Assembly: GCA_020438215.1 (NCBI GenBank)
Contig: JAGQUX010000006.1
Coordinates: 1-64,000, forward strand
DNA: 64,000 bases
From: Armatimonadota bacterium
GTDB taxonomy: Bacteria > Armatimonadota > Fimbriimonadia > Fimbriimonadales > Fimbriimonadaceae
Direction of reading: 5' to 3'
Positions 1 through 64,000 of the stretch are shown in pieces. The notes under the pieces are model-generated. The model was not told where the DNA came from. It made no database searches and saw only the letters and a list, made by a program, of their open reading frames with translations. How positions within the stretch are numbered: position 1 is the first letter of the stretch; every line of letters starts with the position of its first letter. The translations under genes were made by a program, and so were the position numbers.

Positions 1-1038
1 CGTAGCTACATTGATGACGGAAGTATGCAAAAGCTGATTGATCAGGGCATTAAAGGCGTGACCAGCAACCCCGCGATTTTTGAGCAAGCGATTGCCGGGA
101 GCAACGACTACGATTCACTCATCATCAGCCTGACCGGAGAAGGCATGAGCGCACTGGAAATTTACGATGCCCTCTCCATTCAAGATGTTGGCGATGCCGC
201 CGACCTTTTCCGCCCAGTCTACGATTCCACCAATGGGTTAGATGGCTATGTTTCGCTGGAAGTATCTCCGCACCTAGCGCATGACACCGAAGGCACAATT
301 GCCGACGCTCGACGTCTCTGGGCAAAACTCAACCGCCCGAATGTGATGATCAAAATCCCTGCTACCAAAGCCGGGATCCCAGCCATCAAACAAGCCCTGA
401 TCGAGGGGATCAATATCAACGTTACGCTTCTGTTTAGTGTGGAACGGTATCGCGAAGTTGCAGTTGCTTATGTCGAAGCAATGGCAGAGCGCAAAAAGCA
501 GGGTCTTGAACTCAAAGTTGCGTCGGTAGCAAGCTTCTTTGTCAGCCGAGTTGATGGCCTTGTTGACAAGCAACTCGAAGCAAGTGATAATCCCGAATCT
601 AGCGATCTCTTCGGCATGGCAGCTATCGCCAATAGCCGTATTGCTTACGGTGTTTTTGAGGAAGTCTTTGGTACAGATGAGTGGAAGGAAGTCGAAGCAG
701 CAGGAGCATGGAAGCAACGCCTTCTTTGGGCCAGCACCAGCACCAAAAATCCGGACTACTCTCCCGTTCTCTATGTTGACCAATTGGTTGGCCCGGACAC
801 AGTCAATACCATGCCGCTCAACACGATTGACTCTTACTTAGAGCATGGCGATCCCGCGGATCGACTCTCGGGAACAGTGCGGGATGCTGAAATCACCCTG
901 AGCAAAGTGGAAGCCTGCGGGATTGACATGAATGCCGTCACTCAAAAGCTGGAAGACGATGGCATCGCAAAATTCGTTGAGCCGTTTGATCAGCTCATCG
1001 ACTCAATCGAAACGAAGCGGCAGTCGATCTACGCTTGA
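1..1038 (+). CDS. tal: Transaldolase (5' end outside window)
   Basis: Transaldolase of the non-oxidative pentose phosphate pathway, moving a dihydroxyacetone unit between sugar phosphates in the cytoplasm. The frame is open from base 1, so the true start lies upstream; the ATG at 25 is internal. The text begins just before the conserved GVTSNPAIF motif. The Schiff-base lysine sits in MIKIPAT, near residue 112 counted from that ATG. A block NVTLLFSVERY and then ASFFVSRVD follow, as expected for the longer, actinobacterial-style Tal proteins. It converges on the TetR gene with only six bases between stops. No intrinsic terminator is obvious. Confidence 0.93.
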   Translation, partial: RSYIDDGSMQKLIDQGIKGVTSNPAIFEQAIAGSNDYDSLIISLTGEGMSALEIYDALSIQDVGDAADLFRPVYDSTNGLDGYVSLEVSPHLAHDTEGTIADARRLWAKLNRPNVMIKIPATKAGIPAIKQALIEGININVTLLFSVERYREVAVAYVEAMAERKKQGLELKVASVASFFVSRVDGLVDKQLEASDNPESSDLFGMAAIANSRIAYGVFEEVFGTDEWKEVEAAGAWKQRLLWASTSTKNPDYSPVLYVDQLVGPDTVNTMPLNTIDSYLEHGDPADRLSGTVRDAEITLSKVEACGIDMNAVTQKLEDDGIAKFVEPFDQLIDSIETKRQSIYA

Positions 1039-1044
1039 AATGAG

Positions 1045-1635
1045 TTAGACCGGCGGGGTCAGCGAATCAAGGGCTGATTCCGCCGCATCTCGAATCGCGA
1101 CCTGGTCAAAACCAGATCGGCGCATCAAGGTCAAACCGTTCAAAGCATTGGCGATACCCCTCGCCGCACGACTGGGGTTCACATGAGGAGCCATATCGCC
1201 CTGAGTTTGGGCTCGCTCCAGTGCTTCGCGGATCATGGTTTCTAGTTCCATGTGATACTCGCGAATCGCTTTACTAATCAACGCATCGGTATTGCCGAAT
1301 TCGGCGGCGACATTCACCATCATGCACCCGTACGGTGCCATGGAGCCGCTGCCTTCGACTTCACCAAAAACCGTGTCGCAAACCGAATCAAACGCTCCTG
1401 AACCGTTCAAGCGATTCCGGAGAGATTCGTGCCGCATTTGCGTGTATCGAGAAAGCGCAGTCAAAAACAGCTTCTTTTTATCGCCGAAAGTGTTGTAAAG
1501 GCTTTGGCGGGCCATTCCCGAAACTTCTAGTATTTCTGCCATGCCACTGGCTTCAAATCCCTTGCGCCAGAACAGATTCATGATCTGATCTAAGGCTTGA
1601 TCTGGGTCAAATGAGCGCGGTCGTCCTGCGGGCAT
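1045..1635 (-). CDS. TetR/AcrR family transcriptional regulator
   Basis: A 196-residue DNA-binding repressor type. The N-terminal HTH shows the TetR pattern: one helix with LDQIMNLFWRKGFEASGM, then ILEVSGMARQSLYNTFGDK as the recognition part. The C-terminal ligand-binding part has no recognisable specificity. The ATG at 1635 follows no clear Shine-Dalgarno sequence. Its target is unknown; the nearest same-strand gene is the thioredoxin-fold gene about 60 bases upstream (end 1693), which could be co-transcribed. Confidence 0.88.
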   Translation of the reverse strand: MPAGRPRSFDPDQALDQIMNLFWRKGFEASGMAEILEVSGMARQSLYNTFGDKKKLFLTALSRYTQMRHESLRNRLNGSGAFDSVCDTVFGEVEGSGSMAPYGCMMVNVAAEFGNTDALISKAIREYHMELETMIREALERAQTQGDMAPHVNPSRAARGIANALNGLTLMRRSGFDQVAIRDAAESALDSLTPPV

Positions 1636-1692
1636 AGCAACTAATCCAGGCCCTTCTTGACCTTTCGTTCCACAATACTACCAGATCGAAAA

Positions 1693-2286
1693 TCAAACAA
1701 GGTCGCAAGCCTCCGCTGGCATCCAATGAGCGTCCTTGCCATCCCACTTCACATTACAACCAATCGGATTGGTGATCGGCACTTGCACCGAATGACCCGA
1801 GATCAAATCTTCCAACGCATCTCGAAGCTCAGTCGTCGAAGACTGAGTGTGATCACGCGGTGTATCAATCGCCCGACCTGTGTAAACCAGTTCTCGCTTA
1901 GCATCAAAGACAAAAAAGTGTGGTGTGCGAAGAGCACCGTATGCCATTGCGACTTCTTGAGACTCATCGTGGAGGTATGTCCAGGGGAATCCGTACTCAT
2001 CCATCCGCTGCACCATATGCGGAAAGTCATCCGCCTCGTAGGTGTTTGCGCTGTTGGAATTGATCGCGACAACCTCAACGCCTTTATCCGCATAGTCCTC
2101 CGCGATTTTCCGAGTGTTTTCATCGCTCCCCGTAACGTAAGGGCAGTGGTTGCAGGTAAACGAGATCACGAGAATCGGCGATTGGAAATCTGCCAGAGAG
2201 TAGGAATTGCCATCGGTGGCGGGAAGCCGGAAATCCGGTGCCTTCGCTCCGATTGGCAATGTAAAGGGTTGAGACATGCTCACCAT
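1693..2286 (-). CDS. Thioredoxin-fold / AhpC-TSA family protein
   Basis: A 197-residue thioredoxin-like protein resembling the thioredoxin family proteins usually annotated as redoxins. It carries [14 protein letters not shown] at the N-terminus, then [10 protein letters not shown], a CxxC active site (CNHC). A cis-Pro region, [10 protein letters not shown], follows. No signal peptide is visible, so it is probably cytoplasmic and reduces disulfides or peroxides. A longer frame runs up to 2343 but would overlap the thioesterase stop at 2321; ATGs at 2286 or 2277 give normal N-termini. It lies directly downstream of the thioesterase gene on the same strand. Confidence 0.8.
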
Positions 2287-2320
2287 TTTGCCTGAAATCA
2301 ACCTTGAATGTGGAAAAGTT

Positions 2321-2749
2321 TTAGCGAAGTGTCTCGAACTCATCAGGATTGCGATCCATCCATTCGCGCACTTCCGGCGGAATTGATAGAGCTTTGCTCT
2401 CTGAGCCGATCAACACGTGCCAGGTGTAGCCCTCAGTTGTCTTTTGCCCCGTCGTCAAATTCGTGATTTCATACCTAAACTGAATTGCGGCCCGGCGAAT
2501 TTCCTCGGCCCAAATCTCAACTTCAATGAGGTCATCGTATTTCACTTCACCGCGATACTTCGACCACACTTCAACAACTGGAAGTTTGTAACCAAGTTCC
2601 TCCAGCGACTTGTACGTAAAGCCCCGATCACGGCACCAAGCTCCACGCGCTTGCTCGAACCAAAGCAGATAGTTTCCGTAATAAGCGTGCCCCATCTGAT
2701 CGGTTTCTCCATACCGCACGCGAATCCTTTCTTTGGTCCGAATCGACAT
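2321..2749 (-). CDS. Acyl-CoA thioesterase, 4HBT/YbgC type
   Basis: A 142-residue hotdog-fold thioesterase. The hallmark [19 protein letters not shown] contains the catalytic Asp of the 4-hydroxybenzoyl-CoA thioesterase family and is followed by WFEQARGAW. Members hydrolyse acyl-CoA thioesters; YbgC relatives associate with the Tol-Pal envelope system, but no tol genes are seen here. It is divergently arranged with ftsE, and the 98-base gap must hold both promoters. Confidence 0.87.
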
Positions 2750-2847
2750 AAAGGAGGGGATACCCGCTCATCCTCTAGTTCAATGGGGCCGATTTTCAAA
2801 TTCAACTGGGCAGGTATCCTTGTCAGGTCGTCAAGACCTCGGGAGTT

Positions 2848-3627
2848 ATGAGCGAACCGAAGCCCTTCATCACCTTTGAGCGCGTGGAAGTCGCCTATAA
2901 CGACTTAGTCTCCGGGCTTCGTAACGTCAGCCTGAACATCTCCGAAGGAGAGTTCGTTTTTCTTTGCGGACAAACCGGTAGCGGGAAATCCACACTCCTC
3001 AAAGTTCTTTCCAAGCAAGTTCCTGTTACAAAAGGCCGCGTCATCGTGGCGGGACGTGACCTTGGCACTGTCACGGATAAAGAAGTGCCTTACCTTCGGA
3101 GGCAGATGGGCATCATCCCCCAAGATTTCGGCTTGCTCTCCACAAAAAAAGTTTGGGAGAACGTGGCTTACGCCATGCGCGCAGTCGGCAAATCACGCCG
3201 AGAAGTACGTAGCGAAGTCCCGCGCATTTTGGAGCGAGTGAACATCCTTCACCGAGCTGACGCCTACCCAAGCGAGCTTTCCGGGGGTGAACAGCAACGT
3301 GTCGCCATCGCCCGAGCTTTGATCAATGACCCGCCGCTGCTCCTTGCAGATGAGCCAACTGGAAACCTTGACCCCGGCCACAGTAAAGAAATTCTAGACC
3401 TTTTGGTCTCACTCAATGAGAAGGGCACAACGGTACTCGTTGCCACCCACGACATGCTTTCTATCCAAGATCACCACAAGCGAATGATCCAGATGAGCTT
3501 TGGACAAATCGAATCGGATGTTTCTGTCGAAGGAGTAGTCCAAGAAATCCCGCACGAAGAACCAGAACCGGAAGAAGAAATGCAAGAGCAAACTCAAGAG
3601 GAGAGCACCGATGCTGGACAAGCTTGA
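2848..3627 (+). CDS. ftsE: Cell division ABC ATPase FtsE
   Basis: ATPase of the FtsEX complex, which couples the divisome to peptidoglycan hydrolysis at the septum. Visible are Walker [10 protein letters not shown] (residues 41-49), the signature [14 protein letters not shown], Walker [13 protein letters not shown], and the switch His in ATHD. An acidic tail of about 30 residues after residue 228, rich in Glu and Pro, is longer than in the E. coli protein. The start is supported by GGGAG five bases before ATG. The gene overlaps ftsX by 17 bases, and envC follows, so the three form one operon. Confidence 0.93.
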
Positions 3628-4501
3628 ATTCATGCTGGCGGAGACATTTATCTCCCTCCGCCGCAACACATGGATGACCTTCGCCGCCGTCACCACTTCG
3701 GCAATGGCGCTGTTCATCATTGGGGCGATCGCATTCGCTTATATCTCCCTCGCCAAGTTCGCGGGAGACGTTGAGAAAAAGTTTGAAATGCGCGTTTTCG
3801 TCAAGGAAAGCGCGACAGAAGACGACGTCAAAAACCTGGAGCTCAGGCTCAACGGAATGGACGGGGTCTCTAGTGTTACGTTCAAAACCCGAAAAGAAGT
3901 ATGGGATGAGTTCAAAAAGAACAATCCATCCGTAACCCAGGGATTGGAAATCGAGAACCCGATGCCCGATACGTTTACACTGAAATTTGAGAACCTCGGC
4001 AAAGCTGACGCCATTGCCGAGCTGATCAAAAAGATGCCAGAAGTTGCGCCGAACGATGGCGTGAACTATCTGAGTGACGAACAAAACTTCGTCGGTCATG
4101 CAATGAGCGCATTGCGTTGGCTCGGCGGCGTGCTGGGCACGGTCATGCTCCTGACCGGCGGGATATTGATCTACAACACCATCCGCCTGACCATCCTCGC
4201 TAGGAGGAAAGAGATCCGCATCATGGAGATGGTGGGCTCGACCAAAGCGATGGTTTGGGCACCCATGATCATGGAAGGCATCGTACAAGGATTGATTGGA
4301 GGATTACTGGCAACAGTTGTGTTGGGCGCGGTCTATGCGTTTACCCTTCGCCTCATTACAATCATCAATCCACTATCCCAGAATTCCCCATTCCCGCTTG
4401 GCCTAACCATTTTTTGGCTATCCTTTGTGGGAGCACTTTACGGACTCATCTGCTCGTTTATCGCAATACGAGAACCGAAGAAGAAGGAGATACCGCGGTG
4501 A
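3611..4501 (+). CDS. ftsX: Cell division permease-like protein FtsX
   Basis: Membrane partner of FtsE, 296 residues. Order of parts: short cytoplasmic N-terminus, a first membrane helix (about residues 22-45), an extracellular domain of about 120 residues, then three more helices. The C-terminal block contains a conserved cytoplasmic turn, RRKEIRIMEMVGST, typical of FtsX. The start at 3611 has an excellent GAGGAG site and overlaps ftsE; a second ATG at 3632 is possible. FtsX's extracellular loop recruits and activates EnvC-like proteins, and an envC-like gene follows with a GTGA overlap. Confidence 0.92.
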   Translation: MLDKLEFMLAETFISLRRNTWMTFAAVTTSAMALFIIGAIAFAYISLAKFAGDVEKKFEMRVFVKESATEDDVKNLELRLNGMDGVSSVTFKTRKEVWDEFKKNNPSVTQGLEIENPMPDTFTLKFENLGKADAIAELIKKMPEVAPNDGVNYLSDEQNFVGHAMSALRWLGGVLGTVMLLTGGILIYNTIRLTILARRKEIRIMEMVGSTKAMVWAPMIMEGIVQGLIGGLLATVVLGAVYAFTLRLITIINPLSQNSPFPLGLTIFWLSFVGALYGLICSFIAIREPKKKEIPR

Positions 4502-5634
4502 AGAAAAGTTTTTGGATCGTCATTCTAGGCTTGACTTTGGTCACGCCTGCGTTCGTGGCTCAAGCTCAAAGTAGTAAGTCAAAGGTCAGCGCCCTCAATA
4601 AAACGCTGAGCAAAGTCAAAAGCCAGCGCAGCCAGCTCCAAAAGAAGCTGAAAGACAAAAAGCAAGAAACCAACGCGATGATGAACGACATCCATCGCGT
4701 AGATGATCAGCTCGAAAACCTGGAAATTGTGATGGAGCAAACTGAAGAACTCCTCCAAAAAAATCGCAAAGAGCAAGCCGAGCTTCGCGTCGAGTTACAG
4801 AAATCTACTGAGCAACTCGACCAAGTCAAAGGCAAGGTCAAGACTCGCCTACGCTCAATTTACACTCAGGGCAAATCCACCCCGATCTCTATTCTCGTCG
4901 GCACACAATCAGTGAGCGACTTCGCTTCCCGCAAAGCCCTCATACAGCGCATCGCAGACCGCGACCGAGAGCTTTTTGAAGAAGTCAAAGTCCTTCGGGA
5001 TCAAGTTTTGGCGCAGAAAAAAGAGCAAGATCGCATCGTTGCCAACATCGCCAAGCTCAAAAACGACCAAGAAGCGAAGAAAGGTCAGCTTGAAGCCAAG
5101 CGACAAGAACGAAAGAAGATTTTTGACGTCCTTTGGGCGCAAAAAGACAAACTTGAACAAGAGTTTGCTGCATTCGAAAAAGAAAGCCGCCGCCTTGAAA
5201 TTGAAATTGCTCGCATCCAAGGTTCAACCAAAGGTTCCGTACCGATTTATCGCGGACGCTTCCTTCAACCTGTCAACGGTCGCCTGAGTAGCGGGTTTGG
5301 ATATCGCATCCACCCGATCAAAAAGACCCGCAAAATGCACACGGGGCAGGACATTGCTGCGGCTGGCGGTACCCCCATCAAGGCCGCGGGGGATGGCAAA
5401 GTGATCACCGCTTCCTACCTCAGTGGATACGGCAACACAGTGGTTATTGACCATGGAGGCGGAGTCTCCACCCTATACGGACACTGTTCGCGACTCTACG
5501 TCAAGGTTGGGCAGATGGTGAAGCGCGGTGATCGAATTGCCGCTGTCGGTTCAACTGGCCTTTCAACTGGAAACCACCTGCACTGGGAAGTCCGCATCAA
5601 CGGTAAGCCAGTCAATCCAATGACTTATCGATAA
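4498..5634 (+). CDS. envC: EnvC-like murein hydrolase activator, M23/LytM domain
   Basis: A 378-residue secreted protein. A signal peptide (residues 1-22, ending AQA) is followed by about 200 residues of highly charged coiled coil, then a C-terminal M23/LytM domain. Two of the metal-binding motifs seem intact (HTGQD and HLHWEV), unlike E. coli EnvC, whose LytM domain is degenerate. It may therefore be an active endopeptidase rather than only an activator. The GTG at 4498 is preceded by AAGGAG and overlaps the ftsX stop as GTGA; the longer frame upstream lies inside ftsX and is not real. Family knowledge: FtsX binds EnvC through the coiled coil. Confidence 0.88.
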   Translation: MKKSFWIVILGLTLVTPAFVAQAQSSKSKVSALNKTLSKVKSQRSQLQKKLKDKKQETNAMMNDIHRVDDQLENLEIVMEQTEELLQKNRKEQAELRVELQKSTEQLDQVKGKVKTRLRSIYTQGKSTPISILVGTQSVSDFASRKALIQRIADRDRELFEEVKVLRDQVLAQKKEQDRIVANIAKLKNDQEAKKGQLEAKRQERKKIFDVLWAQKDKLEQEFAAFEKESRRLEIEIARIQGSTKGSVPIYRGRFLQPVNGRLSSGFGYRIHPIKKTRKMHTGQDIAAAGGTPIKAAGDGKVITASYLSGYGNTVVIDHGGGVSTLYGHCSRLYVKVGQMVKRGDRIAAVGSTGLSTGNHLHWEVRINGKPVNPMTYR

Positions 5635-5728
5635 AGCATCATTTTCCCGCCTTTTAGTGGCGTGCATGTGATACTATTTTGCCCAGGTTGTCGGGAGTTC
5701 ATTGTTCTCCCGCAGTAGGAATTGATCT

Positions 5729-6298
5729 GTGGCTATTGATACCAGCGATTTTAAGAACGGTCTCGCCTTTACGTTGGATGGCGAAATTTATCAAATCATC
5801 GACTTCCAACACGTAAAACCGGGCAAAGGCGGCGCTTTTGTTCGTACCAAATTGCGACGCATGCGAACCGGCGGCACCATCGACAAGACCTTCCGCTCTG
5901 GTGAAAAAGTCGATCCGATTTACATAGAAAAGGTCAATTACCAATACCTCTATCGACAAGGATCAGAGCTTGTGCTCATGGATCTCGATTCTTATGAACA
6001 AATTCCCGTGCCCGAAACACAGATCGGCGATGGAGCGAAGTATCTGAAAGAAGAAATGGAAATCATGGCTCTTGTCGCTGGTGATGAAGTTTTGGGCTAC
6101 GAAGTTCCGAATTTCGTTGAGCTCGTCGTCGAGCAAACCGATCCTGCACACAAGGGCGACACCGTTGGTGGCGGGGCAACAAAACCGGCAACTTTGGAAA
6201 CGGGTGCAACCGTTCAAGTGCCTTTCCACATCAAAGAAGGAGATATCATCAAAGTTGATACTCGTTCTGGCGACTATCTCGAACGAGTAAAAAGTTAA
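5729..6298 (+). CDS. efp: Elongation factor P
   Basis: Translation factor that rescues ribosomes stalled at polyproline stretches. It is 189 residues with the usual three beta-barrel domains. The exposed loop PGKGG puts a lysine at position 33, where EF-P is post-translationally modified in many bacteria. No modification genes (epmA/epmB or earP) are in this window. GTG start with TAGGA upstream; a TACTAT -10-like element lies about 60 bases before the start. Confidence 0.95.
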   Translation: MAIDTSDFKNGLAFTLDGEIYQIIDFQHVKPGKGGAFVRTKLRRMRTGGTIDKTFRSGEKVDPIYIEKVNYQYLYRQGSELVLMDLDSYEQIPVPETQIGDGAKYLKEEMEIMALVAGDEVLGYEVPNFVELVVEQTDPAHKGDTVGGGATKPATLETGATVQVPFHIKEGDIIKVDTRSGDYLERVKS

Positions 6299-6313
6299 GA
6301 GAATTAGAAATTT

Positions 6314-7420
6314 ATGGCAGGCCGCGAACCAAACCAACCCCGAGGAGCCAACGTCAGCGATCAGCTAGGCGGGCTTTTTGATGGCATTGCAAGGTTCCTG
6401 CTCTATGTAGGTGGCGGCGCAGCACTCCTTGGTATCGGCATCATGATCTACTCGTTCTTTATGAACGGGGGACAAGGTGGCCAAAACCTCGAGCAAGCGG
6501 CACAGTACGCCGACTACTTCCGCCAAGCTGGCCTTTTCGGAATGCTTGGTGTCAGCCTCGCAGTTGCCTGGTTGATGTGGGGCGAAGAAACCGCTGGCCC
6601 AATCATGCTGATTGTTGGGTTTGCGCTGTACTTCATGCCTTCCTACATGCCGATGGCAGCAGGAGGCAACCTCAACAGTTTGCAGACAGCTCTGCTTGAG
6701 AATCTTTCAATTTGTGGCGCACCGGCCATTCTCATCGGCTTCTTTATGGTCGCCGGTGACGTATTCGGCAGGATAAAAACGCGCTCCGTTCAAGGTGCCA
6801 AAGCCGACCAGATGAAGTACGGCAAAGGCGTCAAGGAAGAACGAGATGTCCGCAATGTCTTCCTGGGCAAGTGCTGGCAACTCCCTTATTGCCGCAAGTT
6901 CGTCCGCGAACGCTGCCCGATCTATCACGCCAAACGCACCTGCTGGAAAGAGCGCGTTGGTTGTATGTGCGAAGAGTCGGTTATCAAGAACGCGATGGAC
7001 GGCAAAGTCATCCCGAAAGATATGGTGGCGGCCTCCAAATTCATTCCGCAGAATAACAAGCTGACACCGGATCAGAAGGCTGAGCGATGCCGCCAGTGCA
7101 TCATTTATAACGAGCACCAGAAGCACAAATACAAACTGGCGCTTCCGCTGACAGCCGTCAGCGTCGCAGGGATCTATGTTGTCATGCGCCCCGCGCTGGC
7201 AGACATGATCAAGCAAGCTCTCATTTCCAGCGATAACGTCGTCAACACAGTGACGGGCGGAACTAATAGCAATGCCCCTGTCGAAGGTGCTGCAAAAGTC
7301 ACCAGCATCGAAACTGGCGTCATTCCTTATCACGAGATCATCCTCGTAGTTCTCACCCTCGTTGTGCTTGCCTACGCAATCAAAATCCTGGAATACGTGA
7401 TCTTCCGAGCGAAGAGCTAA
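6314..7420 (+). CDS. Membrane protein with cysteine-rich cytoplasmic domain
   Basis: I do not recognise the family. The 368-residue protein has hydrophobic segments at about 24-49, 70-88, 95-115 and 130-150. A soluble, strongly basic domain (about 153-275) follows, with two further helices at about 277-292 and 340-362. The soluble part holds eight cysteines: C187, C193, C201, C210, C217, C219, C259 and C262. The last four form CxC and CxxC pairs, suggesting a metal or Fe-S site. The gene sits just after efp (15 bases) and just before the rtcA-like gene (10 bases), so it is likely co-transcribed with them. Confidence 0.75.
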   Translation: MAGREPNQPRGANVSDQLGGLFDGIARFLLYVGGGAALLGIGIMIYSFFMNGGQGGQNLEQAAQYADYFRQAGLFGMLGVSLAVAWLMWGEETAGPIMLIVGFALYFMPSYMPMAAGGNLNSLQTALLENLSICGAPAILIGFFMVAGDVFGRIKTRSVQGAKADQMKYGKGVKEERDVRNVFLGKCWQLPYCRKFVRERCPIYHAKRTCWKERVGCMCEESVIKNAMDGKVIPKDMVAASKFIPQNNKLTPDQKAERCRQCIIYNEHQKHKYKLALPLTAVSVAGIYVVMRPALADMIKQALISSDNVVNTVTGGTNSNAPVEGAAKVTSIETGVIPYHEIILVVLTLVVLAYAIKILEYVIFRAKS

Positions 7421-7430
7421 TCACCAATTT

Positions 7431-8495
7431 ATGAACCGACCGACACTCCAACCGGTCATCCTCAACGGCGCCCACGGCGAAGGCGGTGGCGCACTTCTCC
7501 GCACCGCACTCATCATGAGTGCATTGATGGAGCAGCCCGTCCGCATTCACTCCATCCGCGGCGCAATGCGTAAGCCTGGCCTCAATGCCGAGGATCTTGG
7601 GTTACTTCTTGCCCTACGCAATGCTTGCCTAGCGGAGGTGGAAGGCGACGAGATCGGTAGCCACGACCTCACATTCATTCCCAAGCGGCAAGGGCGATCA
7701 TTTGATCTCGAAGTGGATCTCAGCAAGATGGATGGCGGCAAAGTACCGGGAGCAACCTGCGTGATCGCAGAAGCCCTCGTCCCGCTCATGGCACGCGCTG
7801 GTGCCCTCAGTCGGCTCACCATTTTCGGTGAAACGCACAGCAACAACACCCTCAGCTTTGACACCTTCGAAAATTCCACTTGCGTCGGACACGCGGCCCA
7901 AGGAATCGGAATTTTCCCGGCGTTAGTCACGACCGGGTTCGGATTCGGAAGTCGGGGCAAAACCGTCATCGAATACGAACCCAGCGAAGTGATCCCGTTC
8001 GATTGGATTGAGCGCGGTGAGATGAAGGAGTGCGGCATCACCATCACCGCAACCGATGCTCCCCAACCCATTGTCGCGGAAGTTGAAAGAATCGCCACTG
8101 CTCAAATGACAAACCTCGGCTGGGAGCCAGAAGTTCATGTTCAAGAAGTACGCGGACGAGAACCCGGGCTGAGTCTGACTTTCTGGGCCAAGTGCGCTAC
8201 TGGGATGGGGTCTGCGAGTGGTTGTATGAATCGCGGCGGCAAACCACAAGCCTATGTAGATGCCATCTGGGGCGAATTCCTTGACTGGTGGAGCAGTGAC
8301 ACGGCAGTAGACCCGTTCCTTGCCGACCAACTGCTTGTCCCCGCCGTATTAGCAGATGGGAAAACCCATTTCTCAACACAAAGGATTACTCGCCGGTTAG
8401 TGACAATGGCTTGGATTATCAAACAATTCATCCCCATTCAAGTCACGATCAAAGGACGAGAAGGAACCAAAGGTTCTGTAACAATCCAACGCTAG
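7431..8495 (+). CDS. rtcA: RNA 3'-terminal phosphate cyclase-like protein
   Basis: A 354-residue RtcA/RCL family protein; RtcA converts RNA 3'-phosphates to 2',3'-cyclic phosphates through an AMP-histidine intermediate. The N-terminal GEGGGALLRTALIMSA and IRGAMRKPGL are characteristic, as is FLADQLLVPAVLADG near the end. The residue aligning with the adenylated His309 of E. coli RtcA is arginine (R322, codon at 8394, in ITRRLVT), so classical ligase-like chemistry may be lost. It is preceded by the cysteine-rich membrane protein and followed by a nitroreductase. No rtcB is visible. Confidence 0.85.
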   Translation: MNRPTLQPVILNGAHGEGGGALLRTALIMSALMEQPVRIHSIRGAMRKPGLNAEDLGLLLALRNACLAEVEGDEIGSHDLTFIPKRQGRSFDLEVDLSKMDGGKVPGATCVIAEALVPLMARAGALSRLTIFGETHSNNTLSFDTFENSTCVGHAAQGIGIFPALVTTGFGFGSRGKTVIEYEPSEVIPFDWIERGEMKECGITITATDAPQPIVAEVERIATAQMTNLGWEPEVHVQEVRGREPGLSLTFWAKCATGMGSASGCMNRGGKPQAYVDAIWGEFLDWWSSDTAVDPFLADQLLVPAVLADGKTHFSTQRITRRLVTMAWIIKQFIPIQVTIKGREGTKGSVTIQR

Positions 8496-8516
8496 TTCAA
8501 GTAAAGCATTACGAAC

Positions 8517-9110
8517 ATGACAGTCAAAGAAGCCGCTACCGCCCGCCGCTCCATTCGCAAATACACCGATGCGCCCATCCCCGAAGCAGACATCCAAGAA
8601 ATGCTTCGCGTGGCTGGGCTCGCCCCTTCCCCTTGGAATCTCCAACCCTGGAGAGTCAAAGTCGTGGTTTCTCCGGAAATGAAAGAAAAACTCATGGCTG
8701 CAGCCTATGGTCAGCCACAAGTCGGAGCAGCGCAAGCAGTCTTCGTCATTGGGAACGACATGAATGACGTTCTTGCGAATGTCGAAGAAACTGTTCACCC
8801 GGGCTATGGCGATCAGATTCCCGAAGTGGCGCAAAACGTCAAAGAAACGATGGAGAAAATGTCAGAAGGCGACCTGCAATGGTGGGGCAAATCTCAGGGC
8901 TACACCTTTATGGCGTTCCTGCTTTTGCAGGCACAAGCAATGGGCTACTCCACATCAGCGATGCTCGGGTTTGATCCCGTGGAAGTCCGCAAGTTGTTTG
9001 GGTGGGGCGACCATGTGCAGATTTCCGCAATTGTCGCAATGGGCGTTGCTGATGAAGATGGCTTCCCCACTCACCGCCATCCACTAGAACGATTTACGGA
9101 GATTGTTTAG
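8517..9110 (+). CDS. Nitroreductase family protein
   Basis: A 197-residue FMN-dependent oxidoreductase of the nitroreductase superfamily. The FMN-binding N-terminal block is RRSIRKYTDAPIP, followed by LAPSPWNLQPWR. The C-terminal GVADEDGFPTHRHPLE corresponds to the usual GYPA...R segment. It probably reduces nitro, quinone or flavin-type substrates using NAD(P)H; the substrate cannot be told. It overlaps the convergent gene at 9094 by 17 bases. Confidence 0.88.
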   Translation: MTVKEAATARRSIRKYTDAPIPEADIQEMLRVAGLAPSPWNLQPWRVKVVVSPEMKEKLMAAAYGQPQVGAAQAVFVIGNDMNDVLANVEETVHPGYGDQIPEVAQNVKETMEKMSEGDLQWWGKSQGYTFMAFLLLQAQAMGYSTSAMLGFDPVEVRKLFGWGDHVQISAIVAMGVADEDGFPTHRHPLERFTEIV

Positions 9111-9717
9111 AAGAGATCTTTTGGTCTGGCGTTGCCTGAAAAAGCTGACGGTAATCCTGATCGGTAATCGTGTAGTCGTCATTTTGCTGGCGAAACACTA
9201 TCTTCCCATTCTCATGAATACGGACAAACGACTCCAAACCGTAAAAAGTAGCCCGTAAGTAGGCAACGTCGCTCATCTCGACGGGGAGAATAATCAGCCC
9301 ATTCTCCCCGTAATCGGGCCAATCCTCAACATCTTTCCACCCGAAAACTTCGAATGACGCCAGAGCTGACTGTCTTATCTTAATCTTCTTTAGATTTCCA
9401 AGAGGATCGTATTCAAAGTCATTGGCGAACCCCTTTTGTGTCAAGTCATCTTGTGTACTCAATGCTTCCACAGGTAACAAACCTGCCTCAACAGTTCGAC
9501 AGAGCAAGCCTGGCTTCTGCCCATCAAACTGTTCTGAATAAAGCTCAACTGCCTGAAAGATGCGCGTGAGTTGCCGAGCTTTTTTAGAATTCTCCCGTGC
9601 GATACGTACAACCGGGATGATTGCCGCCAACGCGATGATTATGAAAAGCGGGAGCCCGCCAAACAGCATGATCTTTGGCCAATTCCAGTTGTTCTCGTCG
9701 TTGATATTCCCCTTCAC
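9094..9717 (-). CDS. Hypothetical protein, single membrane anchor, pseudopilin-like
   Basis: A 207-residue protein of unknown function. A membrane helix near residues 18-37 is followed by a charged helix, ARENSKKARQLTRIFQAVELY, and a SEQFDGQKPG-type turn. This recalls the N-terminal helix and 'YxxDxDGxxP' segment of type II pseudopilins, but no prepilin peptidase site is visible. The rest looks beta-rich. The GTG at 9717 is preferred because the longer TTG start at 9750 would fall beside a terminator. No same-strand partner follows. Confidence 0.6.
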   Translation of the reverse strand: MKGNINDENNWNWPKIMLFGGLPLFIIIALAAIIPVVRIARENSKKARQLTRIFQAVELYSEQFDGQKPGLLCRTVEAGLLPVEALSTQDDLTQKGFANDFEYDPLGNLKKIKIRQSALASFEVFGWKDVEDWPDYGENGLIILPVEMSDVAYLRATFYGLESFVRIHENGKIVFRQQNDDYTITDQDYRQLFQATPDQKISSKQSP

Positions 9718-9749
9718 ATTCCCATTGTATGACAATCCGATGGGCGGCA

Positions 9750-9791
9750 AAAAACAAAAATTCCTCGATCAGAAAAATCCAATCGAGGAAT
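9750..9791 (-). terminator. Rho-independent terminator after tRNA-Lys
   Basis: On the minus strand an ATTCCTCGAT / ATCGAGGAAT stem closes over a short loop and is followed by a T-rich run (TTTTTGTTTTTTG). It lies immediately downstream of the tRNA gene. Confidence 0.85.
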
Positions 9792-9795
9792 CAAG

Positions 9796-9870
9796 TGGTG
9801 AGTCGTCTGGGATTCGAACCCAGGGCCCACGCCTTAAAAGGGCGTTGCTCTACCGCTGAGCTAACGACTC
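9796..9870 (-). tRNA. tRNA-Lys (anticodon UUU)
   Basis: Reading the minus strand gives a full cloverleaf: acceptor GAGTCGT/ACGACTC, D stem GCTC/GAGC, and anticodon stem ACGCC/GGCGT with loop CTTTTAA (anticodon TTT). The T stem is CTGGG/CCCAG with loop TTCGAAT. The discriminator A is followed by an encoded CCA. The gene is 75 bases including CCA. Confidence 0.97.
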
Positions 9871-9921
9871 AACCGCTCAAAACTATACCAAATACGACCC
9901 CGGACGAACCTGGACCATAGG

Positions 9922-9927
9922 TAAAGT
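9922..9927 (+). promoter_or_regulatory. -10-like TAAAGT, leaderless arrangement for purM
   Basis: TAAAGT ends exactly six bases before the purM ATG, so transcription would start at or next to the start codon. The same TAnnnT-6-start spacing recurs at seven other genes in the window. Confidence 0.55.
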
Positions 9928-9933
9928 TTCACT

Positions 9934-10977
9934 ATGAGCGACCAGGGATTGACTTATTCCGCGGCGGGAGTAGATATTGATGCGGCCCAGAATTCCCTTC
10001 AAAGTGTGGGAGATGCCATCACCGCAACCCACAACGAAAATGTCTTGGGGGGAATCGGATCGTTTGGTTGTCTCTACGATGGATCGCTCGCCGAATACGA
10101 TCGCCCGATCCTGGTCAGCAGTATTGATGGTGTTGGCACAAAAACAAAAATCGCTCAAATGACCGGCGATTACAGCGGAATCGGTCACGATATTGTCAAT
10201 CACTGTATCAACGATATTCTCTGCCAAGGGGCTAAGCCTCTGTTCTTCCTCGATTACTTTGGTTGCTCCAAACTTGATGCAGCAGAATTTGAAGCGGTTG
10301 TGCGTGGAGCTGCCGACGCCTGTAAGTCAGCAGGATGCGCTCTGGTCGGGGGAGAAACCGCCGAGATGCCCGGCGTCTACGAGTTCGGTGAAATTGATGT
10401 TGTCGGCTCTATCGTAGGTGTAGTAGAAGGCTCAAAGCGACTCCCCGGTATTGGAATGAAGGCCGGTGATCGCCTGATCGGACTAGCAAGCAATGGGCTT
10501 CACACTAACGGTTACTCATTGGCTCGTCGGGTGCTTTTTGAACACGCTCAACTCAGCGTCAGCGACCCGCTCCCCACTGATAGCTCAACAACTGTTGGTG
10601 AAGCACTACTCAAGCCGCACACATGCTATTTCAATGCGGTTTATGCTCTTTTGCAGGCGAATTCATCCATCAAGGCTGTGGCGCATATCACTGGCGGCGG
10701 GCTCTATGACAATCTCCCACGAGTACTTCCCAGCGATCTCCAAGCCAAGATTGTTCAAAGGAGCTGGGAACCCCTGCCGATCTTCCGCGCCATCCAAGAG
10801 CTTGGGCAAGTGCCCGAAGACGATCTGTACCGAACGTTCAATATGGGGATCGGTATGGTTCTCGTGGTTGATCAAGATGATGCAGACACCATCACCGAAG
10901 CGATCAACGCAAATGGAATTGCCGCGGCGGAGATTGGAAAGCTCCACAGCGGCAATCGAGAAGTGACGTTGGTCTAA
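9934..10977 (+). CDS. purM: Phosphoribosylformylglycinamidine cyclo-ligase (AIR synthetase)
   Basis: Fifth step of purine synthesis, closing FGAM to AIR with ATP. It is 347 residues, the normal length. Family motifs include the glycine-rich ISSIDGVGTKTKIA region, the HDIVNHCINDILCQGA block and the LVGGETAEMPG segment, in the expected order. It is monocistronic: a tRNA gene lies upstream on the other strand and the convergent FHA gene is three bases downstream. Confidence 0.96.
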   Translation: MSDQGLTYSAAGVDIDAAQNSLQSVGDAITATHNENVLGGIGSFGCLYDGSLAEYDRPILVSSIDGVGTKTKIAQMTGDYSGIGHDIVNHCINDILCQGAKPLFFLDYFGCSKLDAAEFEAVVRGAADACKSAGCALVGGETAEMPGVYEFGEIDVVGSIVGVVEGSKRLPGIGMKAGDRLIGLASNGLHTNGYSLARRVLFEHAQLSVSDPLPTDSSTTVGEALLKPHTCYFNAVYALLQANSSIKAVAHITGGGLYDNLPRVLPSDLQAKIVQRSWEPLPIFRAIQELGQVPEDDLYRTFNMGIGMVLVVDQDDADTITEAINANGIAAAEIGKLHSGNREVTLV

Positions 10978-10980
10978 GGC

Positions 10981-11478
10981 CTAAACGTAGAAAACAACGC
11001 GGGCATTGCCGAAAGCGATTTCATCGCCCGGCTCAATGACGGATTCTTCGATTTTTTCGAAGTTGCCTTCCCGCAAAACATACGTTCCGTTCGATGATCC
11101 AAGGTCGGTCAGGGTGTAAACACCGTCCTCTTCGGTCACCTTCGCATGCTTGCGAGAGACATAAACGCCCTCTTCCAAGTTACCGAAGTCCACATCAATC
11201 GGGCCAACGCTGGGGTCGAATCGCCCGACGATGGCTGGGCAACCGAATAGGAGAATATCATCACTCTCCGCTCCTGCACGCTTGACGACAAATCGGGGAT
11301 TTGCAACTGCATCACCAGCTTCTTCGACGACCGCTTGCGCTTCTTCGCCGGCTTCAGCCAGAACTTCTCCCGTTGATGTCTCCACCTCCGATTCCATGCC
11401 TTCTGACATTTCAGGCATAGCCGGAGCATCTTCAACCATATTCTGATCCTCATTCGGAAACTGGTTCATACCGTTCAT
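10981..11478 (-). CDS. FHA-domain protein
   Basis: A 165-residue soluble protein. The first 65 residues are acidic and probably disordered (rich in Glu, Met and Ala). The C-terminal FHA domain (about 70-165) has VGRF, SRKHAKV and LGSSNGTYV, the conserved phosphothreonine-binding residues. It likely reads Ser/Thr phosphorylation, though no kinase is in the window. The ATG at 11478 has AAAGGA six bases upstream and overlaps the end of the symporter gene, suggesting co-transcription. Confidence 0.85.
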   Translation of the reverse strand: MNGMNQFPNEDQNMVEDAPAMPEMSEGMESEVETSTGEVLAEAGEEAQAVVEEAGDAVANPRFVVKRAGAESDDILLFGCPAIVGRFDPSVGPIDVDFGNLEEGVYVSRKHAKVTEEDGVYTLTDLGSSNGTYVLREGNFEKIEESVIEPGDEIAFGNARVVFYV

Positions 11479-12904
11479 TTTCGTCCTTTTTTGGCCCAAA
11501 AGCAAGGATAATCGCAGAAATTATCAAACCGGGTAGCAGAGTTCCGATGGAAACATCCGTTCCCCCTAGGCCGAGAATTGTCCAACTCTCAGGTATTCGG
11601 ACGTTGAGATAGGGGTTGTTCGTTGCAAGCCCGTATCCCAGCCAAGCAAAACTCACGACGGCGGCAATGATCACGGATAAACTCACCGATCCAGAATTTG
11701 GTCGCCATTTTCGCATCAATCCGTAGCTGAGACTGACTGGTATCAAAAGCGCCCCGATCACCGCACCTCCCCAGGCATACCAGAGACTCACAACACTTTG
11801 AATCTGAGTCGCCAAGACAATCGCTACAATTAGCGACAGGACTAAGCCAATGCGAGTCCACTTGGTTTCATCATGGTTTGCGCGGAGGCGACTGACTATA
11901 TCGCGCCCTATGCTCGCCCCACTCACCAACGTATAGCCCACCATCGCGCTGAGAATCGTGCCGAGCATCCCGCAAAAGAACACCGCCTTTAGCCCAGCAG
12001 GAAGGGCCAGGTCGCCAAAGAGTGGGAAGATCAGCAGCGGATTCTCCGGCATAGGGTCAAGGCGGCTCATCGCGTACATCCCCGTTGTGACGCTCAATAC
12101 ATCAAACAGCATCCAAAAGCCGATGCTGACAAGAATGCCTTTGTAGCTGGTCTGCGGATCTTTAGCGCTGGCCACACGCTGGTGGAATCCAGGGTCTATT
12201 AAAGTCCACGCCCCAAGGATGAAGAAGGTCACGATGGGGACGATCCCGTTGCCGCCGGTGAAGGAGTTCATAGCATCCCCGAGCCCATTCCATGCTTCGG
12301 CAGGAGGCTTCCAGGATAGATTTGCGATGACCATCACGGCAAACCCGACATACATCATGATGAAGGCGAGCACAGACACACGGACATCCGCAAGCAAGCC
12401 CCCCTTCCAGAGAAAGACCGCCCCAACCAGTCCTGCAAGCACAATACACGGCACCAGGCTCCATCCCGTGAAGCTCTGGATCAGAGTGCCGATCATTAGG
12501 GCATGGGCGGCAGGCACGCCAAGAAGAAAAATCAATCCCCCCGCGAGGACGCCGTTTTTCTTCCCGAAAACCAGCTCAATCCGCTCCGGAATTGAAATCT
12601 GATCAGCTTCACGCACTTTCTTTGCGTAGAAAAGCGCATAGATCAAGGCAAAGGCATAATACGGAACACCTAGAAGCAGGATTGTTCCGAGACCAAAGTA
12701 AGAAACCGACTCTCCAATCCCCAAGATTCCTCCGTACCAAGTGGAAACAAGCGTCGTGACAAACAGCGGAAGTGTGAGCGACCGGCCCGCGGCCAAAAAT
12801 TGGAGAATGCCCGCTTCGCGCAGCTTGACTGAAAAACCAAGCGCAAGAATCCCCGCAATAAAAACCGCGAAGACCAACCAGTCAAGGGGGGCAAAGCTCA
12901 CCAT
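11450..12904 (-). CDS. Sodium:solute symporter (SSS family)
   Basis: A 484-residue integral membrane protein with about a dozen hydrophobic segments. The N-terminal ASTWYGG-like run (LVSTWYGGILGIGES) fits the SSS fold that couples Na+ to uptake of sugars, amino acids, vitamins or osmolytes. The gene begins inside the end of the thiamine pyrophosphokinase gene (ATGGTGA overlap), so thiamine or a precursor is a reasonable guess for its substrate. That is context only, not a sequence signature. The ATG at 12904 is chosen over a TTG two codons upstream. Confidence 0.85.
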   Translation of the reverse strand: MVSFAPLDWLVFAVFIAGILALGFSVKLREAGILQFLAAGRSLTLPLFVTTLVSTWYGGILGIGESVSYFGLGTILLLGVPYYAFALIYALFYAKKVREADQISIPERIELVFGKKNGVLAGGLIFLLGVPAAHALMIGTLIQSFTGWSLVPCIVLAGLVGAVFLWKGGLLADVRVSVLAFIMMYVGFAVMVIANLSWKPPAEAWNGLGDAMNSFTGGNGIVPIVTFFILGAWTLIDPGFHQRVASAKDPQTSYKGILVSIGFWMLFDVLSVTTGMYAMSRLDPMPENPLLIFPLFGDLALPAGLKAVFFCGMLGTILSAMVGYTLVSGASIGRDIVSRLRANHDETKWTRIGLVLSLIVAIVLATQIQSVVSLWYAWGGAVIGALLIPVSLSYGLMRKWRPNSGSVSLSVIIAAVVSFAWLGYGLATNNPYLNVRIPESWTILGLGGTDVSIGTLLPGLIISAIILAFGPKKDENERYEPVSE

Positions 12905-13506
12905 GGGCAAAAATCATTTTGCCACTGAATCAAGGCTGTCCCGCTGTGAATCGTGAATTCGCCGGGAGCGATGATTTCATTGCTGATGCTCGTCATCCCT
13001 CCGAGAACTAACTCCGATCGCACTAGGGGCCATCGGAGTCCGCTTGCCGAGATAACCGTTTGGTGGAATGGAATGATTGAGACCGTTCCTTCTGTTGGCC
13101 AGACCTTCGTTACAGTGCCAGCCAAAAGCCCAACCCCGCTTTCCATCAAGAGCCACGTGGGTGCACCTCTCCGCGAAAGGGTAGACAAACTATTCAGGAC
13201 ATGATCGAGGCGATTCCCTTCCGACCCAGCAACACAAATTTCGGCGTTTTCATGCTGCCCATTTAGCCACTTTAAGGACTTCTCCAGGTCGGTTGTGTCC
13301 TGGTCATCAATCTGGATCACCCGCCGACCGTTATGATTAAGTTGAGTGCTATCCAGGTCACCGATAACCACTGGCTCTAGACCTGCTTGGATCACGGCAT
13401 CGGCCCCTGAATCCGCGCCGATGAGAACATCTGCCGCCTCGGCCCAAACCGCGAGACGTTCCGGTGCTGGAGCATTCCCACCTAGCACAATCACTACCCG
13501 AATCAC
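12898..13506 (-). CDS. thiN: Thiamine pyrophosphokinase
   Basis: A 202-residue TPK-type enzyme making thiamine diphosphate from thiamine and ATP. Motifs: VIVLGGNAP at the N-terminus, GADSGAD, then VIGDLDS (nucleotide site) and DQDTTDLEKSL, then GSEGNRLDHVL. All are typical of the family and in order. GTG start at 13506 lies six bases after TAAGAT, so it is probably leaderless. It is followed by the overlapping sodium symporter and the FHA gene. Confidence 0.92.
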   Translation of the reverse strand: MIRVVIVLGGNAPAPERLAVWAEAADVLIGADSGADAVIQAGLEPVVIGDLDSTQLNHNGRRVIQIDDQDTTDLEKSLKWLNGQHENAEICVAGSEGNRLDHVLNSLSTLSRRGAPTWLLMESGVGLLAGTVTKVWPTEGTVSIIPFHQTVISASGLRWPLVRSELVLGGMTSISNEIIAPGEFTIHSGTALIQWQNDFCPW

Positions 13507-13812
13507 GACCCAATCTTAGCTGTTTCGTTATCATTAAATGAGCAGTATTTGTGCGGTAGAAATCCGCACTAACCAGTCTAGATTTTGCACTTGGGACGAA
13601 TTGCAAAATTTTCTTCGGAAAAATTCACAAATCGCAGTCTGCGATTACGGTAATTTTACGGTGACGAAAGTGCCCGAACTAAAGGAGCGACCATTTTTCA
13701 AAAAGGGGACATAAGTGCAGGTTTTTCTCGGGGGAAAACCGTGGGTAATATCCTCATCACTTCTTCCGCTCGTGCGGGCATCCGCCAGCGGTTTTATTTT
13801 TTCGTTCGACCA
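13507..13812. other. Intergenic region upstream of dnaA with two hairpins
   Basis: About 300 bases without a gene. Two perfect small inverted repeats are visible: GTGCGG/CCGCAC at 13551-13569 and AATCGCA/TGCGATT at 13630-13646. Between them is an AT-rich stretch around 13605-13630. I find no good copies of the DnaA box TTATCCACA, so this is not a convincing origin. A GGGGG run lies just before a GTG at 13741, an alternative dnaA start. The hairpins may act in the dnaA 5' leader. Confidence 0.5.
13513..13518 (-). promoter_or_regulatory. -10-like TAAGAT, leaderless arrangement for thiN
   Basis: On the minus strand TAAGAT, then six bases, then the GTG start of the thiamine pyrophosphokinase gene. 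Confidence 0.55.
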
Positions 13813-15195
13813 ATGTCAGACCAGTATACGTTCGATGATCAGCAGGATCAAATTGCCATGAAAGAGGCTTGGGAACGCGCCCTTGAGCGCCTTGCCACCT
13901 CTGTGCCCGAGACTTCGATGAAGAAGTTCCTCAAGCCGCTCAAATGTGGGAGCGTAGAGGAAAATTCAGTTTCTCTCATCGCGCCCGGGAAGTTTGTTTA
14001 CGAGTGGGTCAAAGACAAATATCTGGATCGAATCCAAGAAGCACTTTCTGACGAAGCCGGTCGAGAACTACATATCAACCTTTTGGTTCAAGACCGCGAG
14101 AAACCTTCGGCAGGCGTCAAGCCGATCAGCGTTATTCAAACCGCGCAACCACAACCAGCAAACCCACGATTCGTTCCAAAAGAGTCGTACACATTCGACA
14201 ACTTCGTCGTTGGACAAAGCAACCGCTTGGCATTTGCTGGAGCGAAAGCAGTAGCCCAAGCGCCCGGCGCAAAATACAATCCACTTTTTATTTACGGTTA
14301 CTCTGGCCTTGGCAAAACGCACTTGATGCACGCCATCGCCAATGAGATCATGCAGCGCGAACCCGGCTACCCGGTGATGTACGTCACTGCCCAGCAGTTT
14401 GCCGAAGATTTTGTTCAGAGCCTCAAAAACAATCGTATTGACCAATTTCGGCGACTTCTTCGCGGTTCGCGAGTGCTCTTGATCGACGATATCCAGTTCA
14501 TCGCCGGCAAGGATCGCACCCAGGAAGAGATCTTCCACACCTTCAACTACCTGTACCAATCAGGTCGCCAGGTCGTTCTCTGCTCCGACCGACCGCCGCG
14601 CGATTTGCTTTTGATGGAAGAGCGTCTGCGAAGCCGATTTGAGTCTGGCCTCGTCGCCGACGTTCAGATGCCTGACACAGAAACTCGGTGCGCCATCATC
14701 TTGAAACGCGCTGAACGAGAAAGCCTCGGCATCGATCACGACACCGCGATGTATCTGGCCGAATCGATCAACGGCAACGTCCGAATTCTTGAAGGAGCAC
14801 TCACCAAGGTAGCGGCTCAAGCAAGCCTCGAAGGAGCTCCGCTCACCATCGACCTAGCTCGTGGTGTGGTGGAATCGTATTACGAGTCGATTGCTGTTGC
14901 CAAGCCATCGTTTAATCAAATTTTGAATGCGGTGAGCAAGCACTACCAAATCGACATTACTGATATCAAAGGGCTTTCGCGCAAGGCACCCATTGCTCAC
15001 GCACGCCACGTATCGGTTTACATGACCCGCGAAATCCTAGGAGATAGCTGGAAGCACATCGGAGCCCTCTTCGGTGATCGGGATCACACCTCCATGATGC
15101 ATGCGTACAAGAAAATCCGCAGCATGATGAACCGAGACAAAGAGCTGAACGCATCTTTGAAAATGCTGATGCACGATCTCTGGCCCGGTTCATAA
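13813..15195 (+). CDS. dnaA: Chromosomal replication initiator DnaA
   Basis: Origin-binding AAA+ initiator, 460 residues from the ATG at 13813; a longer form from GTG 13741 would add 24 residues with no family match. Domain I runs from WERALERL; domain III carries Walker A GYSGLGKTH and Walker B LLIDDIQF. Domain IV ends with the DNA-binding signature GDRDHTSMMHAYKKI. It is followed by a creatininase-family gene, not by dnaN. Confidence 0.96.
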   Translation: MSDQYTFDDQQDQIAMKEAWERALERLATSVPETSMKKFLKPLKCGSVEENSVSLIAPGKFVYEWVKDKYLDRIQEALSDEAGRELHINLLVQDREKPSAGVKPISVIQTAQPQPANPRFVPKESYTFDNFVVGQSNRLAFAGAKAVAQAPGAKYNPLFIYGYSGLGKTHLMHAIANEIMQREPGYPVMYVTAQQFAEDFVQSLKNNRIDQFRRLLRGSRVLLIDDIQFIAGKDRTQEEIFHTFNYLYQSGRQVVLCSDRPPRDLLLMEERLRSRFESGLVADVQMPDTETRCAIILKRAERESLGIDHDTAMYLAESINGNVRILEGALTKVAAQASLEGAPLTIDLARGVVESYYESIAVAKPSFNQILNAVSKHYQIDITDIKGLSRKAPIAHARHVSVYMTREILGDSWKHIGALFGDRDHTSMMHAYKKIRSMMNRDKELNASLKMLMHDLWPGS

Positions 15196-15202
15196 TCAGG
15201 GC

Positions 15203-15955
15203 ATGAAGCAGTACGAAGCGACTTGGCCAGAAGTCGGGGCATTGGATCGAGACACGGTTGTCTTGATCCCGACTGGAAGCATTGAGCAACATGGTCATCA
15301 CCTGCCTCTGGGGACGGATAGCATCCTCGCGACGGCAGTTGCAGAAGAGGTTGAGAAAGCGATTCCCGACAAAGTGTTGCTCACGCCGACCGTGTGGCTG
15401 GGGGCATCGGGGCACCATCTTCCTTTCTCAGGGAGCCTTTCCGCTTCATTTGAAGGTTACGATTCGGTTTTGAGATCGATCATTCTTTCCCTTGCCGCTC
15501 ACGATTTCTATCGCTTTTACATCGTGAATGCTCACGGGGGAAATACCGAGCCGAATGCCGTGACCCTTCGCAAGCTCCGGATGGAAAATCCGAACCTGCA
15601 ATTGGGCTCAATCGGTTACTTTCATTTTATAGATCAATCAGTCTTTGATGCGACATTGGAAGGTAAGCGCAAGGGGATTCGCCATGCCTGCGAAGCGGAA
15701 ACGAGTCTCATGCTCCATGTTCGACCTGACCTTGTCCGCAAAGACAAGGTCAAAGATGATGGACTAGAGCCACAGCCTGCCGTGCCGGGCATGGTCTGGC
15801 ATTTCGATGAAGTCACAACGGATGGCTCCCTAGGTGAAGCGACTCGTGCGACCGCCGCTAAAGGGGAGACCCTGTTCAACGCCGCCGTGAGTGGAATCGT
15901 GGAAGCCGTCTCTGGGCTTCACGCCGGAGTCCAACTCGTCGAAACGGAATATTAG
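15203..15955 (+). CDS. Creatininase family amidohydrolase
   Basis: A 250-residue enzyme of the creatininase/creatinine amidohydrolase superfamily, a metal-dependent hydrolase fold. Diagnostic sequences are IPTGSIEQHGHHLPLGTD (metal ligands Glu, His, Asp) and NAHGGNTEPN. The true substrate in such proteins is often not creatinine (for example MftE or FAPy hydrolase relatives). It starts seven bases after the dnaA stop, and CATAAT ends six bases before its ATG, so it may have its own start site. Confidence 0.85.
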   Translation: MKQYEATWPEVGALDRDTVVLIPTGSIEQHGHHLPLGTDSILATAVAEEVEKAIPDKVLLTPTVWLGASGHHLPFSGSLSASFEGYDSVLRSIILSLAAHDFYRFYIVNAHGGNTEPNAVTLRKLRMENPNLQLGSIGYFHFIDQSVFDATLEGKRKGIRHACEAETSLMLHVRPDLVRKDKVKDDGLEPQPAVPGMVWHFDEVTTDGSLGEATRATAAKGETLFNAAVSGIVEAVSGLHAGVQLVETEY

Positions 15956-15990
15956 GCAGACAATTCTTACTGGAATCTCACAATTCCGGG

Positions 15991-15996
15991 TACCTT
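15991..15996 (+). promoter_or_regulatory. -10-like TACCTT, leaderless arrangement
   Basis: TACCTT ends six bases before the ATG at 16003 of the outer-membrane-like gene. Confidence 0.5.
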
Positions 15997-16002
15997 TGAG
16001 CT

Positions 16003-16557
16003 ATGCGAGCCAAAGGACTGAGCCTGCTTGCCGTTGCCGCCATCGTTGCTGCTCCGGTTTTTGCCACCGCCCAAGATCGATACTTCGGGCCGGACGTCGG
16101 ATTCTTCTACCCCTCCAATGCGACCATGAGGGCCGCTCTGGGCGACCAATGGATCTCCTTCGGGGCATCCTCAATGAGCACCGGAAACTACCAAAGCTCT
16201 GCACTTGGAACCAACTGGAACGCGGTCAGCCAAAACAAGAACGGTAACTCCGTTTTCATGGCGAGCTACAGCCTTGGCACAATGCAGCTTTTGGGTGGAA
16301 ATCGCGGAATGGTTGGCGGCGGAATGCAGCCGTTCCTCGCTCTCCGTGGTGGGCTTTCCTACATCGACTATGCGATCGGTGCAGGAGCAGGACGCACTTC
16401 AGCGAAGAAATTCGGTTACAACGCTAATGCGGAACTCGGCATCCATCTGAGCCAGCAGTTTGTTGTGAGCGCGCGCTACGACATCTACAGCCGCCACGAT
16501 GGGTTCACCTTCGATGGCTTGACTTTGAACCTGCGCTACGGCCTCGTTCGCTTCTAA
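16003..16557 (+). CDS. Small outer-membrane beta-barrel-like protein
   Basis: A 184-residue exported protein: signal peptide to about residue 23 (ending ATAQ), then alternating hydrophobic/polar strands rich in Gly, Ser and aromatic residues. The sequence ends in RYGLVRF; a terminal Phe is typical of outer-membrane barrels. This fits an OmpA/OmpW-like eight-stranded barrel by pattern only; I recognise no family. It is followed by a strong terminator. Confidence 0.65.
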   Translation: MRAKGLSLLAVAAIVAAPVFATAQDRYFGPDVGFFYPSNATMRAALGDQWISFGASSMSTGNYQSSALGTNWNAVSQNKNGNSVFMASYSLGTMQLLGGNRGMVGGGMQPFLALRGGLSYIDYAIGAGAGRTSAKKFGYNANAELGIHLSQQFVVSARYDIYSRHDGFTFDGLTLNLRYGLVRF

Positions 16558-16581
16558 AGCCAAATCTCACTTTGAGAATAC

Positions 16582-16618
16582 AAGCCGCGCCTGACCTACA
16601 CTGTCAAGCGCGGCTTTT
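16582..16618 (+). terminator. Rho-independent terminator
   Basis: AGCCGCGC pairs with GCGCGGCT (16583-16590 with 16608-16615), followed by TTTT. It closes the transcript of the gene ending at 16557. The rest of the gap to 16824 shows no further gene. Confidence 0.85.
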
Positions 16619-16824
16619 GCTATCATTGAGACCTGATGATCATTTTCACCTTGAACTGAATCAAAGATTTCTGCACACGTTAGTGCAAAAATCCGTGATT
16701 CTCGTCTGTCCCACTTCTCTCCGCCGGACAGATTCAAGGCGAAACCTCTTTTCCAAGATTTTCAATCTCAGCCCTTGCGTCGTCTGGCCCTGTCCGATAT
16801 GCTCGTACCGAGCAAGGCTCACTT

Positions 16825-18099
16825 ATGCCTGAAGTTCAAAAGAAGAAAAAAGAAGAAGAAAAAGAGAGGCTGTTCCTGGTGTTTGTCAACTCAGACCAGG
16901 ACGTGGATGAATACGTCGAGTTGGAATTAGAAGGCCTGGTTGATGCTGCGGGAGGCCAAGTGGTTGGCTACACCCGACAACGCGTAGATCGTCCGACCAA
17001 AGCGACCTATGTGGGAAGCGGAAAGGTCGAAGAAATCAAGATGAGCATGGCCGAAACGATGGCAGATTCCGTCGTTTTCGACTGTGAGCTCAGCGGAATC
17101 CAGATCAAAAACCTGGAGGAGAAAATCGCCAAGCGGGTGATTGATCGCACGCAACTCATCCTCGACATCTTTGCCAATCGCGCCCGCACAAAGGAAGGTC
17201 AGCTTCAAGTTGAGCTGGCGCAATACAGTTACCGGCTCCCTCGCTTGATGAGCGTTTACACCAAGTTCGAACGCCAGCGTGGGGGGATTGGGATGCGTGG
17301 CCCGGGTGAAACAAAACTCGAAAGCGACCGCCGTATGGTTCGTGATCGCATTGCAAAGCTCAAAGCAGATATTGAGCAAGTCAAGCGACACCGCGACCTT
17401 CAACGTGCAGGACGCGCCGATCAGCCGTACCCTGTTGTCGCCATTGTCGGATACACCAGTGCGGGGAAATCTACCCTGATGAACCGCCTCTGCGACACGG
17501 ATTTGCTGGCCGATGCCATGCCGTTCGCAACGCTCGACCCAACAACGCGCAAAGTGGAACTCAGAGACGGCGATGCCTTCTTCCTGAGTGATACGGTTGG
17601 CTTCATCCGCAACCTCCCTACAATGCTGGTTGCTGCCTTCCGTGCGACCTTGGAAGAGTTGGTGCACTCTGATCTCCTCCTTCATGTCGTGGATATGAGC
17701 AACCCCGATTGGGAAATGCAGAGCGATGCCGTTATGGAGACGATTGAGGCTCTCAACGCGCAAGACATCCCTGTGCTTACCGTGTTCAACAAAATTGATG
17801 CGGTAGAAGATCAGCCGTTCTTGCGACGGATGGTCGCGGAATGGCCGGATTCGGTCGCCATCAGTGCCTTGACAGGTGAAGGCATCCCCGATCTCTTCGC
17901 CATGATTCGGAAGATGCTCTCTGGACGATTGCAGCGGGTTGTTGCCCTTGTTCCCTATGACGATGCCAGCCTCGCCGAAAAGGCACATGCCTTCGGGCGC
18001 ATTGTCAAAAAGGAGTATCGCGACGAAGGCATCTATCTGGAAGCTGATCTGGTCGAGGAAATGCGCGGGCGACTGAGCAAGTACGTCATCACGCCATGA
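16825..18099 (+). CDS. hflX: Ribosome-associated GTPase HflX
   Basis: A 424-residue GTPase that splits or rescues stalled ribosomes. An N-terminal glycine-rich domain (YVGSGKVEEI) and a helical linker with RGGIGMRGPGETKLE precede the G domain. G1 is GYTSAGKST, the Thr switch region is FATLDPTTR, G3 is DTVGF and G4 is NKID. The first 18 residues are Lys/Glu-rich. It starts an operon with prmC (ATGA overlap), def and fmt, all translation-quality functions. Confidence 0.95.
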   Translation: MPEVQKKKKEEEKERLFLVFVNSDQDVDEYVELELEGLVDAAGGQVVGYTRQRVDRPTKATYVGSGKVEEIKMSMAETMADSVVFDCELSGIQIKNLEEKIAKRVIDRTQLILDIFANRARTKEGQLQVELAQYSYRLPRLMSVYTKFERQRGGIGMRGPGETKLESDRRMVRDRIAKLKADIEQVKRHRDLQRAGRADQPYPVVAIVGYTSAGKSTLMNRLCDTDLLADAMPFATLDPTTRKVELRDGDAFFLSDTVGFIRNLPTMLVAAFRATLEELVHSDLLLHVVDMSNPDWEMQSDAVMETIEALNAQDIPVLTVFNKIDAVEDQPFLRRMVAEWPDSVAISALTGEGIPDLFAMIRKMLSGRLQRVVALVPYDDASLAEKAHAFGRIVKKEYRDEGIYLEADLVEEMRGRLSKYVITP

Positions 18100-18917
18100 G
18101 ACTCGACGAATGGATTCGTGAAGCCACTTCCGCCCTGACCGAGGCGGGAGTGGACAGCCCTCAACTGGATGCGCAGCTTCTTGCTGCGCATCACTTAGAG
18201 CAATCACGAAGCTGGATTCTTGTTCACCCAGAATTCGAGATTGAGCGTTCTGAATTACAGGAACTACTAGATCGCAGACTCAAACGGGAGCCTCTGGCGT
18301 ACATTCTCGGCAAGAAGGAGTTCTACGGACGAGAGTTTTTTGTCAATCCATCCGTTCTCATTCCACGACCCGAAACGGAAGAGCTGGTCACCTGTGCAAT
18401 GGATTGGCTCAAGCAGCATCCGTTTGGCCGGGTGCTGGATATTGGATGTGGAAGCGGATGCATCGGGCTTTCGATCAAAGTGGAGCATCCCGAGACGATG
18501 GTCACTCTGTGCGATATCAGCTACGAGGCTCTCCAAGTTGCCCGGATGAACGCAGATGTCAATGATGTTCGATGCGAGTTTATGGAGAGCGATCTCCTTC
18601 AAGCTTTCAAGAAATACAAATTTGACTTGATAGTCTCAAATCCTCCGTACATTGCACTTGATGAGGAGTTGATGCCGGAAATCGCCGAATTTGAACCGAG
18701 AACGGCCCTCTACGCCGAAGAGGACGGCTACATGATCTACCGCCGGATTGCTGAGGAAGCCAAAGTCGTGAAACCTCAAGCCATCATGCTGGAAATCGGA
18801 ATGGGGCAGGAAACTCGAATCGAGGAAATTTTCGCGGCAAACGGATACCAACTTCAAGAATCACGAAAAGATCTCGCCGGCATCATCCGAGTCCTAACTT
18901 TTGTGCCAAGCGGATAG
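18096..18917 (+). CDS. prmC: Peptide chain release factor N5-glutamine methyltransferase
   Basis: Methylates the GGQ glutamine of release factors using SAM. It is 273 residues. SAM-binding motif I is VLDIGCGSGCIGLS and the substrate-binding NPPY motif (SNPPYIAL) follows. The N-terminal helical domain includes IPRPETEELV. It overlaps hflX by four bases. Confidence 0.95.
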   Translation: MRLDEWIREATSALTEAGVDSPQLDAQLLAAHHLEQSRSWILVHPEFEIERSELQELLDRRLKREPLAYILGKKEFYGREFFVNPSVLIPRPETEELVTCAMDWLKQHPFGRVLDIGCGSGCIGLSIKVEHPETMVTLCDISYEALQVARMNADVNDVRCEFMESDLLQAFKKYKFDLIVSNPPYIALDEELMPEIAEFEPRTALYAEEDGYMIYRRIAEEAKVVKPQAIMLEIGMGQETRIEEIFAANGYQLQESRKDLAGIIRVLTFVPSG

Positions 18918-18946
18918 CCCAATCTCCGCTATAATTTCAATCGCGT

Positions 18947-19474
18947 ATGGACATCGTCGTACCAGAAGAGTTCAAACACTTCTATGCAACGGATAAAGAC
19001 AACCCGATTGTCAAAATTCCGGCGGATGTTCTGCGCCATGAAGCCAAGGAAATCACCAAGATCACCAAACGGCATAAAATCCTTGCCGAGAACATGGTGC
19101 GCGCCATGCGAGAGGCTTGGGGCGTCGGTCTCGCGGCACCTCAAATCGGGATTTCAGAACGATTGATCGTGATTCAACCAGACCGCAAGCCGATCGTGAT
19201 GGTGAACCCAAAGATCATCGCGCAAGAGGGCTCCGAGATTGGTGAAGAAGGTTGTCTGAGTATCCCAGCTCTCTATGGCGATGTCGAACGCGCCGCTAAG
19301 GTCACTGTCGAGGCTTTTGATATAAAAGGGCGCGGTTACACCTATGAATTAGAAGGTTACGGTGCCCGCATTGCTCAACACGAGATTGACCACCTCGATG
19401 GCATTCTCTTTATTGATAAAGCTGATCCGAGCACATTCCATTGGCAAGACCCCAACCCGGACAATCGGGAATGA
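18947..19474 (+). CDS. def: Peptide deformylase
   Basis: Removes the N-formyl group from nascent proteins; 175 residues. All three metal/active-site motifs are present: GVGLAAPQIG, EEGCLSIP (Cys ligand) and QHEIDHLDG (two His and catalytic Glu). A TATAAT sits 11 bases before the ATG, so def and fmt may also have an internal promoter. The stop overlaps the fmt start as ATGA. Confidence 0.96.
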   Translation: MDIVVPEEFKHFYATDKDNPIVKIPADVLRHEAKEITKITKRHKILAENMVRAMREAWGVGLAAPQIGISERLIVIQPDRKPIVMVNPKIIAQEGSEIGEEGCLSIPALYGDVERAAKVTVEAFDIKGRGYTYELEGYGARIAQHEIDHLDGILFIDKADPSTFHWQDPNPDNRE

Positions 19475-20394
19475 AGTTTGCATTTTTTGGTACTGCTCCC
19501 TTCGCCGTTCCTGCCTTGGAACGTCTCGCCCCACATATCGAATTGGTGGTTTCGCAGCCAGACCGACCAACCGGACGAGGTCTGAAAACACAGATGTCCC
19601 CGGTCAAAGCAAAAGCCCTTGAATTAGGGTTACCGGTCGAAACGCCCGAGAGGTGTCGCACTCCCGAATACGTCGAGCGACTCCAACAACTCGAAGTGGA
19701 TGCATTCATCGTTGCCGCGTATGGGCAAATTCTTCCCCAGCGCATTTTGGATATTCCGCCGCGCGGGTGCATCAATCTTCACGGTTCAATCCTCCCTCGC
19801 TGGCGCGGTGCTGCCCCGGTACAAAGATGCATTGAGGCAGGTGACACTGTTTCAGGCGTGACTCTCATGCAGATGGACAAGGGGATGGACACCGGCGACA
19901 TCATCGCAATTGAAGAAACTCCCATCGGCGAAAGTGAGGTCGCAGGCGAACTCTATTACCGACTTAGCATCTTGGCGGCGGATATGATCGAAGAGTGGGC
20001 ACCAAGAATTGCATCTGGTGACTACCAGAGCACTCCCCAAGACAATGATCTCGCAACGATGGCTCCCAAGGTCACAAAGTCGGATTCTCTGCTCAATTTT
20101 GAACAAAGTGCCGCCGAAGCCTATCGAAACTTCCGGGCGTTCACTCCCGCCCCAGGTGCTTGGATTGAAACAAACCTTGGCACTCTCAAAATCCATGAAA
20201 TTAATCCTATAGATGGATCAGGAACGGTCGGTCAAGTATTGGCCGTGCGCCCTAACCTTGTTGTTGCATTTGCCGAAGGAGCATTGAACCTGGTACAAGT
20301 TCAGCCAGAAGGAAGAAAACGACTTTCTGGCGCGGATTTTGCAAATGGGGCACGAATAGAAGTCGGAGATTGTTTACTTCCAACGAAACGGTAA
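19471..20394 (+). CDS. fmt: Methionyl-tRNA formyltransferase
   Basis: Formylates initiator Met-tRNA, the partner activity of the preceding deformylase. It is 307 residues from the ATG at 19471, with GGGA upstream; a longer frame lies inside def. Motifs: MKFAFFGTAPFAVPAL, HGSILPRWRGAAPVQR (the formyl-THF site) and a C-terminal OB-like domain. Confidence 0.95.
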   Translation: MKFAFFGTAPFAVPALERLAPHIELVVSQPDRPTGRGLKTQMSPVKAKALELGLPVETPERCRTPEYVERLQQLEVDAFIVAAYGQILPQRILDIPPRGCINLHGSILPRWRGAAPVQRCIEAGDTVSGVTLMQMDKGMDTGDIIAIEETPIGESEVAGELYYRLSILAADMIEEWAPRIASGDYQSTPQDNDLATMAPKVTKSDSLLNFEQSAAEAYRNFRAFTPAPGAWIETNLGTLKIHEINPIDGSGTVGQVLAVRPNLVVAFAEGALNLVQVQPEGRKRLSGADFANGARIEVGDCLLPTKR

Positions 20395-20400
20395 TTCGCA

Positions 20401-21660
20401 ATGACCAAACAAAACACTCGTCGTATGTTGATCGGTGGAGCGGTGGTGCTCGCCGGAATCTTCGGATACATCAAGTTTTCCGAATTCGCGACCGACCCTG
20501 ATATCGGCGGATACAACTCTGTTGGTGACGTTGTTGCGATCGAACAAAAGGATGGGGCGACCACTCGCGCCGTGATTTTTAAGTCCGATGGGAAGAGCAT
20601 CGAACTGCCAGAACCAGCTGAACCGACCCAAGGCGACCTCGAGGCATCTTGGTCAATGGATGGTAACCGCGTTTTCCTGTCTTCCAACCGCAAAACAAAG
20701 TCTTATCTTGTTCATCGCTGGAACCCCGAGAAGAATTCAGTGGATATCAAGCGCGAAATGAACTCGATGTTCCAGTCTGCCCCTTGGTTTGGCCCCGCAG
20801 GAGATCCTGAAGCGGCAACGAATGGCCTTATCTTGAGTGGTGGCGCAGTCCTGCAATACGAAACTCGTACAGGAAACACGCTTCAGATTTTGCCGCCCGT
20901 TTCCGGGCCAGTTTCTTCCGGGGATGGACAAGGGAATTCCAGCCCGATGGAAGCCATCTACAAGAAGTTTGGAGATTCCTTCCGGGCAGCGCGCTACGTC
21001 GGTAGCCGAGACTTGGTTCTGGCCGTTATGCGCGGAGACAACGACTTTGTCGTTCTTCTCAATCGCTTGTATCCAACCGAAGACGGGGGCATGTATCCTC
21101 CACAAGAGCTTTTCTCGAAACTCAGGGCCAAAGATGTTGCCATCGACGTCGCCCCAGACGGATCGGCACTGATCATGGTGTCTCATATGCGAGTCCATAC
21201 CGAGCTCGGCGAATCTGTCGAAGAGTTTGAGATGAAAGACGAACAACCGGTTCCGCCATTTTCTAGCGGGCTATTCAAACTGACAATGGAAGGGAAAGAT
21301 GCCAAGCTCGTTCCGGTAATGGTGATGCCAACCGAACAGCAAATTATGTCGGGCGCAACTCTTTCACCCGATGGCTCACAAATTGCCGTGGTCATTGATG
21401 ACACAGAAGCAAAAGTGAAAGGTTTGGTTCTGATGCCGTTTAAAGAAGGCGGCGCAGGTGAAGGGCGACCGCTCATTCAAGGGAACGTTTCCACTCCTTC
21501 ATTCAGCCCAGATGGAAGCAAAATTGCATTCATCAAACTTGAAAACAGTTTCTCTAATGTCTATGTGATCAACACGGACGGCAGCAATGAGAAGAAAATG
21601 AGCCCGGACGGCTATTTCTCTAGTCCGAAATTTAGCCCCCAAGCGACCGCACCTAAGTAA
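20401..21660 (+). CDS. Membrane-anchored TolB-like beta-propeller protein
   Basis: A 419-residue protein with an N-terminal hydrophobic anchor (about residues 9-26) and an extracytoplasmic domain. Repeats such as LSPDGSQIAVVID and FSPDGSKIAFIKLE are WD40-like PD40 blades found in TolB-type propellers. It lacks any enzyme motif, so a protein-binding or sensing role is likely. It follows fmt by six bases and overlaps the convergent GT9 gene by eight. Confidence 0.75.
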   Translation: MTKQNTRRMLIGGAVVLAGIFGYIKFSEFATDPDIGGYNSVGDVVAIEQKDGATTRAVIFKSDGKSIELPEPAEPTQGDLEASWSMDGNRVFLSSNRKTKSYLVHRWNPEKNSVDIKREMNSMFQSAPWFGPAGDPEAATNGLILSGGAVLQYETRTGNTLQILPPVSGPVSSGDGQGNSSPMEAIYKKFGDSFRAARYVGSRDLVLAVMRGDNDFVVLLNRLYPTEDGGMYPPQELFSKLRAKDVAIDVAPDGSALIMVSHMRVHTELGESVEEFEMKDEQPVPPFSSGLFKLTMEGKDAKLVPVMVMPTEQQIMSGATLSPDGSQIAVVIDDTEAKVKGLVLMPFKEGGAGEGRPLIQGNVSTPSFSPDGSKIAFIKLENSFSNVYVINTDGSNEKKMSPDGYFSSPKFSPQATAPK

Positions 21661-22576
21661 AGGCGAGAATCTCTTTCGCCATTGCAAGCACTTCAACTGG
21701 ATCGAGCGATTTCGCTCGATCCAGTTGTCCATATGGGCCGCTCCGTTCCGGGCGAGTGAGCGTATAAACGCCAATCGTTGGCTTCCCGAGCCCAGTAGCG
21801 AGGTGGGTGCTTCCTGTATCGCCCGCAATGTGCAGATCACAAAGGCTCACTAGTGAAACCAGCTCACGAACAGACGTTTGGCTGAGAAAGTCGATTGGCT
21901 CTTGGTGCATGGCGGAGCGCACTTCTTCAAATGCGGGGCGATCCATCTTTGTGCCAAGGAAGAGAACTTGCCCCCCAGATTCAATGAGTTCGTCCGCCAC
22001 TTGCGCGAAATGAGCGGGATTCCAACGTTTGGTCACCCAACCCGCCCCTGCATTCATGATGGTGAGCTTTTTAGCCTCATTCCAACCCGAATCTCTCATT
22101 TTTGACCGAACGGTTTCTAAGTCTGTATCCGGAGGCGTCAGGCCGTATTCGGTTGGAAGATCTTGAGCACCAGCAGCGCGGGCAACATCAATGTACTGAT
22201 CAGTGACATGGATGCTGGAAGGATCGGGCGTCACCGGGCTGACGAGCAATAGCGCTCCCTCCCGCTGCCAGTGATAGCCCAGCTTGCGCTCGGCTTTTGA
22301 CCAAAAGATCGGAAGCGCACTTTTCATCAGTCCTTGCAGGTCGAGAGCCAAGTCAAACTGTCCGAGACCACGTACCGTTTCCTTTTGCTCAATCAAAATT
22401 TGGGGAGCAATGACGATTTCGTTTACCCACGGGCAGCATTCCAAGATCCCACTGAAGCGCTTGTCCGCCCACCAAACGATCTCAGCTTCCGGAAACGTGC
22501 GATGCAGGGCATGTGCGGCGGGCAATGTGCAGACCACGTCTCCAAGCGCACTAAGCCGGGAAATTAGGATTCGCAT
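21653..22576 (-). CDS. Glycosyltransferase family 9 (heptosyltransferase-like)
   Basis: A 307-residue GT9 enzyme, last gene of an LPS operon. The N-terminus MRILISRLSALGDVVCTLP and the AGDTGSTHLATGLGKPTIGVY block (nucleotide-sugar site) are typical of WaaC/WaaF. It adds heptose or a related sugar to the LPS core at the inner membrane. GGGAG eight bases before ATG 22576 supports this start, which overlaps the upstream GT9 gene. Confidence 0.9.
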   Translation of the reverse strand: MRILISRLSALGDVVCTLPAAHALHRTFPEAEIVWWADKRFSGILECCPWVNEIVIAPQILIEQKETVRGLGQFDLALDLQGLMKSALPIFWSKAERKLGYHWQREGALLLVSPVTPDPSSIHVTDQYIDVARAAGAQDLPTEYGLTPPDTDLETVRSKMRDSGWNEAKKLTIMNAGAGWVTKRWNPAHFAQVADELIESGGQVLFLGTKMDRPAFEEVRSAMHQEPIDFLSQTSVRELVSLVSLCDLHIAGDTGSTHLATGLGKPTIGVYTLTRPERSGPYGQLDRAKSLDPVEVLAMAKEILAFT

Positions 22577-23508
22577 TCCAAACACTCCCAGTGCTCCAGG
22601 GTCGCTGCTATGATCTCCTGAGCCGTAAATTCATTCGGATCACCGGTCTTTCTCAGGCTCAAATTCTTTAGACCATACGGTCTGAAACGCTTCGGAAGAT
22701 TGTGCCCAAAAACAGTCACGGTGGGAACATCATAGGCCGACGCGATGTGACCGGTTCCGGTATCGGCTGAAAGGTGCATCTTTGACTGACCAACCAAATT
22801 CATCGTTTCCGCAAGGCTCTTCTTGCCGACTAAATTCTCCACCCCAGGTGCATCACATGCAGGATCACCAGGAGCCCCCAGAACGGCCACTGTCTTCCCT
22901 TGCTTTACCAGCTCCCTGGCAACCGCTTCCCAAGTTCCAATCTTGACTTGCTTTCGCTCTTCTCCGGCTCCAGTTTGGATGGTTACGTCGTATTGTTGAA
23001 CTTCTTCCAGCGGTGGCATGTACGGCAACTCCGGGAGTTTGGCATCAGGGTATGCGTGCTTCACCAAATTCAAGCCCACTTCGACTTCGTGGAGTTTGCC
23101 CGCACCGCATTCAACAATGTGGTTCAGCTTGCTCGCAAAGCCATCGGTTCCCCGCGAAGCGAATCGTGACTTCGCCCCAGAGAGTTTCAAGCAAAGCGCG
23201 GTCTTCGAATGTCCTTGGAAATCGAACCCGACATGAAAGTGGTGTTTGCGGAGACCAAGATAGCCACGCATTTGCGCTTGCCATGTCTTCGGAGACCAGC
23301 GTGCATTCCGCCATGCTGATTGATCAGCGACAACCACTTGGTTCGTGAGTTGCTCGTTATCAATAACGGGATGACAAGTGTCTTGGCACGCCCATACGAT
23401 CTCCGCATCCGGGAGAATTTGCCGCATCGCGGTTCCTGCCCAGGCAGTCATTACACAATCGCCAATCGCCGAAAACCGGACCATGAGCACATGCTGTGAT
23501 CCGATCAA
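22564..23508 (-). CDS. Glycosyltransferase family 9 (heptosyltransferase-like)
   Basis: A second GT9 enzyme, 314 residues, related to its downstream neighbour. LMVRFSAIGDCVMTAWAG is the N-terminal signature, and SADTGTGHIASAYDVPTVTVFG the donor-binding block. TTG at 23508 is chosen because it overlaps the preceding stop as TTGA and lies five bases after an AAGGGG ribosome site; ATG at 23484 would truncate the first strand. Together the two GT9 genes could build the first two core residues. Confidence 0.88.
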   Translation of the reverse strand: MIGSQHVLMVRFSAIGDCVMTAWAGTAMRQILPDAEIVWACQDTCHPVIDNEQLTNQVVVADQSAWRNARWSPKTWQAQMRGYLGLRKHHFHVGFDFQGHSKTALCLKLSGAKSRFASRGTDGFASKLNHIVECGAGKLHEVEVGLNLVKHAYPDAKLPELPYMPPLEEVQQYDVTIQTGAGEERKQVKIGTWEAVARELVKQGKTVAVLGAPGDPACDAPGVENLVGKKSLAETMNLVGQSKMHLSADTGTGHIASAYDVPTVTVFGHNLPKRFRPYGLKNLSLRKTGDPNEFTAQEIIAATLEHWECLECES

Positions 23509-24401
23509 AGAAGCCCCTTCCGGCGAGCATTGCGCCACCGATCATGAAACCAGAGCCACTGATTCGGATACTCACGAATCACGCTTTCTAGCCAAGCATG
23601 AATTGACCGCATTAAGCCTTCACCTTTCGTTTCATATCCCGGCTCAGGAAGAAGACGTTCATAGAACTCCATGCGGTACTTCCCATTGCCGATCTCCATA
23701 CAACTGACTGGAATAACGGGCGCACCCGTTCGCTCATGTAGAACCCCTGGGCCAAGTACCGTACCCGCAGGATGGCCAAAAAACGGCAGAAAAATTTCAT
23801 CAGCATTTTGATCGGGCAAGATGCCAACGATCGCCCCAGCTTTGAGCTTTTTGAGAATGACCCGAACGGCATCCCCGCGCGCAATGACCTCTGTTCCCGG
23901 CCCCTCGCGCAAATCATTGATCAAATTGTTCACGTCGTCTTGATTAGCATTACGAGCGACGACGGCCAAATCGTAGCCAGAAAGTGAGAGCCATGCCGAG
24001 CATCGCTCCCAATGCCCTAAGTGCCCGGTGATCAAGAGCACCCCTTTGCCCTCGGCGAGCGCATTTTGGAGAATGTCCAAGCCGATAATCTCCATGTCGG
24101 ATTCCAACTCCGCTTTCGTGCGGTTGAGCCCAACAAGAAAATCTACGGTTGTGCGCCCAAAATGCTCGAAAGTATCCTTGGCGATCTTCTGGATTTCGGA
24201 TTCAGACTTTTCTGGGAACGCCATCCTCAGGTTGGCTTCACACCGCTCTCGACGACGCTTTCCTAGTCGCCAAATCAATCGCCCCATGCGATTCCCCTTC
24301 GCTCGTTGCTGCTCGGGAGTTTTGTGGAGCAACGACTTTTGCAACCAGCGGGTAAACGCAGGCGCGAATTTTCCGATCAGGGCCTTACGTTTTGCTTTCA
24401 T
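23505..24401 (-). CDS. Lysophospholipid/lipid A acyltransferase (LpxL/HtrB family)
   Basis: A 298-residue membrane-associated acyltransferase. The catalytic HxxxxE motif is in ITGHLGHWE, and a basic N-terminus with a helix precedes it. Members add a secondary acyl chain to lipid A. Position between lpxK and two GT9 genes, all overlapping, fits that role. Confidence 0.9.
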   Translation of the reverse strand: MKAKRKALIGKFAPAFTRWLQKSLLHKTPEQQRAKGNRMGRLIWRLGKRRRERCEANLRMAFPEKSESEIQKIAKDTFEHFGRTTVDFLVGLNRTKAELESDMEIIGLDILQNALAEGKGVLLITGHLGHWERCSAWLSLSGYDLAVVARNANQDDVNNLINDLREGPGTEVIARGDAVRVILKKLKAGAIVGILPDQNADEIFLPFFGHPAGTVLGPGVLHERTGAPVIPVSCMEIGNGKYRMEFYERLLPEPGYETKGEGLMRSIHAWLESVIREYPNQWLWFHDRWRNARRKGLL

Positions 24402-25356
24402 TGCACTTCTTGACTAGCCAGTCTATAAATTCATTCTCATCCTTCGGGCGAAGCTGGTAGTCGGCTACTGCTATCTTACGCCCACTGATTTCCGGATGAT
24501 TTCTCAGTTTGACAAAGTCCTTGCTTGTCACAACAAGATACCGCTCACGCCCCAAGTTCCCGATGAGGTTCGGGGCATCCAAAGGGTCGTGATCGGTAAG
24601 GATTTTTGATTCAACGACATCGTATCCCGCTCCTTGGAGCATCATGATCAGGCGATTAGGATCACCAATGGCAGTGATCAAATCAACTTTCCCTGTTTCA
24701 ATGCTTTCGCCTGTATCCGCATCCACAACGCTCGGGCCAAAGAGGTTGAGATCATCAAAGTGCCTCAGAACCCGATCTGCGCGTGGATAGCCAAGGCTTT
24801 TCGGTTCCCGATATGGACCAGCCGGGAAGCAGAAGTCGTTTCCCCCTCTCGGTTCGATGATGATCGAAATGTCTGTTTTTAGCCTCAAATGCTGGAAACC
24901 ATCGTCCATTACCAGCACGGAATCTGGAAACTTCTCCGCGCAAATCTCCGCCGCTCGCACCCGATCTCGACCAACAATCAAGGGCGTTTCGGGGAGGCGC
25001 AGACGGAGTAGGGCAGGCTCATCGCCCCAAACTTTGGGATCAAGCTCTCCATCGGGAGCAAGTGTTGCCGACTCCGATTTCGGGCTTCCGTACCCCGATG
25101 CTCCGACAACCACCTGTAAGCCCTTTTCCTGAAGTTGCTCAACCACCCAAACTGTGAACGGGGTCTTACCTGATCCACCCGCAACGAGATTCCCTATCAC
25201 TACAATCGGCTGGTGTAGATGAGCGGCTTTCTTCAATCCCAGGCGATACACCAACGTGTAGCACCACCAACCGAAGGCATAAAGGAGTGAAAGCGGGCTG
25301 AAGAGCCACGCCTCAATGTTTTTCTCTTGCCATACGGCTTCAAAAAACCTCCTCAT
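24385..25356 (-). CDS. lpxK: Tetraacyldisaccharide 4'-kinase
   Basis: Phosphorylates the lipid A disaccharide at the 4' position; 323 residues. The N-terminal hydrophobic anchor is followed by the P-loop NLVAGGSGKTP. Later landmarks are VLVMDDGFQHLRL and a C-terminal region RYLVVTSKDFVKL, both typical. It is the first gene of the LPS operon, so the operon order is lpxK, acyltransferase, GT9, GT9. Presence implies a lipid A-containing outer membrane. Confidence 0.95.
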   Translation of the reverse strand: MRRFFEAVWQEKNIEAWLFSPLSLLYAFGWWCYTLVYRLGLKKAAHLHQPIVVIGNLVAGGSGKTPFTVWVVEQLQEKGLQVVVGASGYGSPKSESATLAPDGELDPKVWGDEPALLRLRLPETPLIVGRDRVRAAEICAEKFPDSVLVMDDGFQHLRLKTDISIIIEPRGGNDFCFPAGPYREPKSLGYPRADRVLRHFDDLNLFGPSVVDADTGESIETGKVDLITAIGDPNRLIMMLQGAGYDVVESKILTDHDPLDAPNLIGNLGRERYLVVTSKDFVKLRNHPEISGRKIAVADYQLRPKDENEFIDWLVKKCNESKT

Positions 25357-25406
25357 TGGATCGGGAGTTTATCCATGTCGTTGCGATCACGGGTAAAAAT
25401 CGCCCC

Positions 25407-26033
25407 ATGAGCGAAAATCCAATTGTCACCAAGTTCAAAGAGTCAGGATGGGAGATTGCCATGAGTGACCTTGAAACTCTTAACCTAGCGGAACAGATGA
25501 AAGCACTCAATGCCCTCATCATCCACCACCGCTGGGAGCTTAAGGATTTACAGGCCATCGTAAAGCTCAGTTCGATTGCCGAAGAAAAAATCAACGGCTC
25601 CGATGATGAAGAAGCAATGAGTGGATTCAAAGCAATCTGCTTCAACCGCGCCGCATTCTTCTGGCGCGGGTGGGGTGATGATGATGTCGAAATCACACCC
25701 GAGGCAGAAAAGGAAGCTGCTCCTTACGCCATGAAGAATCTTGAACTAGCTATCCAACTCAAGAAACCAGACATTGCGGTGAGCCGCGCTGAATGGGCCG
25801 TAGGCGCATTCGCTTGGGCGGCAGGCGATAACTCTGAGGCAGCAAAGCGATTCGATCGTGCCGCCGAACTCGCTGTCGGCGAGGAAGATGATAAAGAGAT
25901 GAAAATGGATCGTGCTTATGCAATGGCGGCGCGAGGCGAAGACCCCAACGCGCTCCTCGCTGAGCTTGATGCTGCGGAAGAAGGCGGCTTCTTTGCCGAC
26001 CAAGTCCGCTCGGCGATGAAAGTCTACGGCTAG
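25407..26033 (+). CDS. Hypothetical acidic helical protein
   Basis: Unrecognised, 208 residues, cytoplasmic and acidic. Sequence is mostly amphipathic helix with repeats like MKNLELAIQLKKPDIAVSR and WAAGDNSEAAKRFDRAAEL, suggesting TPR-like helical hairpins. No catalytic motif is visible. The ATG at 25407 gives a plausible N-terminus; an upstream frame to 25356 overlaps lpxK and is less likely. It is divergent from lpxK. Confidence 0.65.
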   Translation: MSENPIVTKFKESGWEIAMSDLETLNLAEQMKALNALIIHHRWELKDLQAIVKLSSIAEEKINGSDDEEAMSGFKAICFNRAAFFWRGWGDDDVEITPEAEKEAAPYAMKNLELAIQLKKPDIAVSRAEWAVGAFAWAAGDNSEAAKRFDRAAELAVGEEDDKEMKMDRAYAMAARGEDPNALLAELDAAEEGGFFADQVRSAMKVYG

Positions 26034-26082
26034 CCATTGATTAGGCATCATTAGCCGAGTCCAGTAAAATTGAGCCCGGCTG

Positions 26083-27405
26083 ATGCCAAAAGTTGCCCTA
26101 ACCACGCTCGGTTGCAAAGTCAACCAGTACGAAACCCAAAAGATCCTCGAAAGCTTTGAGGATGCGGGTTTCGCGGTTGTGCCTTTCGATCAAGTCGCGG
26201 ATGTGTATGTCATCAACACTTGCTCGGTCACTAGCCAAGCCGAAAGCAAAAGCCGCTACACCGTCCGACGTGCTGGTCGCAATAACCCCAACGCGAAGAT
26301 TGTCGTGACTGGTTGCGCAGTGCAGATGTCCATCAACAAAGAAGAGCAGATGGAAAGCGCCGATGTCCTTGTCCCGAATCCGGACAAGCTCAATGCGCTC
26401 AACTATCTCTTCCGCGATTTCCCTGAAATGGAAACCTGGGCCAAAAGCGAACCCGCCACCAAGCAAGACGACAAACCCGCTGGTCGCACCCGCGCCACCC
26501 TCAAGGTTCAAGATGGTTGCTCGGTGATGTGCAGCTATTGCAGCATCCCTTACACAAGGCCAGGAATGGTCAGTCGCCCTTGGCAAGAAGTTCTGGAGGA
26601 AGCGCAGAAGCTGGCCGAAATGGGCTACCACGAAGCCATCCTGACTGGCGTTCTGATCGGAGCATACGGGCTAGAGTCTGGCTCTGAAGGCAAATCCTTC
26701 GAGGAACTCGTGCAGCTCCTCAGCGAAGAATCCGGGCTAGCACGACTCAGGATTTCTAGTATAGAAATGCACCAAGTCACCGACCCAATCATTGAATTGG
26801 TCAAGAACGGCGCGGTCGTACCTCATTTCCATATCCCACTCCAATGCGGCGACACTCAAGTGCTTAAGGATATGAACCGTCGCTATGCGCAAGATGACTA
26901 TCTGCGGCTCTGCGACAAGCTTTACTCTGAACTGGGTGATCTCACCATCACCACTGACATCATGGTGGGATTCCCCACCGAAACACCTGAACGATTCGAA
27001 AGCTCAGTTACCGTTTGCGAGCATGTCAAGTATTTGAAGGCGCACATTTTCCGGTTTAGCCCACGATTTGGCACCCCCGCCGACCAATGGGGTGATCCTG
27101 TCACTCCCCAGGAAAAGCAGGATCGCAGCAAGCGGTTGATGGAGATCACCAATCGCACGATGAAGGAGCAGATCAATCGCTTCCTCGGCTCGACTCACCG
27201 CGTTTTAGTGGAGCGGAAAGCAAAAGACGGACTTCTGGAAGGAACAACCGACAACTGGCTGACGGTCAAGTTTGCTGGATCGCCCAGCCTTGTGCGCACG
27301 CTCCAATACGTTCGCCTGGACGAACAGAAAGACGGTGTCGTCTACGGCGAACTTGCCACCCAACCAGAGCCGAATCGAACAGCAATCCCGCTCGTATCGC
27401 GATAG
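26083..27405 (+). CDS. mtaB: tRNA threonylcarbamoyladenosine methylthiotransferase MtaB
   Basis: Radical-SAM enzyme converting t6A37 to ms2t6A in tRNAs; 440 residues. The N-terminal UPF0004 domain has its three Cys in LGCKVNQYE, NTCSVTSQAE and TGCAVQ. The radical-SAM cluster is CSVMCSYC (CxxxCxxC). A C-terminal TRAM domain begins around residue 370. The KVNQYE variant of the first motif distinguishes MtaB from MiaB and RimO. Confidence 0.93.
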   Translation: MPKVALTTLGCKVNQYETQKILESFEDAGFAVVPFDQVADVYVINTCSVTSQAESKSRYTVRRAGRNNPNAKIVVTGCAVQMSINKEEQMESADVLVPNPDKLNALNYLFRDFPEMETWAKSEPATKQDDKPAGRTRATLKVQDGCSVMCSYCSIPYTRPGMVSRPWQEVLEEAQKLAEMGYHEAILTGVLIGAYGLESGSEGKSFEELVQLLSEESGLARLRISSIEMHQVTDPIIELVKNGAVVPHFHIPLQCGDTQVLKDMNRRYAQDDYLRLCDKLYSELGDLTITTDIMVGFPTETPERFESSVTVCEHVKYLKAHIFRFSPRFGTPADQWGDPVTPQEKQDRSKRLMEITNRTMKEQINRFLGSTHRVLVERKAKDGLLEGTTDNWLTVKFAGSPSLVRTLQYVRLDEQKDGVVYGELATQPEPNRTAIPLVSR

Positions 27406-27493
27406 GATTACCGTCCTATCATCCGCACCCTTGATTCACTGTCATCCGTATTGACAGTCAGAAAGTTCGCATTGGGCTTTCTAAGGAAAAATA

Positions 27494-28414
27494 ATGTTAG
27501 GACTAGCAGTTATCGGCCTTCTGATGATCGTGTTTTCGTTCGCAGTGCGACCGGAAGATCCGCTCGGCAAAGGGCCAAATCTTCGCGGGCCGATTACGCT
27601 AATGCGTTTCGGTGGCGGGCTCCTTGTGGTTGTTGGGGTGATAGGAGCATCCCTAGTGATTGTCAAAGCGGGTTACTCCGGTGTCCGACTCAAATTTGGA
27701 GCGGTCAACGGTCAATTCCAACAAGGCATCCACTGGATTACGCCGGGTGTGGAAACCGTTACGATGATGGAAGTTCGTACTCAGAAGGAAGAAAGCCAGG
27801 CGACTGCCGCTTCCCGCGATTTGCAGGAAGTCACCACAGACCTTGCGCTGAACTTCAAGATCGACCAAGACAAGGCTGCTGAGCTCTACGCTTCGGTTGG
27901 TAAGGATTACAAAATCCGTGTCATCGATCCGGCAGTTCAAGAAGCGATCAAGGTTGTGACCGCGCAGTACACCGCCGAAGATCTGATCCGCAAACGCCAA
28001 GAGGTCAAAACCCTTGTGGAGACTGAGATCACCAATCGCTTGAAGAAGTATCACCTTCTGGTCGAGCCAGGTGGACTTAGCATCACGAACTTCAAGTTCT
28101 CGGAAGAGTTCAACCGCGCGATTGAAGCCAAACAGGTCGCTCAGCAAGAGGCAGAAAAGCAAAAGTACGTTCTGCAACAAGCCGAATTGGAAAAGCAGAC
28201 CAAGATTGCCCGTGCACAAGGTGAGGCAGAATCGGCCAAGCTGAATGCAGAAGCACTCAAGGTCAACGGTGGTTCGCTGGTTATTGCCCGCGAATGGATC
28301 GAAAAGTGGGATGGCAAACTCCCGCAAGTATCGGCCGGCGCAAGCGGTTCTGGCGGTGGTGGATTCATCATCGATCTGAAATCCCTGCTCACCGACAAAC
28401 CTGCCGGCAACTAA
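27494..28414 (+). CDS. SPFH/prohibitin-family membrane protein
   Basis: A 306-residue Band-7 protein: two hydrophobic helices (about 2-18 and 35-55), an SPFH domain starting near GVRLKFGAVNG, then a long Glu/Lys/Gln-rich coiled coil and a glycine-rich tail. Closest in style to prohibitin/HflC-type membrane scaffolds. AAGGA precedes the ATG. Upstream (27400-27458) two hairpins are visible, GATAGGA/TCCTATC and ACTGTC/GACAGT; the first lies right after mtaB. Confidence 0.85.
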   Translation: MLGLAVIGLLMIVFSFAVRPEDPLGKGPNLRGPITLMRFGGGLLVVVGVIGASLVIVKAGYSGVRLKFGAVNGQFQQGIHWITPGVETVTMMEVRTQKEESQATAASRDLQEVTTDLALNFKIDQDKAAELYASVGKDYKIRVIDPAVQEAIKVVTAQYTAEDLIRKRQEVKTLVETEITNRLKKYHLLVEPGGLSITNFKFSEEFNRAIEAKQVAQQEAEKQKYVLQQAELEKQTKIARAQGEAESAKLNAEALKVNGGSLVIAREWIEKWDGKLPQVSAGASGSGGGGFIIDLKSLLTDKPAGN

Positions 28415-28445
28415 AGGTCTGCTGGCTCGCATATAATAGACTTCG

Positions 28446-28979
28446 ATGGAAGGGCAAGAGCAAAAACTGTTCGACGGAACAGACAAAACCAAGCGAACGC
28501 CCTTCATCGAAGAACAAGAGCTTCACGATCTCCTCACTCGGCTCCACGCCGCGGGACAAGAGGAAGTCACTCACGAAAAATCGGATGACGATCATTACGC
28601 AACCGCTGAGGCGGTTAGCGAAGTCACCGGAGAATCCGTTGACCACGTTCTGGATGTCCTCGAAAAAATTCGGGATGAGAATGTCCGCGCTCGAATTGCG
28701 ACAAATATCCGCGAGGCGGAGGAGGTTCTCTATCGTGTCGAGCGGAACGACACCCGTAATCGTGATCCTCTTTCCAGCCGAAAGCCAATCGTGGATGGAA
28801 GCACGGTCACGACGATCCTCGATAAGATCAAAAACGACCAAAAGCTGAGTGGGTACCGACGATTTCGTCCCGCACCGGAAACAAAAGACGAAGCCGCTCT
28901 CCGTTGGCTCGTGCTCATCATCGTCGCAGGAATTGTTGTAGTTTCATTTGCGGCAATCTTTGCGAATTTCTTCCGCTAA
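28446..28979 (+). CDS. Hypothetical tail-anchored protein
   Basis: Unrecognised, 177 residues. It is highly charged, with a long helical region, and ends in one transmembrane helix (about 153-172) followed by a short tail, a C-terminally anchored topology. A TATAAT lies eight bases before the ATG, so the mRNA probably has almost no leader. It follows the SPFH gene by 31 bases and may be functionally linked to it. Confidence 0.6.
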   Translation: MEGQEQKLFDGTDKTKRTPFIEEQELHDLLTRLHAAGQEEVTHEKSDDDHYATAEAVSEVTGESVDHVLDVLEKIRDENVRARIATNIREAEEVLYRVERNDTRNRDPLSSRKPIVDGSTVTTILDKIKNDQKLSGYRRFRPAPETKDEAALRWLVLIIVAGIVVVSFAAIFANFFR

Positions 28980-28984
28980 GGTCG

Positions 28985-28990
28985 TAGAAT
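28985..28990 (+). promoter_or_regulatory. -10-like TAGAAT, leaderless arrangement
   Basis: TAGAAT ends six bases before the GTG start of the HIT gene at 28997. Confidence 0.5.
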
Positions 28991-28996
28991 AGGCTC

Positions 28997-29344
28997 GTGG
29001 CTACGCTCTTCACCAAGATCATCAACGGCGAAATCCCCGGCGAAATTGTCTACCAAAACGAACATGTTGTTGCAATCAAAGATATCCAGCCGATGGCTCC
29101 CGTTCATGTTCTGATCGTGACACGGGCGGAGATTCCTGGGCTTTCCGAACTCCCCGATGCCGGTGACCATACTCACATCCTCAATGCCGCGAAGAAGATC
29201 GGCGAACAACTTGGCCTCACAAGCGGCTACCGATTGGTCATCAATAACGGAGTTGATGCCGGGCAAACGGTGCCGCATCTACATGCCCACTTGCTGGGCG
29301 GAGCGAAGCTAGGTGGCTTCGGTGAAGAAGGCGTCGAGCACTAG
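28997..29344 (+). CDS. HIT family nucleotide-binding protein
   Basis: A 115-residue Hint-type HIT protein. The histidine triad is PHLHAHLLGG near the C-terminus, and FTKIINGEIPGEIVYQNE marks the N-terminus. Such proteins hydrolyse AMP-lysine or related adenylated compounds. GTG start. Its stop overlaps the convergent MBL gene by four bases. Confidence 0.93.
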   Translation: MATLFTKIINGEIPGEIVYQNEHVVAIKDIQPMAPVHVLIVTRAEIPGLSELPDAGDHTHILNAAKKIGEQLGLTSGYRLVINNGVDAGQTVPHLHAHLLGGAKLGGFGEEGVEH

Positions 29345-30147
29345 AAATCGACGAGCATGCCGTCGTAGCCAACGGTCACTCCGTGGGGGGCAAAGAAATC
29401 TTGAAGTTCGGCGTATGTGCCTCCGCCTTGGTGAGAGTGGTGGGTTGTGATGACCTGCGTATCATCGTGAACCGTGCCCATTTTTCGGAGTCGCTCCAGC
29501 ACTTCCACGAACTCATTCGCATCAATGTGCCCATCGTACGGCGTCGGATTAAACCCTTCCGAACACTCCAAGACCAAACAGTCTAATTTGTAATCTTGCA
29601 GGAATTCCCAGGTCGGATCATCCCAGATTCCGGTGTCCGTACCGTAAAGCAAGGTGCGCTCATCATCTTGGATGATGAGATTCTGCGCGTCCTCGTGCGG
29701 GTTGTGATGCGCTTTGATGGGAGTGATCTTGTATTCACCGTGAGTGAACGGATCAAAGCTCCGGGTCATCTTCATTTCGAACGGCCATTCTGGAAACTTG
29801 TCCAGAATCCGGCGGCAGATCAGTTCATTCGCGTATACGATGAACCCAACAAACTCAAAATCGTTGAACGGGTAGAGCGCATACATCAGCTCATCGGGCG
29901 AAAAGTGATCCGCATCAGAGTGAGTGAAAATAATCGCCGACCAATCGCGAGCATCGAGTCGTTCGCGCGCCATTTGCGCCCAAGTGTCTGGCCCGAGGTC
30001 AATCTTGAGGGTGCCATCGACAATTGCCGCGGTTCGAGAACGAATATCTTTCCCGCCATGCTCACGGGCATACTGGCTGACACGGGAATCGGAATAGAGC
30101 GCAGGGACGCCATCAGCCCCGCCGGTGCCTAAAAGCCGGATGTTCAT
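29341..30147 (-). CDS. MBL-fold metal-dependent hydrolase
   Basis: A 268-residue metallo-beta-lactamase-fold protein. The metal motif is HSDADH, and further metal ligands appear as H in IKAHH and D in YGTDTG. The N-terminus LLGTGGADGVPAL resembles PhnP/PqqB-like phosphodiesterases. The start overlaps the DUF1015 stop, so these two are co-transcribed. Confidence 0.85.
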   Translation of the reverse strand: MNIRLLGTGGADGVPALYSDSRVSQYAREHGGKDIRSRTAAIVDGTLKIDLGPDTWAQMARERLDARDWSAIIFTHSDADHFSPDELMYALYPFNDFEFVGFIVYANELICRRILDKFPEWPFEMKMTRSFDPFTHGEYKITPIKAHHNPHEDAQNLIIQDDERTLLYGTDTGIWDDPTWEFLQDYKLDCLVLECSEGFNPTPYDGHIDANEFVEVLERLRKMGTVHDDTQVITTHHSHQGGGTYAELQDFFAPHGVTVGYDGMLVDF

Positions 30148-31367
30148 GCTTCAAAGTCCCGTAATGACCAGAGCATCATCCCGCTGACCGGGGCGAGGTT
30201 TGTGCGAACTGCGTTGTAAGGAAGCTTGACGCCCGTGCTATCCGCATCAATCATGTTTTCCCAGTTCATTTCTGGCAAGATGAACGCGGCGGCTTTCGCT
30301 TCTTCAACTGCGGCGATCGCCTGATCTGCTTCCCGGGCGAAAGTGTAGTAGTCACTCCCAGTCAAGCCAAGGAGCTTGGCAAACACATATTCATGGAGCA
30401 AGTGGGTTTCCGATGGAGTTGCGGGCGAAGACCAATTAGAAAGCTGCTCAAGTAGAGCGTCCAAATCATTGACTTCTGCAACGAAGCCAATGCCGCCTGA
30501 AACAGCCACGCCAAAGGCGCGCTTTTCTCGGGCTTGGAGTTTGGATTGCATTTCCGACATGATCTGAGCCGTAGGAGTTGAAACTAAGGAGAAATGTTCC
30601 GCTAATCGGGACTTGATTTGATCAGGGTCCCAGGTCAAACGAGTGCAAATCGTGTGCTGAGGATTCGTTTTTGTGCCCTTTGCCGATGACAACCTGATCG
30701 CAACGGGAACATGATCCGCCGCCACAACTCGCCGCTTTGAACCGTTGCGCTCGGAGAATCCTTGTGCCGCGATCCAAGTAGAAGCCCCTGTTGCTACTGA
30801 CCAGTCGTTATCCGTCTGAAGTTCGGAAAAATCGCCGCTCACCGCTTCGAGTGTCCATTGGACGCTATCTCGTTCACCTTTTCCTAGCAGTTCTGAACTC
30901 TGAATCACTACCGATGGCTCTGATCGGCCAACCAGTTCAACCAAGTCGGTGTATGCGTATGCCGCTTCGAGAAGCCGCGCGCGCTCTTCGCTGAATACGG
31001 GCGGTATGCGGAATGGAACGCTGACTTTGGGCTCACTCCGAAGATTGAGCAAACCAATGAGCCAACTCACCGATTCGCCATTAGATTCTGCGGTGAGCTT
31101 ATAATACGTGTTCTCCGGTGCTTTGCTCAATACACCCGAGTTCATCCACTCCATCAACCGACTACTGGATCGTGCGAACCGTACAAACTTGCTCCGATCT
31201 GATCTATCCCGCTCCGGGTCGGTGAGCCAAGCCATGTTGTGCTCAGACTTACTCCGAAGCTCATCCGAGCTGGTATCCGCCAAATGCTCAATATGCGGGG
31301 CAAGATGTTTTGACCAATCCCCGGCAGGATCAAATGTCAGGGCGCGAAACGGCTTGAGATCGAGCAT
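30144..31367 (-). CDS. DUF1015 family protein
   Basis: A 407-residue protein whose N-terminus LDLKPFRALTFD and general layout match DUF1015, a family of unknown function often linked to amino acid or coenzyme metabolism. A characteristic late block, AAAFILPEMNWENMIDAD, ends with a Lys-Leu-Pro segment. ATG at 31367 is preferred to a TTG 13 codons upstream; TATCAT lies 12 bases before it. Confidence 0.75.
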   Translation of the reverse strand: MLDLKPFRALTFDPAGDWSKHLAPHIEHLADTSSDELRSKSEHNMAWLTDPERDRSDRSKFVRFARSSSRLMEWMNSGVLSKAPENTYYKLTAESNGESVSWLIGLLNLRSEPKVSVPFRIPPVFSEERARLLEAAYAYTDLVELVGRSEPSVVIQSSELLGKGERDSVQWTLEAVSGDFSELQTDNDWSVATGASTWIAAQGFSERNGSKRRVVAADHVPVAIRLSSAKGTKTNPQHTICTRLTWDPDQIKSRLAEHFSLVSTPTAQIMSEMQSKLQAREKRAFGVAVSGGIGFVAEVNDLDALLEQLSNWSSPATPSETHLLHEYVFAKLLGLTGSDYYTFAREADQAIAAVEEAKAAAFILPEMNWENMIDADSTGVKLPYNAVRTNLAPVSGMMLWSLRDFEA

Positions 31368-31579
31368 TTTCTGCTCGAAATGATACGAGCGAGAATCACC
31401 CAGCAATCGGGACGAAAACGCAAAGTGCCCGATTCGCCCGGTATTTCCCCTAGTTTTGGGCCAGAACCTGAAAATTTTTCCATGCTCCTAAAGAGCAGGG
31501 TTGCGGCATACCGACAATGTTCCATGTAGCGTTCGTGCGTTCTGTGGCGTGTGCGAACCAGACAGGAGTTAGGCGAAAG

Positions 31580-32782
31580 ATGCCGTACTTTGCATATACA
31601 GCAGTAGATACATCAGGGCGACAAGTCAAAGCCGTTATGGAAGCCGAGAACGAAGCACTCGTTCTTGGTCGCCTTCGCGAGCAGCAACTTCAGATCGTTG
31701 ACCTGAAAGAACTTAAGAAGAAAAAATCCGCGAAAGTCGGAAAGCAAAAGCTAAAAATGAAGGCCCTCGTGGTCTTCTCGCGGCAGTTTGCAACAATGAT
31801 CAACGCGGGGATTCCGATCTTGCGGTGTCTGGAGATCCTGTCCTCCCAAACCAAAGATCCTGTTCTCAAGCCTACACTCGAAGCAGTTCTCATGGATGTT
31901 AAGGGTGGTTCCACGCTGAACGAGGCGATGGCAAAGCATCCAGGTGTGTTTAGCAAGCTTTATGTGAACATGATCCGCGCCGCAGAAATTGGGGGGATTC
32001 TTGATACGATCTTGGATCGCCTCTCCGGCTTCTTGGAATATGAAGCCGAAGTCAAAGGCAAGATCAAGTCCGCGATGATGTATCCGGTCTTGGTTCTTTG
32101 TTTTTCGCAGATCATGCTGTTCGTTCTGTTCAGCTTCGTTCTGCCGAAATTCAAGGAAATCTTTGAAGGGATGGATGTTGAACTGCCAGCGGTGACCGCA
32201 GCTCTGTTTGCAATGGGCGACTTCATGCAAAAGAGCTGGTGGATGATCATCCTGGCTCTGGTTGGCATCTTCTTTGGCATCAAGAGTTGGGCAAAAACCC
32301 CGAAAGGCAAGTACCAAACCGACTGGATGAAACTCAAACTCCCGGTCATTGGTGAACTTGGACTGAAGATGTCCATAGCTCGATTCTGCCGCACACTAGG
32401 AACTCTCATCAACTCGGGTGTTCCGATGATGCGAAGCCTCGAAATCGTGGGTGAAACCCTCGGTAACGAAGTTCTCATCAATGCGGTTGATCAAACACGA
32501 CTCTCCATCCGCGAAGGGAACAAACTCAGCGCGCCGATGGCAGAAAGTGGTCTCTTCCCCAGCATGGTTACCCACATGATCGACGTGGGTGAAGAATCTG
32601 GTCGTCTGTCAGAAATGCTCGTCAAAGTTGGCGACTTTTATGACAGCGAAGTGGAAGCAACCGTCAAAGGCCTGACCTCGATGATCGAACCGATGTTGAT
32701 TATCTTCCTCGGTGTCGTGGTCGGCTTTATTGCGATTTCGGTGATGACCCCAATCTTCAAACTGGTCAACAGCGTGAAGTAG
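31580..32782 (+). CDS. pilC: Type II secretion / type IV pilus platform protein (GspF/PilC family)
   Basis: A 400-residue inner-membrane platform. It starts MPYFAYTAVDTSGR, a standard GspF/PilC opening, and has two homologous T2SSF domains (about 70-195 and 270-390). Three hydrophobic helices are seen near 165-190, 215-235 and 370-395. No pilB, pilT or pilin gene is adjacent, so it lies apart from its pathway. An upstream frame to 31517 is not needed. Confidence 0.9.
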   Translation: MPYFAYTAVDTSGRQVKAVMEAENEALVLGRLREQQLQIVDLKELKKKKSAKVGKQKLKMKALVVFSRQFATMINAGIPILRCLEILSSQTKDPVLKPTLEAVLMDVKGGSTLNEAMAKHPGVFSKLYVNMIRAAEIGGILDTILDRLSGFLEYEAEVKGKIKSAMMYPVLVLCFSQIMLFVLFSFVLPKFKEIFEGMDVELPAVTAALFAMGDFMQKSWWMIILALVGIFFGIKSWAKTPKGKYQTDWMKLKLPVIGELGLKMSIARFCRTLGTLINSGVPMMRSLEIVGETLGNEVLINAVDQTRLSIREGNKLSAPMAESGLFPSMVTHMIDVGEESGRLSEMLVKVGDFYDSEVEATVKGLTSMIEPMLIIFLGVVVGFIAISVMTPIFKLVNSVK

Positions 32783-32973
32783 GGATCACCACCCAAACAG
32801 GGCGAAGAGGATTGCTCTTTGCCCTGCAAATAACAGCACATAAAAACTGAATAGCGAAAACGGCCAACGGTGGCAAGACGCCCCCGAAAGCCAACCGCAG
32901 ATGAAAACCAAGGAATGGTGGCAGTCAGCGGGCTCTGGAAAGGATTCCAGAGCACAGATTCAATGGAGTGAAA
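32783..32973 (+). promoter_or_regulatory. Structured leader before the sigma-GGDEF gene
   Basis: The 191-base gap holds a long inverted repeat right after pilC (AGGGCGAAGAG at 32799-32809 with CTCTTTGCCCT at 32815-32825) and no T-run. Close to the next gene is a perfect 9-bp hairpin (GCTCTGGAA at 32932-32940 with TTCCAGAGC at 32945-32953, loop AGGA). It ends 20 bases before the ATG and 10 before the GGAG ribosome site. It could affect translation or mRNA stability. No known riboswitch was recognised. Confidence 0.5.
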
Positions 32974-34248
32974 ATGTCGGAAGCATTGGCAAAGCAAAAC
33001 GGCGATGCTGAAGCTCTGGTTCTGGAGTACATGGCGAATCCACGTCCTGATTTGAAGGACTTGATTATCGTGCATTACTCGGGAATGGTAGAGCGCATCG
33101 CAAGAAAATTTAGAGGCGTCGAATCAGTCGACGACCTGGTGCAAGTGGGCTATATTGGTTTGCTCAACGCGCTCGGGAAATTTGATCCCGAAGCGGGTGT
33201 GCGATTCAATACCTATGCAACTCACTTGGTGGCTGGCGAGATCAAGCACTATCTGCGTGATCGCTCGCAAACTATTCGCCACCCAGCCTGGTTGCAAGAA
33301 TTGCGACACAAGGTCAACAAGACCGCAAACTTGTTGCAGACCGAGCTCAGTCGCACCCCCACCGAACGCGAAATCGCGGATAGCCTTGGCGTGAGTGAAG
33401 CCTCTGTACGAGAGGTGTATTCCACCCAAGATATGTTGCGCGTCGCATCTCTAGATGCAACCCCTAACGACGATGATGATAGCGAAAGCGATGTTGATCG
33501 CCTGGACGCAAATCTCGTTGGGCCGGATCAAGTCAGCGTAGAAGATCGTGTTCTTTTGGAAGGAGCAATGCAACAGCTCCGCGACCTGGAACGAGAAGTT
33601 CTGGTCATGTTCCACTTCGATGCACTGAATCAAACCGAAATCGCGTCACAACTGGGTATTTCCTGCAATTATGTTTCTCACATCCTGCGCCAGTCGTTGA
33701 CCAAACTTCGCCGCATTCTGCAAGAAGAAGAATCTCAAGAGCGCGTACTTCGCCGCTCCGTCCCCGATGACAAAGGCGTGATGGATGACGAAACCGGAAT
33801 CTACAACGAAGACTACTTCCGTTCCCGATTGAGCGAAGAAGTGCACCGCGCGTGTTCCACCGAAGATGTCTGTGCTGTCGTTCTTGTTGAAGTAAACGGA
33901 CTCGGTGCACTGGCAGACTTTTACGGTCAAACATCCGTGCAAGACTTTATGGTTGATGTCGCTGGCTTCTTGAAAGGCTGCGTTCGTGGCCTGGATATCG
34001 TGGCCCGCAACGGCTCCACTGGTTTCGGAGTCATCCTACCGGGAACTGGCTCCAACGTGAACCAAGTTGTCGAGCGCATCCAATCCCGAGCCAACAAGTG
34101 GCTTGTTGGTCGCGTCACTAATGGCGGCTCTGTCCGATTGGAATACGGCTTTGCATCCGCACCTGATGATGGTCGCACCGCCGCTGATCTCCTCAAATCC
34201 GCTCTCAAGCGTTCGCAACTCTGCGAAGAAGGTCAGCAAGCCGCCTAA
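32974..34248 (+). CDS. SigB/SigF-type sigma factor fused to a degenerate GGDEF domain
   Basis: A 424-residue fusion. Sigma-70 part: region 2 at about 27-97 (DDLVQVGYIGLLNALGKFD, then RFNTYATHLVAGEIKHYLRD), region 3 at about 98-175 (RTPTEREIADSLGVS), region 4 at about 195-250 (NQTEIASQLGISCNYVSHIL). This is the SigB/SigF class. Residues 270-415 look like a GGDEF domain: DDETGIYNEDYF, then VLVEVNGLG, then RGLD at 338-341, GSTGF at 347-351 and EYGFASAPDDGRTAADLLK. The catalytic GGDEF is replaced and metal-site Asp residues are E306 and N308, so it should not make c-di-GMP. The RxxD inhibitory-site motif is at the canonical five-residue spacing. No anti-sigma gene is adjacent. ATG 32974 follows GGAG. 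Confidence 0.85.
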   Translation: MSEALAKQNGDAEALVLEYMANPRPDLKDLIIVHYSGMVERIARKFRGVESVDDLVQVGYIGLLNALGKFDPEAGVRFNTYATHLVAGEIKHYLRDRSQTIRHPAWLQELRHKVNKTANLLQTELSRTPTEREIADSLGVSEASVREVYSTQDMLRVASLDATPNDDDDSESDVDRLDANLVGPDQVSVEDRVLLEGAMQQLRDLEREVLVMFHFDALNQTEIASQLGISCNYVSHILRQSLTKLRRILQEEESQERVLRRSVPDDKGVMDDETGIYNEDYFRSRLSEEVHRACSTEDVCAVVLVEVNGLGALADFYGQTSVQDFMVDVAGFLKGCVRGLDIVARNGSTGFGVILPGTGSNVNQVVERIQSRANKWLVGRVTNGGSVRLEYGFASAPDDGRTAADLLKSALKRSQLCEEGQQAA

Positions 34249-34277
34249 GAAAATTTCACTCCAGAATATGTGCTGCT

Positions 34278-34306
34278 GGGGCTCCTTGCGGGGAGCCTCT
34301 TTTTTT
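34278..34306 (+). terminator. Rho-independent terminator after sigma-GGDEF gene
   Basis: GGCTCC (34280-34285) pairs with GGAGCC (34292-34297) and is followed by TCTTTTTTT. Confidence 0.88.
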
Positions 34307-34326
34307 GCGTAGTAGAGTCTGGAAAG

Positions 34327-34926
34327 ATGATCACCATTGATGTTGCTCACGACTTCATCTGCCCTTGGTGCTGGATTGGGTGGAAGCAAGGGCTCCAACT
34401 CGAAGAAGAGTTCGGGATTCAATTGAATTGGATTGGCTACGAACTCTTCCCACCGGAAATGCCATGGCCAGAGCCGGGCCCACCACTCCCCGATCCTCCG
34501 GCAAACCGTCCGAAGACTCCCAGTCGATTGGAACTTGCCTATGCCGCGCAAGGCATGGAAAAACCAACGGTTCAGCGTCCCCGGTATATGCGAATCCACA
34601 ATGCTCTGCAAGCTGTTGAACATGCCAAACGACATGGCGATCATCGTGGCTTAGTGAGCGCACTTTATCCGGCTTACTGGGAAGAGGGTCAAGCGATTGG
34701 TGAACTAGAAGTTCTGGAACGATTGGCCGCACCGTATGTTGAAAATGTCCAAGACATGTTAGCGAAGGTCGAAGTGAGAGCCTACAACGAGGAGATCATC
34801 CCCTACGATGAGGAAGCCTATGCGCGCGGCGTCTATAACGTGCCGACTTTCTTTATTGATGGTGAACGGTACTCTGAGCAACCCTACATGACGATTGCGA
34901 AGGCAATGCGCGAATTCTTCAAATGA
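34327..34926 (+). CDS. DsbA-family oxidoreductase (FrnE/HCCA isomerase-like)
   Basis: A 199-residue thioredoxin-fold protein with an inserted helical domain. The active site is CPWC in DFICPWCWIG near the N-terminus, and the cis-Pro loop is NVPTFFIDGE. It lacks a signal peptide, matching cytoplasmic FrnE-like proteins. GGAAAG lies before the ATG at 34327. The stop overlaps the next gene (ATGA). Confidence 0.85.
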   Translation: MITIDVAHDFICPWCWIGWKQGLQLEEEFGIQLNWIGYELFPPEMPWPEPGPPLPDPPANRPKTPSRLELAYAAQGMEKPTVQRPRYMRIHNALQAVEHAKRHGDHRGLVSALYPAYWEEGQAIGELEVLERLAAPYVENVQDMLAKVEVRAYNEEIIPYDEEAYARGVYNVPTFFIDGERYSEQPYMTIAKAMREFFK

Positions 34927-35603
34927 ACCCGATCTATCCCGACCTCTCGTTTCCGCCTGCTCCCGGTGATCGGCCCTACATCTACATCAATATGGTCGCC
35001 ACGATTGACGGAAAGATCGTAACGAAAGACAACAGTGTTTCGATCAAGGGGTTAGGAAGCAAGCTGGATTATGAGACCATGCGCTACATCGAAACATGCT
35101 CGGATGCAGTGATGGTTGGTGCGCAGAATGTTCGCGCGACTCCCGGGATGTGGTACCCAGAGGGAATCAAGCGGCTGGTTGTCACTGAGTCTGGAAACCT
35201 GAATTATGAACAGCGCTTCTTTACGGATGATCCCGCGAACACTTGGGTGATTCTTCCGCAGAAATCACTTGCTAAGATTCCCGAGGGGATACAAACCATC
35301 AGCTTCGGAGAAAGTGAGATTGATTGGCACCAAACGCTCAAGCACCTCAAGAACGAACTGGGAATCACTCATCTTTTGGTGGAAGGTGGTGCAGAACTCA
35401 ACGGGAGCCTCTTCCCACTTGATGTGATTGATGAGCTATTCCTCACCCTCGCCCCGAAGATCAAACTCGGGCGCAATCTCCCCACCTACGCAGGCGGTGA
35501 ACCCCTTCCAGGGGACACGATGCAACTCTACGAAATCATCCATCACCAGATGGTAGAAAATGAAATCTATGTCCGGTATCGCCGGAAGTGGGAGACAGAT
35601 TGA
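34923..35603 (+). CDS. RibD C-terminal / dihydrofolate reductase-like protein
   Basis: A 226-residue reductase of the RibD-C/DHFR superfamily. Key features are YINMVATIDGKIVT at the N-terminus, DAVMVGAQNVRATPG in the middle and LLVEGGAELNGSLF, the substrate-binding GG motif. Such proteins reduce the deaminated pyrimidine in riboflavin synthesis, but stand-alone copies often have other roles. It is translationally coupled to the DsbA-like gene and the ABC transporter. Confidence 0.85.
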   Translation: MNPIYPDLSFPPAPGDRPYIYINMVATIDGKIVTKDNSVSIKGLGSKLDYETMRYIETCSDAVMVGAQNVRATPGMWYPEGIKRLVVTESGNLNYEQRFFTDDPANTWVILPQKSLAKIPEGIQTISFGESEIDWHQTLKHLKNELGITHLLVEGGAELNGSLFPLDVIDELFLTLAPKIKLGRNLPTYAGGEPLPGDTMQLYEIIHHQMVENEIYVRYRRKWETD

Positions 35604-36754
35604 AGCGCATCAATAGCAACCCGCTCAAAGCGAGCACATATCTTCTCCGAAATGCAGGCAAGACCCTCCCACTGACCGGGGTCATTGTCCTTGCGGTTCT
35701 GCTGATCGCCGGCATCGTGAGCATGATCAACTCGATCCCACTTTCGATCAAGGTGATCTATTCGTATTCGCGGCACTATTTGGGGCTCACCCCCCGCGGT
35801 GATGCCGAAATGACCGCCGAACTTGAAAAAGTCGTCACCGATGAAAGCCCCGTCCCCGTCGATCGCGTGATGCGTTTGCGCGGCACATACATCGAGGTCA
35901 AAAGTATTGTTGGCAACTGGCCGTTCGTGGTCGTCTTCCTTAAACCAGGGGATGTTGAATACTACATTGAGCGAATGGGGGGCGGCCCTCTCCAAGGTCG
36001 ATTGCCAGAGCAGGGCAAACCAGAAATCATCATCTCCGAGCCGTTAGCAAGGAACCTTGGATACAAGCTCGGCAGCGTTGTTCTCGGACCAGATAACACC
36101 GATGCTTACTCCCCGCAAGAGGTCAAAGTCGTCGGGATCGTTGATTGCCCGGAATGGTTCGCCGTTTCGACATTCGATTACCACATGATGAACCACTTCC
36201 CCCCGATCGACTCCATCTTGGTTTTTGCCGGAAACGCAAAGGATCAAAAGGAGCTCGATGGATGGGCGGAGGAGCGGTTCAAGGGAATGCGCGCGCAGAT
36301 TTTCACATACCGCCAACTGGAAGAACAGGCGGACACGATGTTCAGCATTCTCTACAAAATCCTCAATGTCGTCATCGGAACGCTGGTCGTTGTTATCACG
36401 ATGATGATGGGGATGCTCATCAACATTTATCTCTCCCAGCGGATTCAAGAATTCGGTCTTCTCCAAGCTTTGGGCTACACAAGAGCCACTATTCTCAAAC
36501 GTGTGCTTTCCGAAACAGCCCTTGTAGTGATTGGAGGATGGGTGCTGGGTGTCAGCGTGGCGTACGGGCTCCTCAATCTCGTGAAGGTGACACTGATGGA
36601 TCCACGCGCCTTTGCCCTCAACACGTTTGATAAGACCGCCTTCCTCTACACCATCCCGGTTCCGATCACAATTTTCATCGTCGCGGGGCTGACGGTCATT
36701 GCCCGGTTCAAGAAATTTGATCCCGTCGGTGTGGTGGAAAGGAGGCTCGTATGA
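35600..36754 (+). CDS. ABC transporter permease, FtsX/MacB-like
   Basis: A 384-residue membrane protein. An N-terminal helix (about 25-48) is followed by an extracytoplasmic domain of about 200 residues, then three helices with the FtsX-family block and a final ARFKKFDPVGVVERRL. The TTG at 35600 overlaps the previous stop as TTGA and has GGGAG upstream; a GTG 12 bases earlier is possible. It pairs with the ATPase that overlaps it, forming a MacB/Lol-type mechanotransmission or export system. Confidence 0.88.
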   Translation: MKRINSNPLKASTYLLRNAGKTLPLTGVIVLAVLLIAGIVSMINSIPLSIKVIYSYSRHYLGLTPRGDAEMTAELEKVVTDESPVPVDRVMRLRGTYIEVKSIVGNWPFVVVFLKPGDVEYYIERMGGGPLQGRLPEQGKPEIIISEPLARNLGYKLGSVVLGPDNTDAYSPQEVKVVGIVDCPEWFAVSTFDYHMMNHFPPIDSILVFAGNAKDQKELDGWAEERFKGMRAQIFTYRQLEEQADTMFSILYKILNVVIGTLVVVITMMMGMLINIYLSQRIQEFGLLQALGYTRATILKRVLSETALVVIGGWVLGVSVAYGLLNLVKVTLMDPRAFALNTFDKTAFLYTIPVPITIFIVAGLTVIARFKKFDPVGVVERRLV

Positions 36755-37398
36755 TTGAGCTATGCAGTGCCTCGCTCGTTTACGATGACCACGGACGTCC
36801 GGTCTACGCTTGCCGCGAGATTGATATCAATGTCCAACCAGGCGAATTCCTGGGGATTCTCGGGCCAAGTGGAAGCGGAAAATCTTCGCTTCTCTATTTG
36901 ATGAGTGGACTGAAAATCCCCACCGAGGGCCGCATCGAATATGAGGGCAGCGATCTTTCCAAGATGAGTGATGCCGAGCGCGCGAATATCCGGCTGAAGG
37001 AATTTGGATTTGTCTTCCAGCATCCCTTCCTCGTTGGCTACCTCACTGCTTTTGAGAACATCTTGCTCGCTTTCCCACACGAAGACAAGCGTGAGGAAGC
37101 CACCCACCTCCTTGAGCAACTCGGCCTGCAAGAACACGGGCATCGCCTGCCCCATGAACTGAGCGGGGGGCAAAGACAACGTGTCTGCGTTGCAAGAGCC
37201 TTGCTGGGAAGCCCACGCTACCTCTTCGCCGATGAACCCACCGCTGCACTGGACCACACCAACGGCCTTGCCGTGATGAACGCAATGAACACAAATCGTG
37301 GTTCTGGAGGCTTGATCGTCGTCACTCACGATCCCGCGATGCTCGAAGGGGCAGATCGCATCATTCGCATCACTGACGGTCAGATCGAAAACGAGTAG
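36751..37398 (+). CDS. ABC transporter ATP-binding protein (LolD/MacB type)
   Basis: A 215-residue ATPase partner of the upstream permease. Walker A is GPSGSGKSS, the signature LSGGQRQRVCVARA, Walker B YLFADEPTAALD, and the switch His in VTHD. It starts as ATGA within the permease stop. A terminator follows. Confidence 0.93.
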   Translation: MIELCSASLVYDDHGRPVYACREIDINVQPGEFLGILGPSGSGKSSLLYLMSGLKIPTEGRIEYEGSDLSKMSDAERANIRLKEFGFVFQHPFLVGYLTAFENILLAFPHEDKREEATHLLEQLGLQEHGHRLPHELSGGQRQRVCVARALLGSPRYLFADEPTAALDHTNGLAVMNAMNTNRGSGGLIVVTHDPAMLEGADRIIRITDGQIENE

Positions 37399-37410
37399 AT
37401 GCCTAATAAA

Positions 37411-37442
37411 ATTCGGATAGTCCTTACGAATTAGGACTTTTC
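37411..37442 (+). terminator. Probable intrinsic terminator after ABC operon
   Basis: AGTCCT (37419-37424) pairs with AGGACT (37433-37438), followed by TTTTCC. A second small palindrome, TCCGACTTCGGA, follows directly. Confidence 0.6.
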
Positions 37443-37475
37443 CGACTTCGGAACACTTTTTGCCTTGTGGAAATC

Positions 37476-37481
37476 TATAAT
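37476..37481 (+). promoter_or_regulatory. Promoter -10 (TATAAT) for the speD leader
   Basis: A consensus TATAAT. No consensus -35 is found 17 bases upstream. If used, the transcript would begin near 37488, at the base of the first leader hairpin. Confidence 0.5.
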
Positions 37482-37487
37482 TGCTGT

Positions 37488-37708
37488 GTGCGTTAGCAAT
37501 CGGAGTTCCGAAAGCTGGCGCCGAAAGCGAAACACCGTTCTTCCGTATACAAACCCGGAGGAAAATGGGGGGTGGGTCAGGTGCGTTGACGTACGACGGT
37601 CCCTTCTCTCATCGGCTTGTGGAAATGAGCTGCGGGGCATTCGTGTCGTCGTTCGGTCGGGTCTGATTCACCAGATCCTTTCAACGTTTTTAGGAACAGA
37701 TACAAAGA
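37488..37708 (+). ncRNA. Candidate structured leader RNA upstream of speD
   Basis: About 220 bases that look like structured RNA rather than spacer. Hairpin 1 is GCGTTAGC (37490-37497) with GCTGGCGC (37514-37521). It encloses an AA/AA internal loop and a TCGG/CCGA stem. Hairpin 2 pairs TTCTTCCG (37538-37545) with CGGAGGAA (37556-37563) and would hide the ribosome site of a short ORF at 37565. Hairpin 3 is CTCAT/ATGAG (37608-37629). CTTGTGGAAAT occurs twice, at 37464 and 37616. It matches no riboswitch class I know. Confidence 0.4.
37565..37666 (+). CDS. Possible 33-residue leader peptide
   Basis: ATG at 37565 follows a near-ideal GGAGGA site (four-base spacing), which is itself paired in a hairpin. 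The predicted peptide starts MGGGSGALTYDG and ends SFGRV; it has no known motif. It stops 43 bases before the first in-frame TTG and about 150 before the ATG assigned to speD. Coding status is uncertain; it could be a regulatory upstream ORF. Confidence 0.35.
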   Translation: MGGGSGALTYDGPFSHRLVEMSCGAFVSSFGRV

Positions 37709-37819
37709 TTGGCAAACGTACAAATCTCTATTCATCGCAATTCGCAGTCTGGGCAATCCCCAAAACTCTCTTTTTGGCAACGACTCAAACTCGCATTCTC
37801 TCCCAACCCTACTCTACCG

Positions 37820-38326
37820 ATGCAGATGGCTTCCATCGCTCCTCCGGCAATTGATAACGATGCGGGTTGGCAACTCATCCACAGTGATGACATCCAAAAG
37901 TTTGAAGATTGGCTTGCGAAAGACCCCGAAGGGCTTCCCCGCCTCAAGGGCGAAGAGCCATCCCTCGGCTCCCACATCCTGATTGAGCTCTTTGGTTGTA
38001 ATCAAGAGTCGCTGGAGCAAGAAAAAACCGTTGGCACGGCAATGCGCGATGCCGCGATTGCTTCTGAGGCAACCGTTGTCACCGACTCGTTCCACGAATT
38101 CAAGCCTTACGGCGTTTCTGGCGCGGTGATTATTCAAGAATCGCACTACACCATCCACACATGGCCCGAGCACGGCTATGCAGCGGTGGATCTGTTCTAT
38201 TGCGGCGGCACGATCTATGTTGAACGTGCGATCGAAATCCTGAAGCAGCGCTTCGAAGCAGATCGGATGAAGTTCTTGGTCGTTCGACGCGGCTTGCAAT
38301 CCGAAGTCGAGAGCAATTCTCGATAA
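37820..38326 (+). CDS. speD: S-adenosylmethionine decarboxylase proenzyme
   Basis: Makes decarboxylated SAM, the aminopropyl donor for spermidine. The bacterial-type core starts at GSHILIELFGC and contains VIIQESHYTIHTWPEHGY; cleavage at ES would give the pyruvoyl group from Ser108. From ATG 37820 the protein is 168 residues, with about 48 residues ahead of the core that typical SpeD proteins lack. A TTG at 37709 would add 37 more. The N-terminus is therefore uncertain. SpeE is encoded 0.7 kb downstream. Confidence 0.9.
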   Translation: MQMASIAPPAIDNDAGWQLIHSDDIQKFEDWLAKDPEGLPRLKGEEPSLGSHILIELFGCNQESLEQEKTVGTAMRDAAIASEATVVTDSFHEFKPYGVSGAVIIQESHYTIHTWPEHGYAAVDLFYCGGTIYVERAIEILKQRFEADRMKFLVVRRGLQSEVESNSR

Positions 38327-38332
38327 GCCCTC

Positions 38333-38369
38333 AAATCCATCTACCTATCAAAGGAAGATGGATTTTTTG
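38333..38369 (+). terminator. Rho-independent terminator after speD
   Basis: AATCCATCT pairs with AGATGGATT (38356-38364), followed by a run of T. It separates speD from the toxin-antitoxin genes. Confidence 0.85.
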
Positions 38370-38423
38370 TTCTTGCATTTATAAAGTCATACTATTCACT
38401 GCTAATTTCATATTGAATTGTCG

Positions 38424-38429
38424 TATAAT
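38424..38429 (+). promoter_or_regulatory. -10 TATAAT, leaderless arrangement for antitoxin
   Basis: Perfect TATAAT ending six bases before the GTG at 38436; no ribosome site is present. The surrounding region is very AT-rich. Confidence 0.65.
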
Positions 38430-38435
38430 CAGATT

Positions 38436-38717
38436 GTGATCAAAGCGCAGAGTATCGATTCGCTCACCAACTTCCAGAAAAACACTAGGCAGTTTGTTGA
38501 TCTTCTTGAGAAAACTAAGGAGCCGCTCGTATTGACTGTAAATGGCAAGGCCAAACTCGTGGTTCAGGATGCCGAGTCGTACCAGAAAATGCTTGATCAA
38601 ATCGAGCGAGCACGACTGATCGAAGCCGTCCAAGAGGGCATTAGACAGGCAGAGGCGGGACAGACGCGACCTGCTGAAGATGTGATTCGTGAATTGAAAG
38701 CCAAATATGGTTTATAA
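38436..38717 (+). CDS. Type II antitoxin, Phd/YefM-like
   Basis: A 93-residue DNA-binding antitoxin. The N-terminal half, SIDSLTNFQKNTRQFVDLLEKTKEPLVLTVNGKAKLVVQDAESY, shows the Phd/YefM fold with its strand VLTVNGKAKLVV. The C-terminal half is helical and would neutralise the toxin. Start GTG at 38436 is set by the promoter spacing. It overlaps the toxin ORF by 11 bases, typical of such pairs. Confidence 0.85.
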   Translation: MIKAQSIDSLTNFQKNTRQFVDLLEKTKEPLVLTVNGKAKLVVQDAESYQKMLDQIERARLIEAVQEGIRQAEAGQTRPAEDVIRELKAKYGL

Positions 38718-39027
38718 AGTCATCATCACTGATTTAGCCTCGGCAGATCTAGAAGATCACTTTCATATCATCAGTTCAGATTCGGAAAGTCACGCAAAGA
38801 ATTGGCTCAGTGAAGCGCTGGAGAAAATTGCTTCACTAAGCGAATACCCTCTCCGAAACATGATTTCGCCCGAAAGTTCTGAGGTTGGAGCTGAACTGCG
38901 TGATCTTCTCCACTATTCCCACCGGATTTTCTATCAAGTTGACGACGTTGCAGGAACCGTGACAGTAGTTCGCGTCTGGCATTCTGCTCGGAGAAATCTC
39001 GCTGAGAAAGATATCAAGTCGGAGTGA
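38707..39027 (+). CDS. Type II toxin, ParE/RelE superfamily
   Basis: A 106-residue small toxin. YKVIITDLASADLEDHFHII opens the ParE/RelE fold, and RIFYQVDDVAGTVTVVRVWHSAR is the conserved C-terminal strand block. ParE members poison gyrase, RelE members cut mRNA; the His in VWHSAR does not decide it. Overlaps the antitoxin and ends just before speE. Confidence 0.85.
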   Translation: MVYKVIITDLASADLEDHFHIISSDSESHAKNWLSEALEKIASLSEYPLRNMISPESSEVGAELRDLLHYSHRIFYQVDDVAGTVTVVRVWHSARRNLAEKDIKSE

Positions 39028-39065
39028 CTGTCACTCCGGCTCGGTATTCTCCCTCCCGACCAAAA

Positions 39066-40007
39066 ATGAGTCAGTCGCTTTTCTCTCAGTCAACCGGCAT
39101 GTTCATTGCCGAAACTCACACCGATGCGGTGACCTGGTTCTTCTCCGTTGATAAGTTCCTGGTTGAAGGCAAAACCCAGTTTCAGCAGTACCAAATCGTG
39201 GATATGCCGACCTTCGGCAAAACGCTGTTCCTCGACTACAAAATCCAGTCGAGCCTGCTGGATGAGCACGTTTATCACGAATCAATGGTTCACCCAGCGA
39301 TGGTGACCCACCCGAACCCCAAAAAAGTCTTGGTGTGCGGTGGTGGAGAAGGGAGCACGCTTTGGCATGCGCTTCAGCACAACACCGTGGAATCGGCAAC
39401 GATGGTCGACCTGGATGAAGAGTTGATCGACATGGTCAAAATCCACATGCCGGAATGGCACCGTGGCGCGTTTGAAGACCCGCGCACAACCCTTGTCCAC
39501 CAAGATGCTCGTAAGTGGGTGGAAGATCATGCTGGGCACGGCTACGACGTCATCTTGAGCGATCTTCCCGGCCCGATCGAAGGTGGCCCAGCCCTCTACC
39601 TCTATACGAAAGAGTATTTCGAGCACATTGCCAACGCCCTCAGCGATGACGGAGTATTTGTTCTGCAATCCGGTGCTTGCAACGAGACTTATCCATACTG
39701 CTTTGCCGCTGTTCATGAAACTCTGGAAAGCTTGAAGGAGGAATTCCCATATGTTCGTGGATACTACGGCTTGGTGACAACCTTCCAGATGCCGTGGGGC
39801 TTCATTATCGCTTCCAAAAAGCATGACCCGATGGATTTGACCCCAGAACAGCTGCAAGAGCGACTCGGTGGGCGCGGAATCAAACCGCGATACACTACTC
39901 CTCGGTTCATGCCAAGCATGTTTGTTTTGCCGGAATACATGTACGACGCGATCAAAGCACACGGCCGAATCCTCACGGATGCAGAGCCATTCCTGTGGGA
40001 AGCCTAA
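39066..40007 (+). CDS. speE: Spermidine synthase-family aminopropyltransferase
   Basis: Transfers an aminopropyl group from decarboxylated SAM to a polyamine or agmatine; 313 residues. The beta-hairpin N-terminal domain is followed by VLVCGGGEGSTLWHAL (SAM site), MVDLDEELIDM and LSDLPGPIEGGPALYLY. The last motif resembles Thermus-type and thermospermine-like synthases more than E. coli SpeE. So the acceptor could be other than putrescine. ATG at 39066 has no ribosome site; TATTCT lies 16 bases upstream. Confidence 0.88.
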   Translation: MSQSLFSQSTGMFIAETHTDAVTWFFSVDKFLVEGKTQFQQYQIVDMPTFGKTLFLDYKIQSSLLDEHVYHESMVHPAMVTHPNPKKVLVCGGGEGSTLWHALQHNTVESATMVDLDEELIDMVKIHMPEWHRGAFEDPRTTLVHQDARKWVEDHAGHGYDVILSDLPGPIEGGPALYLYTKEYFEHIANALSDDGVFVLQSGACNETYPYCFAAVHETLESLKEEFPYVRGYYGLVTTFQMPWGFIIASKKHDPMDLTPEQLQERLGGRGIKPRYTTPRFMPSMFVLPEYMYDAIKAHGRILTDAEPFLWEA

Positions 40008-40080
40008 GCGTGATGATCCAAAGTCAGGGAACCGAGAATAAATTGGGCGGTACAATCCCGCTCACTAACGGATTGGAACA

Positions 40081-40392
40081 ATGAAGTTTCGAAGATTGTA
40101 TTGGGTCACCGAACAGATTGATGCCGATGGCAAATCAACTCTCGGCGGCGTATTCACCAGCATTTACGACCTCACCCACAAGGGTTTGAAGTGGAACGAT
40201 TCCGTCAATGGCAAGGGCTTCCGATTGAGCCTCGTCAAACTCGACTGCGAATCCGGACCGCTTGGAACTTGGAACGGCCCCGACTTCTCTGGTTTGGAAG
40301 AAGATCTTGAGCCATTCATCGCCAGCACTGAATTTGATCGACCATCAGTCGAGCAACTCGGGCGCGACGTCCGAAACTTCGCAAGCTCCTGA
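40081..40392 (+). CDS. Hypothetical protein
   Basis: Unrecognised, 103 residues, small and soluble. No signal peptide, membrane helix or known motif. A TACAAT element lies 24 bases before the ATG, and GGA precedes the start. It is closed by a strong terminator, so it is probably a real monocistronic gene. Confidence 0.6.
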   Translation: MKFRRLYWVTEQIDADGKSTLGGVFTSIYDLTHKGLKWNDSVNGKGFRLSLVKLDCESGPLGTWNGPDFSGLEEDLEPFIASTEFDRPSVEQLGRDVRNFASS

Positions 40393-40410
40393 TTCCATTG
40401 AGTTGAGCGA

Positions 40411-40448
40411 AAAAGAGGCGGGTTGGAATTCCAACCCGCCTCTTTTTT
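40411..40448. terminator. Bidirectional intrinsic terminator
   Basis: A perfect 28-base palindrome at 40415-40442 (arm GAGGCGGGTTGG) is flanked by an A-run and a T-run. It serves both the plus-strand gene ending at 40392 and the minus-strand gene ending at 40467. Confidence 0.93.
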
Positions 40449-40466
40449 ATTTGAGTCTCACCAGAC

Positions 40467-41540
40467 TTACTTGAGTGTTTCTTTGAGTTGCTTGACGTAA
40501 TCTTCCCAGGTTCCTTTCATGTTCGGATCTTGGATTTCGATTTTCGCTTCCGCAATCTTCTTTGCAATATCTTGGGTGATTTCCTTACCTTCCGCACCGC
40601 GGGTCACGCCAAGTTCGCGCTTGATCAAAATGCGATCTTCTGCGGTTGGCTCATTCTTTTTCTCAGCAGTCTTGCTGTGAACGTAGAACTTTGCGAAAGC
40701 AGTTTGCCCTTGAATTGTGATTTGCACCCATCCGGTTGGCTTGTTGACATCGGTCGCTTCAATGGTTTTGGGCAGGTCAGCGCTAAATCCAGCCAACTGT
40801 GCTGTTGGGATCGGCTGAGCCGCGAGTTTCCCGTTGTTCTTCTTCAAATTCGGGTCATCGCTCATCGCAAGGGCAACGTCTTTGAAGTTCTTACCAGTTG
40901 CGAGTTCGCTGTCAACTTCGCCTTTCTTCGCTTCAGTACCAACCAGAATCCAAGAAAGGTCAACCTTCGCCGGATCGGTGAATCGAGCCGGATTCGCTTC
41001 GATGTAATTGTCAACATCCTTGTCGGAGATAGTCACACCTTTCGTGATAAGGTTGTTGCGTGCGAGTTCAAAGGAGATATTTTCTTTGATTGCCCGCATC
41101 GACATATTCCGTCCGATTTGCAATTCCTTGACATAGCTCGACTTTCGCTTGGTCTGCAGAGCAATTTCTGCTTCAACATCTTTTTCAGAAGGAAGTACGC
41201 CCTGATCTTTCGCCATTTGGAAAACGACTTTCCGTGTGATCAGGTCGCGCATGGCTTGAAAGCCGAGGGTTCCTTGCTGTCCAGCAACGTTGACGTTTGC
41301 AGCAGCACCATTTGCCAGCATTTGCAACGTCATTTGCGCTTGGTCATTGGGCATACCGGAGAGGGTGACCTGAACGCTTGGCTTGGATTTCAGCTGGTCG
41401 AGGAGTTCTTCGCTGGTGATCTTGTCACCGTTTACGGTTGCAATGGCCGATCCGCCCGCGCTACCGCCTTTTCCGCAGCCGACGAGTCCAACCGTCAGGA
41501 CAAGTGCGGACATCAGCAAAATTTGATTCTTAGAAGTCAT
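40467..41540 (-). CDS. PrsA/SurA-like lipoprotein foldase
   Basis: A 357-residue lipoprotein: signal sequence with lipobox LVGC, mature Cys near residue 22. The mature part starts with a SurA N-terminal-type helical region (TVNGDKITSEELLDQL). A PpiC-like core follows (DPNLKKNNGKLAAQPI), but the usual catalytic pattern is weak. Probably a periplasmic chaperone. ATG at 41540 is assigned from the lipoprotein signal. Confidence 0.75.
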   Translation of the reverse strand: MTSKNQILLMSALVLTVGLVGCGKGGSAGGSAIATVNGDKITSEELLDQLKSKPSVQVTLSGMPNDQAQMTLQMLANGAAANVNVAGQQGTLGFQAMRDLITRKVVFQMAKDQGVLPSEKDVEAEIALQTKRKSSYVKELQIGRNMSMRAIKENISFELARNNLITKGVTISDKDVDNYIEANPARFTDPAKVDLSWILVGTEAKKGEVDSELATGKNFKDVALAMSDDPNLKKNNGKLAAQPIPTAQLAGFSADLPKTIEATDVNKPTGWVQITIQGQTAFAKFYVHSKTAEKKNEPTAEDRILIKRELGVTRGAEGKEITQDIAKKIAEAKIEIQDPNMKGTWEDYVKQLKETLK

Positions 41541-41607
41541 GGTGTGGCTCTTTGAGAGGTTGTTGAGACAGCTTGGTTGCTTCCTGCAAGCGCAAGTCTG
41601 CCAATAG

Positions 41608-41640
41608 TTCAACACACTTCCTTCAAAAAGTGTGCCACAA
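41608..41640 (-). terminator. Possible terminator after WhiG-cluster
   Basis: CACACTT (41613-41619) pairs with AAGTGTG (41628-41634), just past the stop of the gene at 41645; no clean T-run follows. Confidence 0.35.
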
Positions 41641-41644
41641 AGGG

Positions 41645-41881
41645 CTATGCGGAGATGTCTAGGCCCGGTCTTTCGCCGTTCTGGGGAGCTTTCGGCTTTT
41701 TCTTATCTGCTTCATGAAGGTCTATCACCTCTTCATGGAGTTCGAGAGTGTCTTCATCATGATGGGCGTCAGCATCCTCCCGTCGCGGCTGTTCTTTCTT
41801 CTTTCCGCGGTCTGGATGATCAAACCTCGTCGTGATCTTCTGAGGTTGATTGATTGGGGGAATGCGATCGATGTCGCCCAT
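41645..41881 (-). CDS. Small charged hypothetical protein
   Basis: A 78-residue protein rich in His, Asp, Glu and Lys, with no hydrophobic core or known motif. It starts six bases after the WhiG/FliA-type sigma gene stop, with AGAAG before the ATG, so it is in the same operon. Possibly an intrinsically disordered regulator such as an anti-sigma factor (FlgM-like size and charge), but similarity to FlgM is not evident. Confidence 0.5.
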   Translation of the reverse strand: MGDIDRIPPINQPQKITTRFDHPDRGKKKEQPRREDADAHHDEDTLELHEEVIDLHEADKKKPKAPQNGERPGLDISA

Positions 41882-41887
41882 CTTCTT

Positions 41888-42673
41888 TTATGCCACGTGT
41901 GGCACTCCTTCATCCCTCAAAAAATTTCTGAGGCGGCCCATTGCTTGAGTGTGAAGCTGATAAACCCGGCTTTCACTGACACCCAGCACTTTGCCAATTT
42001 CTTTGAATGTCAAACCTTCGAAATAGTAAAGCGCAATGACCAATCGCTCGCGTTCGGGAAGCTTATCTACCCCGGAAGCCAGCACGCGTCGAAGTTCTTT
42101 CCCTTCGACTTCGCCATCGGGATCAGCGTCTTCATCCACAATCATTTCAACGAAATGGATGTGGTCATCCCCATCCGCAGATCCTCCACCGACGATGTCA
42201 TCAAGCGAATAGACGTTGGTTTTCCCAATGCGCTGTTGAAGATCAGAAACTTCTTGTTCGCTATATCCCAGATAGTCGCTCAGTTCGCGGACAGAAGGGA
42301 CATAACCCAGCTCCGGTTCAAGCGCTTTTACTGCGCGATCCAGTGCCTTGAGTTTTTCGCGGATGCTACGCGGAACCCAATCTTCATCGCGGAGCATTTC
42401 CAAAATTGCTCCTCGGATGAGAGCGATTGCGTAGGTTTCAAATTTGACGTCGCGGGTCGGGTCGTATTGATCCACGGATTTGATCAAACCAATGACACCA
42501 GCACTGACAAGATCATCGCGATCCATTCCATTCGGAACTGAAGTGACCAAGCGGCCAGCCGTAATCTTGACCAGATAACTGTAGTGGTTGATCAGTTCCA
42601 TGCGCGCTTCGGGCGCTTTGTAAACCTTGTAATCAATCCAAGTCCGTTGTAGCTGTTCGGGCGATAAGGGCAT
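41888..42673 (-). CDS. FliA/WhiG-family sigma factor
   Basis: A 261-residue sigma-28 type protein. Region 2: GMDRDDLVSAGVIGLIKSVDQYD and VKFETYAIALIRGAILEMLRDEDWVPRSIR, the last being a sigma-28 family hallmark. Region 3 has PSVRELSDYLGYSEQEV, and region 4 GLTFKEIGKVLGVSESRVYQL. Such factors drive flagellar/chemotaxis genes in many bacteria (FliA) or development (WhiG). The chemotaxis operon is at the window's far end, so motility control is plausible. The small gene 41645-41881 is downstream. Confidence 0.92.
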   Translation of the reverse strand: MPLSPEQLQRTWIDYKVYKAPEARMELINHYSYLVKITAGRLVTSVPNGMDRDDLVSAGVIGLIKSVDQYDPTRDVKFETYAIALIRGAILEMLRDEDWVPRSIREKLKALDRAVKALEPELGYVPSVRELSDYLGYSEQEVSDLQQRIGKTNVYSLDDIVGGGSADGDDHIHFVEMIVDEDADPDGEVEGKELRRVLASGVDKLPERERLVIALYYFEGLTFKEIGKVLGVSESRVYQLHTQAMGRLRNFLRDEGVPHVA

Positions 42674-42691
42674 ATGATAGACGCTCCCAGT

Positions 42692-42964
42692 TTATGCTGC
42701 CTCTGCACTTTCCTCGGTTTCCGGCGCGACTTCGCCCTCTGTCGTTTCTTCTTCCGAAACCTGTTCTGCTGCCAGTACTAGACTGATATCAAGCACCTCC
42801 GGTTCCGGCTTCTTACCAAAAATGCTTTCCCAGAAAGCACCGGCAAGATGTCCGACAAAAAACGCAATCCCCGCTCGAATCACCGTCGTTTGAGCGTCAA
42901 TCCCACTCAAAATACAGGCGGCCAGAGCCGCGAACGAAAGCAATGCCGCTAGAAAACGTGACAT
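42692..42964 (-). CDS. Small membrane protein with acidic tail
   Basis: Unrecognised, 90 residues. Two hydrophobic helices (about 3-20 and 28-46) are followed by a Glu-rich tail. AGGAGG lies seven bases before the ATG at 42964. It is 18 bases upstream of the sigma factor gene and probably co-transcribed; role unknown. Confidence 0.6.
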   Translation of the reverse strand: MSRFLAALLSFAALAACILSGIDAQTTVIRAGIAFFVGHLAGAFWESIFGKKPEPEVLDISLVLAAEQVSEEETTEGEVAPETEESAEAA

Positions 42965-43076
42965 TTCCACCCTCCTAATTTCGACATTTCTTCGTTCACA
43001 TTCTGAATACTGGCAAATTTATGGACGTTCCTCACCCCAAACTTGGAGCAAATCTCTCACTTTTCTGGCTGAAACC

Positions 43077-43841
43077 CTAAAGTGGTATGCGAAGTCCATC
43101 AAAAGCCAGCCGAATTTGCGGCGGCAATGTCAATTCCGTTTTGTCGTGATCGTAGTCATCACACAGGTGCGTGAAGTACGTCATCTTTGCCCCGATTTCT
43201 TGCGCAACTTCCAGCGATTTTTCAAAATGGAAGTGATTCGGGTGAGGGCGGAGCCGCACAGCATCCAAAACCAATACATCTAGCCCTTCCAAAAGCGGCA
43301 TCACATCAGCGGGGATGTGGCTAACATCGGTGATGTAGGCAAAGTTGTTCACTCGCAAGCCCATGCAGGGGATCTGGCCATGTTCCACCCAGAAAGTCCG
43401 AATCTTCATCCCGCCATGCTCAATCCATTCAGGGGCATCCCGCAAATCCATGCGCGGCACCCAGATTCCTTTCGGGAACTGCTGGAAAGCGTAAGGAAAT
43501 ATCCGTTTGATGTCCTCTTGGTACTGCGGAGAGGTGTAAACCGGAATCGGCTTTTCGTATTTCAAGCAAAACGCGCGGATGTCATCCATCCCCATCACAT
43601 GATCAGCATGGGTGTGGGTGATCAGCACGGCCTCAATGTCAAGGATATTCTCGCGCACCATTTGAATCCGCATCTCCGGCGCGCAATCCACAAGGACATT
43701 GCCTTCCGGCCCTTGCAAAAGCACAGAACACCGCGTGCGATGATTCTTGGGGTTAGCAAGGAATTCTTCCGGATACTCAATGCCCAGCGTAGGGACACCG
43801 TTGCTGGTGCCCGAACCGAGAATGATCGCCGTCCCCGACAT
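43077..43841 (-). CDS. MBL-fold hydrolase, PhnP-like
   Basis: A 254-residue metallo-beta-lactamase-fold phosphodiesterase. Metal site THTHADHVMGMDD, then ligands in DVSHIP and FTHLCDD; GSGTSNGVPTLG at the start. The layout matches the PhnP/cyclic phosphodiesterase group. It overlaps the preceding gene's stop. Confidence 0.85.
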   Translation of the reverse strand: MSGTAIILGSGTSNGVPTLGIEYPEEFLANPKNHRTRCSVLLQGPEGNVLVDCAPEMRIQMVRENILDIEAVLITHTHADHVMGMDDIRAFCLKYEKPIPVYTSPQYQEDIKRIFPYAFQQFPKGIWVPRMDLRDAPEWIEHGGMKIRTFWVEHGQIPCMGLRVNNFAYITDVSHIPADVMPLLEGLDVLVLDAVRLRPHPNHFHFEKSLEVAQEIGAKMTYFTHLCDDYDHDKTELTLPPQIRLAFDGLRIPL

Positions 43842-44449
43842 CAGCCTTGGAATGTGCGTTCAAGAACTTTAAGGGCGACAAAAGCACTCGGCAACTCGCA
43901 ATATTTAGAGATCCGCTCGAGGCACCGAGCATAGTTCCGCTCTGCAAGATCATCAGTAATGGGAGTTTCAATCAATGCCGTCCCGACAATCTCGACCGCC
44001 TGCATAAAGTACTTCGCCCGATTTTGCGGCAAAGTCCGGTTAGGGGTATTTGCGTAAGCCCGGCTCAAGTCTTCATAGATGGAATCCCAACTCCGGCCAG
44101 CGGCGATTTCCTTTTTCTGCCGTTGAAGCGCGTGTTCTTGAAGTCGGCGCCGCTCTTCAATCCGCTGTTTCTCGGTGACCCAATCGCTCTCAGTTGTGCC
44201 ATTGAGGACGTAGAGCGTCATCTTGTCGCCCATTTTCCGCGTCATCGTATCTTCGATGACTTTGCGGATTTGCGGCAACTTGAGGTGACCCGCAAGGTCG
44301 CTGGAACTGCTTTCCAGCCCAACGACGAGGTTCCCATCCTCAACTGTGATAGGGACACAAGCTCGGATTGCAGTCCAAACTCCAACCCCTGTCACTTGCT
44401 GGAGCATTTCCGGGACAGCGTCCTTCCACTCTTCCACGACGTTCGGCAT
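43841..44449 (-). CDS. Hypothetical protein with DnaA-domain-I-like N-terminus
   Basis: A 202-residue soluble protein. Residues 15-85 carry the pattern W...A......ITVEDGNLVVGL....SDLAGHLKLPQIRKVIED followed by KMTLYVLNG. That is reminiscent of the KH-like fold in DnaA domain I and in the DNA polymerase III tau C-terminus. The rest is a highly charged helix and a helical domain. Function unknown; it precedes the MBL gene with overlap. A GTG one codon upstream is possible, and CATAAT lies just before. Confidence 0.5.
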   Translation of the reverse strand: MPNVVEEWKDAVPEMLQQVTGVGVWTAIRACVPITVEDGNLVVGLESSSSDLAGHLKLPQIRKVIEDTMTRKMGDKMTLYVLNGTTESDWVTEKQRIEERRRLQEHALQRQKKEIAAGRSWDSIYEDLSRAYANTPNRTLPQNRAKYFMQAVEIVGTALIETPITDDLAERNYARCLERISKYCELPSAFVALKVLERTFQG

Positions 44450-44483
44450 CACTTTTGATTATGGCGAATATTGGCCCGTAACT

Positions 44484-45026
44484 TCACTTGGTTGCATCCC
44501 AAGAGGTGACTTCTTGGTGAGGATCGGGGCGTTTGAACTCAGGCTCGAACATGCTCATCCATTTTCCTTGGAAGGTCACTCGGCCGGTCATCCCTTCACC
44601 GCAATTCGCCAAAACCGTGTGGTGAGTCTCGAGTTCTCGCTTCTCGCCAGTTGGGAATTGAACCTGGACGTAGTACTTCAACTCCTCGGGCGGATACATA
44701 TCGGTGTCAAAAACGTGCTCGCCGCGTTTCGTATTCATGATGACCGCGATGATCCGGGTGCCGTCCACTTTTTGAACCGGCTTCTTATCATCCTTGCCGA
44801 AACTCTCTTTCAAACCTACGATTACGGCGGCGGCAAAACTCGCGATGCCAAGCAAGACCAACAAAATTCCGAGCCCGGCCGCGTTCATCAGCCCGAAATC
44901 GCCATGCATGACCACTTGCAAAGGTGCCCCCGCTAGCGCAATGACCGTCACAATCGGCCCAATAATCACCATCAGAATTCCTGCGACGATGAACCCAATA
45001 ATCTGTTTTTGCTTCCCCGTATTCAT
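44484..45026 (-). CDS. Two-helix membrane protein, function unknown
   Basis: A 180-residue protein with two N-terminal membrane helices (about 8-34 and 47-72) and a C-terminal soluble beta-rich domain. No family recognised. Its ribosome site GAGGG lies in the 3' arm of the upstream terminator hairpin. Confidence 0.6.
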   Translation of the reverse strand: MNTGKQKQIIGFIVAGILMVIIGPIVTVIALAGAPLQVVMHGDFGLMNAAGLGILLVLLGIASFAAAVIVGLKESFGKDDKKPVQKVDGTRIIAVIMNTKRGEHVFDTDMYPPEELKYYVQVQFPTGEKRELETHHTVLANCGEGMTGRVTFQGKWMSMFEPEFKRPDPHQEVTSWDATK

Positions 45027-45070
45027 AAAAATGCCCTCGTTTCCTATTGTAAAGGAATCGAGGGCAAATT
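45027..45070 (-). terminator. Rho-independent terminator after rng, overlapping next gene's leader
   Basis: GCCCTCG and CGAGGGC form a stem (45033-45039 with 45059-45065) extended by TTTCC/GGAA; on the minus strand it is followed by ATTTTT. The next gene's ATG follows immediately, and a TACAAT element lies in the loop. Confidence 0.8.
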
Positions 45071-45089
45071 TGCTACTTTGTGCAGATTC

Positions 45090-46886
45090 TTAGTTGAGTC
45101 GTCCTTTACCAGGGATGATCACATCAGCCACAGCAAAGGCTCGGCGGATATCAAGTAGGTTCACTTTCACCCGCTGACCGACTAGGTCGTGTCCATCAAT
45201 CAGTTCGACATAGAAACCGTCGTCTGTCCAACCGATCGCTTTGTAGCCGCTCATCGCGTGGGAACTGCGGACGTTGCATTCCAGAACCTGGGCTCGGCGG
45301 AAGTTCATCAGCTTGGCGTCGAAGCTTTCCATCGTTCCCGCTTCGATTTCGAACTCATCAATCTCAAAATCGTAGTTTGCGCGAAGGTAAACGCCGCGAT
45401 TCAGTTCGTGCTCAAGATCTTCAATCGCCTCGCCATCAGGGCCGATGAGAGATTCCACCACCGCCGGGTGACACTGAATAAAGAACGCATTGCCTTCTTC
45501 GTTCAGTTGGCGGCGCATAGCTCGCTCAATCCAAAGGCTGACGGTATCCGTGCTCGGGACACGTCCTCGGCCTTCGCACATCGGACATTCAACGGTGATC
45601 GCTTCGGTGACCGATTCGCCGGTTCGCTTCCGAGTGATCTCAACCAATCCTAGCGAGGAAATACGTCCAACTCGGTTTCGAGCGCGATCTTTCTCCAAAA
45701 CTTTGGTGAAGTGAGCAAGCAGTTTCTTCTTATCTTCTGCCGACTCCATGTCAATAAAGTCGATCACGATAATCCCACCCATATCTCGGAGGCGAAGCTG
45801 GCGACCCACCTCTTCAGCGGCTTCCATATTCGTTTTAAGGATCGTCTCGTTGAGGCTCGTCTTCCCGACCTGCTTCCCGGTGTTGATATCAATCGCGGTA
45901 AGAGCCTCCATTTGGTCGATGACCAAATATGCGCCGTTTTTCAGCCAAACCACCGGATCAAGCAACGAATCCAAATCCTTTTCAATCTTGTACTGATCAA
46001 AAATGGGTTCTTCTTGGTCGTAAAGCTCAATCTTATCCTTCAGCTTCGGCGCAACCATCCCCGCGACCATGCTGACCTTTTCGTATTCTTCTGGGTCATC
46101 AATCACGAGGCGATCAATTTCATCGCCGAATACGTCGCGGATGGTGCGATAGAGGAGAGTTTGATCGCGGTGAACAACCGCTGGTGCGCGAAGTCGCCGG
46201 GCATTTTCCATCACCTGGCTCCAAAGCTGTTGCAGGAACTGGATATCTGCCTTGAGTTCAGCTTCGGTGCGACCTTCACATTCCGTTCGCATCACGAGGC
46301 CGAAACCTTCTGGCATCAGCTTTTCACCAATGCGGCGAAGTCGCTCTCGCTCTTTCCGATCTTCAATCTTGCGGCTGACGCCCAAATGGTTGCCTTCCGG
46401 CATCAAAACCACATAGCGACCAGGAAGAGAAATTCGTGTTGTTACGCGGGCACCTTTGGTTCCGCGGGGCCCTTTAGTGACTTGCACCATCAGCTCTTGC
46501 CCCGGCTTGATCAATTCTTTGATCTTTCGGCGGCGCAACTCCGAGCGGCGAATGCTCGCTGGGCTGGTGTCGTGGGTTTCTTCCGGCAGGATGTCGGCGA
46601 CATAGAGGAAAGCGTTGCGTTCTAGTCCCAGATCAACAAATGCCGCGTCCATTCCAGGCAGTACGTTTTGAACAATCCCTTTGAAGATGGAGCCAACAAC
46701 CCGTTCTTCCCGCTCAACGCGGTACTCCATCAGCTTGCTGTCTTCCAGCAAAGCGATACGGGTTTCCCGGCTTGCGCAGTTCACCAAGATATCAATATTC
46801 TTGGGTTTGCCGCTTCCGGAGGTCGAGGCGCGCCGTGGCGCGCGAGTTGTCGTTTTTTTAGTTGTAGTCGTGCTTTTTCGGCTCAC
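45090..46886 (-). CDS. rng: Ribonuclease E/G
   Basis: Single-strand endoribonuclease of mRNA and rRNA processing; 598 residues from the GTG at 46886. S1 domain: GSIFKGIVQNVLPGMDAAFVD. Catalytic Asp residues lie in AIDINTGK and VIDFIDM. The zinc link is CPMCEGRG. The C-terminus ends in a TRAM-like segment with GQRVKVNLLDIRRAFAVADVI. A Ser/Thr/Lys-rich tail precedes the S1 domain. AAGGA eight bases before this GTG supports it; longer starts (46934, 47072) are less likely. No long RNase E degradosome scaffold is present. Confidence 0.93.
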   Translation of the reverse strand: MSRKSTTTTKKTTTRAPRRASTSGSGKPKNIDILVNCASRETRIALLEDSKLMEYRVEREERVVGSIFKGIVQNVLPGMDAAFVDLGLERNAFLYVADILPEETHDTSPASIRRSELRRRKIKELIKPGQELMVQVTKGPRGTKGARVTTRISLPGRYVVLMPEGNHLGVSRKIEDRKERERLRRIGEKLMPEGFGLVMRTECEGRTEAELKADIQFLQQLWSQVMENARRLRAPAVVHRDQTLLYRTIRDVFGDEIDRLVIDDPEEYEKVSMVAGMVAPKLKDKIELYDQEEPIFDQYKIEKDLDSLLDPVVWLKNGAYLVIDQMEALTAIDINTGKQVGKTSLNETILKTNMEAAEEVGRQLRLRDMGGIIVIDFIDMESAEDKKKLLAHFTKVLEKDRARNRVGRISSLGLVEITRKRTGESVTEAITVECPMCEGRGRVPSTDTVSLWIERAMRRQLNEEGNAFFIQCHPAVVESLIGPDGEAIEDLEHELNRGVYLRANYDFEIDEFEIEAGTMESFDAKLMNFRRAQVLECNVRSSHAMSGYKAIGWTDDGFYVELIDGHDLVGQRVKVNLLDIRRAFAVADVIIPGKGRLN

Positions 46887-47024
46887 GAGAAAAATCCTTG
46901 TTGTGGCTGACTTTGAGTTCAGCGGACTCTGCATCGTCTGGCGGCTCGGTTGATTCAACGCGACGGCGATGCCTGTGGAAAAATCATACCTTTCTGAACC
47001 AAGACGGGCCGGGGATCGGCTAGG

Positions 47025-47030
47025 TAGCAT
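47025..47030 (+). promoter_or_regulatory. -10-like TAGCAT, leaderless arrangement
   Basis: TAGCAT ends six bases before the GTG start at 47037. Confidence 0.5.
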
Positions 47031-47036
47031 GAACCT

Positions 47037-47357
47037 GTGCCAATTTACGAGTTCGAGTGTCAGAAATGTCACGCTAAGTTCAGCGAACTCGTTGGGATCA
47101 GTGAATCACTCGAATCTGTTACCTGCCCAAAGTGCGGAGCAAATCGGGTTCAAAAGCTGGTCAGCCGATTCCGGCGCGGACGGAGCGAAGACGACCGACT
47201 CTCAGAAGTCTCTGATCGGCTAGACTCAATGTCCGATCCTGATTCCGGCCAAGCAACACGAGAACTTGTCCGTGAAATGGGCAAGGCTCTGGACGAAGAT
47301 TTCAGCGACGAAGCAGAAGAGATGTTTGAAGAAGATATGGATGGGGGCGCAAAGTGA
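47037..47357 (+). CDS. FmdB-family zinc ribbon protein
   Basis: A 106-residue protein. The N-terminal zinc ribbon is YEFECQKCHAKF and TCPKCGANRVQKL, two CxxC pairs; the remainder is acidic and low-complexity. FmdB-type proteins are thought to be regulators, with unclear target. GTG start; stop overlaps tdk as GTGA. Confidence 0.88.
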   Translation: MPIYEFECQKCHAKFSELVGISESLESVTCPKCGANRVQKLVSRFRRGRSEDDRLSEVSDRLDSMSDPDSGQATRELVREMGKALDEDFSDEAEEMFEEDMDGGAK

Positions 47358-47944
47358 GAAAAAAAGTAGGGCAACTGACAGTTGTCTGCGGGAGCATGTA
47401 CGCCGGAAAAAGCGAAGAGCTGATTCGTCGTGCTCGCCGGGCACTCTACGCCAAAAAGAAAGTCCAAGTCTTCAAGCCGTGCATCGACCGTCGCTACGAT
47501 GAAGAAATGGTGGTCACCCACATGGGGGTTAAGCACGAGGCGATTCCGGTGGTCGGCGTTCTTGAACTGAGTCAATCGGTGGAAGCGGACACCGACTTTG
47601 TTTGTATTGAAGAGGTGCAGTTCTTCGACTCTTCTATCGTGGATCTGGTTGTTGCCTGGGCGGATGCTGGACTTGAAGTCGTTTGCGCCGGACTTGATCA
47701 AGATTTTCGTCGAAAACCGTTTGGGCCAATGGGCGATCTCATGGCGGTTGCTGATGAAGTCGTCAAGCTCCGCGCGATTTGCATCACGTGCGGGCGACCA
47801 GCCAGCCACACTCAGCGGATTATTGATGGCAACCCCGCTCGCGAAGACGATCCGATTGTTTTAATCGGGGCAACCGAAGCTTACGAAGCTCGGTGCCGAG
47901 GTTGCCACAAATTGCTCAAAGGCAAACGCAGAAAATCAGACTAG
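47354..47944 (+). CDS. tdk: Thymidine kinase
   Basis: Phosphorylates thymidine for salvage; 196 residues, type II. P-loop GSMYAGKSEEL, lid region, catalytic Glu in IEEVQFFD, and zinc pairs ITCGRPAS and RGCHKL. It uses a GTG start coupled to the FmdB-like gene. Confidence 0.96.
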   Translation: MRKKVGQLTVVCGSMYAGKSEELIRRARRALYAKKKVQVFKPCIDRRYDEEMVVTHMGVKHEAIPVVGVLELSQSVEADTDFVCIEEVQFFDSSIVDLVVAWADAGLEVVCAGLDQDFRRKPFGPMGDLMAVADEVVKLRAICITCGRPASHTQRIIDGNPAREDDPIVLIGATEAYEARCRGCHKLLKGKRRKSD

Positions 47945-48636
47945 CTCTTGGATTTTCGTAGAGTGCTTGTGTACTTCATATCGAACACTTGATCTTGCAC
48001 AGGAGCATTTGTCATCTCGCCCTGAGATTTCACGCGTAGCCCAGACTTGATGTCAATCCAGTGGAAGCCATTCCCGCCGGCGGTCTGAGTAGATTCTGAT
48101 TCATGCGCCTCGTACTTGATCTTATAGCATTCGTATCCATCAACGGATTCCTTTCCAACAATTTCGTAGCTCAGCTTTGTAGCGGGTGTTCCGAGATCGG
48201 CGTCATGATCGTATCGCACTTCCCAGCGGCTTCCCACTTCGACATCACCTTCCGGATATGACATCGCCCAAAGCCGCATAAATCGCATATGAAAAACGGT
48301 GGGCTCTTCGTTTTCGACCTTGGTTGGGAGCCCATTTTTGCCGTGATGAGAAGTGGCTAATTCTGTCCCCTGCGATTCGTCGTAGCCACCCATGTTAATG
48401 TACGACTCTACAATTTCGTTTTTCTGGGAGAAAGAACCATCCGCTTTCTTGGCGGTAACGGTCTCCCGCAGATGAGCGGTATAGAGGACTTCCTGGCCCT
48501 GCATATCCACTTTCACTTGCAGATCATATGAGTGGGGCTTGTCCTTCTCAGTGTACGGGGTTAGCTTGGCCGGAGCGAGTGCCATAACGGCAGTTGCGGC
48601 AGACAGAATTCCAATCGAGAGCAATCGAACTAACAT
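47941..48636 (-). CDS. Secreted protein, paralogue of the next gene
   Basis: A 231-residue exported protein, signal peptide ending near ALAPAKL. The mature part is beta-rich and closely parallels the product at 48748-49437: shared motifs include KADGS, EVGxxWE and DGYECYKIKYEAxES / DHDCYKIKYSVQET and the ending WIDIKSGLRV / YVDIKSGLIV. GAGGAG precedes the ATG at 48636. No enzyme motif is seen; likely a binding or structural cell-envelope protein. Confidence 0.8.
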   Translation of the reverse strand: MLVRLLSIGILSAATAVMALAPAKLTPYTEKDKPHSYDLQVKVDMQGQEVLYTAHLRETVTAKKADGSFSQKNEIVESYINMGGYDESQGTELATSHHGKNGLPTKVENEEPTVFHMRFMRLWAMSYPEGDVEVGSRWEVRYDHDADLGTPATKLSYEIVGKESVDGYECYKIKYEAHESESTQTAGGNGFHWIDIKSGLRVKSQGEMTNAPVQDQVFDMKYTSTLRKSKS

Positions 48637-48661
48637 ATTTCTCCTCGTTATGAGGCGGTTA

Positions 48662-48687
48662 CCGCAACGCTCTGATTTGCGTTGCGG
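48662..48687 (-). terminator. Hairpin between the tandem paralogues
   Basis: CCGCAACGC (48662-48670) with GCGTTGCGG (48679-48687), an inverted repeat in the gap between the two secreted-protein genes. Confidence 0.4.
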
Positions 48688-48692
48688 CAAAA

Positions 48693-48726
48693 GAGAAAAG
48701 GTCTGGAGACAATTGTCCCCAGACCT
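48693..48726 (-). terminator. Rho-independent terminator after paralogue 2
   Basis: On the minus strand GGTCTGG and CCAGACC (48700-48706 with 48719-48725) form a stem followed by TTTTCTCTTTT, just past the stop at 48748. Confidence 0.8.
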
Positions 48727-48747
48727 TCCATCATAAGATAAACGAGA

Positions 48748-49437
48748 TTATTTTACGAGTTCTTGTTTGAACTTGACGTTCATCTGCATACCGCCCATCG
48801 GCGCATTGTTCATGGTGCCTTCGGTTCGGACAATCAGACCGGACTTAATGTCAACGTATTGATGCCCAGCACCGGATGCTGCCATCGATCCTTCGGTTTC
48901 TTGGACGCTGTACTTGATCTTGTAGCAATCATGATCAAGTACTTTTTCCGTACCAACGATCTCAAAATTGAACTTGACCGGAGGGACACCGATCGTTTTG
49001 TTGGCATCGACCGCGTATTCCCACTTGTGGCCAACTTCAACTTCATTTTCTGGATAGATAAACGCGGCCAGGTTACTAAACCGGTAGGAATCCGAGGAGT
49101 TGTCGTCGCCCTGAATCAACGTAATGTAGCCACGATTGTTTCGGGATACTTCAGCAGTCGTGTCTTCACCAGCGGGCATTTCCCCGTCACCCATGTCAAT
49201 CACTTGATTCGACATGGATTCAGAGACCACATATGATCCGTCTGCTTTGACTTCCTTGATGACTTCCTTCGCATTCGCGCGGAACTGCATTTCCGCGCCC
49301 ATCATGTCAACGGTTGCAGAGAGTTTCCAGCTATGCGTTTCGCCTGCCTTCATTGCCCGTTTCAGCGGAGCAGGAGCCAAAGCCATTGCCGATGCGCCGA
49401 TCATCAGCGCGCAGAGTGAGAGAGAAATTGTCTTCAT
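48748..49437 (-). CDS. Secreted protein, tandem paralogue
   Basis: A 229-residue exported protein with signal peptide (MKTISLSLCALMIGASAMA). It is the tandem duplicate of the gene at 47941-48636, with the same beta-rich architecture and about the same length. ATG at 49437 has GAGG upstream; ATG two codons earlier is possible. Function unknown. Confidence 0.8.
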   Translation of the reverse strand: MKTISLSLCALMIGASAMALAPAPLKRAMKAGETHSWKLSATVDMMGAEMQFRANAKEVIKEVKADGSYVVSESMSNQVIDMGDGEMPAGEDTTAEVSRNNRGYITLIQGDDNSSDSYRFSNLAAFIYPENEVEVGHKWEYAVDANKTIGVPPVKFNFEIVGTEKVLDHDCYKIKYSVQETEGSMAASGAGHQYVDIKSGLIVRTEGTMNNAPMGGMQMNVKFKQELVK

Positions 49438-49541
49438 GGTCATCCTCTTGACAGGAAAACAATACTAGATGGTTCCGCAGTTAGTTTCGAAACTTCGCCA
49501 AACCCGGACTTTCACTCCTTTCCCATCGTATTGGAAAAGAT

Positions 49542-49772
49542 ATGGCGAATTTTGGAAAAGCGGTTGTCGTTTTTGGGGGAGTTGCCATTGTCTTGGGATT
49601 AATCATCTGGGGGCTTGGGGCACTTTTCCCAGATTTGAAGCCAGGGCGGCTACCCGGCGATATAGCCATTGAGCGGGACGGATTCCGCGCATATATCCCG
49701 ATCACCAGTATGATTGTGCTGAGCCTGATCCTGACTGGAATCATGTGGCTCATAGGATCGATTCGCCGTTGA
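49542..49772 (+). CDS. DUF2905 family membrane protein
   Basis: A 76-residue two-helix inner-membrane protein. Residues LFPDLKPGRLPGDIAIER between the helices are typical of DUF2905. Function unknown. GGAAAAG precedes the ATG. The stop overlaps the HAD start (TTGA). Confidence 0.88.
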   Translation: MANFGKAVVVFGGVAIVLGLIIWGLGALFPDLKPGRLPGDIAIERDGFRAYIPITSMIVLSLILTGIMWLIGSIRR

Positions 49773-50473
49773 ATATAAAAGCTATTAGTTTCGATTGCGC
49801 CCATACGCTGATGGATGTAAATTGGCAACCCGAGCAAGTTGCCTTGGAAGCAGCTTTTCAGGCTGGATTAAAGTTGGATCAGCAAGTGGCGGGCGAACAA
49901 TACATGCGCCTCCTTGGGTCACGGTGGGCGGACTATCTTCAGCGCAACTTGGGTGGCGATCAATCGAAAACTGACGCCTTCTGGGAAGAAATCACCGAAG
50001 ATTGGCTCACTGGGCTCGGGCAATCAACTTCAATTCGGGATGAGATCATCAGCCACGCCAACAAAATCTTATTTGGAACGAACAGTCAAGTTTTTGTTTT
50101 GTACTCGGACACCGTCAGTGCATTAGAAAAATTGAACTCGATGGGCATTCCACTTTGCGTGATCAGTAACTGGGATATCTCGCTTTTTCGGGCGCTAGAA
50201 ATGCACAACTTGGCCAAACATTTTGAGTTCGCTCTCGCATCCCACGTTGAAGGTTTTGAGAAGCCAGACCCCCGTCTCTTCCAACATGCTTCCGATAAGC
50301 TCGGGCTAGAACCCCGCGAAATCCTGCATATCGGCGACAACCCTCGTGACGACGTTGCAGGAGCGCGTGATTTTGGAATGAAGGCACTCCTGCTAGATCG
50401 ATCAGCCGAAGAATCAAGCGGACACACGATTCGCTCCCTCACCGAAATCCCTGCTTTACTCGATACGCTATGA
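49769..50473 (+). CDS. HAD-superfamily hydrolase
   Basis: A 234-residue haloacid dehalogenase-fold protein. Motif I reads FDCAHTL, lacking the second Asp of phosphatases, as in the REG-2/HDHD3 subgroup. Motif II VISNWD, motif III lysine in EKPDPRLF, motif IV GDNPRDDVAGA. Start TTG at 49769 overlaps the DUF2905 stop. It could be a phosphatase with altered motif or a dehalogenase-like protein. Confidence 0.8.
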   Translation: MNIKAISFDCAHTLMDVNWQPEQVALEAAFQAGLKLDQQVAGEQYMRLLGSRWADYLQRNLGGDQSKTDAFWEEITEDWLTGLGQSTSIRDEIISHANKILFGTNSQVFVLYSDTVSALEKLNSMGIPLCVISNWDISLFRALEMHNLAKHFEFALASHVEGFEKPDPRLFQHASDKLGLEPREILHIGDNPRDDVAGARDFGMKALLLDRSAEESSGHTIRSLTEIPALLDTL

Positions 50474-51480
50474 ACATCTCGGATTTCGACTACGAACTCC
50501 CGGAAGAGTTGATCGCCCAAACCGCGATTGAACCCCGCTCAAGCTCGCGCCTCCTTCATATTGATAAGGCGAGCGGCGAAATTTATCACCGACAGTTTCT
50601 GGATTGTATTGACCTGTTGGAATCCGACGACCTGCTAGTCCTGAACGAAACCCGGGTCACGGCCCGACGCGTATTCGGGCAAAAAGCTACCGGCGGGCAA
50701 GTGGAGTTCCTCATCCTCCGCCAGATCAAAAATCACGAAGTGCTGGCAATGGCAAAACCGGCAAAGCGATTGAAAGTTGGCGCTCGCATTCGCCTGGAAT
50801 CCGGGGAAGAGGTGGAGGTCACGGGTGAGCTTGAGAGTGGAATCCGGCAAATCAAGTTCTTGGAATCCCAGAATCTCGGTAAAACTCTGGGAAAACTGGG
50901 GCGAATCCCGCTTCCACCGTACATTCACACTCTCTTAGAAGACGAAGAGCGATACCAAACCACTTACTCCAGCATCGGCGGGAGTGCCGCCGCTCCCACC
51001 GCTGGGCTCCACTTCACCGCTGAGGTTTTTGAACAACTCAGCAAAAAGGGGGTGCAGTTCACCAAGGTCAGCTTGGATGTCGGCCTCGACACTTTCCGAC
51101 CGATCATGGCGGAAACGACTGAAGCCCACGAAATGCATGGCGAAACCTGTCGGGTCGGTGCGGAAACTGTCTCAGCCATCCAAAATTGCGCTGGACGGGT
51201 CATCGCAGTAGGGACTACGTCCGTACGCACTATCGAAAGTTTTTCAAAAGGGCACAGGCAATTATCCGAGGGAGAAATGTCCACCCATCTATTCATCACT
51301 CCTGGATATCAATGGCGAACTATTGACGGAATGTTCACAAACTTCCATATGCCACGCACAACAATGTTATTGATGCTCGCAGCCCTCTGCGGAAAGAGTG
51401 CACTCTTGTCTGCTTATGACCAAGCGGTCAAAAACCGGTACCGATTCCTCAGTTTGGGGGACTCCATGCTCATCTTGTGA
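50470..51480 (+). CDS. queA: S-adenosylmethionine:tRNA ribosyltransferase-isomerase
   Basis: Penultimate step of queuosine synthesis in tRNA; 336 residues. FDYELPEELIAQ at the start, then LLVLNETRV and GSAAAPTAGLHFT, all QueA signatures. Translationally coupled to the HAD gene with an ATGA-like overlap. No other que genes are in the window. Confidence 0.95.
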   Translation: MNISDFDYELPEELIAQTAIEPRSSSRLLHIDKASGEIYHRQFLDCIDLLESDDLLVLNETRVTARRVFGQKATGGQVEFLILRQIKNHEVLAMAKPAKRLKVGARIRLESGEEVEVTGELESGIRQIKFLESQNLGKTLGKLGRIPLPPYIHTLLEDEERYQTTYSSIGGSAAAPTAGLHFTAEVFEQLSKKGVQFTKVSLDVGLDTFRPIMAETTEAHEMHGETCRVGAETVSAIQNCAGRVIAVGTTSVRTIESFSKGHRQLSEGEMSTHLFITPGYQWRTIDGMFTNFHMPRTTMLLMLAALCGKSALLSAYDQAVKNRYRFLSLGDSMLIL

Positions 51481-51532
51481 AAGGAAGGGTCCAGATATTG
51501 CGCCCGTTGTGTATCATATCGGACGCACCACT

Positions 51533-52036
51533 ATGTCTACGACCAAGGAATTCGATCCGCTCGCTTATATCGAAAATTCATTTGTTGATACAAACGGGAA
51601 AAACAAGTCAAAAAAGCGGTCTTCACAGTTGGAGAATACGGGCAAGTTCCGCAAAACCCAGCTCAGCGCACCCCGACCGCGTCGTAGCAAGAAGGTGGAA
51701 GAAACTCCCGTTCTTGATGACGATCTGAAAGACATCTTGGAAATGATGCCCAAGGCCGTCGAATTCCTAGGCCAGTTCTTCACCGATAACGTTACCAGCA
51801 AGTACTACCAAGGCGAGTTCAAAGAAAATCGAAGCGAACTCATTCGCCGCTTGCTCGATCCAGAATTGACACTCGAAGAAACATCACGCCTTCTCGGTGT
51901 TTGCCCAGCAACAGTTCGACGCTACACCAACCGCGGATGGCTGGCTCACCACCGAACAAAAGGCGGTCAGCGACGTTTTCGGCTCTCTGGCGTTGTAAAA
52001 TTCGTAGAAGAACACGGGCGACTGCCTGAGGAGTAA
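51533..52036 (+). CDS. MerR-type HTH DNA-binding protein
   Basis: A 167-residue protein. The first 100 residues are charged and probably disordered. The C-terminal helix-turn-helix, LTLEETSRLLGVCPATVRRYTNRGWL, then RTKGGQRRFRLSGVVKFVEE, matches excisionase/MerR (BldC-like) folds. It may regulate a developmental or envelope gene. TATCAT lies 15 bases upstream of the ATG; no ribosome site. Confidence 0.75.
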   Translation: MSTTKEFDPLAYIENSFVDTNGKNKSKKRSSQLENTGKFRKTQLSAPRPRRSKKVEETPVLDDDLKDILEMMPKAVEFLGQFFTDNVTSKYYQGEFKENRSELIRRLLDPELTLEETSRLLGVCPATVRRYTNRGWLAHHRTKGGQRRFRLSGVVKFVEEHGRLPEE

Positions 52037-52043
52037 CACTTTA

Positions 52044-53234
52044 TTGAAAGAATCGGCAAGGCCCCTGAGAATCGCAATATTCTCTGATAGTGCCCTCCCG
52101 ATTCTGAACGGGGTGAGCGTGAGCATTGATCAGCTCATGCGACAGTTACGGGCGGAAGGACATTCCGTCCATCTCTTTACGTCGGGCACCTACAATTATT
52201 CCGAGGCAGATCCCAACATCCACCGGTTCTGGGCGGTCGAGACACCGTTTGCCAAGGGCTACCCCTTCTCCACCCCACCGTTCTATCCGATGCTACGCGA
52301 ATTTCGCAAGCATCGCTTCGATTTGGTTCACACCCACACGCCGTTTACGGTTGGCATGGTGGGGCTCCGCTGGGCTGAATCTCACAATCTGCCGGTCGTC
52401 AGCACTTATCACACCCATTACGACAAGTATTCGCACTATGTCCCGCTGATTCCCCGAGCGTACACGCGCTACAAAATCGCCAAGCACACCAACTTTTATT
52501 ACAACAGCGTGGATCATGTGATCACGCCGAGTGATGCCTCGTTCAGGTGGCTGAAACGGCACTCGGTTCATACTCCGACAACAGTAATCCCAACCGGGAT
52601 TCCAGTTCCACCTATGCTTGATGGTGCGCTTTGCCGCGCCAAACTCAATGCGCCCGTTGATCAGAAGGTTTTGCTTTATGTTGGGCGTGTCGCAATTGAA
52701 AAGAACATTGGCAGGCTTCTAGAGGCCTGCGCGAAGCTATTCCCAACTGATCCACGGCTTACCCTTTGGGTGGTGGGTGATGGTCCAGCAAAAGAGCGAT
52801 TTATGGCTCAGGCACGTGACCTTGAAATTGGGGATCGGGTCAAGTTCTGGGGAGCGGTGCCTCGAAGCGATCTCGATCCGTTTTATGCCGCCGCTGATCT
52901 ATTCACCTTCCCAAGCGTGACCGAAACTCAGGGCCTGGTTGTTGTTGAAGCGATGTCGCACGGGTTGCCTGCGGTTGTCATTCATGGGGGTGGGGCGAGC
53001 CACTCCGTCAAAGAAGGAATTAATGGACTGGTCGTTCAAAATACAACGGATCAGTTTGCCGATGCCATCCGTCAAGTGATTGAGGAAAGCTCACTTTATG
53101 ATTCCATGTGCATCGAAGCCGCACAAACCGCGAAGGAGTATTCGGTTCCCGAGATGGTGCGGAAAGTGATCGGCGTTTACCACAGCGTCCTCGGGGAGGA
53201 ACCAGTAGTTCCGGAGGAAGTTCGTGTCCTCTGA
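52044..53234 (+). CDS. Glycosyltransferase family 4
   Basis: A 396-residue GT-B enzyme. The N-terminus IAIFSDSALPILNGVSVSIDQL and the donor-site EAMSHGLPAVVIHGGGASHSV match GT4 proteins such as phosphatidylinositol or diacylglycerol glycosyltransferases. THTPFTVG and HTHYDKYSHY resemble glycolipid synthases. TTG start with GAGGAG upstream. It overlaps the membrane protein by 11 bases. Confidence 0.88.
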   Translation: MKESARPLRIAIFSDSALPILNGVSVSIDQLMRQLRAEGHSVHLFTSGTYNYSEADPNIHRFWAVETPFAKGYPFSTPPFYPMLREFRKHRFDLVHTHTPFTVGMVGLRWAESHNLPVVSTYHTHYDKYSHYVPLIPRAYTRYKIAKHTNFYYNSVDHVITPSDASFRWLKRHSVHTPTTVIPTGIPVPPMLDGALCRAKLNAPVDQKVLLYVGRVAIEKNIGRLLEACAKLFPTDPRLTLWVVGDGPAKERFMAQARDLEIGDRVKFWGAVPRSDLDPFYAAADLFTFPSVTETQGLVVVEAMSHGLPAVVIHGGGASHSVKEGINGLVVQNTTDQFADAIRQVIEESSLYDSMCIEAAQTAKEYSVPEMVRKVIGVYHSVLGEEPVVPEEVRVL

Positions 53235-54186
53235 AGCAACTCTCGCCGAAATGCATGAGGAAAAGGAATCCAGCCAGCTTTGGTTCTGGCTGACATTGCT
53301 TGGGCTCTTTCTACTTCGCGTGGCAATGGGATTTGTTGGCGTCTCGCCTGCTTTAGCCCAACCTCTAACGTTTGTCACTGCCGCCATCATCATGGGAGCG
53401 TCGTTCTTTGCACTGTTCCAGGGCGCAAAAGGGCTCTGGACAGCTCTCAAAGGGTTTATCTTTATCGGCATCGGTGTTCTGCTTCACGGCGGCGGGATCA
53501 TCTTGATGAACGGACTCAAGCTCCAAGGCGCGCCTGGAGTCTTTGTGGAGGTGTTCATCCAAATGGGGGTTCTGATCTGGTGCATGGGCTTAGGAGCTCT
53601 AGTTGCCATCCTCATCAAAGAGAAAAACCTCATCCTGCCTGTTGCGATCTTCCTGGCTGGGTTTGACGCTTTCCTCATCCTGACGCCAACTACCCCAATG
53701 GCGCAGATCGCGCAAAAGAATCCGGAGATTGTCGGCAATATTGGAATGACTGTTCCACAAGTCAAAGTCCAAACTCCAGATGAAGAGCCAAAAGCAGGAA
53801 TTGTTGATCTCGCCTACGCTGGCCCGGCCGATCTCTTCTTCGCAGCGACATTCTTTGTCTGTCTTTATCGTTACAAAATGAAAGCGAAAAAGACCGCTTT
53901 GATTCTCGGCCCAATCCTGTTCCTTTATCTCATTCTCGTGATGAGTGTGGGCATCCCACTGCCCGCTCTTGTTCCTATTGGACTGACTGTTCTATTAGTC
54001 AACGCTGGCGAGTTCAAGCTCAAAAAGGATGAGAAACTCGCGGTGGGGTTTGTGGCGTTGATCGCTCTCGGGCTGGCGGGATTTGGGCTCTATAAGCGCG
54101 CCACTTACAAGCCACCTGCTGAAGAAGAGACCACTCTTGAACTTCCCGGCGGCACTCCTCCACCAGAACTACAATCTCAGCCTTGA
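53224..54186 (+). CDS. Multi-pass membrane protein, unknown function
   Basis: A 320-residue protein with about 8 to 9 hydrophobic helices and no soluble domain. The last 30 residues are Pro/Glu-rich. No family recognised. GTG start follows GGAGGAA. It is coupled to the GT4 gene, so a lipid or glycan transport role is possible. Confidence 0.6.
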   Translation: MSSEATLAEMHEEKESSQLWFWLTLLGLFLLRVAMGFVGVSPALAQPLTFVTAAIIMGASFFALFQGAKGLWTALKGFIFIGIGVLLHGGGIILMNGLKLQGAPGVFVEVFIQMGVLIWCMGLGALVAILIKEKNLILPVAIFLAGFDAFLILTPTTPMAQIAQKNPEIVGNIGMTVPQVKVQTPDEEPKAGIVDLAYAGPADLFFAATFFVCLYRYKMKAKKTALILGPILFLYLILVMSVGIPLPALVPIGLTVLLVNAGEFKLKKDEKLAVGFVALIALGLAGFGLYKRATYKPPAEEETTLELPGGTPPPELQSQP

Positions 54187-55085
54187 CAAGCAGACAAAAC
54201 TGCCTGATGCACTTTGCTCGGTGAAGTGCGCCCGAGTTCCTGCCAAATCGGCTCGGAAGCAAGTGCGAGTTTAGAGAGATCAACCCCAGTTTGTACACCG
54301 CTCCGCTCCAAGAAATAGACTAAATCTTCCATCGCGAGATTGCCACCAGCTCCCGGGGCATAGGGACATCCACCAAGCCCACCTGCGCTCGCGTCAAACG
54401 AACGGTAGCCACGTCGCCACATTGCCTCTACATTCGCGATCGCTGTCCCGCGCGTATCGTGGAAGTGCCAGGCAATCATTTCGACATCAATCGAATCTTC
54501 CAAAACATGAGCTAAAGCTTCGACTTCTGCCGGCACAGCAACTCCAATCGTCTCACCCAAGCAGATTTCATTGACACCCATTTGAGCAAGCTCCATGACC
54601 ACTGGTTTGACTTGATCGGGGGCAACGCGACCTTCGTACGGGCACTCGATGACAGTCGAAACGTATCCTCGTACAAAGCCTTTTGGGTGCACTTTCCGGA
54701 ATTCAGTCATGATCTCGCGGAAATTCGCGAGCGATTCAGCAATAGTCGCATTAATATTTTTCTTGGTGAAAGACTCGCTAGCGGCGGTAAACAGTGCAAT
54801 CCGGTCGATTCCCGTCTCAAGGGCACGCTCCAAGCCCTTCTGGTTCGGTACGAGGGCAGAATACAATGCGCCGCGATCCATCGGCAAAGCCGCAATCAGA
54901 TCCATCGCGTCCCCAAGCTGGGGCACCCACTTCGGCGAAACAAAACTTGTGATTTCAATCTCTCGAAGCCCAGAGTCCAGTAAGCAATTGATGAAAGACA
55001 GCTTGGATTCGGTGGAAATTGGCGTCTTCTCGTTTTGGAGCCCATCTCGCGGGCCGACTTCAATCAATCGTACAGCAGAGGGCAT
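54177..55085 (-). CDS. mvaB: Hydroxymethylglutaryl-CoA lyase
   Basis: Splits HMG-CoA into acetoacetate and acetyl-CoA, the last step of leucine breakdown; 302 residues. Motifs: VGPRDGLQNE (catalytic region) and GASAGGLGGCPYAPGAGGN with the active-site Cys. It is the last gene of the operon described at 56238-57770. Confidence 0.93.
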   Translation of the reverse strand: MPSAVRLIEVGPRDGLQNEKTPISTESKLSFINCLLDSGLREIEITSFVSPKWVPQLGDAMDLIAALPMDRGALYSALVPNQKGLERALETGIDRIALFTAASESFTKKNINATIAESLANFREIMTEFRKVHPKGFVRGYVSTVIECPYEGRVAPDQVKPVVMELAQMGVNEICLGETIGVAVPAEVEALAHVLEDSIDVEMIAWHFHDTRGTAIANVEAMWRRGYRSFDASAGGLGGCPYAPGAGGNLAMEDLVYFLERSGVQTGVDLSKLALASEPIWQELGRTSPSKVHQAVLSACQG

Positions 55086-55528
55086 TAGGCATCCCCTTCC
55101 GGTTCAACCAAAGCAAGAAGCTGTCCCTCTGCAACCTGGTCACCAACGGCAACATCAATCGACTTGACCTTGCCAGAAATCCCGACGGAAATGGATTGCT
55201 GCATTTTCATTGCCTCGAGAACTAGCAGCTTCTCACCCATTTCTACGCTATCGCCAACGGAGGCAGAGACTTCCACGATCTGACCTGGCATGGGGGCTCT
55301 CGCCTCACCAGAAGCAGCACCGCCCACTTTCGATCGACCACGAACAAATTTATTGAGAACATAAGTTTGACCGGCGTAGGAAACGTGAACGGTATCGCCT
55401 TTCTTGACGGCGAGGGCAGTTTTCATACCTTCGGGAGTGCGGACAAGAAGTCGATCCTTGCCCGGCTCTACAGTTACAGAATCCGTGACTTCGAGTTCAA
55501 TTTCGTTGTCTCCGAGAATCCACTTCAT
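55085..55528 (-). CDS. Biotin carboxyl-carrier (acyl-CoA carboxylase) protein
   Basis: A 147-residue biotinyl domain protein. The C-terminal half is a biotinyl fold with VLEAMKMQ, the biotinylated Lys in EAMKM. The N-terminal half is a short beta-rich segment typical of methylcrotonyl/propionyl-CoA carboxylase alpha-subunit ends. Overlaps its neighbours. The matching carboxylase genes are not in the window. Confidence 0.85.
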   Translation of the reverse strand: MKWILGDNEIELEVTDSVTVEPGKDRLLVRTPEGMKTALAVKKGDTVHVSYAGQTYVLNKFVRGRSKVGGAASGEARAPMPGQIVEVSASVGDSVEMGEKLLVLEAMKMQQSISVGISGKVKSIDVAVGDQVAEGQLLALVEPEGDA

Positions 55529-56241
55529 GCTCCAACCCCTATTTTTGACTTTTTGGCCTCTATCACGGCTTGGATGAAAGCGTCGAAGATTCTCGCAGAT
55601 TCATCGACTTCGGTTCGCTCTGGGTGCCACTGCAGACCAACGAACCAGCGTCCTTCGGTGGACTCGATTGCTTCAACCGTTCCATCTTCATGCCAAGCGA
55701 CTTCCTTCAACCCATCGCCAACGCGATTAACAGCCTGGTGGTGCCAAGACTTTCCTTGGGCAGAGTCCCCCACCATGTTGTGGAGCTTCGTTCCTGCCTC
55801 TACGCGGTAATCCTGAACCGGATCGCCTCGATGACCGTCGTGTCCGAGTTGGTCCGGAATGTGCTGGTGAATGGTGCCCCCCTGAAGGATATTCACAAGT
55901 TGACAGCCGTAGCAAATTCCCAAAATCGGCGCTTCTGGACTGATTGATCTAAAGAGTTCAACTTCCGTGTCAGTTCGATCTTTGAACTCAGGCTGAGCTT
56001 CGGGATGCAACTCTTCGCCCCACATTTCCGAATCAAAATCTCCGCCACCTGGGATCACCCACCCATCAATGAGGGGAGCAATGGAAGCCACATCTGCTCC
56101 GGGTGGAATAAGTATCGGAGCCCCACCCGCCGCAATCACTCGATCCACATAGTCGCGCTCAATATAGTAACGACCATTCTCGCGCCCGCTTCGCGGGCTC
56201 GTCATCGCACTCGTTGTGATCGCAATGATGGGCAAGCTCAT
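55525..56241 (-). CDS. Class I glutamine amidotransferase / peptidase C26
   Basis: A 238-residue amidotransferase-like hydrolase. The nucleophile Cys is in LGICYGCQ, and His-Glu of the triad in LQWHPERT. This family includes gamma-glutamyl-GABA hydrolase (PuuD). It is oddly placed inside the operon, coupled on both sides. Confidence 0.88.
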   Translation of the reverse strand: MSLPIIAITTSAMTSPRSGRENGRYYIERDYVDRVIAAGGAPILIPPGADVASIAPLIDGWVIPGGGDFDSEMWGEELHPEAQPEFKDRTDTEVELFRSISPEAPILGICYGCQLVNILQGGTIHQHIPDQLGHDGHRGDPVQDYRVEAGTKLHNMVGDSAQGKSWHHQAVNRVGDGLKEVAWHEDGTVEAIESTEGRWFVGLQWHPERTEVDESARIFDAFIQAVIEAKKSKIGVGA

Positions 56242-57770
56242 GAAATCAGATTCCGGATGTTCTCAACGTTTGATTTAATCGTATTAAGGAATTCTGCTCC
56301 ACCAACCCCGTTGATGAGCCGGTGGTCAATCGTGATGCCGATGTTCGCACACCGCATGAATTTGAGTTCATTAGTGTCGTTCGCGAGCCCGTTGTATGCC
56401 TCACCCAAGAAGATTGTCGCAACCCCTGGAGGAACAACGACGGCCATTGCATCGCGGATGCCATAGCCCTGCATATTGGTGATGCTGAGCGTCACCGATT
56501 CGTCGGCTTGATCTTGGCCATCACGCGCTTCGAGAATTCGTTCACGGGCGAGTTTGGCAAAGTCCGTCCAATGGAGAGTGTCCGCATCCGGAACGACAGC
56601 AACAACCAGTTCATCACCGGGACGTGCCACGGCAATCCCTAGCTGGATATTTTCGTAAGTACGGATCGCTTCATCACCGCGTAGCGTTGAGCGCATGATC
56701 GGGTGATCGGCGCAAGCTTTGGCAACCGCGTAAGCAAAAATCGTGAAGGTGCTCGGCTGGAAATCTCCGCCAGCGGCTTTGTATTCTTCCCGCGCGGCTT
56801 CAATCCCCGACCAATCGGCTACTACAGACATCATGCCAGGAACAACAAGCTGGTTTCCGCGTTGGAGGCGGCTGGAAAGAATACGTTGGCGACCAGCGAA
56901 CGGAACATCAGTAAAGCGTTTGCCTGAACTGGAAACCCCGGTGGTTGGCCCGCTGATTGGAGCTTGTGCAGGAGTTACGGTTCCTCCGGCAAGGAAAGCG
57001 TCGACGTCGCTCGGGAGGAGGTTCTTGCCGGTTGCTGGGATTGCCGCAACCTGCTCGTCGGTCAATCCACGATCTTTGGCATAGGCGCGGGTTCGAGGAG
57101 GCAAGTCTCGTCGGCGTCCCGCATTGCTCATTGGCGCGGATTTCGCCGCCGCAGGTGCGGGTGCGGCGGAACTCACCACTTCCAACTGAACTGGGGCAGC
57201 ATCAGCAACTGCATCGCTGGTGCGGATGCGAGCGACTTCGGCCCCAATCGCGAGGACTTCATCAACCTCAGCCAGCCATTCCACCATCACACCCGCGTGA
57301 GGACACTCCACATCCATGACGGCTTTGTCGGTTTCCATCTGGTAAATCGCTTCATCGCGGGAGATAGCATCGCCAGCCTCTTTAAGCTTGGCAACCAGGC
57401 GAGCTTCTTGCAAACCTTCCCCGATCGCGGGGATGCGGAGCGAAACAACTCCATCTCCTGCAGGAGCAGGAGCTGAAGAAGCTGGCGCAGGAGCGTTTTC
57501 AGCCGTTGGAGCAACTGTCGGTGCGCCGCTATTGACTTCCATGACCATGACATCGGCACCAATCGGCATCACTTGGTCAACGGCACCAATCCAGCGGACA
57601 ACTGTGCCTTCGAATGGGCTCTCAACGTCCATGACTGCCTTATCAGTCTCCATTTGGTAAATGATTTCATCACGCTTGACGTGTTCGCCCGGTTGCTTGA
57701 GAATAGCAACGACGCGGGCTTCTTGAAGACCTTCACCAATGGCAGGGATTTGTAACGAGATTTCTGACAT
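56238..57770 (-). CDS. 2-oxo acid dehydrogenase E2 (dihydrolipoyl acyltransferase)
   Basis: A 510-residue E2 component. Two lipoyl domains (residues 1-80 and 108-185) share a near-identical opening IPAIGEGLQEAR and each carry METDKAVMDVE, with lipoyl Lys at 44 and 149. A peripheral subunit-binding domain (PRTRAYAKDRGLTDEQV) and a catalytic domain with DHRLING (His483) follow. The usual Asp of DHRxxDG is Asn487. Neighbours, HMG-CoA lyase and a biotin carrier, suggest a branched-chain (leucine) E2. No E1 or E3 gene is nearby. ATG 57770 follows GGAG. Confidence 0.88.
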   Translation of the reverse strand: MSEISLQIPAIGEGLQEARVVAILKQPGEHVKRDEIIYQMETDKAVMDVESPFEGTVVRWIGAVDQVMPIGADVMVMEVNSGAPTVAPTAENAPAPASSAPAPAGDGVVSLRIPAIGEGLQEARLVAKLKEAGDAISRDEAIYQMETDKAVMDVECPHAGVMVEWLAEVDEVLAIGAEVARIRTSDAVADAAPVQLEVVSSAAPAPAAAKSAPMSNAGRRRDLPPRTRAYAKDRGLTDEQVAAIPATGKNLLPSDVDAFLAGGTVTPAQAPISGPTTGVSSSGKRFTDVPFAGRQRILSSRLQRGNQLVVPGMMSVVADWSGIEAAREEYKAAGGDFQPSTFTIFAYAVAKACADHPIMRSTLRGDEAIRTYENIQLGIAVARPGDELVVAVVPDADTLHWTDFAKLARERILEARDGQDQADESVTLSITNMQGYGIRDAMAVVVPPGVATIFLGEAYNGLANDTNELKFMRCANIGITIDHRLINGVGGAEFLNTIKSNVENIRNLIS

Positions 57771-57861
57771 GAACGCTCCGTGTTTTTCAGGAATGCACCC
57801 AGTTTGACATAGGTCAATCCCAGGTTGAAAGAGAGGGTCCCTTCGCAAAAAAGTCCGGCGG

Positions 57862-57867
57862 TATAAT
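57862..57867 (+). promoter_or_regulatory. -10 TATAAT for rplK
   Basis: A perfect TATAAT; the leader would be about 75 bases and includes a possible hairpin near 57896-57925. Confidence 0.55.
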
Positions 57868-57949
57868 TTGCCCTTGCCTCGACCCTAGATTCTTGCAGCT
57901 TCCCTTGGCAGGAACCAGGTTCAGATGCGATTTTTCCAAGGACTTAACA

Positions 57950-58375
57950 ATGTCAAAGAAAGTTGCCAGTATTGTCAAATTGAACATTCCTGCCGGGAAG
58001 GGTAATCCATCTCCTCCGGTTGGCCCTGCGCTTGGTCAAGCCGGCGTCAACATGATGGAATTCCTCAAGAAGTTCAACGAAATGACTGCTCCCCAAATGG
58101 GAAGCACTCTTCCGGTCGAAATCACTGTTTTTGAGGATCGTTCCTACACCTTTATCGTCAAGCAGCCGCTGATGAGCGACCTCATCAAGAAGGCTCTGAA
58201 CATTCCGAAAGGCTCCAGCAACCCATCCAAAGAGGTTGCCGGGATGCTGACCAAGGAAAAAGCTCTCGAAGTTGCGCGGGCGAAAATGCCTGACCTCAAC
58301 ACCGATGACGAAGAGCAAGCCATCCGAATCGTAGCGGGTACCGCACGGTCGATGGGAATTGACACGAACTTCTAA
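57950..58375 (+). CDS. rplK: 50S ribosomal protein L11
   Basis: Large-subunit stalk-base protein; 141 residues. GKGNPSPPVGPALGQAGVNMMEF is the L11 signature, then KGSSNPSKEVAGML. AAGGAC precedes the ATG. The usual rplA partner does not follow. Confidence 0.97.
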   Translation: MSKKVASIVKLNIPAGKGNPSPPVGPALGQAGVNMMEFLKKFNEMTAPQMGSTLPVEITVFEDRSYTFIVKQPLMSDLIKKALNIPKGSSNPSKEVAGMLTKEKALEVARAKMPDLNTDDEEQAIRIVAGTARSMGIDTNF

Positions 58376-58415
58376 AGTAAGTTCTTCCGTCAATCACTTC
58401 GTGTGTTTCTTTGGG

Positions 58416-58443
58416 AAGCGGGATCCGCAAAGGTCCCGCTTTT
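58416..58443 (+). terminator. Rho-independent terminator after rplK
   Basis: GCGGGA (58418-58423) pairs with TCCCGC (58434-58439), extended by outer AA/TT and inner CC/GG, then TTTT. Confidence 0.85.
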
Positions 58444-58512
58444 CCATACTTTTTTGGTTTTCAGCCTACTAATTTAATGGCGCGCACACGCTGTGCGCTG
58501 TGTGTTTCTAAG

Positions 58513-59079
58513 ATGAAACTTCGTTACCTGACCGGATTCCTTGTTCTGGCCGCCGCGATTTCGTTCGCTGGGCCAGAAACCGAATCGTTTGGCCCCGGCC
58601 AAGCGATCGCTGATGAAATCCGATCAGCTGCGGGAGCGGATGCCGCATTCGTTCCCGCCGGAGTTCTCAATGAAAACGCGAAAGGCGATCTCGCCTCTTA
58701 TCTCCAGTTTCCCGGCGACCAGATCGCCGTAGTAAAACTGACAGGCGCACAGATCAAAGCGGCCTTAGAGCGATCGGTTTCGCTCTACCCTTCCCCGAAC
58801 CCCAGCTTCCTCCAGATTTCTGGTCTGGATGTGAACTTCAAGAAGTCAGCGGAAGCAGAATCTCGCGTTACGGGCGTGACCATCAACGGGTCGGCGCTGG
58901 AAATGGGTTCCAGTTATGAAGTCGCGATGCCAAACTCATTGGCTCGTGGTGGGCTGGGTTACTTCACCATCTGGAAGAAGGAAGCGGTTGTGCGGACACT
59001 CCCCGGCACAACGCTGGAAAGCTTGCTGAAAGGCAAGAGCGGGAATGTGAAAGAGACTCGCTGGCACGCAGGCGAGTAA
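58513..59079 (+). CDS. Secreted stand-alone 5'-nucleotidase C-terminal domain
   Basis: A 188-residue exported protein with signal peptide ending near SFA. The mature part matches only the C-terminal domain of UshA-type 5'-nucleotidases. It has an AIADEIRSAAGADAAF segment, VVKLTGAQIKAALERSVS, FLQISGLDV and NSLARGGLGYF. The N-terminal metallophosphatase domain is missing, so it should not hydrolyse nucleotides alone. It could be a substrate-binding or regulatory subunit. Confidence 0.75.
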   Translation: MKLRYLTGFLVLAAAISFAGPETESFGPGQAIADEIRSAAGADAAFVPAGVLNENAKGDLASYLQFPGDQIAVVKLTGAQIKAALERSVSLYPSPNPSFLQISGLDVNFKKSAEAESRVTGVTINGSALEMGSSYEVAMPNSLARGGLGYFTIWKKEAVVRTLPGTTLESLLKGKSGNVKETRWHAGE

Positions 59080-59085
59080 ATCCCT

Positions 59086-59091
59086 TATACT
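59086..59091 (+). promoter_or_regulatory. -10-like TATACT, leaderless arrangement
   Basis: TATACT ends six bases before the ATG at 59098. Confidence 0.55.
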
Positions 59092-59097
59092 TCTGGC

Positions 59098-59769
59098 ATG
59101 AGCAAGTGGGGATGGCCAAAGACACGAGAAAAGTGGAGATTCCAGCTCATCTTCAGCACTTTGATTTTGGTTCCGGGCCTAAGCTTTGTCTTTTGGCAAT
59201 ACCAGGTCGCAAAATTCCGATTTGAACTCGGCCCTCATACAGACTTGAGAATAATGACGGTTGCACAAGAAACTGTTGACCCGAAAAATGAGTTGTTCCC
59301 TAGACTTGAGGAGACACCGAAAACTGTTGTTATTGAAGTGATCGGTGTTCGTGTTGCGACCAATCTAGCTTCTCTAGAAAGCGACTTCAATTCCATAAAT
59401 GTTCTTATAATTGCCCGTATGCAAGATTTTGTTGACTCCAGGCTTGATGGGTACCATCTAAAGATCTACACTGAGTTCGCGAAAGACAACCCAATCCCAT
59501 TGTCTATCCGAGGCATCAAGCCTGAACTGCGGTGGCTCTCATATCATGAGGGAGAAGTGAACTACCTGATCGACCCTTCCTTTGAAAGGGAGCCGTATGA
59601 TACGAAATTTCGAGAAAACCCACAAATCCAACCGCGCGAATTCTCCAACTGCATCAAAACCGAGTTCAAAACGTGGGAGGAAGCCACCCCACTCCTGAAT
59701 GACAGCCTCGTCTTCCTTATCTGGAAGGACGGCTATGGCGTCGCCCTCAACGACCCACCACAGAACTAA
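59098..59769 (+). CDS. Hypothetical membrane-anchored protein
   Basis: Unrecognised, 223 residues. One N-terminal helix (about 18-36), then a soluble domain with no clear motif. Base use looks more AT-rich than its neighbours. It overlaps the convergent M48 gene by four bases. Confidence 0.55.
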   Translation: MSKWGWPKTREKWRFQLIFSTLILVPGLSFVFWQYQVAKFRFELGPHTDLRIMTVAQETVDPKNELFPRLEETPKTVVIEVIGVRVATNLASLESDFNSINVLIIARMQDFVDSRLDGYHLKIYTEFAKDNPIPLSIRGIKPELRWLSYHEGEVNYLIDPSFEREPYDTKFRENPQIQPREFSNCIKTEFKTWEEATPLLNDSLVFLIWKDGYGVALNDPPQN

Positions 59770-60626
59770 GCCGTCGTTTCTGCCTTCACCTTCGGATAGT
59801 TCCCCGCCAGAATCCGCGTGAGATTCCCTTCATCGTGCCACTGCTCCAAATCGCGGACGCGGTGCACTGCAAACGGGTGAGTTGACATCATTCCGTAAGT
59901 CATGAAGATCAGGATTTTGCCCAGCGAATCCAGAAAATCCATGTTCTGGTAAGTGCGCGCTTGATCGAGAAACGCATCCAAATTCGATTCATTGGAAAGC
60001 CGATTTGGGCCTCCCGCCAGCATCATGTTCACACTCGCCGAGGTCTTGAAATCCTGCGAACACAAGAGCCCCGCTCGATCAGCGGTGAATTCGGCTTGCC
60101 GTGACCATTCAAAGAACGCCGCAATCAATGCAATCTGGGCGGCATCGCTCAGCCCAAAAGTGCGCCGACCCAACAGCTCCATGATCTTGATAATGCTCTG
60201 AGCGATAGACATGTACAGCACGTGCCCCGCCTTGATATGGCCCAGCTCGTGCCCGATCAAGTGATACAGGCCATCTTCATCCAGCGCATCGACAATAGAA
60301 GATCGAAGCGTAATGTAGCTCCGCTGAACCCCACCGGCAAACGCGTTTGTGAACGGGTTATTGCTGATATAGAGCTCCGGCTCGGGCATATCCATAATTT
60401 CGCAACAATCCTTGAGAATGTTGTGGAGCGAAGGATATTGACGCGGCCCGCATCGCACCGAAACGGCCATGTTTTGGCAATACATCCAGCGATCAACCCC
60501 GGATTCATGGAATTTCTCAACCACCTTCGGGAGAATGGGAATCTTCTTGAGGCCCTCAAGGGCTTTGCGATCTGTTTCCGCCACAAAGGCGTCCACACTA
60601 ATTTCAGGGAATGTCTTTCGTTTCAT
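59766..60626 (-). CDS. M48-family metallopeptidase
   Basis: A 286-residue zinc peptidase. Catalytic HELGH in LIGHELGHIKAGHV, third ligand Glu in SRQAEFTADRAG. Domain resembles HtpX/Oma1/LoiP types. No strong membrane helix is obvious. The ATG at 60626 is chosen; a TTG at 60698 would add 24 residues. Confidence 0.85.
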   Translation of the reverse strand: MKRKTFPEISVDAFVAETDRKALEGLKKIPILPKVVEKFHESGVDRWMYCQNMAVSVRCGPRQYPSLHNILKDCCEIMDMPEPELYISNNPFTNAFAGGVQRSYITLRSSIVDALDEDGLYHLIGHELGHIKAGHVLYMSIAQSIIKIMELLGRRTFGLSDAAQIALIAAFFEWSRQAEFTADRAGLLCSQDFKTSASVNMMLAGGPNRLSNESNLDAFLDQARTYQNMDFLDSLGKILIFMTYGMMSTHPFAVHRVRDLEQWHDEGNLTRILAGNYPKVKAETTA

Positions 60627-60688
60627 CGCCGATGCTCTTTTTGCATGATACGCACGAAGGGTCTCCTGCGTTGACCTCTTTTCATGGA

Positions 60689-60694
60689 TAGACT
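60689..60694 (+). promoter_or_regulatory. -10-like TAGACT, leaderless arrangement for phzF
   Basis: TAGACT ends six bases before the ATG at 60701. Confidence 0.5.
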
Positions 60695-60700
60695 GCAAAA

Positions 60701-61489
60701 ATGCAGTGCGAATTCTCTCTCGTTGATGCTTTCATCACCGATGATCCGTTTTCTGGCAATCCCGCCGGAGTGTGCTGGCTGGAATCCTGGCCAGAAGACG
60801 AAGTCCTCCAGGCATTTGCCGCTGAGATGAATCAAGCCGAAACCGCATTCATGGTAGATGAGGGAGAACAGATTCGATTGCGGTGGTTCACGCCAACAGT
60901 TGAGGTAGATCTTTGTGGACACGCAACACTGGCTTCCACGTTGGTTGTGTGGGGAACGCGCAAGCGTGAAGAAGATTCTCCCATCAGGTTTATCACCAAG
61001 AGTGGTGAGCTCGTTGCCATTCCCGCTGATGCTGGCTATACCATCCTCGATTTTCCCGGTGACCCAAGCGAAGAAACCAATTCGCAAGAGATCATCGACC
61101 TAGCCCCGAACGGCATTCACTACGCAGTTTCACGGCGAAAGGCGATGATTGTGCTTCCTTCTGTCGAGGATGTCCGGAACTACCAACCAGATTTTGATCA
61201 GCTCAGCAAGATTGAAAAAGTGGGAGTGATTATTACCGCCAAGCAATCGGAGGACACGTTTGTATCGAGGTTTTTTGCCCCACAATCGGGTGTTCCGGAA
61301 GATTCGGTGACCGGCTCGGCGCACTGCGTACTGGCTCCCTATTGGAGTGAGCAGCTCGGGCGACCGATCCTCAATGCGCACCAACTTTCCAACCGGGGAG
61401 GTTTCCTGCGAACACAAATCCAGGGCGATCGGGTGTTCTTGGCTGGGCGCACGATGCCTCGGCTGGTTGGTACGGCATTCCTAGGCTAA
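60701..61489 (+). CDS. PhzF-family isomerase
   Basis: A 262-residue enzyme of the PhzF/YddE family. DAFITDDPFSGNPAGV opens the family, MNQAETAF holds the catalytic Glu, and GHATLAST the glycine motif of the domain. Substrate unknown; phenazine synthesis is not implied without other phz genes. Confidence 0.88.
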   Translation: MQCEFSLVDAFITDDPFSGNPAGVCWLESWPEDEVLQAFAAEMNQAETAFMVDEGEQIRLRWFTPTVEVDLCGHATLASTLVVWGTRKREEDSPIRFITKSGELVAIPADAGYTILDFPGDPSEETNSQEIIDLAPNGIHYAVSRRKAMIVLPSVEDVRNYQPDFDQLSKIEKVGVIITAKQSEDTFVSRFFAPQSGVPEDSVTGSAHCVLAPYWSEQLGRPILNAHQLSNRGGFLRTQIQGDRVFLAGRTMPRLVGTAFLG

Positions 61490-61503
61490 TTAACGGAAAC
61501 ATC

Positions 61504-61531
61504 CCCGGCAACGAGCGGTCGTTACCGGGGT
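61504..61531. terminator. Strong hairpin between convergent genes
   Basis: CCCCGG and AACGA arms pair with TCGTT and CCGGGG; no T-run follows on either strand. Likely a transcript end for one or both genes. Confidence 0.5.
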
Positions 61532-61549
61532 GCAGTGCTGAGTATTTGC

Positions 61550-62032
61550 TTACGCGGCGGCTTTTTCTGCCTTAGTTTGTAGGCTGACGTTGATTTCCAT
61601 GTCTCCGATATCACCAATCGTGACTGGAATCACCAGCGCCGGAGCATCCATTGTTGCGATGCGGACATTCGCACCTTTGATGATCGTTGGCGGCGTGATG
61701 TCAACATCAAAACCTTGCTCGGTGAGCCCCGTTGCCGAGTTCCCGCTGATCATGTTGCCAAGTTCTGCAATTGCAGAAGCGGCAAGCTGATCAAACGTGG
61801 TCACCGGCATACCAATCATCTTGGTTGCGACCTGGTGCGCCGTCTTGGATGCCATCCCGTAGATAACCTGACCATAGACGTCACCGGTAATCCCGCAGAC
61901 AATATTAATCTGCTGAGATGTGAACATCTGTGGGCGCGCTCCAAGTTGGCCCCGCTTGATTTCTTGGCCAGAGATCTGCTTCAAAACATTGATCGACCCC
62001 GCCAAGAAAGGCATTACGTATTCGACTTTCAT
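61550..62032 (-). CDS. cheX: CheX-like CheY-phosphatase
   Basis: A 160-residue chemotaxis phosphatase of the CheC/CheX/FliY group. The ExxN active motif is in AELGNMISGN, a single copy as in CheX. It follows cheY, which it would dephosphorylate. GAGGAG precedes the ATG. Confidence 0.85.
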   Translation of the reverse strand: MKVEYVMPFLAGSINVLKQISGQEIKRGQLGARPQMFTSQQINIVCGITGDVYGQVIYGMASKTAHQVATKMIGMPVTTFDQLAASAIAELGNMISGNSATGLTEQGFDVDITPPTIIKGANVRIATMDAPALVIPVTIGDIGDMEINVSLQTKAEKAAA

Positions 62033-62079
62033 AAAGAAACTCCTCTCATTCCCCGTGTGTTAGGTTGCAAGCAACCCAA

Positions 62080-62445
62080 TTAGGCAGCTAAGAGTTTCCC
62101 GACCGCTTCCAGAACGCGTTCCGGTTGGAACGGCTTGACAATGAAGTCTTTCGCTCCGCTCTGAATCGCTTCGACGACCATGTTTTTCTGGCCCATTGCC
62201 GTGCACATCACAATTGTTGCGCCGGGATCAGATTCTTTGATTTTTTTCAAAGCTTCCAGTCCGTCCATTTCTGGCATTGTGATGTCCATAGTGACAAGAT
62301 CTGGCTTCAGTTCGCCGTAGAGCTTGACTGCTTCAGCGCCGTTTTGCGCTTCGCCGACAACCTCATACCCGTTCTGAGTCAGGATATTTTTCAGTGTGAC
62401 GCGCATGAACAGTGCGTCATCTGTGATTAGGATGCGTTTCGCCAT
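62080..62445 (-). CDS. cheY: Chemotaxis response regulator CheY
   Basis: A 121-residue single receiver domain. Acid pocket Asp9-Asp10, phosphoacceptor Asp54 in VTMDITMPEMDG, Lys in FIVKPF. It overlaps cheR by 19 bases. Confidence 0.93.
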   Translation of the reverse strand: MAKRILITDDALFMRVTLKNILTQNGYEVVGEAQNGAEAVKLYGELKPDLVTMDITMPEMDGLEALKKIKESDPGATIVMCTAMGQKNMVVEAIQSGAKDFIVKPFQPERVLEAVGKLLAA

Positions 62446-63236
62446 GTGTTATTCCTCAGCATTGGTTTCTGGTAGAAGAACGGCATTGCCGTCTCCAATC
62501 CGATACTCTCGGGATCGGTGATTCGTTCGGTTGACCCGATGAACAGAATTCCGCCCGGTTTCAGAGCATCGAAAAACTTTTTGTACAGTTCGTTCTTGGC
62601 TTCTTCGGTGAAGTAGATCACCACGTTTCGACACATGATCATGTCGAAGCCAGAATCGAACCGGTCAGCAAGGAGGTTTTGCTTTTTGAAAGTCAGATAC
62701 TTCCGCAGTTTTTCGTCTGCGAAGAATGCACCGTCCTTCTCTTGCAAGTAGTCCTTGTATTCCTTGGGGACTGCCCGCGTATCGTTTCGAGAGAACTCAC
62801 CGCGCCCAGCTTGTGCCAGAGCAGCAAGATCAATGTCGGAACCGATAATGCGGTGTCCACCCGGAAACTTTTTGTCTAAGACCATCGCCAGCGTGTGCGC
62901 CTCGGCACCGTAGCTACACCCTGCACTCCACACCTTCAGGCGAGGGCTCTTGTCTAAGAGCATCGGCAGGATTTTGGTCTCCATTTCACGCCACTTTTCT
63001 GGGTTGCGGAAAAGCTCACTCACGTTGATCGCAAGGTGATCGCAGAACCAGTCGATGTTTTCTTGCTTTTGGGCAAGGAACGTCCAGAAGTCAGCTAGGC
63101 TCTTGAAGCCTTTGTTTTCTGCAAGTGAAAGGATTCGACGTTGAAGCTGATTCGGGCGATACAGATACAAATCAAGCCCGGTTCGCTTCATCATGGATGC
63201 GTAAAAAGCATCCCAATCCGACTTTTTAGCTAGCAC
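62427..63236 (-). CDS. cheR: Chemotaxis methyltransferase CheR
   Basis: Methylates receptor glutamates with SAM; 269 residues. The N-terminal helical domain is followed by VWSAGCSYGAEAHTLAM, the SAM site, and MIMCRNVVIYFT. Coupled to cheB and cheY. Confidence 0.94.
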   Translation of the reverse strand: MLAKKSDWDAFYASMMKRTGLDLYLYRPNQLQRRILSLAENKGFKSLADFWTFLAQKQENIDWFCDHLAINVSELFRNPEKWREMETKILPMLLDKSPRLKVWSAGCSYGAEAHTLAMVLDKKFPGGHRIIGSDIDLAALAQAGRGEFSRNDTRAVPKEYKDYLQEKDGAFFADEKLRKYLTFKKQNLLADRFDSGFDMIMCRNVVIYFTEEAKNELYKKFFDALKPGGILFIGSTERITDPESIGLETAMPFFYQKPMLRNNTWRNAS

Positions 63237-64000
63237 GTTTCATTCTCCCGCTGAGCGCGCCGACAATCGCCGCACCCATCTCTTCTAACTTGAATTCCGC
63301 TTCAATGCCACCGACTTCCTTGGCCGCTTTTGGCATACCGTAGATGACACAGCTTTCTTCTGCTTCGCCGAGTGTGGTTCCGCCTGCTTTGCGGACGGTC
63401 AGAGCACCGGCAGCACCGTCACGACCCATTCCGGTCATCACGACGCCAATACATCGGTCTCCCCACTTCTTCGCGGCGGTATTGAAGAGTCGATCTGCGG
63501 CTGGCTTGACTCCGTGCTCAGTTGGCCCTTCAACAAGATGCAGTTTTCCGTCGGCGCCAACTTCCATGTGAAGTCCGCCGGGAGCAACATACGCCTTACC
63601 CGGAACGATCAAATCGCCATCTTTTGCTTCGACACAAGGAACGGTTCCAATCCGATCCAGTCGGGATGCAAACGAGCTTGTGAACCCAGCCGGCATATGC
63701 TGAACAATCAAGATCGGAGCAGGAAAGTCTTTCGGCAGACTCTCCCAGAGAGTCGCAAGTGTTTTTGGCCCACCCGTCGAGCTTGCCATCACAACAACCT
63801 TGTCCGTCTTTGAAGAAGGTGCTTTGACGTGCACGACCCGAACTGGTTTTCGAGAGACTTTTGCGTAATGGGCGGCACGAATTTTGTCCAGAACTTCGTT
63901 CTTGACTTGAACAAACTTGAGGCTCGCTCCACCTTGTGGTTTGGTCACAAAATCGTAGGCACCGATTTCCAGAGCTTGCATGGTGGCTTCTGCGCCTTCC
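63226..64000 (-). CDS. cheB: Chemotaxis methylesterase CheB (partial, N-terminus outside window)
   Basis: Receptor demethylase; the first part of the receiver domain lies beyond base 64000. The open frame continues past the ATG at 63981 with the receiver end ALEIGAYDFVTKP. The effector domain has SSTGGP (catalytic Ser), QHMPAGFTSSFASRL and MTGMGRDGAAG with the catalytic Asp. First visible gene of the che operon. Confidence 0.92.
   Translation of the reverse strand, partial: EGAEATMQALEIGAYDFVTKPQGGASLKFVQVKNEVLDKIRAAHYAKVSRKPVRVVHVKAPSSKTDKVVVMASSTGGPKTLATLWESLPKDFPAPILIVQHMPAGFTSSFASRLDRIGTVPCVEAKDGDLIVPGKAYVAPGGLHMEVGADGKLHLVEGPTEHGVKPAADRLFNTAAKKWGDRCIGVVMTGMGRDGAAGALTVRKAGGTTLGEAEESCVIYGMPKAAKEVGGIEAEFKLEEMGAAIVGALSGRMKRAS

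Follow-up and report, generated by a model that had tools for sequence, protein, structure and literature searches.

The 424-residue protein encoded at positions 32974 to 34248 (forward strand) of the window, by which we mean the whole stretch of 64,000 nucleotides of Armatimonadota DNA that was analysed, is a group-3 (SigB/SigF-like) sigma factor joined to a GGDEF domain. At the level of sequence, the active site of this domain is dead and its full four-residue c-di-GMP inhibitory site (I-site) is retained. The fusion is thus likely to be a one-component, c-di-GMP-responsive group-3 sigma factor, a proposal in which ligand binding, the direction of the effect and the regulon are all inferred, in the absence of binding, transcription or stability data. 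The features of the window on which the argument rests are the following.

31517..32782, + strand: PilC/GspF-like type IV pilus platform protein, conserved upstream neighbour of the fusion (tblastn match in 64/86 fusion loci)
32974..34248, + strand: sigma-GGDEF fusion gene, 424 aa, predicted c-di-GMP-responsive sigma factor (frame, Pfam, homologues)
33067..33267, + strand: sigma-70 region 2, residues 32-98 (Pfam PF04542, E 1.2e-14)
33298..33483, + strand: sigma-70 region 3, residues 109-170 (Pfam PF04539)
33565..33711, + strand: sigma-70 region 4 with helix-turn-helix, residues 198-246 (Pfam PF04545)
33664..33756, + strand: uninterrupted helix that extends from the recognition helix of region 4 into the pre-GGDEF linker, residues 231-261 (AlphaFold2 models)
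33781..34203, + strand: degenerate GGDEF domain, residues 270-410 (Pfam PF00990; PDB profile matches including PleD; model pLDDT mostly >90)
33847..33849, + strand: R292, equivalent of PleD R313, the I-site arginine reaching into the partner GGDEF domain (72/72; PleD alignment; role from PMC7288161)
33985..33996, + strand: I-site RxxD; R338 corresponds to PleD R359 and D341 to PleD D362 (72/72 each)
34012..34026, + strand: former GGDEF catalytic motif, now GSTGF, residues 347-351 (GG[DE]EF in 0/72 homologues)
34075..34077, + strand: R368, equivalent of PleD R390, third primary I-site residue (68/72)
34240..34245, + strand: terminal Ala-Ala, a possible C-terminal degron recognised by ClpX (Ala-Ala end in 37/39 homologues of the order and 65/86 of the phylum, against 6/207 control genes)

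A preliminary description, made from the sequence alone, had reported sigma regions 2, 3 and 4 followed by a GGDEF-like domain in this single frame, which the ORF and Pfam analyses confirmed. The GGDEF domain was recognised with an E-value of 1.4e-18 and 67.6 bits against a cut-off of 23.8 (Pfam, residues 270-410). For the sigma part, the best NCBIfam model was SigB/SigF/SigG (TIGR02980, E 8e-55), with a score of 186 bits that lies under the curated family cut-off of 234; the score against the FliA/WhiG model TIGR02479, 120 bits, is likewise under its cut-off of 189.6. The motifs were found exactly as described: the catalytic signature reads GSTGF, the two metal-site Asp positions are E306 and N308, and R338-G-L-D341 stands five residues ahead of the former GGDEF. 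Two of the checks that had been proposed were also run, and revealed a GGDEF fold by both HMM search and structure prediction and the presence of R338 and D341 in 72/72 aligned fused proteins across the phylum. Inspection by eye of the ORFs adjoining the fusion, limited to this neighbourhood, recognised no kinase-type anti-sigma factor, and no c-di-GMP riboswitch was found in the window, where the sole RNA match is one tRNA.

Both AlphaFold2 models displayed a confident GGDEF fold, with pLDDT values mostly above 90 over residues 270-420, and an unbroken helix (231-261) that leads from the recognition helix of region 4 in the direction of the GGDEF domain. The second model, based on 72 sequences, had an improved pLDDT of 87.5, but its pTM rose no higher than 0.46. 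With a whole-chain pTM of 0.43-0.46 across the two models, the placement of the domains is not resolved; because this interdomain geometry is missing (pTM 0.46), the route from the ligand to the sigma part and the sign of the effect are both unsettled. Foldseek analysis of the first model retrieved SigB, sigma-S and WhiG-RsiG structures for the sigma half, and the GGDEF domain from T. maritima (TM 0.81-0.84 by target) and PleD complexed with c-di-GMP for the GGDEF half. In a profile search against the PDB, the GGDEF domain matched 46 PDB sequences, PleD among them.

Conservation within the domain was determined over 146 columns of an alignment of 72 fused homologues that share 29-66% identity with the window protein. 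Only R292, R338 and D341 occupy zero-entropy columns (3/146; 72/72 each). R368 ranks sixth of the 146 columns and is conserved in 68/72, the four sequences without it being L029, L031 and both of those from the 1.5-Mb genomes considered below. The catalytic columns 306, 308, 348 and 349 rank 109-131 of 146 and column 350 ranks 82; GG[DE]EF is kept in none of the 72 homologues, and the positions equivalent to PleD D327, N335, G369 and E370 are hypervariable, with for example R, E, K or Q at 306. Profile alignment paired R292, R338, D341 and R368 with PleD R313, R359, D362 and R390, which are the four residues of the (c-di-GMP)2 inhibitory site (PMC7288161). This site takes three residues from one GGDEF domain and R313 from the neighbouring one, the c-di-GMP dimer bridging the two (PMC7288161). 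The chance of the three most conserved columns all being among the four I-site residues is about 8e-6. Four further residues, R285, E288, E289 and P356, are nearly invariant too and are not known to contact the ligand. Among the few canonical cyclases sampled from the phylum, 2/7 lack RxxD, which argues that the I-site residues are not required for the fold.

Synthesis of c-di-GMP by the fusion, already considered unlikely in the preliminary description, therefore becomes very unlikely in the absence of GG[DE]EF from all 72 proteins, a judgement made from sequence alone. Binding of c-di-GMP by the GGDEF domain is very likely, but it is inferred without binding data, and the earlier suggestion of c-di-GMP as direct ligand is supported by sequence only. 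Since R292 is the equivalent of PleD R313, ligand-induced dimers are predicted.

Full-length homologues, about 40-70% identical, were present in 40/41 genomes of the genus, family and order of the window. Extending the survey to 291 Armatimonadota genomes with a 38-sequence profile gave full-length fusion matches in most families; in families f39 to f45 of the survey numbering, mostly sigma factors without a GGDEF domain were found. One fusion homologue, L041, belongs to Chthonomonas sp. UBA2362. A tree computed from the sigma part alone, leaving out the GGDEF domain, grouped 42/42 sampled fusion-type sigmas into a clade of their own (SH-aLRT 99) that excludes the solo SigB-like, FliA/WhiG and RpoD sigmas. 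Because the fusion-type sigmas form this single clade, one origin is the simplest account, and the fusion is likely to have arisen once and to be old and conserved in Armatimonadota. Plasmid records contained no fusion: none covers 80% of the query and the listed rows match the sigma part only.

Some homologues depart from the common pattern. In L021, from a single-contig genome (G006:C1:2834296-2835551), the frame breaks near residue 333 and resumes in another frame, separating the sigma from the I-site; a pseudogene, an assembly error or a frameshift are all possible. Two proteins of deep lineages, both outside the 72-sequence alignment, have lost the sensor in different ways: L119 (G102, family f17) has a fusion-type sigma whose GGDEF domain is gone, and L118 (G043, family f6) carries Q at the R338 position and so has lost the I-site arginine. 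Both constitute natural experiments on sigma activity without the sensor.

The C-terminus revealed a further signature. In the order, 37/39 homologues end in Ala-Ala and the remaining two in Val-Ala; phylum-wide, the Ala-Ala end is found in 65/86 fusion homologues versus 6/207 control genes. The ten residues preceding it are not conserved, position -3 often being polar (Q, K, R or E), and the solo sigma relatives without a GGDEF domain do not end in AA. This ending is absent in several deep lineages and in both 1.5-Mb genomes, though RxxD is kept there. For ClpXP, no part of the ssrA degron matters more than its terminal Ala-Ala (PMC7652416), and CtrA, which needs its C-terminal alanines, is stabilised once these are changed (PMC4433202). 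No tmRNA was detected in the loci scanned, so that the Ala-Ala end of the host's own tag could not be confirmed. A role of the tail as a ClpXP degron, with proteolytic control of the sigma, is inferred without stability data, and we consider the case for and against it to be balanced.

Regarding the genomic neighbourhood, the order pilB/pilT-like gene, pilC, fusion recurs in several families, with pilB/pilT, assigned from N-terminal sequence, upstream of pilC in L034, L035, L040, L073, L075 and L080. Within the order, counting genomes at least 95% complete (tallied by hand), the fusion and FliM are both present in 66, both absent in 8 and discordant in 0. This 66-to-8 table is inflated by shared ancestry, and the losses may represent only two or three events. 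Genus g36 contains both states, with fusion and FliM in 11 species and neither in 8 near-complete ones, and the joint absence is also seen in G068/G069 (family f12). In deeper families, four near-complete genomes (G048, G099, G191 and G195) have the fusion with no FliM match; in G072 and G078, FliM is present and no fusion was seen. The link between the fusion and flagella thus holds within the order but is not universal across the phylum.

PilZ showed the same distribution: among the 23 genomes tested, all those with the fusion have PilZ domains and all those without it have none, including G111, G122, G124, G125 and G127, which still encode 4 to 11 GGDEF proteins. The genomes without any GGDEF protein (G068, G069, G112, G113 and G120) are also without the fusion. 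Domain matches in genome G000 number 11 for GGDEF, 2 for EAL, 4 for HD-GYP (HD_5) and 4 for PilZ. At the other end, the 1.5-Mb genomes G153 and G154 have only two GGDEF proteins, namely one canonical cyclase (GGEEF, RxxD) and the fusion, and no EAL or HD-GYP phosphodiesterase was found in them. These two genomes (L136, L138, L146, L147) also carry two PilZ matches and FliM, and their fusions lack the terminal Ala-Ala. At the right edge of the window (61550-63981, reverse strand), an apparent cluster of CheX-, CheY-, CheR- and CheB-like chemotaxis genes was read from the sequence, in keeping with a motile organism.

The window also encodes, 8 kb from the fusion, a canonical FliA/WhiG-family sigma (41888-42673, reverse strand; TIGR02479, 237.6 bits against 189.6). 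Orthologues of the latter occur in all five genomes compared, non-flagellate relatives included, so its role is not only flagellar. Among the five group 1-3 sigmas of the flagellate relatives, only the fusion has no orthologue in either of the non-flagellate genomes compared, two in number; G111 is a non-flagellate member of the window's own family. Three rpoD genes and one fliA have been described in Fimbriimonas ginsengisoli (PMC4072686), and the sigma inventory of G111 agrees with this set.

A regulon search in G000 with the sigma-28-like pattern TAAA-N15-17-CCGAWRA revealed no enrichment (17 matches versus 24 in the reversed control). Upstream of one class of flagellin genes (L165, L167, L173, L179, L180, L183, L186 and L190), we observed a sigma-28-like promoter, TAAA-N16/17-CCGA[AT][AG]A, which some copies match imperfectly, with one mismatch; the spacer contains a conserved TTCCA in most of them. 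A second flagellin class (L168, L172, L176, L182, L184, L193 and L194) is without such a promoter and displays upstream repeated palindrome-like elements of the CTRGTAAAAATACTGG type, often in two copies about 21 bases apart. The CTRGTAAAAATACTGG-type elements could possibly be an activator site, whose owner is unidentified.

In the mechanism we propose, rising c-di-GMP would lead intercalated dimers to bind R338, D341 and R368 in a first GGDEF domain and R292 in a second, in the manner of PleD, which would lock two sigma-GGDEF chains together. Such cross-linking would alter where the adjoining region 4 lies or how accessible it is, and the sigma would toggle between a competent and a sequestered state. 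We lean, without great assurance, towards a sigma that is off at high c-di-GMP, the sign of the effect being inferred. By a weaker inference, Ala-Ala would be a ClpXP degron and c-di-GMP occupancy may also set the rate of sigma degradation. Motility and surface genes are the probable output, given the location of the gene downstream of pilC and its loss along with flagella within the order of the window; this too is inferred, no regulon having been found. A bolder reading would have the (c-di-GMP)2 cross-link both sideline the sigma and gate its ClpXP destruction via the Ala-Ala tail, with no anti-sigma and as a trait ancestral to much of the phylum; promoter selection would then be set by c-di-GMP directly. 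The balance tips against this full version, which, if true, would join separate anti-sigmas and c-di-GMP-binding transcription factors as a third architecture. Gating without a separate anti-sigma factor, as first suggested in the preliminary description, remains an inference.

Several other explanations can be weighed against this model. It is possible, though less likely, that the GGDEF domain is a c-di-GMP receptor that mainly controls stability via Ala-Ala and ClpXP, with no direct effect of the ligand on transcription by the holoenzyme. In favour of this stability reading are the frequency of the AA end despite the freely varying residues before it, its absence from the GGDEF-less sigma relatives, and the precedents of PopA, which directs ClpXP degradation of CtrA (PMC12564702), and of the C-terminal alanines that CtrA needs (PMC4433202). 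However, several deep lineages and both 1.5-Mb genomes keep RxxD without AA, so sensing there cannot use the tail. Degenerate GGDEF domains can also act as interaction modules, and the domain could serve dimerisation or protein interaction without sensing c-di-GMP, a partner or anti-sigma binding it and the I-site being kept for structural reasons. The near invariance of R285, E288, E289 and P356 would fit such a role, which we nevertheless judge unlikely: the I-site residues appear dispensable for the fold, on the small sample of canonical cyclases described above, and it would be odd for the invariant set to be exactly the ligand set, including the cross-chain arginine.

An active or GTP-binding cyclase with an unusual signature, the sigma making c-di-GMP locally, finds some support in variant-motif cyclases that can be active, such as AGDEF in VCA0965 (PMC3974145), but the absence of GG[DE]EF from all 72 homologues and the hypervariability of the catalytic positions all but exclude it. 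The fusion could, finally, simply be the flagellar (FliA) sigma of these bacteria. For this speak its presence or absence together with FliM in the order, with the same split for PilZ, the fact that, of the five group 1-3 sigmas, it alone is absent from non-flagellate relatives, and the FliA-like promoters (TAAA-N16/17-CCGA) at one flagellin class. Against it, the separate canonical FliA/WhiG sigma at 41888-42673 is a more natural user of these flagellin promoters, and fusions persist without FliM in deeper families; both points weaken the equation of the fusion with FliA. Because the canonical FliA/WhiG sigma is retained in non-flagellate genomes that lack the fusion, the fusion is not simply FliA, and this identity is unlikely.

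The c-di-GMP-responsive sigma factor that we favour has partial counterparts in known systems. By analogy, PopA from Caulobacter crescentus is the closest precedent for a dead GGDEF domain with an I-site acting through ClpXP: like the fusion, it combines a dead active site with an intact RxxD I-site, and it is a c-di-GMP effector in the ClpXP proteolysis of a transcription factor (PMC12564702). PopA is, however, a separate response-regulator/adaptor protein, whereas in the fusion the receptor, and possibly the degron, lie on the transcription factor, the sigma, itself. The proposed role also resembles RsiG-(c-di-GMP)2-WhiG in Actinobacteria, in which c-di-GMP dimers control a group-3 sigma and which was, as of 2021, the sole sigma-anti-sigma complex that c-di-GMP was known to target (PMC8325347). 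There, c-di-GMP is bound jointly by the sigma and an unrelated coiled-coil anti-sigma; the putative sensor of the fusion is its own GGDEF domain, and its sigma is SigB/SigF-like, not WhiG-like. The diguanylate cyclases PleD and WspR have their fold in common with the fusion, which has the same four I-site residues as PleD, where (c-di-GMP)2 cross-links two GGDEF domains; these are active enzymes with product inhibition, while the fusion retains the inhibitory site alone.

The SigB/SigF/SigG family, which is controlled through anti-sigma partner switching, is the best family match and has regions 2, 3 and 4 in common with the fusion, which differs by its score under the cut-off, its own clade and its C-terminal receptor domain. 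Sigmas with an extra regulatory domain are known in ECF41 and in SsdA from Actinoplanes missouriensis, but none of these or similar fused sigmas in the literature searched has a second-messenger receptor domain. No description of a sigma-GGDEF fusion was found in the open-access literature searched (subscription papers were largely outside the search), consistent with what had been stated in the preliminary description, nor did any paper found there connect a sigma factor and GGDEF with Armatimonadetes, or c-di-GMP and flagella with Armatimonadota. Each element is known by itself, be it degenerate GGDEF receptors, regulatory domains fused to sigmas or RsiG-mediated c-di-GMP control; no report of their combination came up in this literature, and its occurrence was assessed in Armatimonadota only. 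Beyond what had first been described, the present analysis adds R292 and R368, which complete the I-site, the Ala-Ala end, the phylum-wide range and the associations with pilC and flagella.

In the decision of a cell to move or to settle, c-di-GMP is the principal signal. The residues R292, R338, D341 and R368 and the terminal AA are singled out for mutation, and the GGDEF domain of the fusion offers a natural test of (c-di-GMP)2 cross-linking as a general inactivation device outside cyclases. If the proposed reading is true, a sigma factor can act as a second-messenger receptor in its own right, and this arrangement would be conserved across a little-studied phylum.
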